37,910 bases of DNA. Origin: an uncultured Bacilli bacterium (GTDB lineage Bacteria; Bacillota_I; Bacilli_A; RF39; UBA660). Position numbers and translations under genes: made by a program. A model generated the notes under the pieces. The model saw nothing but the letters and a program-made list of their open reading frames with translations, was not told where the DNA came from and ran no database searches. Of this stretch, positions 1 through 37,910 are shown one piece after another. The stretch's first letter is position 1; each line of letters begins with the position of its first letter. Location: NCBI GenBank assembly GCA_947632405.1, contig CANRPE010000013.1:1-37910 (forward strand), in the 5' to 3' direction.

Positions 1-93
1 TTTATATTCCCTGCAGTTTTGTAGAATTAAAATACCGTTTGTAAAAAAAAGGAAAATTAAATAAAAAATTTACGTTTCGGTGTAATTTTTTTC

Positions 94-160
94 TTGCAAA
101 AATATAAACGGGGGGGGGTATAATAATCTTAGATAAATAAAAATAGGTGAGTGATCTAAG
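94..160 (+). promoter_or_regulatory. Promoter and leader of copy 1, with G9 tract in the spacer
   Basis: The -35 is TTGCAA (94-99) and the -10 is TATAAT (119-124), separated by 19 bp that end in nine G (110-118). A 9-bp inverted repeat, ATCTTAGAT (126-134) and ATCTAAGAT (154-162), flanks the ribosome binding site AGGTGA (145-150). The right arm runs into the ATG. The tetranucleotide GTGA is doubled here, giving a 10-nt gap from AGGTGA to ATG. The hairpin upstream (about 66-90) is degraded compared with the other copies. Confidence 0.85.
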
Positions 161-1090
161 ATGAAAGAAAGAATAAAAATGATAATTGTATTTATATTAG
201 GAGGAATAACTCTAGGTGGAATTGGAGTATACGCAGCAACCATAATATCAAGTATAAATGTCGGATATAGTAATGAAAACTCCAAGTTAGTAGCAGATAA
301 TGTTCAAGCAGCAATAGATGAAGTATATGATAAAAGTTTTAATAAAGAATTAACAACAGCCTATGAATATAGTGAACAAGAACCAAAATGTATAAATGGC
401 GAAGAAAAGACATGTGTAAAAACAGATTGTTATAAAAAAGGAAAAACATGTAAACAAGGAACAGTTATAAAATATTATGTCAATAATCATGAATTTTATT
501 ATTTTTATGTATTACATGATGATGGAACAACAATAACCATGCAACAAAGAGAAAACACAGTAAGAAATATACCATGGCATGCAGGTGAACAAGATAATAG
601 TAAAGGACCAGATACAATATTACCAGCCTTAGAACAAGCAACCTCAACATGGACAAATGTTAATATTTTAAATTATAAATTAGGAGAAACTATATTATAT
701 GAAAATCAATATACAAAATGCTCTATGGTAAATGGTAAAGTCGTATGTAATGATAATACTTATATTTTAGGTGAACGAAAAGCACGAGCAAGAATAATTA
801 CAGCATTAGAAGCAAGCAATACAGGATGTTTGACCTACACTCAAGATAACGCTGATGGTTCCTGTCCAGAGTGGATGTATAATTACCTGCTTGATTCCAA
901 GACATATGGAGGAAGTTATAATGATACTACAAAAAATGTAAATGGAGAAGACAACCATTGTTACTGGACTTCTTCAGCTCTACATTCTACATATGCTATG
1001 AATATTTGTAGATTTGGAAGCATTCATGGAGCATATGTTGATATTAATCATCATGGTGCTCGAGCCGTTGTAGAAATAACCAAGCCATAA
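161..1090 (+). CDS. Family copy 1: secreted protein with variable C-terminal lectin-like region
   Basis: 309 aa. A short basic start and hydrophobic stretch end in VYA-A (about residue 26), a likely signal peptidase site. A predicted amphipathic segment follows, with the VQxAIDEVY motif seen in other Firmicute surface proteins. Next is a cysteine-rich block ([20 protein letters not shown]), then a conserved body (TMQQREN, LPALEQATSTW, KARARIITALEA). The C-terminal part has YWT, a variable segment (962-1054) and GARAVVEI. The YW...W...G...RAVV pattern resembles DUF1566/DUF6273-type C-type-lectin-like folds; this is pattern recognition only. The first 92 bases are identical to those of copy 5, 31 kb away. 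Its YWTSSALH segment lacks the MSA/AW pattern of copies 2 and 4-7. Function is unknown; a surface adhesin or antigen is plausible. Confidence 0.85.
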   Translation: MKERIKMIIVFILGGITLGGIGVYAATIISSINVGYSNENSKLVADNVQAAIDEVYDKSFNKELTTAYEYSEQEPKCINGEEKTCVKTDCYKKGKTCKQGTVIKYYVNNHEFYYFYVLHDDGTTITMQQRENTVRNIPWHAGEQDNSKGPDTILPALEQATSTWTNVNILNYKLGETILYENQYTKCSMVNGKVVCNDNTYILGERKARARIITALEASNTGCLTYTQDNADGSCPEWMYNYLLDSKTYGGSYNDTTKNVNGEDNHCYWTSSALHSTYAMNICRFGSIHGAYVDINHHGARAVVEITKP

Positions 1091-1113
1091 ATTGCACTTC
1101 GGTGTAATTTTTT
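1089..1113 (+). terminator. TTCG-loop terminator between copies 1 and 2
   Basis: Stem AATTGCAC / GTGTAATT (1090-1097, 1102-1109) with a TTCG loop and a T run. One G-T wobble keeps all 8 pairs. The T run leads straight into the next -35 (TTGCAA at 1115). Confidence 0.85.
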
Positions 1114-1114
1114 C

Positions 1115-1177
1115 TTGCAAAAATACAAACGGGGGGGGGTATAATAATTTTAGATAAATAAAAATAGGTGATCTAAG
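1115..1177 (+). promoter_or_regulatory. Promoter and leader of copy 2, with G9 tract
   Basis: TTGCAA (1115-1120), 19-bp spacer with G9 (1131-1139), TATAAT (1140-1145). The inverted repeat arms are ATTTTAGAT (1147-1155) and ATCTAAGAT (1171-1179). The C-to-T change in the left arm still pairs as G-U. Only one GTGA is present, so AGGTGA (1166-1171) is 6 nt from the ATG. Confidence 0.85.
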
Positions 1178-2164
1178 ATGAAAGAAAGAATAAAAGTTAT
1201 AGCTGCATTTATATTAGGTTTGGTATTAGCAGGCACAACAGTATATGCCGCAACTATAATATCAAGTATAAATGTTGGTTATAGTAATGAGAGTTCAAAA
1301 TTAGTAGCAGATAATGTTCAAGAAGCAATAGACGAAGTATATGATAAAAGTTTTTTAAAAACTCCAATAGCTGCTTATGAATATAGTGAAAAAGAACCAA
1401 AATGTATAAATGGCGAAGAAAAAACATGTATTAAAACAGACTGTTATAAAAAAGGAAAAACATGTAAACAAGGAACAGTAATAAAATATTATGTCAAAGA
1501 AAATGAATATCATTATTTCTATGTATTACATGATGATGGCACTAATATAACTATGCAACAACGAGAAAACACAGTAAGAAATATACCATGGCATGAAGGT
1601 GCAAATGATAATAGTAAAGGACCAGATACAATCTTATCACAATTAGAAGCAGCAACTTCAACGTGGGTAAATGTAAATGTATTAGAATATGAACCTGGAG
1701 TAACCACATTATATGAAAATACCAATACTGGTTGTGTATCTACAGAAGATTATAAAATAAAATGTGAAACAAATGCATATACAAATTCAGTATTAGGAGC
1801 AAGAAAAGCAAGAGCAAGAATGATAACAGCACAAGAGGCTTCAGCAACAGGATGCTTAGTATGGAAAGATGGAGATAAAGATAGTGACGTTATCCCACCA
1901 AGCATAAATGCTTACAACCAAGGATCATGCCCAGACTTTATGCATAATTATTTATATGGATCAAAAAATTATGGAGGAAGTTATAATAACAACACATTAA
2001 ATGAAAACGGAGTAAGTGACCATTGTTACTGGACCATGTCGGCTCTTTCTACTGGCACTACTGGTGTGTGGCGTGTGGGCCGTGATGGTGACTTGAACAT
2101 CGACTATTTCACTACTAATACTAACTTTGGTGCGCGTGCCGTTGTAGAAATAAATAAACTTTAA
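1178..2164 (+). CDS. Family copy 2: secreted protein with variable C-terminal region
   Basis: 328 aa, same plan as copy 1 with signal sequence ending VYAA. It has the [16 protein letters not shown] version of the middle and the [12 protein letters not shown] variant shared with copy 5. The segment from YWT to GARAV (2027-2128) is compositionally odd. Of 39 codons from TAC TGG to GTT, none ends in A, although the preceding body is full of A-ending codons, and CGT, GGC, GTG and GCG appear. The protein ends EINKL instead of EITKP, and the gene abuts clpP without its own hairpin. This suggests its 3' end was rebuilt at the array boundary. Confidence 0.85.
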
Positions 2165-2745
2165 TTTTCTTTTTTATTAATTATTTTATCGACTATATGG
2201 TAGTTTAATGATTCTTCAGCATCCATAAAGTAATCTCTTTCAGTATCTCTTTCTATTTTATCAATAGGTTGATTACAATTTGTGGAAAGAATTTGGTTTA
2301 TTTTTTCACGTGATTTTAGTATTCTTTCAGCAGCAATTTTAATTTCTGTTGCTTGTCCTTCAACTCCTCCAAGAGGTTGATGAATCATCACTTCAGAATT
2401 TGGAAGAACGTATCGTTTACCTTTTGTTCCACATGAAAGTAGAAATGCTCCCATTGAAGCTGCCATTCCAATACAAATTGTGGAAACGTCACTTTTAATA
2501 AAATTCATAGTATCATATATTGCCATTCCTGCTGTGATTGATCCACCTGGGGAATTAATATATATAGATATGTCATCATTACTAATAGAATCTAAATATA
2601 ATAATTCTGCTACTATTGTATTGCTTAAATTATCATTTATTTCACCACTTAACAAAATTATTCTTTCTTTTAATAATCTTGAAAAAATATCATAACTTCT
2701 TTCACCATTTATTTCTTTTTCAATTATCATTGGTACTAAGCTCAT
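2161..2745 (-). CDS. clpP: ATP-dependent Clp protease proteolytic subunit
   Basis: 194 aa, the normal ClpP length. It forms the tetradecameric serine-protease chamber that degrades proteins unfolded by ClpX or ClpC. The signature blocks are present: [26 protein letters not shown] with nucleophile Ser97, and MIHQPLGG with His122. The third triad residue is Asp171 in ERDTERDYF by comparison with E. coli ClpP. The N-terminus (LVPMIIE) starts close to where mature ClpP begins, so little or no propeptide is expected. ATG at 2745 is preceded by AGGATAA. I see no convincing CtsR heptad repeats upstream. It is convergent with family copy 2 and their stop codons overlap. Confidence 0.97.
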
Positions 2746-2913
2746 ATTTATCCTATTTAATCAATCTAATTAATTTTGTGATTGATCCCTTTCTATTTAT
2801 ATTTTCGTATTGTATAATATATCGATTTGCCCCTAATTTTTAAAATCAATTTATCAATTATTTTAGGTAACTTATCTAATAATATTTTAGTGATAATTAT
2901 TATAAAATATACA

Positions 2914-2942
2914 TATTCTAAATCGTCAAAATATGCTATAAT
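2914..2942 (+). promoter_or_regulatory. Extended -10 promoter of the nucleoside kinase gene
   Basis: TGC-TATAAT: extended -10 with TATAAT at 2937-2942 and TG at 2934-2935. No good -35 lies 17 bp upstream (TATTCT at best). The 217-bp divergent gap 2746-2962 otherwise holds only AT-rich sequence with the clpP leader. Confidence 0.55.
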
Positions 2943-2971
2943 ATTAATTAGAATAGAAAAGGGTGAAATTC

Positions 2972-4627
2972 ATGAATGAAAATATTAATATTATTATAAA
3001 TAATAAAGACTATCAATTTCCAAAGGGAATATCATTAGAAGAAATTGCTAAAAATTTTCAATCAGATTTTAATTATCCTATTGTTTTAGCAAGAATAGGA
3101 ACAATTTTAAAGGAATTAAATACGCCTATTAATAAGCCTTGTAAGATGGAATTTTTAGATTTAACTTCTAGAGAAGGTAGTAGAGTTCATATTTCAGGTC
3201 TTACATTTATTATTATTTATGCTGTTAAATCTTTATATGGTCCTAATGCTAATATTTATGTTCAACACTCATTAGATAAGGGTATTTATATTGAAACTAA
3301 TTTTGAATTAACAGAAGATAAGATTAATCAAATAAAAAATCAAATGAATAAGATAGTAGAAAGTGATATGCCTATAAAAAGATTAACTATTGATAGAATA
3401 GAGGCAATAAAATATTTTGAATCTATTAAAGATTATGCTAAAGCTGGTATATTACAGTATAATACTAATACTTATATTACACTTTATAAATTAGGAAATT
3501 ATTATAATTATTTTTATAATATGATGCCAACTTCTACTAAAATGTTAAAATCTTTTGATTTAAGTTATGTTAATAAAAATGGATTTGTATTAAGATTTCC
3601 AACAGCATATATTAAGGATCATATTAAGGAATATCAGCATCATCCACATATGTTTGAAGTTTTTCAAGAATATAGAAATTGGGCAAAAATAATGCAAATA
3701 GAAACAACTGTTGATTTAAATAAAATTGTTTCTAGTGGTAAAATAAATGATTTAATTAGAATTGATGAAACGTTACAAAGTAATAAATTATTAGAAGTCG
3801 CTAGAAAGATTTATGAAGATAAGGATAATATTAAGGTAATTTTAATGGCTGGTCCATCTTCTAGTGGTAAGACGACATCTTCTAAAAAATTGTCTATGTA
3901 TTTACGTAGTTTTGGATTAAAAATTAGACCAATTTCAATGGATGATTATTTTTTGGAGAAGGCTGAAACTCCACTTGGAGAAGATGGGAAGCCAGATTAT
4001 GAAAGTTTAGCAGCTATGGATTTAAAATTATTTGATGATCAAATAGAAAAACTTTTAAATCATGAAGAAGTTACTCTCCCTACTTATAATTTTATTTTAG
4101 GAATGAAAGAATTTAAGGAAACAGTAAAATTAGATCAAAATGAACTTTTAGTTATTGAAGGTATACATGCTTTGGATTCTAATATATTGACAAATATTTC
4201 AAGAAAACATAAATATAAAATATATCTTTCAGCATTGACAGAAATTAATATTGATTATCATAACCGTATTTCAACTAGTGATAATAGATTATTAAGAAGA
4301 ATTATTAGAGATAATCGAACTAGAGGTTACGATGTTACAAAAACATTAGAATCTTGGGCAAGTGTTCGAGTAGGCGAAGAAAAGTATATTTTCCCATATC
4401 AAGATGATGCAGATTTTACTTTTAATACTGGACTTATATATGAAATTGGTGTTTTAAAAACATATGTAGAACCACTATTATATTCAGTTGATGAAGATTC
4501 ACCATACTATGAAGAAGCAAAAAGATTAATTGATTTCCTTCGTTTATTTTTACCAATACCATCTGATGCTATACCTTCAGATTCTATTATTAGAGAATTT
4601 ATTGGAAACAGTTGTTTTAGTGAATAA
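2972..4627 (+). CDS. Nucleoside kinase with N-terminal TGS domain (uridine kinase-like)
   Basis: 551 aa. The N-terminal ~60 residues look like a TGS domain (INNKDYQFPKGISLEEIAKNF). They are followed by a region similar to the threonyl/alanyl-tRNA synthetase second additional domain, then a uridine kinase/phosphoribulokinase-like P-loop domain. The Walker A motif is GPSSSGKTT (about residue 294), with downstream DDYF and VIEGIHAL motifs. This fused architecture is typical of Firmicute proteins annotated as nucleoside kinases; the exact substrate is not proven. An in-frame GTG exists at 2963, but AAGGGTGA (2959-2966) sits at the right distance for ATG 2972. The gene is followed by its own terminator. 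Confidence 0.85.
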   Translation: MNENINIIINNKDYQFPKGISLEEIAKNFQSDFNYPIVLARIGTILKELNTPINKPCKMEFLDLTSREGSRVHISGLTFIIIYAVKSLYGPNANIYVQHSLDKGIYIETNFELTEDKINQIKNQMNKIVESDMPIKRLTIDRIEAIKYFESIKDYAKAGILQYNTNTYITLYKLGNYYNYFYNMMPTSTKMLKSFDLSYVNKNGFVLRFPTAYIKDHIKEYQHHPHMFEVFQEYRNWAKIMQIETTVDLNKIVSSGKINDLIRIDETLQSNKLLEVARKIYEDKDNIKVILMAGPSSSGKTTSSKKLSMYLRSFGLKIRPISMDDYFLEKAETPLGEDGKPDYESLAAMDLKLFDDQIEKLLNHEEVTLPTYNFILGMKEFKETVKLDQNELLVIEGIHALDSNILTNISRKHKYKIYLSALTEINIDYHNRISTSDNRLLRRIIRDNRTRGYDVTKTLESWASVRVGEEKYIFPYQDDADFTFNTGLIYEIGVLKTYVEPLLYSVDEDSPYYEEAKRLIDFLRLFLPIPSDAIPSDSIIREFIGNSCFSE

Positions 4628-4653
4628 ACTATTCTATTTTGAATAGTTTTTTA
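4626..4653 (+). terminator. Terminator of the nucleoside kinase gene
   Basis: Nine-pair stem AAACTATTC / GAATAGTTT (4626-4634, 4641-4649) with a 6-nt loop and T run; it overlaps the stop codon. Confidence 0.85.
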
Positions 4654-4695
4654 TTAATCTTTACAATTTAAAATGTAAAAAATAATATGAATTTA

Positions 4696-4740
4696 TTGAA
4701 ACGAAAAAGTAAAAACTATATAATGAAAATATAAGGGAGG
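4696..4740 (+). promoter_or_regulatory. gap promoter and ribosome binding site
   Basis: TTGAAA (4696-4701), 17-bp spacer, TATAAT (4719-4724), then GGGAGG (4735-4740) 5 nt before the ATG. A strong consensus-like promoter, as expected for a glycolytic gene. Confidence 0.8.
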
Positions 4741-4745
4741 ATAAA

Positions 4746-5750
4746 ATGATTAAAGTAGCAATTAATGGTTTTGGAAGAATTGGAAGATTAGTTTTTAGAC
4801 TAATGGAAGAAGATAGTAATTTTGAAGTTGTTGCAATTAATGATTTAACAGATGCAGAACAACTTGCATATTTATTAAAGTATGATACTAATCATAGAAA
4901 TTATCGTATTGATGATATTTCTTTTGAAAATGATAATATTATTATAGGAAATAGAAAGGTGAAAGTTTATGCTCAAACTGATCCAAATCTTTTGCCTTGG
5001 AAAGAATTAGATATTGATGTAGTAATGGAATGTACAGGTCTTTTTACAGATAAAGAAAAAGCTATGGCTCACATTAATGCAGGAGCAAAAAAAGTAATTA
5101 TTTCTGCACCTGCAAAGGGTGATTTAAAAACAATTGTTTATAATGTTAATCATAATATTTTAACAGGCGATGAACAAATAATTTCTGCAGCTAGTTGTAC
5201 TACTAATTGTTTGGCACCAGTTGTTGATGTATTAGATAAGAAATTTGGTATTGTAAAAGGTTATATGACTACAGTTCATGCCTATACAAATGATCAAACA
5301 ACATTAGATATTGCTCATAAAAAGGGAATAAAAGCTAGACGTGGTCGTGCCGCAGCAGCAAATATTATTCCTGCTTCAACAGGAGCAGCTTCAGCAATAG
5401 GTAAAGTATGTCCAAATTTAGCAGGAAAGCTTGATGGTATAGCAATGAGAGTACCAGTTTCTACTGGATCTGTAGTTGATTTAGTTTTAGAGTTAAAACA
5501 AAATACTACTGTAGAAGAAATTAATCAAGTTTTAAAATCAGCTCAAAATGAAACATTAAATTATACTGATGATCCGATTGTTTCAAGTGATGTAATTGAT
5601 AGAAGATGCGGTTCACTTGTTGATGGATTATCTACAAGTATCTTAGAAGTTGATGGAAAACAGCTTGTAAAAGTAGTATCATGGTATGATAATGAAATGA
5701 GTTATACTGCTCAAATGGTTAGAACTGCAAAATATTTAATGGAAAAATAG
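4746..5750 (+). CDS. gap: Glyceraldehyde-3-phosphate dehydrogenase
   Basis: 334 aa, typical length. It oxidises glyceraldehyde-3-phosphate to 1,3-bisphosphoglycerate with NAD in glycolysis. The Rossmann start NGFGRIGRL and AINDLTD are present. The active site SAASCTTNCLAP contains Cys151, and the partner His178 lies in TTVHAYT. The C-terminal SWYDNEMSYTAQ block is intact. It is monocistronic by structure, with its own promoter and a perfect terminator, and sits just upstream of the pgk-tpi operon. Together these supply the lower glycolytic steps. Confidence 0.97.
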   Translation: MIKVAINGFGRIGRLVFRLMEEDSNFEVVAINDLTDAEQLAYLLKYDTNHRNYRIDDISFENDNIIIGNRKVKVYAQTDPNLLPWKELDIDVVMECTGLFTDKEKAMAHINAGAKKVIISAPAKGDLKTIVYNVNHNILTGDEQIISAASCTTNCLAPVVDVLDKKFGIVKGYMTTVHAYTNDQTTLDIAHKKGIKARRGRAAAANIIPASTGAASAIGKVCPNLAGKLDGIAMRVPVSTGSVVDLVLELKQNTTVEEINQVLKSAQNETLNYTDDPIVSSDVIDRRCGSLVDGLSTSILEVDGKQLVKVVSWYDNEMSYTAQMVRTAKYLMEK

Positions 5751-5771
5751 TAGGAAACTACTATTTTTTTT
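5745..5771 (+). terminator. gap terminator
   Basis: Perfect 9-bp stem AAATAGTAG / CTACTATTT with GAAA loop (5754-5757) and T run. The stem contains the TAG stop codon. Confidence 0.9.
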
Positions 5772-5812
5772 AATTTTATGATAAAATTAGTTTAGTATTA
5801 GGAGGTATTGTT

Positions 5813-6820
5813 ATGTACTGTGAACATTGTGGCACAAAACTTAATAAGAAAGATTCTTATTGCTCTAAATGTGGTTCAAAAATTAAAGTTTTACATGATA
5901 ATGCTAATATAAATGACACAATTAATTATTATGATCAAGATTTTATTGATGCATATATTGGAAAAAATAAAGAAAAAATAAAAACAAATAAATTCTCTTT
6001 TCCAACATTTTTCTTTGGGATTTGGTATTTATTGTATCGTAAAATGTGGTTGTTTTCTATAATATGGCTTACAATAATTTGTATTTTTAATTGCCTAGAT
6101 TTAGATTATACTGAAATAATATTATTAGTTATTTGTCTTTTCTTTGCACTTTTATTTAATAAACTATATTTAAGAAAAGCTAATAGAAAAGTTCAAAAGA
6201 TAAGAAATAAATATAAGGATAAAAGTAATGAAGATTTAATTAAATTACTAAAAAAATCTGGAGGAACTACAGTTGTTCCAATAGTTATTACAATTTGTTT
6301 AATAGTTATATCATTTTTTATAATTCTTACTGTTTCTATATATCAAATAATGGAAGAAAAAGTAACTGATAAATTTAAATTTCAAGAACAGTATCATGAT
6401 AATGATTATGAATTAAACTATCTCCTTCCAAAACAATTTGAATTAAAAACAAATAGTAGTTATTATCAAAATTATTCTTATGTTGGAGATTCATCATATT
6501 GTACTGTAACAATTAAAAATATTAAATCTTATTTATATAGTGATGCAAAGGATTATATGGAACAAAATATTTATGTTCGTTCTGCAGATGAAGTTAGTCC
6601 AATAGAAGAAAAAAATATAAATCAATCTCGTTGGTTTTATCAAGGAGTTAAATCTACTTCAAATAGTAAATATTATTATGCTTCTTTATATCAGGGAAGA
6701 ATTTATTTTGTAGAGTTTAATATATATCAAGATGATGATAATTTTTGCATGAATAGTTATAATTCATTTATTAAATCATTAAATTTTAAAAATAATAGTT
6801 CTAATGTTAACAGTATATAA
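5813..6820 (+). CDS. Zinc-ribbon membrane protein with DUF2628-like region
   Basis: 335 aa. The N-terminus is a zinc ribbon (Cys3, Cys6, Cys17, Cys20). A short linker leads to FSFPTFFFGIWYLLYRKMWLF, the aromatic motif of DUF2628-type membrane proteins, with hydrophobic segments at about 66-95 and 100-120. After a charged loop comes another membrane helix at about 154-178, then a ~155-residue tail probably outside the cell. The tail resembles no family I can name. AGGAGG lies 7 nt before the ATG. Role unknown; such proteins are common in low-GC Firmicutes. It sits between gap and pgk. Confidence 0.75.
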   Translation: MYCEHCGTKLNKKDSYCSKCGSKIKVLHDNANINDTINYYDQDFIDAYIGKNKEKIKTNKFSFPTFFFGIWYLLYRKMWLFSIIWLTIICIFNCLDLDYTEIILLVICLFFALLFNKLYLRKANRKVQKIRNKYKDKSNEDLIKLLKKSGGTTVVPIVITICLIVISFFIILTVSIYQIMEEKVTDKFKFQEQYHDNDYELNYLLPKQFELKTNSSYYQNYSYVGDSSYCTVTIKNIKSYLYSDAKDYMEQNIYVRSADEVSPIEEKNINQSRWFYQGVKSTSNSKYYYASLYQGRIYFVEFNIYQDDDNFCMNSYNSFIKSLNFKNNSSNVNSI

Positions 6821-6838
6821 TAAAAAAGAGGTGAAATA

Positions 6839-8011
6839 ATGAAAACAGTTAAAGATTTTGAATTAAATAATAAAAAAGTAATAATTCGTTGTGATTTTAA
6901 TGTTCCTCTAAAAAATGGTAAAATTCTTGATGATAGTAGAATAATTTCTAGTTTAGAAACGATAAAATATTGTTTAGCTCAAAATGCTAAAATTATATTA
7001 TTATCACATTTAGGAAGAATTAAAGAACCAAAAGATTTAGTAAAAAATGATATGAAAATAGTGGCTAAGCATTTAGAAAAACTATTAAATAAGAAAATAA
7101 TTTTTGTTAATCAAACACGTGGAAAAGAATTAGATGATGCTGTAAAAAAACTTAAAAGTCAAGATGTATTACTTATTCAAAATACAAGATATGAAGACTT
7201 AGATGGACAAAAAGAAAGTTCTAATGATTTGGAGTTAGGAAAATATTGGGCTTCACTTGGAGATATTTTTATTAACGATGCATTTGGAACAATCCATCGT
7301 GAACATGCTTCTAATGTTGGTATAAGTTCACATCTGCCTCATGGAATAGGCTTACTTGTTGAAAAAGAATTAAATGCTTTATCTTATTTAAATAGTTGTG
7401 ATAAACCATTTATTATAATTTTAGGTGGTGCAAAAGTTTCAGATAAGATTGGAGTTATAAAAAATTTAATTAAAAAAGCTGATTATATTTTAATTGGAGG
7501 GGGAATGGCATTTACATTTTTACATAGTGAAGGTTTTTCTGTGGGGGCTAGTTTAATTGATAAGGATAATATAGATTTTTGTTCAAATATTTTAAAAAAG
7601 TATGAAGAAAAAATAATTTTGCCAGTTGATGTATTAACAGCTCACGAATATAAAGATACTGGTAAGTTAAAAACAAAAATGATTTCGGAAATAGAAACTG
7701 ATGAAATTGGTTTAGATATTGGTCCAAATACAGTTGAAATTTTTCAAAATTATTTGAAGAATGCTAAAACTGTATTATGGAATGGTCCACTAGGTGTTTA
7801 TGAATTTGAACATTTTAAAAATGGAACAAATTCTATTTTAAAGTATATAGTAGCTAATAATATTAAAACTGTACTAGGTGGTGGTGATATTGTAGCAGCT
7901 GCAGCTAAGGCAAAAGTAAAGGATAAAATATATCATGCATCAACTGGTGGTGGTGCTACTTTGGAATTTTTAGAAGGAAAAAAATTACCAGGTTTAGAAG
8001 CAATTAAATAA
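6839..8011 (+). CDS. pgk: Phosphoglycerate kinase
   Basis: 390 aa, normal length. It transfers the acyl phosphate of 1,3-bisphosphoglycerate to ADP. All hallmarks are present: RCDFNVPL, SHLGR, INDAFGTIHREHAS, GGAKVSDKIGV, WNGPLGVYEFEHF and the C-terminal GGGDIVAAA/STGGGA. GAGGTGA precedes the ATG. It is the first gene of a compact run reaching tpi: 14 nt to the next gene, then three stop/start overlaps. Confidence 0.97.
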   Translation: MKTVKDFELNNKKVIIRCDFNVPLKNGKILDDSRIISSLETIKYCLAQNAKIILLSHLGRIKEPKDLVKNDMKIVAKHLEKLLNKKIIFVNQTRGKELDDAVKKLKSQDVLLIQNTRYEDLDGQKESSNDLELGKYWASLGDIFINDAFGTIHREHASNVGISSHLPHGIGLLVEKELNALSYLNSCDKPFIIILGGAKVSDKIGVIKNLIKKADYILIGGGMAFTFLHSEGFSVGASLIDKDNIDFCSNILKKYEEKIILPVDVLTAHEYKDTGKLKTKMISEIETDEIGLDIGPNTVEIFQNYLKNAKTVLWNGPLGVYEFEHFKNGTNSILKYIVANNIKTVLGGGDIVAAAAKAKVKDKIYHASTGGGATLEFLEGKKLPGLEAIK

Positions 8012-8025
8012 AGTAGGTGTAGTAT

Positions 8026-8472
8026 ATGAATACAGTTGTATTAAATCCATATAATGAAACTCATAGATCGATAGTAAATAGCTATGAAGATATTGGTGTT
8101 TTTCAAGAAATAATGAATATATCTAATTATTATAGTCAAGAAAAATATCAACAGGAAAAGATAATTAGTAATAAAATCTTAGAATGTCTTCTTGAACTTG
8201 ATGGAAAAAATATTAAAAACTATTGTCTTTATTCTGGTATGAAAGATAATAGACTTATTCAAATGAAAATAGCAAATTTAACAGATGAAAAATTTTTAAA
8301 AAAAGCTATGGATTATGCATTTTTAACATTAAATGCTTATACACTTGCTATTTTTACAGAACAAGGACATTCTTCATTAGAAAAATATGGATTTGAAAAT
8401 TTAGGACAAGAAAATGGTATTATTACGTATATAAAAGAAAAAGAAAATTATAAAGAAAGAGTAAGAAAATGA
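8026..8472 (+). CDS. Unrecognised protein, possible divergent GNAT-type acetyltransferase
   Basis: 148 aa, soluble, no signal peptide. The second half (AYTLAIFTEQGHSSLEKYGFENLG) resembles the last strand-helix of GNAT acetyltransferases, where a 'xxLEKxGFxxLG' pattern is common. However, the acetyl-CoA loop (Q/RxxGxG/A) is not recognisable, so the call is weak. It could be an adapter with a degenerate GNAT fold. Its TGA overlaps the ATG of the next gene (ATGA), so the two are translationally coupled within the pgk-tpi operon. Confidence 0.45.
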   Translation: MNTVVLNPYNETHRSIVNSYEDIGVFQEIMNISNYYSQEKYQQEKIISNKILECLLELDGKNIKNYCLYSGMKDNRLIQMKIANLTDEKFLKKAMDYAFLTLNAYTLAIFTEQGHSSLEKYGFENLGQENGIITYIKEKENYKERVRK

Positions 8473-9491
8473 AGTTATTAAAAAATATACGTAAAAATAC
8501 ATTTATATTAATTTTTATTACCATTATTGTAATATATTTAGTCCTAAAAGATGACTTTAAAAATATAGTAGACTTACTGATTAAAATGGATTTAAAATTT
8601 TTGGTCATTTGTTTTATTTTATTTTTTATATCTATTTTTTTAAGAGCATATATTTCTTATAAAACTGTTAATGATAAAAAAAGATATAGTTTAAAAGAAT
8701 CAATGAAACATAATATTATAGTTCAATTTTTTAATGGGATTACACCTTTTTCAACTGGTGGTCAACCTATGGAAGTTTATATGCTTACTAAACATGGTAT
8801 TAGTGCTAATAAAGGTACAATGATTATTTTGCAAAATTTTATTTTTTATCAAATAGCTCTTGTTATTTTTGGAATTTTAGCAGTTGGTTATAACTATTAT
8901 TTTCATATATTTCCGCGAGTTACTTTGTTAAAAAAATTAGTATTTTTAGGTTTTTTTATAAATACTTTAGTTGCAATTGGAATTTTTATTATTTCATTTT
9001 CTAAAAAGACTACGACAATGATAATGAAAATAATTGTTAGAATCTTAACAAAAATTAGGATTGTCAAAGATCAAGAAAAATTAGAATCTAATTTTAATAA
9101 AAGATTAGATGAATTTCATAAAAGTGCAAAAGAGTTACGAAAAAGAAAATCTTTATGTATTTTAGGAGTATTATGTAATTTATTAAGTTTAGCATGTCTT
9201 TATATTATTCCATTATTTATTATTTATGGAATGAATGATTATACTAGTATTAATTTATTTGAATGTTTAACTGCTTCTGCTTATGTTTTATTAATAGGAG
9301 CATTTGTTCCAATTCCAGGAGCTAGTGGTGGAATTGAATATGGATTTTTAACATTTTTCGGTAACTTTTTAACTTCTTCAGCTAATAGTGCTGCAATGTT
9401 AATTTGGCGCTTTATTACTTATTATTTTGCTATGATTATAGGAGCAATTGCTTTTAATTTAGATGAAAGGAAGATGAGAAAATGCGAATAG
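8469..9491 (+). CDS. Lysylphosphatidylglycerol synthase-type flippase-like membrane protein (UPF0104)
   Basis: 340 aa polytopic membrane protein with about 7-8 hydrophobic helices. It carries the family landmarks: an RAYISYK region after the second helix, FNGITPFSTGGQPMEVYML, and PIPGASGGIEYGFLTFF near the end. It matches the transmembrane (flippase) part of MprF without the lysyl-transferase domain. Stand-alone forms often sit beside lipid glycosyltransferases, as here: the next gene starts 10 nt before this one ends. Transport of glycolipid or aminoacyl lipid across the membrane is inferred from the family and context. Confidence 0.8.
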   Translation: MKLLKNIRKNTFILIFITIIVIYLVLKDDFKNIVDLLIKMDLKFLVICFILFFISIFLRAYISYKTVNDKKRYSLKESMKHNIIVQFFNGITPFSTGGQPMEVYMLTKHGISANKGTMIILQNFIFYQIALVIFGILAVGYNYYFHIFPRVTLLKKLVFLGFFINTLVAIGIFIISFSKKTTTMIMKIIVRILTKIRIVKDQEKLESNFNKRLDEFHKSAKELRKRKSLCILGVLCNLLSLACLYIIPLFIIYGMNDYTSINLFECLTASAYVLLIGAFVPIPGASGGIEYGFLTFFGNFLTSSANSAAMLIWRFITYYFAMIIGAIAFNLDERKMRKCE

Positions 9492-10717
9492 GATTATTTA
9501 CTGATACATATCCACCATTTATTAATGGGGTATCTACTAGTGTTGATATGTTAAAAAGAGCTTTAGAAAAAAAAGGACATCAAGTTTATGTTATAACTGT
9601 TAATGATAGTTCATTTAAATATGATTATGATGAAAAACAAAAAGTATTAAAAATACCAGGTTTACCAATTGGAATATACGATTATCGTCTTAGTAGGATT
9701 TATCCACTTAAAATGATTAATTTAATTAAAAGTTGGAACTTAGAAATTATTCATTCTCATACAGAATTTGGAATTGGAATTTTTGCACGTATTTTAGCAA
9801 AGCAATTAAATCTTCCTTTAGTTCATACATATCATACAATGTATGAAGATTATACTCATTATATTACTCATGGTTATTTTGAAAAATCTAGTAAAAAAAT
9901 TGTAGAATATTTAACTAAATTTTATTGCGATACCACTGCAACAGAGTTGATTGTGCCTACTACTAAAACTTATCAACTTTTTAAACAAAAATATAAATTT
10001 GAAAAGAATATTCATATAATTCCTACAGGAATAGAAGTAGATAGATTTTTTAAAGAAAATATTGATAAAAAATCAGTTTTAGATCTTCAAAAAAAATTAA
10101 ATATTTCTAAAAATGATATAGTGATTGTTTTTGTTGGAAGATTAGCTGAGGAAAAAAATGTAGAGTTTTTATTAAAAGCTCATCAAAAATTAGTAAAAAA
10201 ACATAATAATCTTAAATTACTGATCGTTGGTGATGGACCTGATAAAGAAAAATTTAGTTCACTTGCTAAAGAGTTAAAAATTACGAAAAATGTTATATTT
10301 ACGGGAAAAGTTGCATGGAGTGAAATTCCATATTATTACCATATTGCTAATATTTTTACTACTGCTTCCAAGTCTGAAACTCAAGGATTAACAGTTATTG
10401 AAGCTATGGCTTCTAATATTGTTCCTGTTGTAATTAAGGATGAAGCTTTTCACGGAACAGTAATAAATGATTTAAATGGTTTTGTTTTTGAAACAGAAGC
10501 TGAGTACATACAATGCATATTGAAATTATATTCAGATAAGAAATTACGAAAAACTTTAGCAGAACAGGCTCGAATTCAATCTGAGCATCTTAGTTCTTCT
10601 CAATATGCTGAAAATGTTTTAGTAGTTTATAAACGAGCAAAGACAAATAAAAATAAGTATAAGTATGGAATTTTTTCTAAAATGGCTCTTTTCTTTAGAG
10701 GACGTGATAAAAAATGA
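9482..10717 (+). CDS. GT4 glycosyltransferase, probably diacylglycerol glucosyltransferase
   Basis: 411 aa GT-B enzyme. The N-terminal MRIGLFTDTYPPFINGVSTS and HSHTEFGIG, VHTYHTMYEDY are typical of 1,2-diacylglycerol 3-glucosyltransferases making membrane glucolipids. The C-terminal half has VFVGRLAEEKNVEFLL and the EX7E motif (Glu299...Glu307 in SETQGLTVIEA), which binds the nucleotide sugar. The tail is basic and aromatic (KMALFFRGRDKK), consistent with membrane-surface binding. It overlaps both neighbours: upstream flippase-like gene by 10 nt, downstream tpi by 4 nt. The sugar and lipid specificity is inferred. Confidence 0.82.
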   Translation: MRIGLFTDTYPPFINGVSTSVDMLKRALEKKGHQVYVITVNDSSFKYDYDEKQKVLKIPGLPIGIYDYRLSRIYPLKMINLIKSWNLEIIHSHTEFGIGIFARILAKQLNLPLVHTYHTMYEDYTHYITHGYFEKSSKKIVEYLTKFYCDTTATELIVPTTKTYQLFKQKYKFEKNIHIIPTGIEVDRFFKENIDKKSVLDLQKKLNISKNDIVIVFVGRLAEEKNVEFLLKAHQKLVKKHNNLKLLIVGDGPDKEKFSSLAKELKITKNVIFTGKVAWSEIPYYYHIANIFTTASKSETQGLTVIEAMASNIVPVVIKDEAFHGTVINDLNGFVFETEAEYIQCILKLYSDKKLRKTLAEQARIQSEHLSSSQYAENVLVVYKRAKTNKNKYKYGIFSKMALFFRGRDKK

Positions 10718-11409
10718 TTATAATATTAAATAATAAATGTAATTTTTTATTAGATGAATTTCTAAAATATCAAGCAAAATTATCACAAATTAAAAGTAAT
10801 AATACTTTAGTATTATGTCCTTCTGCTCCTTATTTATCTAAATTTTATTTGAAAAATTTTAAATTAGGAAGTCAAAATGTAAGTTCTTATTATGAAGGAG
10901 CTTATACAGGAGAAGTTGCTGCTAGTCAGTTAAAAGATTTAGGAGTAAGTTATTGTATTGTTGGTCATAGTGAAAGAAGAAAGTATCAAAAAGAAACTAA
11001 TCAAGATATTAAAGCTAAAATTCAATTATTAATTGATAATAATATTATTCCAATTCTTTGTGTTGGTGAAAATCAAAATGAAAAAAATGCACATCTTACT
11101 ATTGTCAAAGTATTAAATGAATTAAAAGATTGTTTATACGAAATAGATGATATTTCTAAAGTTATTATTGCTTATGAACCAATTTGGGCAATTGGAACAG
11201 GAAATACTCCAACACGAGAAGAAATAGATGCAGTTTTAAGAAAAATAAAAGATGAATATCCAGATAATTTATTAGTATATGGTGGTAGTCTATCAGAAAA
11301 TAATATTGCAGAAATTAATAAATCAACTTATATAGATGGATATTTATTAGGTAATATAAGTTTAAAAATAGATGAATTAACAAAACTAATTGAAAAAGTA
11401 AGCAAATAA
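10714..11409 (+). CDS. tpiA: Triosephosphate isomerase (short, divergent)
   Basis: 231 aa, about 20 shorter than usual. It interconverts dihydroxyacetone phosphate and glyceraldehyde-3-phosphate. Catalytic residues are kept: Lys8 (in LNNKCN, replacing the usual GNWKMN), His85 in VGHSERR, and Glu155 in AYEPIWAIGTG. Loop 7 YGGS is intact. The last phosphate loop reads LLGNISL rather than the usual LVGGASL. Shortening is mainly at the N-terminus and between blocks. Its ATG overlaps the glycosyltransferase stop (ATGA). It ends the pgk operon. Confidence 0.93.
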   Translation: MIIILNNKCNFLLDEFLKYQAKLSQIKSNNTLVLCPSAPYLSKFYLKNFKLGSQNVSSYYEGAYTGEVAASQLKDLGVSYCIVGHSERRKYQKETNQDIKAKIQLLIDNNIIPILCVGENQNEKNAHLTIVKVLNELKDCLYEIDDISKVIIAYEPIWAIGTGNTPTREEIDAVLRKIKDEYPDNLLVYGGSLSENNIAEINKSTYIDGYLLGNISLKIDELTKLIEKVSK

Positions 11410-11427
11410 GTAATTATTTGTTTTTCT

Positions 11428-11458
11428 TTGGAATAAAAATATCTCTTTTCCATATAAT
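11428..11458 (+). promoter_or_regulatory. Promoter of the split lipoprotein gene
   Basis: TTGGAA (11428-11433), 19-bp spacer, TATAAT (11453-11458). A start site near 11465 would lie downstream of the ATG at 11462, supporting the TTG start at 11489. Confidence 0.5.
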
Positions 11459-11488
11459 TAAATGAAAAATAAATATGAGGTGAAGAAA

Positions 11489-11800
11489 TTGAAAAAAATA
11501 ATTCCATTAGTATTATTAATTATAAGTATTATATTGACTGGGTGTGGGAAATATGGAAAGAATGATGCTGCTAAAGATCTGAAAAAGAAAATGGAAAAAC
11601 TAAATGCTTATCAATTAGAAGGGAATTTAGAAATTGTTAATAATGATGATATATATACTTATAATGTAGATGTATCTTATAAAAAGGATGATAATTACAA
11701 AGTAAGTTTAACTAATACAGCTAATGATTATGAACAAATTATATTAAAAAATAATGATGGTGTTTATGTCTTAACTCCCAGAAGTTTAACTTTTTTATAA
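11489..11800 (+). pseudogene. N-terminal half of a LolA-fold lipoprotein gene, interrupted by an integrated element
   Basis: Starting at TTG 11489 (GAGGTGA at 11477-11483, 5 nt away), the product begins with a short basic stretch, a hydrophobic core and lipobox ILTGC, so it is a lipoprotein. The following YQLEGNLEIVNNDDIYTYNVDVSYKKDDNYKV resembles the LolA-like fold of Firmicute lipoproteins such as YdcC/GerS. The frame runs into the element at VYVLTP and stops after the six foreign codons RSLTFL. The rest of the protein (SLNKSFKFQSDWPYNNSQ...) lies 6.2 kb downstream in the same phase. An ATG at 11462 is in frame but lacks a ribosome binding site. Confidence 0.88.
11765..11794 (+). other. attL: left junction of the serine-recombinase element
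   Basis: Chromosomal coding sequence on the left shares TATGT (11765-11769) and TAACTCC (11772-11778) with the right junction. Element-derived CCAGAAGTTTAACTTTT (11778-11794) is the inverted partner of the arm at 17943-17959. Confidence 0.85.
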
Positions 11801-11818
11801 ATATAATTAACTTGTTTT

Positions 11819-11846
11819 AATTCCTACAATTTAGGAATTTTTTTAT
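11819..11846 (+). terminator. Terminator at the left end of the element
   Basis: Stem AATTCCTA / TAGGAATT (11819-11826, 11832-11839), loop CAATT, T run. It would stop transcription arriving from the truncated lipoprotein gene before it enters the element. The rest of 11795-11918 shows no gene. Confidence 0.75.
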
Positions 11847-11918
11847 TTGCATTATTATATATTTGTATTAAAATTGCTAAAAATATAATAAAAAAAAATA
11901 AGATTTAAATTAATAAAG

Positions 11919-12158
11919 TTATATCTTATTTTCTTTGAAAAATTTTTCAATTGGTACTTGTAGTGCATCAGCTATTCTACCTACAGTTTCGATTGAAAAG
12001 GTTTTATTTTTTACTGAGCTTTCAATTTCACTGATATAGTACATTGATAATTCAGCTAAATCAGCTAGTTTTTGTTGTGTTAAATTCTTTTCAACTCTAT
12101 ATTTTCGAATGTTTTTTCTACATATGTCGTAGTAATAGTTGCTGGGTTTTAGTGCCAT
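11919..12158 (-). CDS. XRE-family helix-turn-helix repressor
   Basis: 79 aa, a stand-alone Cro/C1-type HTH. NLTQQKLADLAELSMYYISEIESSVKN contains the recognition helices, followed by the usual TVGRIADALQVPIEKFF. The start at 12158 has GAGGTGA 5 nt upstream; a longer frame to 12230 lacks this. It is divergent from the surface-protein operon and very likely controls it and itself through the TAGTGCTA-type sites at 12218-12284. It is part of the element's cargo or lysogeny-like control. Confidence 0.88.
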   Translation of the reverse strand: MALKPSNYYYDICRKNIRKYRVEKNLTQQKLADLAELSMYYISEIESSVKNKTFSIETVGRIADALQVPIEKFFKENKI

Positions 12159-12217
12159 GAGTATCACCTCTTTATATTTAATTTTCCCATTTTTAAAAAA
12201 ATAAATATTGGGGCAAA

Positions 12218-12285
12218 TAGCACTATACAAATTTAAAAAAATGTTGTATAATTTTGATAATAGTAGTTAGTGCTAATAGTACTAA
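12218..12285. promoter_or_regulatory. Divergent promoter with repeated TAGTGCTA operator sites
   Basis: Rightward -10 TATAAT (12247-12252). A 19-bp imperfect palindrome at 12267-12285 (TTAGTGCTA, A, TAGTACTAA) sits at the likely start site. The same octamer in reverse (TAGCACTA, 12218-12225) overlaps a leftward TATAGT -10 for the XRE gene. This is a natural arrangement for autoregulation. The remaining leader to 12432 is AT-rich with no clear gene. Confidence 0.6.
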
Positions 12286-12432
12286 TTACTTAAACAACAA
12301 TAATGCTAAAAAAGGTGTATACAAATTTATGTGCTTTTTAGTAATGGAGTGTGAAGTTATGGTGTAATGGAGATTATGATATTGAAAATAAAATGCAATT
12401 AATAAAGTAAAAAATAAAAGGAGGATTAAAAT

Positions 12433-13941
12433 ATGAAAAAGGTAAAATATTTAATTTTTGCTGTAGTATCAGTATTTTTATTTGGAAGTACTACAGTAAA
12501 TGCAGAAGAAAGTTATTGGAAAAGCTATTTTAATGAACTAGGATCTATACCTGCAGCAAATTTTGATTGTGGTCTTAATTGTGGTGTAGGAGGATCTCAT
12601 AAATGGGTAGATCATTCCTATAAATTTGCGATATCAGATAGAGCTGGTGGTGGTTTAGGTGCTATACCTGATGAACTTGCTTTTAGCCCTGCATGGTACA
12701 CAGAAAATGAACTTTATTTTGATATGAGTTCTAGTAATGTAACTTCTACAAGTGATAACTCTAAAGTTTTAGAAGCAAAAGTTACTGATTATACTTTTTC
12801 AAAAGAAGAAGAAAAATTTAATAAATATGTTAGTTGGTTTGAAGGTCTTAGTTTAGAGGAATTTAACGAATTAAAAGGTGGAGAACCTGTTAAAGTAAAA
12901 CCAACATGGTGGGAGTATACCAATAAAAGTCGTATAGAAGAAAATAAATATAAAAGTGAACCACAAAATTGGTGGGAAGCTTATGGTTATCAAGAAAAAC
13001 CTACTGCTATTGAAGTTTCATATCAGGTACATGACTTTGGAAAAGCAAAAATAACTTTAAACTCTACTAGTAAAGGAAAGATAGAAGTTGATTGGATTAT
13101 TGGAGTTAGAGATTTTATTCCTTTTCCTGTTGTAGTACAGAAACAGTTAAAAAATAAGTCTCAAGGACTAGTTGAAGTTTTAAATAATCTATCTAAGTAC
13201 AAAGGATATTACCCAGAAAGAAATGAACAACAAAAGTATAATTTTTCTTATGAGATAGAAAAAAATGAAGATTTATCAGCTATTATCAATACTTTAAAAG
13301 GAAAAGATATTACAGTTAAATTTTATAGTAATTCAAATGGTATTTATGGTGAGTATTACCTAAATGGTAACGATATCAAAACAACAGTTGGAAAAGGCTT
13401 TACTTATGATTATAATATATCTATGACTGATTCTGTTAATAAGGATAAAATCGAAAGCTTAGTAGATTTAGAGAATGCTCTATTCATCGATTTTGCATAT
13501 CACGGAAGTTTACCAGCAAAATTTAATCTTTCTGTAAATATTGATAGTTTCCTTAGGAGTAAATTCGTAGAACAAGGAATATGCAAATCAGGAGAAGCTT
13601 ATAGTGATTTCTGTAATAATAAAGTAACTGAGTTTTTAGATGGTAATAATTTTACTTTGTTATATTACAATCCAGATACAAATAAAATGGAAGTTATAAA
13701 AGAGAATTTAAAACCTAATGACCAAGGTGTATTTGATTTAGAATTTGATCATTTTTCTTCTTACGTTCTTGTAAGAAGTGATAATTATAAAGCAGTAAGT
13801 ATGTCTAATAATCAAGAATCTAACAATGCTCAAACTTCTTCTATAAATATTTTATTATATTCTATTTTATCAATATGTTCTTTAGGCGGAATTATTTATA
13901 TTTTAATTAAAAAAAAGAAAAATTTAAGAAATGAGGGATAA
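12433..13941 (+). CDS. Cell-wall-anchored surface protein with NAQTS sorting signal (cargo 1)
   Basis: 502 aa. Signal peptide (MKKVKYLIFAVVSVFLFGSTTVNA). The large extracellular part has no domain I recognise. It contains RAGGG and a late HFSSYVLVRSDN motif, both with counterparts in the next protein (RAGGT, HCSEYVLVKEDN), so the two are distant paralogues. The C-terminus is a complete sorting signal: NNAQTS (about residue 465), hydrophobic helix, KKKK tail. NAQTS fits the NxxTx pattern of class B sortase substrates such as NPQTN. A strong AGGAGG precedes the ATG. The class B sortase two genes downstream is the likely anchoring enzyme. Confidence 0.8.
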   Translation: MKKVKYLIFAVVSVFLFGSTTVNAEESYWKSYFNELGSIPAANFDCGLNCGVGGSHKWVDHSYKFAISDRAGGGLGAIPDELAFSPAWYTENELYFDMSSSNVTSTSDNSKVLEAKVTDYTFSKEEEKFNKYVSWFEGLSLEEFNELKGGEPVKVKPTWWEYTNKSRIEENKYKSEPQNWWEAYGYQEKPTAIEVSYQVHDFGKAKITLNSTSKGKIEVDWIIGVRDFIPFPVVVQKQLKNKSQGLVEVLNNLSKYKGYYPERNEQQKYNFSYEIEKNEDLSAIINTLKGKDITVKFYSNSNGIYGEYYLNGNDIKTTVGKGFTYDYNISMTDSVNKDKIESLVDLENALFIDFAYHGSLPAKFNLSVNIDSFLRSKFVEQGICKSGEAYSDFCNNKVTEFLDGNNFTLLYYNPDTNKMEVIKENLKPNDQGVFDLEFDHFSSYVLVRSDNYKAVSMSNNQESNNAQTSSINILLYSILSICSLGGIIYILIKKKKNLRNEG

Positions 13942-13945
13942 TAAA

Positions 13946-15313
13946 ATGAAAAAAATTAAATATCTATTTTTAACTTTTATATTATCAATTTTTCTTGTAC
14001 CTAGTATATGTAATGCTGAAAACTATAATTCAGCAGTAGTTGATAATATAAAAGTGGATATTCAATCTAATGGTAATGATAAAAAATTAACTATATCGTT
14101 CAAATTATTAAAAGATATTGATGTCAGTAAAAATGATGATATAGGTATATTTTATACAACTGATAATCTTATACAGTATGGTTATTATAATGTTAATTTC
14201 TATCAATATGATAATAAAATAAGAAATGATGGTTTAACACTTGCTAAAAATGGTAGTTGCAATGATACAGAGAAAATTACTGGTACTAAGATAAATAAGG
14301 ATTCTATTGTATGTTTTACAAAAGATTTAAGAAATAATGAAAGAATAGGATTTAATTATTCTAATAGTAGTGGAAGTAGTGGAAAGATTATAAACTTAGA
14401 TTATACTTTTGAAAATGGTACAAAAACAGAACGAATCAACTATAATTTGGATAACTCAGAAATTTTAGATTTAAATACCCAAAATAATACTTTTGGAAGT
14501 ATATTTACAAAAGCTATAGAACGACATTATAATTATTATGTACAAAGTAGAGCTGGTGGAACTTCAGCAGATGGAGAATATAATATGTTTACTTTTTACC
14601 CAGATCATTATGACAATTATATAATAGCAACAGAATTAGGAACTATTAACTGGGATTCTAATAAAAATTTAGAAGAATATATTAAAATGATTGATGAAAT
14701 GATTTCAAAAGCAAATATAAATTTTTCTGTACAATCTGTAAAAGAAAAAAATAATGTTTCTCAAGATTTATTAGGAGGTATAAAAACTTCTAAAAAAAGA
14801 GTTGAATTTGAAACTAAATTAAATAATAAGACTGTATATATTTGGAATTTCGATGGTTCTAAAATGGATAAAACTGATTATAATATAGATATGTCTTTAA
14901 ATGTTGGAAAAAGTACTAATCAATCAAAAATAGAAAATTTGGTTAATAATAAAGAAGAATCATTAGTCCTTGAATTTGGTTATCATGGAGAATTACCAAA
15001 AGGAACTAGTGTAAAAGTAAATGTTTCAGATAAATATAAGGAAAGTGATATCTTATCTTTATATTATTATAATGATAAGGGAGAACTAGAACTTACAGCA
15101 AAAAATATAAAAGTTGAAAATGGGTTTGCTACTTTGAATCTAGAACATTGTAGTGAATATGTTTTAGTAAAAGAAGATAATACACTTATAACTCCTACTG
15201 AACAATCAAATAATGCACAAACTTCTTCAATGAACTTTGTTCTTTATTATATACTTGTTTTAGGATCTTTATTTGGAATTATTTATGTAGTAAGGAAGAA
15301 AGAGATAGCTTAA
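13946..15313 (+). CDS. Cell-wall-anchored surface protein with NAQTS sorting signal (cargo 2)
   Basis: 455 aa. ATG 13946 chosen because GAGGGA (13933-13938) is 7 nt upstream; an in-frame ATG at 13931 would overlap the previous gene. Signal peptide ends near CNAE. The body is rich in Asn, Lys and Tyr without a named domain. RAGGT and HCSEYVLVKEDN match the preceding paralogue. The tail is SNNAQTS, a hydrophobic segment, then VRKKE, the same sorting signal as cargo 1. It starts 4 nt after cargo 1 ends, so the two are co-translated. Confidence 0.8.
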   Translation: MKKIKYLFLTFILSIFLVPSICNAENYNSAVVDNIKVDIQSNGNDKKLTISFKLLKDIDVSKNDDIGIFYTTDNLIQYGYYNVNFYQYDNKIRNDGLTLAKNGSCNDTEKITGTKINKDSIVCFTKDLRNNERIGFNYSNSSGSSGKIINLDYTFENGTKTERINYNLDNSEILDLNTQNNTFGSIFTKAIERHYNYYVQSRAGGTSADGEYNMFTFYPDHYDNYIIATELGTINWDSNKNLEEYIKMIDEMISKANINFSVQSVKEKNNVSQDLLGGIKTSKKRVEFETKLNNKTVYIWNFDGSKMDKTDYNIDMSLNVGKSTNQSKIENLVNNKEESLVLEFGYHGELPKGTSVKVNVSDKYKESDILSLYYYNDKGELELTAKNIKVENGFATLNLEHCSEYVLVKEDNTLITPTEQSNNAQTSSMNFVLYYILVLGSLFGIIYVVRKKEIA

Positions 15314-15327
15314 TAGCTATTTCTTTC
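15298..15327 (+). terminator. Hairpin between cargo 2 and the sortase gene
   Basis: Thirteen-pair stem GAAAGAGATAGCT / AGCTATTTCTTTC (one G-U), loop TAAT, spanning the stop codon. The following sequence is not a clean T run. It may be a leaky attenuator or RNA-stability element lowering sortase expression relative to its substrates. Confidence 0.6.
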
Positions 15328-15342
15328 TATATTTAATATAAG

Positions 15343-16089
15343 ATGAAAAAAAGAAAATTAAAATTTAAAGTAAAAGTTGTTTTTTTAATAGTTTTTATAA
15401 TTGTTTTTTTGTTTTCTACATTAAAACTTTTATTTTTCTTTAAAGATAATAATCAAAGTAAAAAGAGTAACAAAAAATTAAATGAAGAAGTAATTGATAT
15501 AAAACTAAAAGATGATGAAGAAATAATAAAAGTAGATTTTAAAAAGTTACTTTCAATTAATAATGAAACAGTTGGTTGGATACGTTTTAATAATGATAAA
15601 GTAAACAATCCTATTGTTCATACAAGTAATAATGATTATTATTTAAACCATTCCTTTGAAAAAAAGAAAAATCAAGCTGGTACTATATTTATGGATTATC
15701 GTAATACATCTTTTAATGATAAAAATGTAGTTTTATTTGGACATTCTATGCCAAATAGTACAATGTTTGGATCAATTAGTGATGTTTTTAAAAAAGACTT
15801 TTTTAATGACGAGAAAAATAAATATATTCAAATAATAACGTCAAGTGATGAAACTTTTACTTATCAGATATTTAGTTATTATATTTCAGAAAAAGAGGAA
15901 TATTATATATCTACAGCTTTTAATGATGATGAATCTTTTCAAAAATTTATTGATACAATAAGGAAAAGAAGTTATCGAGAATTTAATTTAGAAGTTTTAA
16001 ATACTGATAATATTCTTACTTTGTCTACTTGCTATGGAACAGGAAATACTACAAAAAGACAAGTTGTGCACGCCAAAAGAATTTATTAA
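15343..16089 (+). CDS. Class B sortase (element-encoded)
   Basis: 248 aa. N-terminal membrane anchor (about 10-30), then the sortase fold with NETVGWIRFNNDKVNNPIVH and DYYLNHSFEKKKNQAGTIFMDYRN, hallmarks of class B. The triad is visible: His134 (FGHSM), Cys230 (TLSTCYG), Arg239 (TTKRQVVHAKRI). It would cleave the NAQTS motifs of the two upstream proteins and join them to peptidoglycan. No good ribosome binding site lies before the ATG, unlike its neighbours; translation may be weak or coupled. Confidence 0.9.
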   Translation: MKKRKLKFKVKVVFLIVFIIVFLFSTLKLLFFFKDNNQSKKSNKKLNEEVIDIKLKDDEEIIKVDFKKLLSINNETVGWIRFNNDKVNNPIVHTSNNDYYLNHSFEKKKNQAGTIFMDYRNTSFNDKNVVLFGHSMPNSTMFGSISDVFKKDFFNDEKNKYIQIITSSDETFTYQIFSYYISEKEEYYISTAFNDDESFQKFIDTIRKRSYREFNLEVLNTDNILTLSTCYGTGNTTKRQVVHAKRIY

Positions 16090-16193
16090 TATAATATTTT
16101 GGTTTACTTGTCTTTTTTTGTCTCATAAAAAAATATAATAGATATTTTGTCAATATCAAAAAAAATAAGCATATATTTTATTGTGATGAAAAT

Positions 16194-16301
16194 ATGAAAA
16201 TTAATAATATAATTTTTAATGATAATGGTAAAAATTTTCAAGAAATTATAGAGCAGTTTCTTATACGTTATTATAATGAACTCATTGCTAATAAACAGTA
16301 A
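16194..16301 (+). CDS. Small 35-aa ORF upstream of the recombinase
   Basis: Starts MKINNIIFNDNGKNFQEIIEQF and ends just before the recombinase leader. Small acidic/hydrophobic proteins commonly precede large serine recombinases. It could be an accessory or directionality factor, but this is inference from position. The ribosome binding site is weak (GTGATG). The remaining sequence 16090-16343 shows no other gene. Confidence 0.4.
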   Translation: MKINNIIFNDNGKNFQEIIEQFLIRYYNELIANKQ

Positions 16302-16343
16302 TGACAATTTAAAGTTAATTATATAGAAAGAGAGGTATTTTAA

Positions 16344-17933
16344 ATGAGTAATGAAACTTTTAAAGTAGGTATTTATTTAAGATTATCTCGAGAAGATGAG
16401 TTAAAGGGTGAGAGTGGTAGTATTGGAAATCAAAGAGACATTATTCAAAAATATATCAAAGATAATAATCTTATTTATGTTGATGAATATATTGATGATG
16501 GAGTAAGTGGCACTCAATTTGATAATAGAGATGGTTGGAATAAGTTAATTACTGATGTTGAAAGTAATCGTATTAATATGGTAATTACCAAAGATCTTTC
16601 TAGATTTGGAAGAAATGAAGGTCAACAATTAAGATACTTAGATTACTTCTATGAAAAAGGAGTAAGATATGTTGCTATATTAGATAATGTTGATACTTTT
16701 GATGAATGTAATACTTCTAATGAGATGATACCAATACAATGTTTTTTTAATGAAAAGCATGTAAGAGATACTTCTAAAAAGATGAAAGCTAGTGTATATA
16801 GTAAAAGGAGTCAAGGTAATTTTTTAGGGAAGACTCCTCCTTACGGTTATAAAAAAGACCCTAATAATAAGTACAAATTAATAATTGATGAACCAGCAGC
16901 TGAAGTTGTTAGAAGAATATTTGATTTATTTGTTAGTGGTAAAGGTATATGTGAAATATCTAGAATTTTAACTAATGAAAAAATACCAATTCCTAGTGTT
17001 TATAAAAATCTTAATGTAGGTCAAAAATCTCCTGCTTATGGAATATGGGATTTAAGAACAATAAGTGATATGATACAATTACCAACTTATGTTGGAGATT
17101 TAACACAAGGAAGAACGAAAAAACCAAGTTATAAATCAAAAAGAATAGTAAGACCTAAAAAAGAAGAATGGATTATTTGTAAGGATAAATGTCCAGCTAT
17201 TATTGATAGAGAAACTTTTGATTTGGCTCAAAATATTTATACTAGAAATAAACATCAAGGTAAAAACTCTCAAAGTATATTGTTAAAAGGTTTAGTATAC
17301 TGCAAAGAGTGTGGACATACTATTGGTTTTAGACTACAGAAAGTAACTACTAAAAAAAATGGTGAAGTAACTAGATGTTATGGTAATTGTAACTTTTGGA
17401 GTAAACATAAAAATTATAATATCTGCACTCCTCATAGTATTAAGTATTATGAGTTAGAAAAATTAGTTCTAAATGAAGTTAAAAAGATGTGTAAGTTATA
17501 TATTAAAAATAGTGATTTGAAAATTATTCTTAAAGATAATAATAAGATTACTAAGTCGTTAATTGAATTGGAAACTAAATTAAGACAATTAGAAAATGAT
17601 ATTAAACTAAGTAGTAAAAAGAAAGAAAATTTATATAATGATAGGTTAGAGGGCATAATAGATTTAGATATGTATAAAAGAATGAGTAATATAATTATTG
17701 ATGAAACAGTTAATAAACAAAACGAGATAAGTAATATAAAGACTAAGATATGTAATATTAAAAATAATATAACTAGTATTGAAAATAAGTATGATAATAT
17801 CATTAATGATTATTTAGAAATGAAAAATCCAAGTATTCAATTATTATCTAGTATTATAGATAAAATAGTAGTAGATGAAAATAAGAATGTTGATATATAT
17901 TATAAATTTAAATCATTGGAAAATGGTTATTAA
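16344..17933 (+). CDS. Large serine recombinase (integrase of the element)
   Basis: 529 aa. The N-terminal resolvase domain has the catalytic serine Ser15 in YLRLSRED, with KDLSRFGRN and the DGVSGTQFDNR motif typical of Tn/ICE serine recombinases. The Recombinase domain (about 160-290) contains TPPYGYKK. A zinc ribbon has CKECGH followed by later cysteines, and a long coiled coil (about 385-500) follows. The gene ends only 9 bp before the attP arm at 17943, the usual integrase-next-to-att arrangement. AGAGAGG precedes the ATG. It catalysed integration into the lipoprotein gene and is the candidate for excision. Confidence 0.95.
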   Translation: MSNETFKVGIYLRLSREDELKGESGSIGNQRDIIQKYIKDNNLIYVDEYIDDGVSGTQFDNRDGWNKLITDVESNRINMVITKDLSRFGRNEGQQLRYLDYFYEKGVRYVAILDNVDTFDECNTSNEMIPIQCFFNEKHVRDTSKKMKASVYSKRSQGNFLGKTPPYGYKKDPNNKYKLIIDEPAAEVVRRIFDLFVSGKGICEISRILTNEKIPIPSVYKNLNVGQKSPAYGIWDLRTISDMIQLPTYVGDLTQGRTKKPSYKSKRIVRPKKEEWIICKDKCPAIIDRETFDLAQNIYTRNKHQGKNSQSILLKGLVYCKECGHTIGFRLQKVTTKKNGEVTRCYGNCNFWSKHKNYNICTPHSIKYYELEKLVLNEVKKMCKLYIKNSDLKIILKDNNKITKSLIELETKLRQLENDIKLSSKKKENLYNDRLEGIIDLDMYKRMSNIIIDETVNKQNEISNIKTKICNIKNNITSIENKYDNIINDYLEMKNPSIQLLSSIIDKIVVDENKNVDIYYKFKSLENGY

Positions 17934-17942
17934 AAAGTATTT

Positions 17943-17978
17943 AAAAGTTAGACTTCTGGTAGTCTATGTAGTAACTCC
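17943..17978 (+). other. attR: right junction of the serine-recombinase element
   Basis: AAAAGTTAGACTTCTGG (17943-17959) is the inverted partner of the left-junction arm (16 of 17 positions). Shared TATGT (17965-17969) and TAACTCC (17972-17978) follow, then the chromosomal coding frame resumes as SLNKSFKF. Confidence 0.85.
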
Positions 17979-18693
17979 ATCTTTAAATAAAAGTTTTAAA
18001 TTTCAAAGTGACTGGCCATATAATAATTCACAAATTTATTTATTAAATTCTTTAATTGATGATATTAATGACGATGATGAAAAAGAATTTAAAGTAAAAG
18101 ATAATAATTATATTTTTACAACAGATGTTAATTATCCAAATAATAAAAAATTAATAAAGCAAAAAATTACTTTTAATAAAGATTTAGAATTAAAAGAAGT
18201 AAAAGTATATGATGAGAATAATATCCCAATGATGACATTGAAAATTAAAAATATTGATTATTCTCCAACATTTAAGAAAAATTATTTTAGTGTAAAAGAG
18301 GCTTTGAAAACGACAAAAGTAGAATCTAATACAAATACAAAGCAGACATCATCACTTGAAGATACAATATATCCTCTAGTATTACCTACTAATACAAAAC
18401 TTATCCAAGAAGAAAAAGTAAAAAAAACAGATGGTAATAGAATTATTATGACTTTTGATGGAGATAAACCATTTCTATTAGTTGAAGAAACTGCAAGTAT
18501 TGAAGATGAGATGACAATTGTTCCAACTTATGGAGAGCCATTTATGTTAATGGATACTTTTGGAGCTTTAACTGATAATTCGTTAACATGGACTAGTGGT
18601 GGAGTTGATTATTATATTGTAAGTGATGTATTAAGCCAAGATGAACTATTAGAAGTTGCTCAATCAATTAATGTTTTACCAACTATGAAATAA
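17972..18693 (+). pseudogene. C-terminal part of the split LolA-fold lipoprotein gene
   Basis: Continues the frame broken at 11771. The joined product would be 334 aa from TTG 11489. The segment has SLNKSFKFQSDWPYNNSQIYLLNSL, then a beta-rich LolA-like part (LKEVKVYDENNIPMMTLKIKNIDYSPTFKKNYFSV). A linker leads to a C-terminal domain resembling DUF4367 (MTFDGDKPFLLVEETA...WTSGGVDYYIVSDVLSQDELLEVAQSI). This layout matches Firmicute sporulation or envelope lipoproteins such as YdcC. As it stands the fragment has no start, signal peptide or promoter. The reading frame upstream of 17972 is element sequence. Confidence 0.88.
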
Positions 18694-18717
18694 AGTATTT
18701 CTAAATAAAAAAAACTG

Positions 18718-18726
18718 TGATATAAT
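18718..18726 (+). promoter_or_regulatory. Extended -10 promoter
   Basis: TGA-TATAAT (TATAAT at 18721-18726), with GGTGAT 5 nt before the ATG at 18742. No clear -35. Confidence 0.5.
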
Positions 18727-18741
18727 CAAATTGGTGATATT

Positions 18742-19293
18742 ATGGCAAAAACAACAAAGAAAAAGAAAATAAATAAAACCAATAAAAATGCTCATACTAA
18801 AAAAGAAGTATTAAATAATATTGAGAATGATCATAGTATTAGTAAAGTTATAAAATGTATTGTTAGTGTTTTGGCTATTTTTGGTATAATGTATTTACTT
18901 ACAGTTTTAATTTTAAAAAAGTCATCTACTGATTATATTACTAAAGATGTAGAAAAAACAACTATTCAATATTCAGAAATTTTAGCAGGTACTTCTTTTG
19001 ATAAAAAAGATAATGAATATTTAGTAATTTATTATGATTTAAAAGAAGATGATAATTCTATATATCAAACTCTACTTAGTGATTATGAAGCAAAAGATAA
19101 TCATTTACCAATTTATTATGTGGATTTATCTAATTCAATGAATAAATCAGTAATATCAACAGAATCTAATAAAGAAGCTAATTCTGTGGCTGAATTACAA
19201 ATTAATGGACCTACATTAATTAAATTTAGTAATCATAAAATAATTGAATATATTGAAGGTAAGGAAGATATTTCTAATTATTTAAATAACTAA
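18742..19293 (+). CDS. Membrane-anchored thioredoxin-fold-like protein lacking CxxC
   Basis: 183 aa. A very lysine-rich cytoplasmic start (about 1-32), one transmembrane helix (about 36-58), then an extracellular domain. YLVIYYD...LPIYYVDLSN and VAELQINGPTLIKFSNHKIIEYIEGKEDI follow the thioredoxin-fold order, with a likely cis-proline in GPTLI. The redox CxxC motif is absent, so a thiol-disulfide role is unlikely; binding or structural roles are possible. Ends in a strong hairpin terminator. Confidence 0.6.
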   Translation: MAKTTKKKKINKTNKNAHTKKEVLNNIENDHSISKVIKCIVSVLAIFGIMYLLTVLILKKSSTDYITKDVEKTTIQYSEILAGTSFDKKDNEYLVIYYDLKEDDNSIYQTLLSDYEAKDNHLPIYYVDLSNSMNKSVISTESNKEANSVAELQINGPTLIKFSNHKIIEYIEGKEDISNYLNN

Positions 19294-19313
19294 GTTATCG
19301 TATGATAACTTTT
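19292..19313 (+). terminator. Terminator before tRNA-Asn
   Basis: Perfect 8-bp stem AAGTTATC / GATAACTT (19292-19299, 19304-19311), loop GTAT, short T run, overlapping the stop codon. Confidence 0.8.
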
Positions 19314-19315
19314 CT

Positions 19316-19392
19316 GCCTCAATAGCTCAGTTGGTTAGAGCACTTGACTGTTAATCAAGGGGTCCTAGGTTCAAGTCCTAGTTGGGGCGCCA
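19316..19392 (+). tRNA. tRNA-Asn (GTT)
   Basis: Acceptor stem GCCTCAA / TTGGGGC pairs throughout (one G-U). The D-loop AGCTCAGTTGGTTAGAGC and T-arm GGTTCAAGTCC are canonical. Anticodon stem CTTGA / TCAAG encloses loop CTGTTAA with anticodon GTT at 19350-19352. CCA is encoded (19390-19392). Confidence 0.97.
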
Positions 19393-19407
19393 TTATAGTA
19401 ATATTAT

Positions 19408-19432
19408 ATATCAACAATAGTTGATATTTTTT
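19408..19432 (+). terminator. tRNA-Asn terminator
   Basis: Perfect 8-bp stem ATATCAAC / GTTGATAT (19408-19415, 19420-19427), loop AATA, T run. Confidence 0.85.
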
Positions 19433-19499
19433 ATTTAATAATATATAATAAAACCAATTTATGAAAAATTATTATCTAGTATAGTTATTGGTGATGCAT

Positions 19500-20798
19500 A
19501 TGAGTAAATTATTATTAGCTATAAAAAAAATTTTAGCTATCATAATTTCATTTTTTATCAATTTATTTAAAAGAAACAATTCAACAAATTATCAACAATC
19601 TCGTCAAACTAAATCAGAAAAAACTAATACAAAATCAATTATTAGTAAAGAAACCAATTTAGCAAGTGATGAAGATAAAGGTAAAAAACAGAAAGAAAAG
19701 CTAAATTTTAAACAGAACGAGATTTCATTATATCAAGTAAAACAGGATCTTCAAAAGTTATTTATAATCGAAAAAAATATTTTCAAGTTAGAAACGGCTA
19801 TTAATCAATGTGATAATTTAGAGGATTTATATATTTTACAAAAACAAATAGAACAAGAAAAAACTAAATTTTTAAAAATTACTACTAGTTATATAAATAT
19901 AAAGACAGAAACTAAATTAATTTCAGAAATTAAAGCGATAAATGACAGGGTAAATAAACAAATTATTAAGACAGAAAACTTATTAAATAACAAGATTTAT
20001 AAATTAAAAAAAGAAAATTTAATAGTTAATGAAGAAAATATTAAAGAAAAAGAAGTAATTAAAGAACAAGAATCAAAGCAAAATTCAAATAAAATTAAAA
20101 AACATGTTGCTGAAGCTATAATTGAAAATACTGTAATTTATAATGCTAATGAATTTATTAAAAAGGTTCAATTAAAAAATAACGAGAAAGATAAAAAAAC
20201 AGAAAAATTTGAAAAAAAGGATAGTAAGTTAAAATCTGATACTAAATTGCAAATTAAAAAGTTAACTATTTCGAAACCAAAAAAAGAAAAACAAGAGATT
20301 AAGAAAGAAAATCAATTTTCAAAACTATCAGTTAAAAAAGAAATATTAAATGATAATATATTTAAAATTACTAATTTAAAGAATAAAAAGAGAATACTTG
20401 TACTAATTGGTTTAATATTAGCTAAAGCTTCGACTCTAACCAAAAATGCAATTAATAATTCACTTTATATAATAAATCCTACAATGGCTGTACATACTTC
20501 TTTATTACTTAATAATGAAATTAGAAAAGCTAGAAGTATAGGTGGAGCAAAGGTTAGTAAATTGAAAATGGAAAAAGTAATAAAAAAGATAGGAATGAAT
20601 CCTAAACTTCAATTGCAAGCAATTATTAATAATAGTTTATCACAAATTAGTAAGTTGAAAATAGAAATTCAACAATATGGTATTAGTGATGAAGTATTAA
20701 ATATATTAAATAATTTAACAGAATTAGAATTAGATTTAATTAATCAAAAAAGCGAATTGGAAAAAGAAAATAATTTAAATTCCACAAGAACTAGGTAG
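19500..20798 (+). CDS. Unrecognised lysine-rich coiled-coil protein with membrane segments
   Basis: 432 aa. ATG 19500 follows GGTGAT (19490-19495); in-frame TTG 19488 and ATG 19494 overlap that site. The N-terminal ~20 residues are hydrophobic (LLLAIKKILAIIISFFINLF), a likely membrane anchor. The middle (about 50-290) is extremely Lys/Glu/Asn-rich and coiled-coil-like. A second hydrophobic stretch (about 298-312, RILVLIGLILAKA) is followed by a conserved-looking block (NPTMAVHTSLLLNNEIRKARSIGG) and a helical end. I cannot assign a family or function. Confidence 0.6.
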   Translation: MSKLLLAIKKILAIIISFFINLFKRNNSTNYQQSRQTKSEKTNTKSIISKETNLASDEDKGKKQKEKLNFKQNEISLYQVKQDLQKLFIIEKNIFKLETAINQCDNLEDLYILQKQIEQEKTKFLKITTSYINIKTETKLISEIKAINDRVNKQIIKTENLLNNKIYKLKKENLIVNEENIKEKEVIKEQESKQNSNKIKKHVAEAIIENTVIYNANEFIKKVQLKNNEKDKKTEKFEKKDSKLKSDTKLQIKKLTISKPKKEKQEIKKENQFSKLSVKKEILNDNIFKITNLKNKKRILVLIGLILAKASTLTKNAINNSLYIINPTMAVHTSLLLNNEIRKARSIGGAKVSKLKMEKVIKKIGMNPKLQLQAIINNSLSQISKLKIEIQQYGISDEVLNILNNLTELELDLINQKSELEKENNLNSTRTR

Positions 20799-20853
20799 AG
20801 GTACTAAAAATAGTAGTTTTATGATATTATTATAATAGGAATAGGGTGTTAAA

Positions 20854-22101
20854 ATGAAGAAAAAACAAAAAACATTTTCTATTAAAAAATATATAAATAA
20901 AATAAAAAAAAGTAAGGTAAAATTTAGTTTATCTGAAATGTTAACTATAGTTGTAATTGCTATTTTAGTTGGTATTTTATTAGGAAGTAGTATTTCATAT
21001 AGTACAGAAAATATTACAGTTACTAAGATTCCAGAAGAAATGGAAGAATTTATAACAACATATAATAATGTATATAATAATTACTATGGTAAAGTAAAAA
21101 AACAAGATTTAATAAATGCTGCATTAAAAGGAATGATTGAGTCATTAGATGATCCATATTCACAATTTTTAGAAGATGATATTTCAACAGCTTTTAATGA
21201 AAGTGTAGATGGTGAATATGTTGGTATTGGAACAACAGTAAGTTATGATGGAAAATATGTAAAAGTAACCTCAATGTTTAATAATTCTCCTGCCAAAAAA
21301 GCAGGAATAAAAGTAGGAGATCAAATAATAGAAATTGATGGTAAAAAAGTTGAAGGATTATCACTAAATGATATAAGTAAATTAATAAAAGGAAATAATA
21401 ATACGAATGTAGAAATAGTTGTTTTGCGAGGAGAAAAAGAAAAAAAATTTAAAATAAAAAGAAAAAAGATTACAGTACCAAGTGTTTCTTCTAAAACATA
21501 TTCAGAAGATAATCAAAAAATTGGTTATATATCTATCGATGTTTTTTCATCAAATGCAGATAAACAATTTGAAAAAGAATTAAAAAAATTAGAAAAAAAG
21601 AAAATAAACTCTTTAATTATTGATGTTAGAAATAATCCAGGAGGATATTTAGTAGAAGTTACTAATATATTAGAACATTTTATAGAAAAAGGAAAAGTTA
21701 TATATCAAATAGAAAAAAAGGGTATAAATAAAAAAATAAAAGATTCAACTAAAGATAAAAGAACATATAAAATAGTAGTATTAATAAATAATACTAGTGC
21801 TTCCGCTTCAGAAATTTTAGCAACTTCACTAAAAAATGTTTATCATGCTACATTAGTAGGTGTTAAAACTTATGGTAAAGGAACTGTTCAAAGTGCTTAT
21901 CAATTAACAAGTGGAGCCACATTAAAATATACAACCCAGAAATGGTTGACTTCAAAAGGAAAATGGCTTAATGAAGAAGGCGTTGCTCCAGACTATGAAG
22001 TAAACTTAGATAATTCCTATTTTGAAAATCCAATCGATGAAAATGATAATCAACTTCAAAAAGCTCTAGAAATATTAGGAAACCAAAAAGAAGAAAATTA
22101 A
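20854..22101 (+). CDS. C-terminal processing peptidase (S41 family, CtpA-like)
   Basis: 415 aa. Basic cytoplasmic start, membrane anchor (about 31-50), then N-terminal helices, a PDZ domain (about 120-200, with GDQIIEIDGKKVEG) and the S41 protease core. The Ser-Lys dyad is visible: Ser317 in TSASASEI and Lys342 in TYGKGTVQ, 25 residues apart as in known CtpA enzymes. It cleaves C-terminal ends of envelope proteins outside the membrane. It converges on the sortase gene with overlapping stop codons and a shared bidirectional terminator. Confidence 0.93.
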   Translation: MKKKQKTFSIKKYINKIKKSKVKFSLSEMLTIVVIAILVGILLGSSISYSTENITVTKIPEEMEEFITTYNNVYNNYYGKVKKQDLINAALKGMIESLDDPYSQFLEDDISTAFNESVDGEYVGIGTTVSYDGKYVKVTSMFNNSPAKKAGIKVGDQIIEIDGKKVEGLSLNDISKLIKGNNNTNVEIVVLRGEKEKKFKIKRKKITVPSVSSKTYSEDNQKIGYISIDVFSSNADKQFEKELKKLEKKKINSLIIDVRNNPGGYLVEVTNILEHFIEKGKVIYQIEKKGINKKIKDSTKDKRTYKIVVLINNTSASASEILATSLKNVYHATLVGVKTYGKGTVQSAYQLTSGATLKYTTQKWLTSKGKWLNEEGVAPDYEVNLDNSYFENPIDENDNQLQKALEILGNQKEEN

Positions 22102-22115
22102 ATTTCTTCTTTTTT
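22085..22115. terminator. Bidirectional terminator between ctpA-like and sortase genes
   Basis: Twelve-bp inverted repeat AAAAAGAAGAAA (22085-22096) / TTTCTTCTTTTT (22103-22114), loop ATTAAA. It includes the last codons of both convergent genes; A run on one side and T run on the other serve both strands. Confidence 0.8.
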
Positions 22116-22637
22116 GAGTAGATTGGAATTTATAATTAACTGTTTTTTAGAACTTTTTTTACTGCAAGTAGTTAATACTAATTGTTGATTACTACTTTTA
22201 TTTATTTCAATATCTCCATCTTTTTCTTCTTCAAATATGTTATCAATATTATAATAATAGTTATATTTTTTATATTTAAATATAATAATATCACCTATAT
22301 TTAATTGATCTAAATTATCAAAGTAAGCAATTTTTCCTTCTCCTGAGTGGGCTGCTAAAAACATAATACTTTTTTCTTGATTTGGAAAAATACTACCTTC
22401 TAATATTGTAACATTTTTAGAAACATTATTCTCTTTTGATTTTAAACTATATAATGGTTGCTGTAAGTTTATTTTTGGAATAACTAAAGTTGCAATTGGT
22501 AATACTTTTGGTTTTATAGAATTAATTACTTTTGCTTGAGTTATAAAACTAGAGCTAGTTGGCTTTGTCATAATAATCATACTTATAATAAATCCAGAAA
22601 GAATTATAACACTAGCACAATATAATTTTTTTGACAT
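22098..22637 (-). CDS. Sortase with atypical active site
   Basis: 179 aa, a small sortase. N-terminal membrane helix, TLVIPKINLQQPLY (typical sortase start), AAHSG with His97, and LTTCS with Cys158. The catalytic Arg normally found shortly after Cys (as in 'HRL/RIIV') is replaced: the aligned run is SKKSSKKQLII, with Gln166 at the expected place and lysines beside it. It overlaps the thioester-adhesin gene by 26 nt, so the pair is co-translated, and the adhesin is the obvious substrate. Class assignment (D/E-like) is uncertain. Confidence 0.85.
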   Translation of the reverse strand: MSKKLYCASVIILSGFIISMIIMTKPTSSSFITQAKVINSIKPKVLPIATLVIPKINLQQPLYSLKSKENNVSKNVTILEGSIFPNQEKSIMFLAAHSGEGKIAYFDNLDQLNIGDIIIFKYKKYNYYYNIDNIFEEEKDGDIEINKSSNQQLVLTTCSKKSSKKQLIINSNLLKKEEI

Positions 22638-24054
22638 ATATCAATTCCAAAATGAATAATAATAAAAATGAAATATGAGAATGATTATTATGATAAGTAT
22701 TAGGAACTTTTATTTTATAATCATATAATTCTTTTATTTCAGTATTAGTGTTAGTAACTTTTATTTCAAAATCTTCTACACTTTGGTAACCATCAGTAGT
22801 ATTTCTTTGTTTAAATGTATATTTTCCATAAGGAAGTGTAGTAGAAGCATTACCTTTTTCATCTGTTGTAATTGTATCATATAAATTATTATTACTATCA
22901 TAAATATCAAAAGATATTCCTTCTTCAAATTTTAAATTAGTTTCATCACCAAAATGTTTATGAAGTTCTACTTTCTTTTTAATTACTTTATTTTCCAAAG
23001 ATAATTTAATAGTAGGATTATCTTTAGTAATATGAATTTCATAAATATTAGGATCTAATTGATAACCAACTCCAGCTTTTATTTCTTGAATATAGTAAGT
23101 TCCAAATGTTAAATTTTCAATAGATGCCATTTTATCATCATCAATTTCTAATTCTGTAATTTTATTTTTATTGGCATCTAGTAGTTGATACTTTGCTCCA
23201 ATTAAACTAGCTTCTCCACTAGGTGTAGTAGTTTTAGTATCACTATCTATTTTTGTAATTTCTAATTTTGTTTTTGTAACTTTAACAGTTAAAGCAATAT
23301 TAATTTGCTCTAAATCACCATAAGTAGCCATATTTTGACTTGTATCAGAATGATAGAAAAAAGGTAAATGATTAGTTATATTTTCTTTTCTATATAAATT
23401 AATTTTATAATTTCCTTCTTTCAAATTTTTAATAATTAGTTTATTACTTTTAATAGTAGCATTAGGTGAATCAGTTTGGTAATTAGATAATACATTATTT
23501 TGATCTATTAGAGTTATTTCTTGGTTTTCGACAATTTCACTATGTGCATTAGCAATACTAGGTAGTTTATAATAGTCATTAATTAATGAATTAATTTGTG
23601 ATATTTCACTTTCAAATCGAGTAATTCTATTTCCATCTAAACCATCAGTAAAGTAATAGTCACCTGTAGAATCAGCAGCTTGCCAAACCATAAATTGCGT
23701 AATAGCATACCATTTGTCATCTTGATGATCTTTATATTGATAACCAAAGTGAATAATATCTTTTATTCTCCTAATTTGATCTTCAGATAAATTTTTTGCA
23801 GTAAGACTTCTTTCATAATTTCCAGCTTCATTAAACATAGAAAATGGTTCAATACAATATGCAGGTGTATTATCTCCTACTAATCTAAAATATCTAGCTT
23901 TTTGATAATACCTTACTCCATCTTTTGCTTTAGTTACATAAATTCCATCAATGTACTCTCCTTCATAAAATGAAAAACTATCTGCATTAACTAATGTCGT
24001 AGAAAACAAGTTAATGCCTAAAAATGTTATTAAGAAAATCAATATTTTTTTCAT
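22612..24054 (-). CDS. Thioester-domain (Cys-Gln) adhesin with SpaA/Cna-B repeats and sorting signal
   Basis: 480 aa. Signal peptide (about 1-24). Thioester domain (about 30-250): YCIEPF with Cys67, TQFMVWQ, and SQNM with Gln240 as the likely thioester partner. Such domains form a Cys-Gln bond and can attach covalently to host molecules. Two Cna-B/SpaA-like domains follow (about 255-350 and 355-450, each with an E in the FGTYYIQE/YGKYTFKQ strand region). The C-terminus VPNTYHNN plus hydrophobic helix and KK is an LPxTG-like sorting signal. Transcribed with the downstream sortase. Confidence 0.88.
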   Translation of the reverse strand: MKKILIFLITFLGINLFSTTLVNADSFSFYEGEYIDGIYVTKAKDGVRYYQKARYFRLVGDNTPAYCIEPFSMFNEAGNYERSLTAKNLSEDQIRRIKDIIHFGYQYKDHQDDKWYAITQFMVWQAADSTGDYYFTDGLDGNRITRFESEISQINSLINDYYKLPSIANAHSEIVENQEITLIDQNNVLSNYQTDSPNATIKSNKLIIKNLKEGNYKINLYRKENITNHLPFFYHSDTSQNMATYGDLEQINIALTVKVTKTKLEITKIDSDTKTTTPSGEASLIGAKYQLLDANKNKITELEIDDDKMASIENLTFGTYYIQEIKAGVGYQLDPNIYEIHITKDNPTIKLSLENKVIKKKVELHKHFGDETNLKFEEGISFDIYDSNNNLYDTITTDEKGNASTTLPYGKYTFKQRNTTDGYQSVEDFEIKVTNTNTEIKELYDYKIKVPNTYHNNHSHISFLLLFILELIYVKKIILC

Positions 24055-24086
24055 AAAATTCCTCCTTCTTTTTCTTAACGGTTTTA

Positions 24087-24115
24087 ACTATAATCAAAAA
24101 ATAAAATTAGTTCAA
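24087..24115 (-). promoter_or_regulatory. Promoter of the thioester-adhesin/sortase operon
   Basis: On the minus strand TTGAAC (24115-24110), 17-bp spacer, TATAGT (24092-24087), followed by AAGGAGGA before the ATG. Confidence 0.65.
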
Positions 24116-24227
24116 ATAGAATAAAATTAAAATTAATATGATATTTTTCCTAAAAAATAAAAATTACTTAGATTAATTTTTAAAATGATTTATATATTTA
24201 GAATAGAAAAAGTAAGTTTGCTATAAA

Positions 24228-24271
24228 TTGACAAAAAAATGTGGTAAAATTATAATGAATTCATGGAGGTG
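24228..24271 (+). promoter_or_regulatory. fhs promoter and ribosome binding site
   Basis: Consensus TTGACA (24228-24233), 17-bp spacer, TATAAT (24251-24256), then GGAGGTG (24265-24271). Confidence 0.8.
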
Positions 24272-24276
24272 CCTAA

Positions 24277-25860
24277 ATGATTGATAAAGAAATAGAACAA
24301 AGTGTTAAAAAACTAGATATTAGAGAAGTTGCATCTAAATTAAATATTAAAGACGAAAATTTGATATTATATGGTAATGATAAAGCTAAAATAACAACAA
24401 TATCAGGAGATAAAAAAGCAAAATTAATTTTAGTTACAGCTATTAATCCTACTCCATATGGTGAGGGTAAAACTACAGTTAGTATTGGTTTATTAGATGC
24501 TTTATCTAAGTTAAATAAAAAAGCCGTTGCTGTTTTACGCGAACCTTCCATGGGACCTGTATTTGGAATGAAAGGTGGAGCAACAGGTGGAGGCTATTCA
24601 CAAGTTATTCCTTCTGCTGATATTAATCTTCATTTTACAGGAGATATTCATGCTATTACATCAGCAAACAATCTTTTAGCAGCAGCTATTGATAATCATA
24701 TTTATTATGGTAATGAACTAGGAATAGAAAAAGTTTTATTTAATCGTTGCTTAGATGTTAATGATAGACAATTACGCAATATTAATTTAGGAACAAGAGA
24801 AGAATCTTTCAATATAACTGCAGCAAGTGAAATTATGTCCATTTTTTGTTTATCAAAAGACATTAATGAATTAGAAAGAAATCTAGGAAATATTGTAATT
24901 GGTCTAAGAAAAGATAATAGTTTTGTTTATGCTAAGGAAATAAAAATAGAAAAAGCTTTAACTGCTTTATTAAAAGATGCCTTTTATCCAAATCTAGTTC
25001 AAACACTAGAAAATAATCCTGTCTTCATTCATGGTGGACCATTTGCTAATATTTCATTTGGCTGTAATAGTATTAAATCAACAAATTTAGCCTTATCTTT
25101 AGCAGATTACGTTATAACAGAAGCAGGTTTTGGAGCTGATTTAGGCGCAGAAAAATTTTTTGATATCGTGTGTCGAAAACTAAATACATATCCAGATTGT
25201 ATAGTTTTAACATTAACAATAAAAGCCTTGAAATATTATGGTAATCAAGATCTTACAAAAGGTATCAATAATTTAATAATTCATATTGAAAATTTATTAA
25301 AAAATAATACTAATATTGTAGTAGCTCTTAATAGATATGAAGAAGATACAGAAGAAGAAATTTCTTTTATTGAAAAAGTATGTCAAAAATATTCTGTTCC
25401 ATTTGTTATAACTAATTCCTATAAAGAAGGAGGAATAGGTGCTATAAATCTTGCTAAAAAAGTATTAACTGTCATGGATAATAAGAATAATTTTAAATAT
25501 TTATATAATTTAGATTTAGATCTAACTAAAAAATTAGAAATAGTTGCTAAGAATATTTATCGGGCAACTGGTATTAGTTATAGTGATAAAGCAAAAGAAA
25601 AAATTAAAATATTAGAAAAAAATAATATTACTAATCTTCCTATTTGTGTTGCTAAAACACAATATTCTGTATCTGACGATAAAAATAATTTAATATTACC
25701 TCAATCTTATACTATTCATGTAGAGGATATTAAACTATATAATGGAGCTGGTTTTATTACAATATTACTTAATTCTATTTTAACAATGCCAGGTCTTACT
25801 AAAGAACCAAACTATTTAAAAATAAAAGTCAATAATGATGAAATTATTGGAATTAGTTAG
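24277..25860 (+). CDS. fhs: Formate-tetrahydrofolate ligase
   Basis: 527 aa, slightly shorter than the usual ~555. It makes 10-formyl-tetrahydrofolate from formate, THF and ATP for one-carbon metabolism. The ATP loop is PTPYGEGKTT (about 58-67). Other blocks include REPSMGPVFGMKGGATGGGYSQV, NLHFTGDIHAI, HGGPFANISFGCNS, TEAGFGADLGAEKF, and a C-terminal PGLTKEP. Single-gene transcription unit with its own promoter and a downstream bidirectional terminator. Confidence 0.96.
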   Translation: MIDKEIEQSVKKLDIREVASKLNIKDENLILYGNDKAKITTISGDKKAKLILVTAINPTPYGEGKTTVSIGLLDALSKLNKKAVAVLREPSMGPVFGMKGGATGGGYSQVIPSADINLHFTGDIHAITSANNLLAAAIDNHIYYGNELGIEKVLFNRCLDVNDRQLRNINLGTREESFNITAASEIMSIFCLSKDINELERNLGNIVIGLRKDNSFVYAKEIKIEKALTALLKDAFYPNLVQTLENNPVFIHGGPFANISFGCNSIKSTNLALSLADYVITEAGFGADLGAEKFFDIVCRKLNTYPDCIVLTLTIKALKYYGNQDLTKGINNLIIHIENLLKNNTNIVVALNRYEEDTEEEISFIEKVCQKYSVPFVITNSYKEGGIGAINLAKKVLTVMDNKNNFKYLYNLDLDLTKKLEIVAKNIYRATGISYSDKAKEKIKILEKNNITNLPICVAKTQYSVSDDKNNLILPQSYTIHVEDIKLYNGAGFITILLNSILTMPGLTKEPNYLKIKVNNDEIIGIS

Positions 25861-25877
25861 TTTATTTTATAAAATAA

Positions 25878-25907
25878 AAAAAATTCCTTAAATATATAGG
25901 AATTTTT
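25878..25907. terminator. Bidirectional terminator between fhs and the Ig-like protein gene
   Basis: AAATTCCT (25881-25888) / AGGAATTT (25898-25905), 9-nt loop, flanked by an A run and a T run, serving both convergent genes. Confidence 0.8.
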
Positions 25908-26568
25908 AATTTTTATTTTGATCAGAATTTTTAGTTATTGCAGTATTAGAACCATACTTTGGCTCATATATTGTAATATTATTTGTATATAATTTACCAT
26001 TATAGCTTATTGAATACAAATAATTTCCAGGTTTTGTGATATCTACATTACTAATATCCAAACGAATTGATGCAATAACTTCATCAGGTAATTTTTCTTT
26101 AATATAAGTAGTAACATTCTTTGAAAGTTCAGTTCCTACTTCATATGATAGCGAATTTAAAGTCATAACTTCTACTTGTGGTAGGGGTTTTTCTTTTACT
26201 GTAATATTGCCATTATAAATCTTTTTCTGATATGTAATAGTATATGTATAAGTTCCTACTTGAGTAGTGTTTACACTAGAAGTATCTAATTTTAATCTTT
26301 TAATAATACTTTCTTCAATATCATTAGGATTTATTAGATAATCTTTAATATTTGTACTTAAAGGATTATTTACTTCTAAAGAAATATTTTTTAATTTAAT
26401 TTCGTTGCTTTTACATGTTGAAACTTTTTTTTGTGTAACACTAAGTTTTACTACTTGATTTGTTTCACTAGAGCGAGCTAATTTAGGTACTGCAACTCCA
26501 CTAGTAATACATAATACACCTAAAAAAGTAAAAGAAGCAACCATAAAATAACTAAGGTTTTGTTTCAT
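25906..26568 (-). CDS. Secreted protein with two bacterial Ig-like repeats
   Basis: 220 aa. N-terminal hydrophobic segment (about 8-28), probably a signal peptide or anchor. Two similar beta-rich repeats end in VGTYTYTITYQKKIYNGNITVKE and PGNYLYSISYNGKLYTNNITIYE. Each is preceded by LD(T/I)S(S/N)V and an 'xLSxNIxDYL / LSKNVTTYI' block, as in DUF5011/Ig-like surface repeats. No sorting signal or lipobox. Probably an extracellular structural or binding protein; partner unknown. Confidence 0.65.
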   Translation of the reverse strand: MKQNLSYFMVASFTFLGVLCITSGVAVPKLARSSETNQVVKLSVTQKKVSTCKSNEIKLKNISLEVNNPLSTNIKDYLINPNDIEESIIKRLKLDTSSVNTTQVGTYTYTITYQKKIYNGNITVKEKPLPQVEVMTLNSLSYEVGTELSKNVTTYIKEKLPDEVIASIRLDISNVDITKPGNYLYSISYNGKLYTNNITIYEPKYGSNTAITKNSDQNKN

Positions 26569-26591
26569 GTCATCTCCTACCTTCTACCAAA

Positions 26592-26620
26592 ATTATATCG
26601 CAACTATTAGATATATTCAA
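26592..26620 (-). promoter_or_regulatory. Promoter of the Ig-like protein gene
   Basis: Minus strand TTGAAT (26620-26615), 17-bp spacer, TATAAT (26597-26592). Confidence 0.65.
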
Positions 26621-26660
26621 GATAAATCGCAAAAACTAACCAAATTATGGTCGAAATATG

Positions 26661-26702
26661 TTGAAAAACAAGAAAATATGACATATACTAAGTCTGAGGT
26701 GA
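26661..26702 (+). promoter_or_regulatory. Promoter and ribosome binding site of the nfeD-SPFH run
   Basis: TTGAAA (26661-26666), 17-bp spacer, TATACT (26684-26689), GAGGTGA (26696-26702). Confidence 0.65.
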
Positions 26703-26706
26703 GAGA

Positions 26707-27132
26707 ATGGTTAATATATGGATTATCATCTTTTTGATACTATTATTTATTGAGTTAGTAACAATAAATTTAGTTTCAATTTGGTTTGCAATTGGATCTT
26801 TAGGAGCATATCTAACTACATATTTTACTGATAATATAACAATTCAAGTCATAGTATTTATTATAGTCAGTATTATTTCATTATTGATTACAAAACCAGT
26901 TGTAAAAAAAATACGAAACAGATCAATTGAAGCAACTAACTTAGATCGAGTAATAGGTCAAGAGGGAGTAGTAACCAAAGAAATCTCAAAAAATACTTTT
27001 GGAGAAGTCAACATAAAAGGAAGTATTTGGACTGCTACTAGTAAAGAGAAAATTAAAAAAGGTGCTCAAGTTAAAGTTTTAAAAATAGATGGAGTAAAAC
27101 TTTTAGTTGAGCAAGTAAAGGAGGAGAGTTAA
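26707..27132 (+). CDS. NfeD-like membrane protein
   Basis: 141 aa. Two or three transmembrane helices in the first ~75 residues (WIIIFLILLFIELVTINLVSIW..., IIVSIISLLITKPVVKK). A small OB-fold follows (GQEGVVTKEISKNTFGEVNIKGSIWTATSKEKIKKGAQVKVLKIDGVKLLVE), the NfeD C-terminal signature. NfeD proteins partner SPFH proteins in membrane quality or microdomain functions. The SPFH gene begins at the next base after this stop, strongly supporting the pairing. Confidence 0.9.
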   Translation: MVNIWIIIFLILLFIELVTINLVSIWFAIGSLGAYLTTYFTDNITIQVIVFIIVSIISLLITKPVVKKIRNRSIEATNLDRVIGQEGVVTKEISKNTFGEVNIKGSIWTATSKEKIKKGAQVKVLKIDGVKLLVEQVKEES

Positions 27133-28023
27133 ATGTTATTAGTAATTATTATCATAATTATTATTATAATTGCTGCCGGAATAAAAATTATTCCTCAGTC
27201 AAAAGCATATGTTGTTGAACGTCTAGGGGCATATGATAGAACAATGGAAACAGGACTTCATTACCGTGTTCCAATTATTGATCGTATTGCTAATGTTGTT
27301 AGTTTAAAAGAAATTGTAAAAGATTTTGAACCTCAACCAGTTATTACTAAAGATAATGTTACTATGCAAATAGATACTGTTGTATATTATCAAATTACAG
27401 ATTCAAAATTATACACTTATGGTGTAGATAATCCTATTAATGCAATTGAAAACTTAACAGCAACGACACTTCGTAATATTATTGGTGATTTAGAATTAGA
27501 TGAAACTTTAACTTCACGTGATATTATTAATACAAAAATGAGATCAATTTTAGATGAAGCAACAGATCCTTGGGGAATTAAAGTCAATCGTGTAGAAGTA
27601 AAAAATATCATACCACCTCATGATATTCAAGACACGATGGAAAAACAAATGCGTGCTGAACGTGAAAGACGTGAAGCAATCTTAAAGGCAGAAGGAGAAA
27701 AAAAGGCTGCAATATTAATTGCTGAAGGAGAAAAAGAAAGCGCAATTTTGCGTGCAGAAGCAAAAAAAGAATCTCAAATTAAAGAAGCAGAAGGAGAAGC
27801 TGCAGCAATCATAAAAATTCAACAAGCAACTGCAGAAGGATTAAAACTTTTGAAAGAAGCTAAAATGGATGATGCAGTATTAAAATTAAAAAGTTATGAA
27901 GCATTAGTAGATGTTGCTAATGGTCAAGCAACTAAAATTATTGTCCCTAGTGATTTACAATCAATCGCAACTATTGGAACAACAATTAGCGAAACCATTA
28001 AAAGTAAAGATAAAAATAAATAG
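27133..28023 (+). CDS. SPFH/Band 7 (stomatin-like) membrane protein
   Basis: 296 aa. One N-terminal membrane helix (about 1-17), SPFH domain (about 18-185) with IIPQSKAYVVERLGAYDRTMETGLHYRVPIID and VKDFEPQPVITKDNVTMQIDTVVYYQITD. An alanine/glutamate-rich coiled coil follows (AEGEKKAAILIAEGEKESAILRAEAKKESQ). Matches the stomatin/QmcA group that oligomerises at membranes. AGGAGAG upstream lies inside the nfeD end. Confidence 0.92.
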   Translation: MLLVIIIIIIIIIAAGIKIIPQSKAYVVERLGAYDRTMETGLHYRVPIIDRIANVVSLKEIVKDFEPQPVITKDNVTMQIDTVVYYQITDSKLYTYGVDNPINAIENLTATTLRNIIGDLELDETLTSRDIINTKMRSILDEATDPWGIKVNRVEVKNIIPPHDIQDTMEKQMRAERERREAILKAEGEKKAAILIAEGEKESAILRAEAKKESQIKEAEGEAAAIIKIQQATAEGLKLLKEAKMDDAVLKLKSYEALVDVANGQATKIIVPSDLQSIATIGTTISETIKSKDKNK

Positions 28024-28033
28024 GAGTGAATTT

Positions 28034-29176
28034 ATGAAAAAACAAATAAAAAAAGTTTTTCTTTTACTAATTTTATTAATTATACCATTTGTATTAACAG
28101 GATGTGGAAAAAATAATAGTGCAAAGGATGTAGCTATAGAAATGGTTACAAGATTAAGCAAAGATAATTATAAAAATATAGGTAATATTTTTTATCAAGA
28201 AAAAGACAGTTATTTTGATGAAGATGCCTTTAAGGAATTAGTTCAAGATAAAAATTTAAATATATCTGGTAATAAAACTATTAAAGTTAAAGATGTAGGA
28301 GAAGAAATTACAGATTCTAAGACTGGAAATATTAAAACAACAGTAAGAATTAAGATTGATGATGATAAAATATTTAATGTCAATACAATAAAAGTAGGTA
28401 AAAAATGGTATGTCTATGAACCTAATTTTTACGATGGAAATATTGAAATTGTAGTTCCAAGTGGTGCAGTTGTTAAATTTAATGGTAAAAAATTAAATAA
28501 ATCATATAAGAAAACAAGAGAAATAGACACTAAAGTTTACTATCCAGATACTTATAGAAGTGTAGAATTAGAAAATGTAAAAATGGATACTTATACTGTC
28601 AAAAATGTAATTTCAGGAGAATATAAAATTTCTACTAAAATAAATAATTCTAAAGAAATTAAAGATGTTGTATATACATATTCTCAAAGTGGAGAAAAAT
28701 CTGATAATTATGATAAAGATACTGATTATTCTTCTAGTACAAAAACTTATACATTTAAAATACCAAGTGATGATAAAAATATTCAAAATTATGTTAAAAC
28801 ATACTTAAATACAATTTATACAAATGCAACTACTAATAATTTTGATGGGGTATCTAAATATTTTGATGCAGATAGCAAATTATACTCAAGTATTAAGTCA
28901 AATTATGAATCATTAGTTGAAAAATCACAAAAAAAGGAAGAAAGTTATTCTTCATATGCAAGTGATTATGAAATAAAGGATTTAGAATTTGAAGGTATAT
29001 ATTATTATGATGACAATAATATAGTAGCGATGTTTGAATATGAACTAGATTATAAAATGAATTATAGTAGCAGTAGTTTTGATAGAACATATGACACTAA
29101 AACAATATTAGTATTAAAGAAAGATTCAAAAGAAAAATATATAATCAAAGATGGTTATAATATTTTTGTAAAATAA
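28034..29176 (+). CDS. Lipoprotein with NTF2-like and TcaA-like beta domains
   Basis: 380 aa from ATG 28034 (AGGAGTGA 28022-28029); a longer frame overlapping the SPFH gene has no start signal. Lipobox VLTGCGK. An NTF2-like fold follows (AKDVAIEMVTRLSKDNYKNIGNIFY...GKKWYVYEP). Next is a small beta domain (VPSGAVVKFNGKKLNKS...SGEYKISTKI) as in TcaA/YvbJ-like proteins, and a C-terminal second NTF2-like region (NYVKTYLNTIYTNATTN...KEKYIIKDGYNIFV). Function unknown; surface-exposed. It follows the SPFH gene by 10 nt. Confidence 0.72.
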   Translation: MKKQIKKVFLLLILLIIPFVLTGCGKNNSAKDVAIEMVTRLSKDNYKNIGNIFYQEKDSYFDEDAFKELVQDKNLNISGNKTIKVKDVGEEITDSKTGNIKTTVRIKIDDDKIFNVNTIKVGKKWYVYEPNFYDGNIEIVVPSGAVVKFNGKKLNKSYKKTREIDTKVYYPDTYRSVELENVKMDTYTVKNVISGEYKISTKINNSKEIKDVVYTYSQSGEKSDNYDKDTDYSSSTKTYTFKIPSDDKNIQNYVKTYLNTIYTNATTNNFDGVSKYFDADSKLYSSIKSNYESLVEKSQKKEESYSSYASDYEIKDLEFEGIYYYDDNNIVAMFEYELDYKMNYSSSSFDRTYDTKTILVLKKDSKEKYIIKDGYNIFVK

Positions 29177-29191
29177 TAGGAGGATTTTATA

Positions 29192-29785
29192 ATGTCAATT
29201 ACAAGTGATTATGGAAGTTATTCTGCAATTAGTTCTTCATCATCTATTGGAGCTGGCTTTGCAGGTATATTTATTGGTTTAATTATTATTCTTTATATAT
29301 TTGCTTTTGCAATATCAATTTTAATGATAGTATCTGAATGGAAAATTTTTACTAAAAATAATAAACCAGGTTGGTATTCACTAATTCCATTCTTAAATAA
29401 TTGGACTTTATTTGAGATTGTTGGAGTTCATGGTTGGTGGTGTTTAGTACCATTTGCTAATATTGTATTTTTATATATAGTAAACTATAAATTAGCAATT
29501 AAATATGGTAAAAGTACTGGTTTTGCTATCATGAATTTACTATTTCCTTTTATAGGTTATCCAATTATTGCTTTTAGTAAAGAAAAGAATGTGACTTCTA
29601 AAAAAGAAGAAAAAGAGGATAATAGCAAGAAAGAAAAAAATAATGAAGAAAAACAAGAAGAAAATAAAAGTACAAAAAAAACAACTAAATCAAAGAAAGA
29701 AGATATAAAATTCTGTGCTGAATGTGGTGCTAAGTTAGAAAAAGATGCAGCATTCTGTCCAGAATGTGGAAGTAAAGTAAAATAA
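29192..29785 (+). CDS. DUF5684-like membrane protein with C-terminal zinc ribbon
   Basis: 197 aa. Four hydrophobic segments: about 23-52, a shorter one near 65-75, then about 84-100 and 110-125. WKIFTKNNKPGWYSLIPFLNNWTLFEIVG and WWCLVPFANIVFLY match DUF5684-type (signal-peptidase-associated) membrane proteins. A highly charged Lys/Glu linker (about 130-172) leads to a zinc ribbon (CAECGAKLEKDAAFCPECGSKVK). AGGAGG precedes the ATG. It is followed by the array B module. Confidence 0.75.
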   Translation: MSITSDYGSYSAISSSSSIGAGFAGIFIGLIIILYIFAFAISILMIVSEWKIFTKNNKPGWYSLIPFLNNWTLFEIVGVHGWWCLVPFANIVFLYIVNYKLAIKYGKSTGFAIMNLLFPFIGYPIIAFSKEKNVTSKKEEKEDNSKKEKNNEEKQEENKSTKKTTKSKKEDIKFCAECGAKLEKDAAFCPECGSKVK

Positions 29786-29794
29786 TATATATGA

Positions 29795-29819
29795 AATTAC
29801 ACTTCGGTGTAATTTTTTC
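29795..29819 (+). terminator. TTCG-loop terminator opening array B
   Basis: Perfect stem AATTACAC / GTGTAATT (29795-29802, 29807-29814), TTCG loop, T run. It also terminates the preceding zinc-ribbon gene. Confidence 0.88.
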
Positions 29820-29886
29820 TTGCAAAATTGTAAACGGGGGGGGGTATAATAATCTTAGATAAATAAAAATAGGTGAGTGATCTAAG
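29820..29886 (+). promoter_or_regulatory. Promoter and leader of copy 3, with G9 tract
   Basis: TTGCAA (29820-29825), 19-bp spacer with G9 (29836-29844), TATAAT (29845-29850). Leader repeat arms 29852-29860 and 29880-29888 pair perfectly; GTGA is doubled. Confidence 0.85.
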
Positions 29887-30813
29887 ATGAAAGAAAGAAT
29901 AAAAGTAATAGCTGCATTTATATTAGGTTTACTATTAGCAGGAACAACAGTATACGCAGCAACTATCATATCAAGTATAAATGTTGGATATAATAATGCA
30001 AGTTCAAAACTAGTAGCAGATAATGTTCAAGAAGCTATAGATGAAGTATATAAAAAAGCTAGTGAAAGTAAAGCTCCTCAACCAAAAAATGAAAATATAA
30101 AAGCAATGTACTATTATGATGAAAATAAGGAATCAGAAGATTTTTGTGTAACAGGTGATGAAAAAACATGTAAAGTTAATACTTGTTATTTAAATAATAC
30201 AGAAGGAAGTTGTTCACCTGGAACAATAGTAGAATATATGGTAAATGAAAAAGATAAAATAAGATTTCATGTAATAAAAGATAATGGTAGTACATTAACA
30301 TTACAAAGCCAACAAAACACTATAAATAGTACGGTTTGGGATTCTACGCAATCAAATGTAAATACTAATGGACCTAATGGTATTTTGCAAGCTTTAGAAC
30401 AAGTAACTTCAACGTGGATAAATGTAAATAATTTAAATTATTCCATAGGAGAAAAGAATTCAACTTTGGGTTACTCAGGATGTACATGGACTAATAATTG
30501 TACTACTAGCTCTTATATTTTGAAGAAAGAATTAGTCAAAGCTAGACTTACTACTTTATCTGAAGTTTATTCACTAGGTTGTAATTATGAGGCACAATCT
30601 TGCCCAATATGGTTATATAATTATCTAAGAAATTCAGCAACATATGGAGGAATAAATGGCGGGATAGATTCTTATTATTGGACGCTTACAGTAAATGCAA
30701 ATTCAGGATATTCTGAGTATGTATGGGTTATTTATGAGGAAGCACGATTTACTGGTGGATATGTTAATGCTAGAGGAGCAGCACGAGCGGTAGTAGAAAT
30801 AACTAAATCATAA
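29887..30813 (+). CDS. Family copy 3: most divergent member
   Basis: 308 aa. Signal region close to copy 2, but from about residue 57 it departs from the others. It has SESKAPQPKNENIKAMYYYDENKE, a different cysteine block (CVTGDEKTCKVNTC, then GSC), and SQQNTINSTVWDS in place of [13 protein letters not shown]. The C-terminus lacks the YWTMSA core (YWTLTVN) and has AARAVVEI. The intergenic module is still essentially identical to those of the other copies. Regulation is therefore better conserved than protein sequence. Confidence 0.85.
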   Translation: MKERIKVIAAFILGLLLAGTTVYAATIISSINVGYNNASSKLVADNVQEAIDEVYKKASESKAPQPKNENIKAMYYYDENKESEDFCVTGDEKTCKVNTCYLNNTEGSCSPGTIVEYMVNEKDKIRFHVIKDNGSTLTLQSQQNTINSTVWDSTQSNVNTNGPNGILQALEQVTSTWINVNNLNYSIGEKNSTLGYSGCTWTNNCTTSSYILKKELVKARLTTLSEVYSLGCNYEAQSCPIWLYNYLRNSATYGGINGGIDSYYWTLTVNANSGYSEYVWVIYEEARFTGGYVNARGAARAVVEITKS

Positions 30814-30837
30814 ATTATACTTCGGTGTAATTTTTTC
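30813..30837 (+). terminator. TTCG-loop terminator between copies 3 and 4
   Basis: Stem AATTATAC / GTGTAATT (30813-30820, 30825-30832), one U-G wobble, TTCG loop, T run. Confidence 0.85.
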
Positions 30838-30904
30838 TTGCAAAAATACAAACGGGGGGGGGTATAATAATCTTAGATAAATAAAAATAGGTGAGTGATC
30901 TAGG
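30838..30904 (+). promoter_or_regulatory. Promoter and leader of copy 4, with G9 tract
   Basis: TTGCAA (30838-30843), 19-bp spacer with G9 (30854-30862), TATAAT (30863-30868). The right leader arm is ATCTAGGAT (30898-30906), pairing with ATCTTAGAT (30870-30878) through one G-U. Confidence 0.85.
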
Positions 30905-31906
30905 ATGAAAGAAAGAATAAAAGTAATAGTAGCTTTTATATTGGGTGTAATACTAACTGGAACAACAGTATACGCAGCAACTATAATATCAAGTATAAAT
31001 GTCGGATATAATAATGGAAACTCCAAGTTAGTAGCAGATAATGTTCAAGCTGCAATAGATGAAGTGTATGATAAAAGTTTTAATAAAACTTCAATCACAG
31101 CATATGAGTATCATGAACAAGAACCAAATAAATGTATAAATGGCGAAGAAAAGACATGTGTAAAAACAGATTGCTACAAAAAAGGAAAAACATGTAAACA
31201 AGGAACAGTTATAAAATATTATGTCAAAGAAAATGAATATCATTATTTCTATGTTTTACGAGATGATGGAACTAAGATAACGATGCAACAAAGAGAAAAT
31301 ACAATAAGAAATATACCATGGCATGCAGAAAGTAATGACAATACAAAAGGACCAACTACGGTATTACCAGCCTTAGAACAAGCAACTTCAACGTGGGTAA
31401 ATGTAAATGTATTAGAATATGAACCTGGAGTAACAACATTATATGAAAATGCATATACAGGTTGTACATATACTAAAAGTGAAACTTCTGATTATAAAAT
31501 AAGATGTGAAGCAAATACATATACAAGTTCAGTTTTAGGAATAAGAAAAGCACGAGCACGAATGATAACAGCACAAGAAGCAGGAAGTACAGGATGTTTA
31601 GTATGGAAAGATGCTGCTACAGATAGCAGAGTTCTCGGAACAAGTAAAAATGCTTACAATCAAGGTTCTTGTCCAGACTGGATGCATAACTACTTATATC
31701 AATCAAAAAATTATGATGGTAGCTATAATAATGACACACTAAATGAAAGTGGAATATATGATAAAGGCTATTGGACAATGTCGGCTTTATTTTATTATAC
31801 TCTTTTTGCGTGGTATGTGGATATTGGAGGTACCTTGAACTGCGGAAACAACACTGCTATTACTAACTTTGGTGCACGAGCGGTAGTAGAAATAACTAAA
31901 TCATAA
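30905..31906 (+). CDS. Family copy 4
   Basis: 333 aa. Own signal variant (VIVAFILGVILTGTTVYAA). Body shares [16 protein letters not shown] and LPALEQATSTW with copies 6 and 7 and [14 protein letters not shown] near copies 2 and 6. The variable segment (YWTMSALFYYTLFAWYVDIGGTLNCGNNTAITNF) is unusually hydrophobic in its first part. Ends [11 protein letters not shown]. Confidence 0.85.
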   Translation: MKERIKVIVAFILGVILTGTTVYAATIISSINVGYNNGNSKLVADNVQAAIDEVYDKSFNKTSITAYEYHEQEPNKCINGEEKTCVKTDCYKKGKTCKQGTVIKYYVKENEYHYFYVLRDDGTKITMQQRENTIRNIPWHAESNDNTKGPTTVLPALEQATSTWVNVNVLEYEPGVTTLYENAYTGCTYTKSETSDYKIRCEANTYTSSVLGIRKARARMITAQEAGSTGCLVWKDAATDSRVLGTSKNAYNQGSCPDWMHNYLYQSKNYDGSYNNDTLNESGIYDKGYWTMSALFYYTLFAWYVDIGGTLNCGNNTAITNFGARAVVEITKS

Positions 31907-31932
31907 ATTGCACTTGCTGTGTAATTTTTTTC
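31906..31932 (+). terminator. Variant terminator between copies 4 and 5 (TTGCT loop)
   Basis: Stem AATTGCAC / GTGTAATT (31906-31913, 31919-31926) kept, but the loop is TTGCT instead of TTCG; T run follows. Confidence 0.8.
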
Positions 31933-31999
31933 TTGCAAAATTGCAAACGGGGGGGGGTATAATAATCTTAGATAAATAAAAATAGGTGAGTGATCTAGG
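31933..31999 (+). promoter_or_regulatory. Promoter and leader of copy 5, with G9 tract
   Basis: TTGCAA (31933-31938), 19-bp spacer with G9 (31949-31957), TATAAT (31958-31963). Leader arms 31965-31973 and 31993-32001 pair with one G-U. A second TTGCAA occurs at 31941-31946, too close to the -10 to act as -35. Confidence 0.85.
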
Positions 32000-33004
32000 A
32001 TGAAAGAAAGAATAAAAATGATAATTGTATTTATATTAGGAGGAATAACTCTAGGTGGAATTGGAGTATACGCAGCAACCATAATATCAAGCATAAATGT
32101 CGAATATAGTAATGAAAATTCAAAACTAGTAGCAGATAATGTTCAAGAAGCCATAGATGAAGTGTATGATAAAAGTTTTAATAAAGAATTAATAACAGCC
32201 TATGAATATAGTGAAGAAGATCCAAAATGTATAAATGGAGAAGAAAAGACCTGTGTAAAAACAGATTGTTACAAAAAGGGTAAAACCTGTAACCAAGGAA
32301 CAGTTATAAGGTACTATGTTAATAATCACGAATTCTATTATTTTTATGTATTAAGAGATGATGGCACCAAGATAACAATGCAACAAAGGGAAAATACCAT
32401 AAGGAATATAGAATGGCATGCAGGAGAAAGAGATAATAGTAAAGGACCAGATACAATATTACCACAATTAGAAGCAGCAACCTCTACTTGGGTAAATGTA
32501 AATGTACTAGAATATGAACCTGGAGTAACTACATTATATGAAAATGCAAATACAGGTTGTACATTTAATTCAGGAACTTCAGGAGATTATAAAATAAGAT
32601 GCGAAACAAATACATATACAAGTTCAGTATTAGGAGTAAGAAAAGCAAGAGCCAGAATGATTACAGCACTTGAAGCAGGAAGTACAGGCTGCTTAGTATA
32701 TAAAGACGGAGATACTGATAATAGAGTTATACCACCAGGTATGAATGCTTGGAATAATGGTTCTTGTCCAGACTGGATGCATAACTACTTATGTCAATCA
32801 ACAAGTTCTGGTGGAAGCTATAACGATGATACAGTAAATGAAAATGGAATAAATGACTTTGCTTACTGGACCATGTCAGCTTACTCTGGTGACACTACTC
32901 GTGCGTGGTATGTGTACCGTGGGGGTTACTTGAGCATCAACGGTAGCTACTCTACTAATCTTGACATTGGTGCGCGTGCCGTCGTCGAAATAACTAAACC
33001 ATAA
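32000..33004 (+). CDS. Family copy 5
   Basis: 334 aa. Signal region identical in DNA to copy 1 for the first 92 bases. NNHEFYYFYVL is also shared only with copy 1, while [11 protein letters not shown] is near copy 2 and ARMITALEAGSTGCLVYKDG is shared with copy 7. It is a mosaic. From YWT to GARAVV (32864-32986), only one of 41 codons ends in A, with CGT, GCG, GTG, GTC and TAC used freely. The upstream body uses A- and T-ending codons. Confidence 0.85.
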   Translation: MKERIKMIIVFILGGITLGGIGVYAATIISSINVEYSNENSKLVADNVQEAIDEVYDKSFNKELITAYEYSEEDPKCINGEEKTCVKTDCYKKGKTCNQGTVIRYYVNNHEFYYFYVLRDDGTKITMQQRENTIRNIEWHAGERDNSKGPDTILPQLEAATSTWVNVNVLEYEPGVTTLYENANTGCTFNSGTSGDYKIRCETNTYTSSVLGVRKARARMITALEAGSTGCLVYKDGDTDNRVIPPGMNAWNNGSCPDWMHNYLCQSTSSGGSYNDDTVNENGINDFAYWTMSAYSGDTTRAWYVYRGGYLSINGSYSTNLDIGARAVVEITKP

Positions 33005-33028
33005 ATTGCACTTCGGTGTAATTTTTTC
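33004..33028 (+). terminator. TTCG-loop terminator between copies 5 and 6
   Basis: AATTGCAC / GTGTAATT (33004-33011, 33016-33023), TTCG loop, T run. Confidence 0.85.
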
Positions 33029-33095
33029 TTGCAAAAATACAAACGGGGGGGGGTATAATAATCTTAGATAAATAAAAATAGGTGAGTGATCTAAG
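33029..33095 (+). promoter_or_regulatory. Promoter and leader of copy 6, with G9 tract
   Basis: TTGCAA (33029-33034), 19-bp spacer with G9 (33045-33053), TATAAT (33054-33059). Leader arms 33061-33069 and 33089-33097 pair perfectly. Confidence 0.85.
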
Positions 33096-34085
33096 ATGAT
33101 AAAGAGAAATTATAAATTGATAGTAGGAATAATAATAGGACTTTTAATAGCAGGAACAACAGTATACGCAGCAACTATCATATCAAGTATAAATGTAGGA
33201 TATAGTAATGAAAGCTCAAATCTAGTAGCAGATAATGTTCAAGATGCCATAGATGAAGTGTATGATAAAAGTTTTAATAAAGACTTAATAACTGCATATG
33301 AATATAGTGAACAAGAACCAAAATGTATAAATGGCGAAGAAAAGACGTGTGTAAAAACAGATTGCTACAAAAAAGGAAAAACTTGTAAACAAGGAACAGT
33401 AATAAAGTATTATGTCAAAGAAAATGAATATCATTATTTCTATGTATTACATGATGATGGAACAATAATAACAATGCAACAACGAGAAAATACAATAAGA
33501 AATATAGCATGGCATGCAGGGAAAAATGATAACAGTGAAGGTCCAACTACAGTATTACCAGCTTTAGAACAAGCAACTTCCACGTGGGTAAATGTAAATG
33601 TGCTAGAATATGAACCTGGAGTAACAACATTATATGAAAATGCCAATACAGGTTGTATATCAACAGAAGATTATAAGATAAATTGTGATAAAAATACATA
33701 TACAAGTTCGGTCTTAGGAAAAAGGAAAGCAAGAGCCAGAATGATCACAGCACAAGAGGCTTCAGCTACAGGTTGTTTAGCATGGAAAGATGGATCTACT
33801 GATAGTAGAATTCTCGGAACAAGCATAAATGCATATAACCAAGGTTCCTGTCCAGATTGGATGTATAATTACTTGAATCACTCAACAACATATGGAGGAA
33901 GCTATGATAATAATACAGCAAATGAAAATGGAAGTGGTGATGTTGATTACTGGACTATGTCAGCCAATTCTCGTGGTGTTCCTTATGCATGGTATGTTTA
34001 TCGTGATGGTTCTTTAGGTAGCAACAATACTTTTCATACTAATGAAGGTGCACGTGCCGTTGTTGAGATTACAAAATCACTTTAG
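33096..34085 (+). CDS. Family copy 6
   Basis: 329 aa. A different signal start (MIKRNYKLIVGIIIGLLIAGTTVYA) on the same leader. The body matches copies 2 and 7 closely. Variable segment YWTMSANSRGVPYAWYVYRDGSLGSNNTFHTNE, mostly NNT/NNC codons. The end differs from all other copies in DNA (GAG ATT ACA AAA TCA CTT) and adds one residue (EITKSL). No hairpin follows; the convergent glycosylase gene ends 24 bp downstream. Confidence 0.85.
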   Translation: MIKRNYKLIVGIIIGLLIAGTTVYAATIISSINVGYSNESSNLVADNVQDAIDEVYDKSFNKDLITAYEYSEQEPKCINGEEKTCVKTDCYKKGKTCKQGTVIKYYVKENEYHYFYVLHDDGTIITMQQRENTIRNIAWHAGKNDNSEGPTTVLPALEQATSTWVNVNVLEYEPGVTTLYENANTGCISTEDYKINCDKNTYTSSVLGKRKARARMITAQEASATGCLAWKDGSTDSRILGTSINAYNQGSCPDWMYNYLNHSTTYGGSYDNNTANENGSGDVDYWTMSANSRGVPYAWYVYRDGSLGSNNTFHTNEGARAVVEITKSL

Positions 34086-34108
34086 TAATTTGGTTTTTAC
34101 TATAAAAT

Positions 34109-34606
34109 TTAATTTAAAGATAAATTATTTATATCTTCCTTTATCACTTTATATTTATTGACTAGATCTTTATAACTTATAGTTGCATTTGCAGGAGATG
34201 TACTAGGTAAATAAATATCTTCGATATTAGTTTTTTCTTTTAAATACTTTTGATATAATTCATGTGCTTTTTTACCTGTAGTATAAATTTTTTTTATTTT
34301 AGTTTTTCTAAGTAATAATGGAATATCATTTACTTCTACATCTTTAATGCTGCTATCACTGGAACCAACAATATTACAAGATGAAATTACATCCCATAAT
34401 GCAATATGCTTTTTTAGAATTAAGTTAGTCTTATCTTTAATTGTAATTGGATATTTTTCATTAAATACATCAGCAATTACTTTCCAAAATCTATTTTGTG
34501 GATTAGCATAATAAAAATTATTTTCTCTAGATTTAATACTTGGAATACTACCTAGAATTAAGATAACAGAATTTTTATCAAATATAGGTTTTAATTCATG
34601 TTTTAC
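34109..34606 (-). CDS. DNA-deoxyinosine (hypoxanthine-DNA) glycosylase, UDG superfamily, start unclear
   Basis: Reading the minus strand from 34606, the frame encodes ~165 aa: VKHELKPIFDKNSVILILGS, then IPSIKSRENNFYYANPQNRFWKV. Further on come HIALWDVISSC and LPSTSPANAT. These are hallmarks of the hypoxanthine-DNA glycosylase branch of the UDG superfamily, which removes deaminated adenine from DNA. No ATG, GTG or TTG is in frame between the upstream TAA and VKHEL. The frame overlaps the stop of the radical SAM gene by 4 nt. It may start at a non-standard codon, be reached by coupling or frameshifting, or have lost its start. The coordinate given is the edge of similarity. Confidence 0.75.
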   Translation of the reverse strand, partial: VKHELKPIFDKNSVILILGSIPSIKSRENNFYYANPQNRFWKVIADVFNEKYPITIKDKTNLILKKHIALWDVISSCNIVGSSDSSIKDVEVNDIPLLLRKTKIKKIYTTGKKAHELYQKYLKEKTNIEDIYLPSTSPANATISYKDLVNKYKVIKEDINNLSLN

Positions 34607-35535
34607 TCTACATTCTTTCCTTGATACGTATTTCGTATTACCATCTCCTTATCGATTTCATTTAAAACACAAAATTTTTTTGTTAACCAAGAAGGTTCTA
34701 TTAAATCTTCGATTTTTGGATCACCTGTAATTCTATGAATAACAATTTCTTGTCTTAAATTTTCTAATTGACTTATTACAATATCAACATATTCTTCTTT
34801 AGTTAATACATGAAATTTTTTATTTTTATATAAATTTTCTAAAGGAGTATCCTTTAATATACTTAACATATGAATTTTTATTCCTTGAATATCTAATTTA
34901 TTTAAATATTTAACAGTATTTATCATATCTTGTTTTGTTTCATAGGGAAGACCATTAATTATATGGACAACAACATTAATTTTTCTTTTTCTAAGTTTAA
35001 GAACCATATCTTCAAAATTTTTTAAAGTGTGACATCTATTAATTAATTTAGTAGTTTCTTCTTTAATTGTTTGTAAACCTAATTCAATCGTTAAATAAGT
35101 TCTTTTATTTAAATCTTCTAAGTAATCTAAACATTCATCTGTAATTGAATCACTTCTAGTAGCAATACTAAGTCCTACTACATTTTTTTGATTTAGTATA
35201 GTTTCATAAGCTTCTTTTAATTTATAAATAGGAGCATAAGTATTAGTTCTAGCTTGAAAATATCCTATATATTTTGCTTTAGGCCATTTTTTATTATAAA
35301 TTTTTTTAATATCATTAAATTGTTTTAATAAATTATCTCCTAGTTTTCCTGCAAATTCACCACTACCTGTTTTAGAACAAAAAATACAACCACCATATCC
35401 TACAGTTCCATCTAAATTAGGACAAGAAAAACCTGCATTTAAACTGATTTTACATACTTTAGATTTAAATTTATTTTTATAAAAATAATCAAGTGTATGA
35501 TATCTTTTATTTGAATTTGAATAAATAAAATCCAT
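34603..35535 (-). CDS. Radical SAM protein of the YtqA/TIGR01212 type
   Basis: 310 aa. The N-terminal cluster motif GFSCPNLDGTVGYGGCIFC has Cys38, Cys50 and Cys53 for a 4Fe-4S cluster. GLQTIKEETTKLINRCHT and VHIINGLPYETKQDM follow, as in the YhcC/YtqA family. The reaction is not established from sequence. ATG 35535 has only a close AGGAT; AAAGG lies further upstream. It is probably co-transcribed with the glycosylase downstream. Confidence 0.85.
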   Translation of the reverse strand: MDFIYSNSNKRYHTLDYFYKNKFKSKVCKISLNAGFSCPNLDGTVGYGGCIFCSKTGSGEFAGKLGDNLLKQFNDIKKIYNKKWPKAKYIGYFQARTNTYAPIYKLKEAYETILNQKNVVGLSIATRSDSITDECLDYLEDLNKRTYLTIELGLQTIKEETTKLINRCHTLKNFEDMVLKLRKRKINVVVHIINGLPYETKQDMINTVKYLNKLDIQGIKIHMLSILKDTPLENLYKNKKFHVLTKEEYVDIVISQLENLRQEIVIHRITGDPKIEDLIEPSWLTKKFCVLNEIDKEMVIRNTYQGKNVE

Positions 35536-35594
35536 ATCCTATCGCAGCCTTTCAAAATAATCAAATATTATTATAACATAAAGATATAATATGA

Positions 35595-35616
35595 TATAAT
35601 TAAATTATAATGGAGG
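35595..35616 (+). promoter_or_regulatory. Extended -10 promoter and ribosome binding site of the VanY-like gene
   Basis: TGATATAAT (TATAAT 35595-35600) with other TATAAT matches nearby; GGAGGT lies about 6 nt before the ATG at 35623. Confidence 0.45.
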
Positions 35617-35622
35617 TAAGAA

Positions 35623-36744
35623 ATGGCAACCAAAAAAATTATTAAATTTAAACCTAATATAATGAAAAAATTAAAAAATATGGGAATTATTTTAGTTATT
35701 ATTTTAGGTTGTTTTATATATTATCGTATTCAAATAAATGATTTAAAAAAAATAGGGTATAGTGAAAAAGCCGCTACTAATATATTTTTTAAATGGAAAA
35801 AAGAAGAAGTTTTAGCACTTGGAAAAAATAAAACTTTAAATAAAGCCTTCGAGAGTCCAGAATATAAAGAAAAAAATTTTGATAGTTATTCTAAAATAAA
35901 ATATACTGATGATAAATATGTTATTTCTAATATTAATAACTTAATTAAAAGAGGTTATACAAATGAAGAAATTACAATGATTTTAAATCATGGAAGTGGA
36001 GAAGATGTTAGAGAGTTTGCTAAAAGAAAAAAAGTTCGTTATTTAGAAGAATTTTATTCAATAGATTATGCTAGAATTAAATATTATGATCGTTATGTTA
36101 AATATATGGATGAAGCACGTGAAGATGAAGAAACAAGTGTTTTATTAGTAAATCTTGATATGGATAAAAATGAATATGAAGATCCAATTATAATTAAGAA
36201 TTTTTCTTATACTATGTTAGTTAATAAACATCGTAAGTTAGAAAAAAATTATATACCAAAAAATTTAGTAACTATAAATGAAGAAGATGCTACAGATAAA
36301 GGAATGAAATTAAATAGAACGGCATATATTGCTTTCAAACAAATGAAAAAAGCAGCTGAAAAGGAAGGATATCATCTCTTAATTAATTCTGCATATCGTT
36401 CATATCAAGATCAAGAAGAAATAGCTGCTACATATCTTGATTTATATGGTTCTGCATATGTCGATAAATATGTTTTAAAACCAGGCTTTTCTGAACATCA
36501 AACAGGACTTTCTTTTGATGTAGCAAGTGCTGATACCAATATTTTTGCAAATAGTGATGAATACAAATGGATAGTTGACAATTGCTATAAATTTGGATTT
36601 ATATATAGATTTAAAAAAGAATATGAAAATATGACTGGTATTAGGCATGAAGCATGGCATTATCGTTATGTTGGGAAAAAAATTGCAAAAGAAATATATG
36701 AAAAAGATCTAAGTTTAGAAGAATATTATGCTATGAATTTATAA
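35623..36744 (+). CDS. D-alanyl-D-alanine carboxypeptidase, VanY type (peptidase M15B)
   Basis: 373 aa. Basic start, one membrane helix (about 20-36), a linker region, then the M15B domain (about 210-370). INSAYRSYQDQEEI is followed by SEHQTGLSFDVAS with zinc ligands His292 and Asp299, then HEAWHYRYVG with catalytic Glu343 and zinc ligand His346. It trims the terminal D-Ala of peptidoglycan stem peptides outside the membrane. No vancomycin-resistance genes lie nearby, so this is a housekeeping wall enzyme. Its stop codon lies inside the stem of the next TTCG hairpin. Confidence 0.9.
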   Translation: MATKKIIKFKPNIMKKLKNMGIILVIILGCFIYYRIQINDLKKIGYSEKAATNIFFKWKKEEVLALGKNKTLNKAFESPEYKEKNFDSYSKIKYTDDKYVISNINNLIKRGYTNEEITMILNHGSGEDVREFAKRKKVRYLEEFYSIDYARIKYYDRYVKYMDEAREDEETSVLLVNLDMDKNEYEDPIIIKNFSYTMLVNKHRKLEKNYIPKNLVTINEEDATDKGMKLNRTAYIAFKQMKKAAEKEGYHLLINSAYRSYQDQEEIAATYLDLYGSAYVDKYVLKPGFSEHQTGLSFDVASADTNIFANSDEYKWIVDNCYKFGFIYRFKKEYENMTGIRHEAWHYRYVGKKIAKEIYEKDLSLEEYYAMNL

Positions 36745-36767
36745 TTACACTTCGGTGTAATTTTTTC
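36743..36767 (+). terminator. TTCG-loop terminator before copy 7
   Basis: Perfect AATTACAC / GTGTAATT (36743-36750, 36755-36762), TTCG loop, T run. The stem includes two bases of the VanY stop codon. Confidence 0.88.
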
Positions 36768-36829
36768 TTGCAAAATATAAACGGGGGGGGGTATAATAAT
36801 CTTAGATAAATAAAAATAGGTGATCTAGG
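36768..36829 (+). promoter_or_regulatory. Promoter and leader of copy 7, with G9 tract and 18-bp spacer
   Basis: TTGCAA (36768-36773), G9 (36783-36791), TATAAT (36792-36797). One base is missing in the A/T part of the spacer, so the spacing is 18 bp, against 19 elsewhere. Leader arms 36799-36807 and 36823-36831 pair with one G-U; a single GTGA. Confidence 0.85.
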
Positions 36830-37816
36830 ATGAAAGAAAAAATAAAAACTATTGCAATAATAATATTAGTAGTAATGGTAATATCAATAAGTGGAGTATA
36901 TGCCGCAACCATAATATCAAGTATAAATGTAGGATATAGTAATGAAAGCTCCAAGTTAGTAGCAGATAATGTTCAAGAAGCAATAGACGAAGTATATGAT
37001 AAAAGTTTTTCAAAAACTCCAATAGCTGCTTATGAATATAGTGAACAAGAACCAAAATGTATAAATGGCGAAGAAAAAACATGTATTAAAACAGACTGTT
37101 ATAAAAAAGGACAAACATGTAAACAAGGAACAGTAATAAAGTATTATGTCAAAGAAAATGAATATCATTACTTTTATGTATTACATGATGATGGAACAAA
37201 GATAACTATGCAACAACGAGAAAATACAATAAGAAATATAGCATGGCATGCAGGAGCAAATGATAATAGTAAAGGACCCGATACAATCTTACCAGCCTTA
37301 GAACAAGCAACTTCAACGTGGGTAAATGTAAATGTACTAGAATATGAACCTGGAGTAACAACATTATATGAAAATGCAAATACAGGTTGTTCAACAACAG
37401 AAGACTATAAAATAAGATGCGAAAAGAACACATATACAAGTTCGGTATTAGGAACAAGAAAAGCACGCGCCAGAATGATAACAGCATTAGAAGCAGGAAG
37501 TACAGGTTGCTTAGTATATAAAGACGGAGAAAAATATCCTAATATTATACCACCAAGTATAAATTCTTATAATCAGGGATCGTGTCCAGATTGGATGCAT
37601 AATTACTTATTAAATTCTAAAGAATATGGAGGAAGTTATAGTAATAATACAAAAAATGAAAACGGAGAAAATGACTGCGAATATTGGACCATGTCGGCTA
37701 CTTCTTACACTAGTACTAACGCATGGCGTGTAGCTAGATTAGGTTATTTGGGTGATTATAGTGCTGCATCTACCAATATTGGTGCACGTGCTGTTGTGGA
37801 AATAACTAAACCCTAA
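36830..37816 (+). CDS. Family copy 7
   Basis: 328 aa. A distinct signal region (IAIIILVVMVISISGVYAA) with the family body close to copies 2 and 6. TALEAGSTGCLVYKDG is shared with copy 5. Variable segment (37682-37780) YWTMSATSYTSTNAWRVARLGYLGDYSAASTNI. Ends [11 protein letters not shown]. It stands alone after the VanY gene and is followed by the short hairpin remnant and a strong separate terminator. Confidence 0.85.
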   Translation: MKEKIKTIAIIILVVMVISISGVYAATIISSINVGYSNESSKLVADNVQEAIDEVYDKSFSKTPIAAYEYSEQEPKCINGEEKTCIKTDCYKKGQTCKQGTVIKYYVKENEYHYFYVLHDDGTKITMQQRENTIRNIAWHAGANDNSKGPDTILPALEQATSTWVNVNVLEYEPGVTTLYENANTGCSTTEDYKIRCEKNTYTSSVLGTRKARARMITALEAGSTGCLVYKDGEKYPNIIPPSINSYNQGSCPDWMHNYLLNSKEYGGSYSNNTKNENGENDCEYWTMSATSYTSTNAWRVARLGYLGDYSAASTNIGARAVVEITKP

Positions 37817-37843
37817 ATTACACTTCGGTGTAACGTTAAATTA

Positions 37844-37888
37844 AGAGATAACTTACCAGTGATAAAGTAAGTTATCTTTATTTTTTTA
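37844..37888 (+). terminator. Strong terminator after copy 7
   Basis: Perfect 11-bp stem AGATAACTTAC / GTAAGTTATCT (37846-37856, 37867-37877), 10-nt loop, T-rich tail. Confidence 0.88.
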
Positions 37889-37910
37889 AATTACCATAAA
37901 ATAAGGATTA

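Follow-up and report, generated by a model that had tools for sequence, protein, structure and literature searches.

An element of 6,200 bp that encodes a large serine recombinase (LSR) interrupts a gerS-like lipoprotein gene in an uncultured Bacilli bacterium (RF39; UBA660). We consider it probable, at roughly three chances in four, that this is an intervening element of a sporulation gene that is excised in the mother cell in the manner of skin, SPbeta, and gin. The window analyzed was a stretch of 37,910 nucleotides (contig CANRPE010000013.1). The initial annotation had described an LSR element of this length dividing one lipoprotein gene, and the presence of two in-phase fragments and of common intact homologues bears this out. 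It had mentioned regulated excision of the skin or SPbeta type as speculation. Excision of this type during sporulation is now more strongly suggested, because the gene is GerS-like, the lineage carries Spo0A and SpoIVA, and two more spore genes are split; it is further favored because the LSR operon has a mother-cell-type box and a small upstream open reading frame (ORF).

The interrupted gene and its attachment sites

The features of the locus were as follows:

11430..11458, + strand: predicted sigma-E-like promoter of the gerS-like gene, GGAATAAAA ... CATATAAT (-35/-10-like boxes)
11489..11769, + strand: 5' part of the gerS-like gene, from the TTG start at 11489 to the GT crossover, with the lipobox LTGC
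11743..11794, no strand: attL, crossover GT at 11768-11769 (attP/attB symmetry and 43 aligned cases)
11770..17969, no strand: intervening element, 6,200 bp, missing from intact relatives
11919..12230, - strand: HTH_3 (Xre-type) regulator of the element (Pfam PF01381)
12433..13941, + strand: cargo, secreted surface protein with an NAQTS-like C-terminal sorting motif, membrane anchor, and lysine tail (from sequence)
13931..15313, + strand: cargo, another surface protein, sharing the NAQTS-like C-terminal motif (from sequence)
15343..16089, + strand: cargo, class B sortase (PF04203; TIGR03064 above cut-off)
16149..16177, + strand: putative promoter of the mother-cell type, GTCAATATC-N12-CATATATT, ahead of the small ORF and LSR
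16194..16301, + strand: candidate recombination directionality factor (RDF), a 35-aa small ORF MKINNIIFNDNGKNFQEIIEQFLIRYYNELIANKQ, homologues of which precede related LSRs
16344..17933, + strand: LSR, 529 aa (PF00239, PF07508, PF13408), of the gerS-site clade
17943..17994, no strand: attR, crossover GT at 17968-17969 (symmetry and aligned cases)
17970..18693, + strand: 3' part of the gerS-like gene, beginning VTPSLNKSFKFQ (joint and homologue comparison)

The host protein matched the NCBIfam profile NF041286 (E=1.9e-10, 40.5 bits), below the equivalog cut-off of 175 bits, and matched PDB 7rag_A in a sequence-profile comparison (E=1.3e-11). These GerS-family matches agree with the LolA-fold lipoprotein identity proposed earlier, and by this profile evidence the protein is a member of the GerS superfamily and not the NF041286 equivalog. 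In Clostridioides difficile, the GerS lipoprotein activates the CwlD amidase and has a role in spore-cortex modification (PMC8496864). The host protein resembles it in being a lipoprotein with a LolA-like fold region but differs in an additional conserved C-terminal region or domain (residues about 225-343); a GerS function in this host, where the gene would be required for spore germination, is probable.

The gene is interrupted within its coding region at residue about 103. A product of 334 aa from the TTG at 11489, as first annotated, fits better than one from the ATG at 11462, because a conserved promoter-like box, CATATAAT (11451-11458), sits immediately before 11462, and 11489 is preceded by the ribosome-binding site GAGGTGA. 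The -35/-10-like boxes occur upstream of gerS in most of about 70 homologues, and 11430..11458 probably acts as the promoter of the gene. The dN/dS ratio of the gerS-like gene was 0.076 for G000-G003, and no excess of replacement changes was found on the split branch (38:48 versus 30:53). A second split point near residue 220, indicated by many matches, was rejected; each of these genes is one ORF that contains a variable linker.

The joint is in phase, so that excision would restore the gene precisely and in frame, as had been claimed. The junction itself required correction: the crossover is not at the shared TAACTCC but at the GT at 11768-11769/17968-17969, on account of the attP/attB symmetry and the aligned split genes. 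The reconstructed attP is palindromic at 20 of 25 positions and the reconstructed attB at 15 of 25, both centered on the same GT dinucleotide. In all 43 split genes with an available left end, the sequence continues as host to GT and then departs from it. The rebuilt codons consequently read GVYVVTP rather than GVYVLTP, in agreement with the two intact relatives that are nearest, and the length and frame of the element are unaffected. The element thus has its own site-specific recombinase, flanking att sites, and in-frame restoration of its host gene.

Recurrence of the split gene in the family

In a family survey, a gerS-like gene was present in 329 of 386 genomes, mostly as one ORF (e.g., G003, 84% identity). 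The check for intact homologues proposed with the initial annotation accordingly revealed the one-piece gene as the normal state among the gene-bearing genomes, and an origin from two separate ancestral genes is ruled out by hundreds of such homologues. The gene is split at the same codon in 45 of the 329 genomes, representing 36 genera; G196 was rejected as an insertion case and is a frameshift instead. The elements at this codon differ in cargo, and their LSRs are all of one clade. LSR distance does not track host distance (r=0.14), and LSR identity reaches 98.5% where the host halves share only 68.6% identity; near-identical LSRs thus occur in distant hosts, and the elements therefore move horizontally.

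Reading frames were open in 43 of 43 left halves and in nearly all of 41 right halves. An ordinary serine-integrase island, for which gerS is an attachment site, would leave the gene knocked out and germination lost or weakened, with excision that is rare, random, or linked to transfer. That gene halves are almost never decayed argues against this explanation, although the right half in G215 may be broken, and recent insertion with fast turnover could be another cause of intact halves. Conserved genes are common insertion sites of LSR islands, and the LSRs cross genera, so that many insertions may be recent. With the operon and target-gene evidence given below also weighed, we regard the ordinary island as rather unlikely.

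Both halves and the element lie on a single contig in 13 genomes. A fusion of unrelated fragments in a metagenome-assembled genome (MAG) is conceivable with such data, and the halves are on different contigs in about two thirds of the other split cases. The single-contig genomes, the symmetric and reproducible att sites, and the conservation of element ends across genera make such an artefact extremely improbable. The separate contigs usually extend into the element by a few hundred bases before they stop. These contig ends were rejected as proof of mixed excised and integrated populations, because several genera have element ends in common and shared ends would break assemblies anyway.

Both states with a matching flank were found only in G215, the assembly of which contains one contig with the empty site and another with attR, identical to each other at 163 of 164 flank bases. 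This case would suit a switch resembling active lysogeny that is not bound to the mother cell, in which some of the growing cells would excise the element and so hedge between germination-competent and germination-incompetent spores; heterogeneous excision of the yin element is known (PMC10747680). It is nevertheless a single case in which a strain mixture is possible, the empty and occupied states in G152 belong to clearly different strains, and the promoter box of the LSR operon indicates the mother cell. Such a switch therefore seems very unlikely.

The recombinase operon and other split genes

A conserved small ORF precedes almost every such LSR, whether at gerS, spoIVA, amidase, cotZ, spoVD, bclA, or other sites, and its product is a candidate directionality factor. 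Of 71 Bacilli LSR operons, 65 have a CATA box ahead of the small ORF, compared with 105 of 668 control genes (16%), a strong over-representation in counts that, being drawn from related LSRs, are not independent. The CATA box belongs to a putative mother-cell promoter, of either the sigma-E or the sigma-K type, whose -35 box varies among the operons. The presence of a mother-cell-type box ahead of LSR units speaks against an ordinary island.

In the same genome, LSR elements split spoIVA and a LysM amidase gene, and excision would restore both precisely. The spoIVA gene is indispensable for sporulation. Three spore genes, including spoIVA, are thus split in one genome, yet Spo0A is intact, and sister LSRs elsewhere interrupt many other mother-cell genes (cotE, cotZ, bclA, and spoVD homologues); neither is readily explained by an ordinary island. 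In favor of that explanation, and against an intervening element of a sporulation gene, related LSRs also occupy non-sporulation genes, namely those for NMT1-like substrate-binding proteins and zupT; the CATA box is also found in operons of the NMT1 group (6 of 7). LSR loci near rpoZ (L202, L215, and L229) split further genes. The CotE-like fragment at L216 was read by eye and by itself has no Pfam match.

Sporulation in this lineage is predicted (PMC10868615). The Spo0A_C and SpoIVA families, used to recognize a sporulation program, were detected in this genome and its relatives, and almost every family relative tested had SpoIVA.

Proposed excision and its relation to known systems

We propose that the GT in the VYV codons of the gerS-like gene was the site at which an LSR inserted a small genomic island of non-phage type. 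In growing cells, gerS would be silent and not needed. Upon sporulation, the sigma-E/K-type promoter with the CATA box would activate expression of the small ORF and LSR in the mother cell, where the small-ORF product, as directionality factor, would allow the LSR to recombine attL with attR. The circle would depart, leaving the terminal mother cell with a gerS gene rejoined in frame. In the forespore the element would remain in place, and it would thus be inherited while host fitness is spared. This developmental timing of excision is suggested by the promoter-like box and by the nature of the split genes.

A phage origin of the element was not supported: the best LSR match in IMG/VR viral contigs was 36%, and family profiles found no phage structural or replication genes among its ORFs. 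The same searches gave no match for the second surface protein (13931..15313) and a weak TIGR03065 match, below cut-off, for the first (12433..13941). Identity as an SCC element was likewise rejected, with a Ccr score of 97 bits against a cut-off of 900 and gerS, not rlmH, as target. SCCmec Ccr and XisF of the fdxN element are distant relatives of the LSR by profile, far below equivalog cut-offs, with other targets in other hosts. XisF excises the fdxN element from a developmental gene.

A close likeness in arrangement is gin, a non-phage island in a mother-cell sporulation gene with a serine recombinase, an accessory factor (GirX), a short shared core, and precise rejoining. In gerE of Bacillus cereus ATCC10987, gin spans 28.6 kb and has three recombinases and demonstrated excision (PMC5595907), whereas the gerS element has one LSR, 6.2 kb, a gerS target, sortase and surface-protein cargo, and predicted excision. 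In C. difficile, skinCd in sigK uses the constitutive LSR CD1231 and the 72-aa, sigma-E-controlled RDF CD1234 (PMC5025042). The gerS element similarly pairs an LSR with a small candidate RDF inside a mother-cell gene, but skinCd is prophage-like, and in the gerS element the 35-aa candidate and the LSR are adjacent behind one shared promoter-like box. SPbeta, which interrupts spsM (PMC4191935), and yin, which interrupts yabG (PMC10747680), are also mobile elements excised from sporulation genes by an LSR; both are prophages or prophage-like, whereas the gerS element lacks phage genes.

Few genes have been described as interrupted by such elements: sigK, spsM, gerE, spoVFB, spoVR, kamA, and yabG (PMC6957869, PMC10747680). 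Intervening elements are thus a known kind; gerS as a target, the family of LSR and small-ORF modules, and the lineage-wide spread appear to be new. On balance, we favor the broader view that this uncultured gut lineage keeps gerS, spoIVA, the LysM amidase gene, cotE, cotZ, bclA, and spoVD in pieces that diversified LSR and small-ORF modules, one clade per gene, would reassemble in the mother cell, with cargo freely exchanged in elements that range between 5-kb islands and one 36-kb conjugative-type element. Surveys of sporulation genes in MAGs may therefore count interrupted genes as missing, and the family offers many naturally occurring LSR/att pairs together with candidate directionality factors. 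The lineage would be one in which interrupting genes is a common and parallel strategy: a single gerS attachment site is occupied in at least 36 genera, and one genome has three spore genes split. It also makes it possible to test whether the doomed mother cell offers mobile DNA a niche that costs nothing.

Structure of the split gene and its intervening element

The lipoprotein gene was found as two pieces with 6,200 bp in between, and once rejoined these form a single open frame of 343 codons, or 334 when counted from TTG at 11489, the better start; both the length of the element and the restoration of the frame by excision are as the initial annotation had claimed. The joint, which that annotation had placed at TAACTCC, lies instead at a GT dinucleotide. 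The rebuilt attP (circle) and attB (empty-site) sequences were both symmetric about one GT, at 20 of 25 and 15 of 25 positions, respectively; all 43 split genes whose left end was available showed host sequence continuing up to that same GT; and the nearest intact relatives read GVYVVTP, matching the prediction of a GT crossover. The symmetry and the aligned left ends ruled out TAACTCC, and on the basis of all three observations we delimited the element as follows.

11770-17969: intervening element, 6,200 bp, delimited by the GT crossover
11768-11769 / 17968-17969: crossover GT dinucleotide, from att symmetry and aligned left ends
Leftmost in the element, minus strand: HTH_3 regulator
12433-15313: two secreted proteins, both with an NAQTS-like C-terminal motif plus a membrane anchor
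Right of the secreted proteins: class B sortase (TIGR03064, above cut-off)
Between the sortase and the recombinase: 35-aa ORF
Rightmost gene of the element: large serine recombinase (LSR), 529 aa

No phage genes were found in the element, and the closest LSR among viral contigs was 36% identical. The two NAQTS-motif surface proteins (12433-15313) and the adjacent class B sortase apparently form a self-contained surface-display cassette.

Among NCBIfam models, the one for the germination lipoprotein GerS fitted the interrupted gene best, at E=1.9e-10 but short of the equivalog cut-off. When intact homologues were combined, the resulting profile matched the lipoprotein chain PDB 7rag_A (E=1.3e-11), which we take to be the entry of the CwlD:GerS structure paper. 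That paper, whose text does not mention the code, describes a LolA-like fold and the activation of the cortex amidase CwlD by GerS (PMC8496864). Most of some 70 homologues carry, upstream of the coding sequence, a promoter-like pair, GAATA...CATATAAT, of the kind seen at sigma-E genes. The host lineage is a Bacilli family with Candidatus Onthousia, Aphodocola, and Faecimonas among its named relatives; it corresponds to family UBA660 of GTDB order RF39. Sporulation has been predicted for RF39 (PMC10868615). Both Spo0A and SpoIVA were present in the genome of the window (G000), and almost all of the family relatives tested have them as well.

Recurrence at gerS and state of the halves

A gerS-like gene was found in 329 of the 386 family genomes searched, mostly as one ORF, and was split at the same codon in 45 genomes from 36 genera. 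The element and both halves lay on a single contig in 13 of these 45, with element lengths of 4.7 to 18.8 kb. The LSR occupied the right end of every gerS element, and the cargo varied widely between genomes: the present element carries a sortase and surface proteins, that of relative G033 a Mob_Pre relaxase and a Bro-N protein, and ORF lists read by eye gave ABC transporters, metabolic genes, or a pair of giant surface proteins in others. The gerS element of relative G395 (locus L063) encodes two surface proteins in tandem, 2,653 and 2,709 aa long.

A tree of 81 LSRs placed those from gerS in a single clade of 39 members, two of which have flanks cut by contig ends or not covered. LSR similarity was nearly unrelated to host similarity (r=0.14); in one pair, the LSRs were 98.5% identical, whereas the hosts were 68.6% identical. 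This mismatch ruled out a single old insertion at gerS and indicates mobile elements that repeatedly targeted one site.

All 43 left halves were open from the lipoprotein signal up to the crossover. Among 41 right halves, one of which (G096) was truncated by the limits of the fetched stretch, only that of G215 seemed interrupted. Between G000 and relative G003, dN/dS was 0.076, and the ratio of replacement to silent changes was 38:48 on the split branch versus 30:53 on the intact branch; this comparison gives no sign of relaxation, although the same picture would follow from a recent insertion. The main rival explanation, a plain island merely disabling gerS, leaves the intact halves in dozens of species unexplained. 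In the G215 assembly, one contig has the empty site and another has attR (L067, L068), with 163 of 164 flank bases matching; the pair fits mixed excised and integrated states, but two strains are possible.

Other interrupted genes

On G000 contig C8 (L201:3585-10256), spoIVA was divided by a 5.2-kb LSR element. Both halves matched SpoIVA families, and joining them at the common TGG gave a full-length frame of 492 codons, stop included, that runs through MVKTPWYNEEIPF. On contig C15 (1019-37308; L203, L217, L296), a LysM amidase gene was divided by a 36.3-kb element carrying conjugation-type ORFs (VirB4/VirD4-like) and a type I restriction system; the shared core was CAGGAGGTG, and rejoining restored SNHINAGGGDGAEVIYALR. 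In relatives, the amidase gene adjoins a CwlJ/SleB-like hydrolase. A disabling island also leaves unexplained why one genome with Spo0A intact holds three split spore genes.

Further loci were retrieved by LSR similarity, independent of target. The same LysM gene was targeted in at least seven relatives, and spoIVA was interrupted at a second position in G028. Other targets were one CotE homologue, two CotZ-like genes, a BclA-C-terminal gene, a collagen-repeat gene, the SpoVD C-terminus, and a SEDS gene, possibly ftsW or spoVE. Non-sporulation targets included genes for NMT1-like substrate-binding proteins and zupT; in Clostridia MAGs (L178-L200), a related LSR clade repeatedly hit a GH94 phosphorylase-like gene. 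At L202, L215, and L229, elements near rpoZ had a mazEF-like pair immediately 3' of the LSR, and no interrupted gene was found there.

Small ORF, promoter box, and proposed excision

Almost every LSR in the set had a small ORF ahead of it, and these ORFs belong to one recognisable family (F-x-E-x-GK-x-L-x-EI). A CATA box, characteristic of the -10 elements of sigma-E and sigma-K promoters, was located 10-45 bases upstream of this ORF in 65 of 71 Bacilli cases (gerS 29/29, collagen 10/10, amidase 8/8, cotZ 3/3, spoIVA 2/2), counts that are non-independent because the LSRs are related, versus 105 of 668 control genes in the same loci. The box is a third feature left unexplained by a disabling island. 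It was absent from the Clostridia GH94 group (0/6), in which the homologous small ORF was present. It also preceded the LSR operon of related elements that interrupt NMT1-like genes (L163, L165, L171-L173, L210, L225), a finding that a rule limited to sporulation genes leaves unaccounted for. Skin excision in C. difficile is kept to the mother cell by the small recombination directionality factor CD1234, itself controlled by sigma-E (PMC5025042); the same arrangement is the simplest reading of the small ORF and box here.

Elements that interrupt mother-cell genes are already well established, with examples in sigK, spsM, gerE, spoVFB, spoVR, kamA, and yabG (PMC6957869, PMC5595907, PMC10747680). 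Among the open-access papers searched, no report was found of gerS, spoIVA, cotE, or spoVD as the interrupted gene. Apparently new here are gerS as a target, the LSR with its small-ORF family, one attachment site common to at least 36 genera with cargo exchanged, and several interrupted spore genes within one genome. We infer the timing of excision, the role of the small ORF, and the function of GerS in this host. Most likely, expression of the small ORF and LSR would begin in the mother cell, where the two would rebuild gerS, and the forespore would retain the element.
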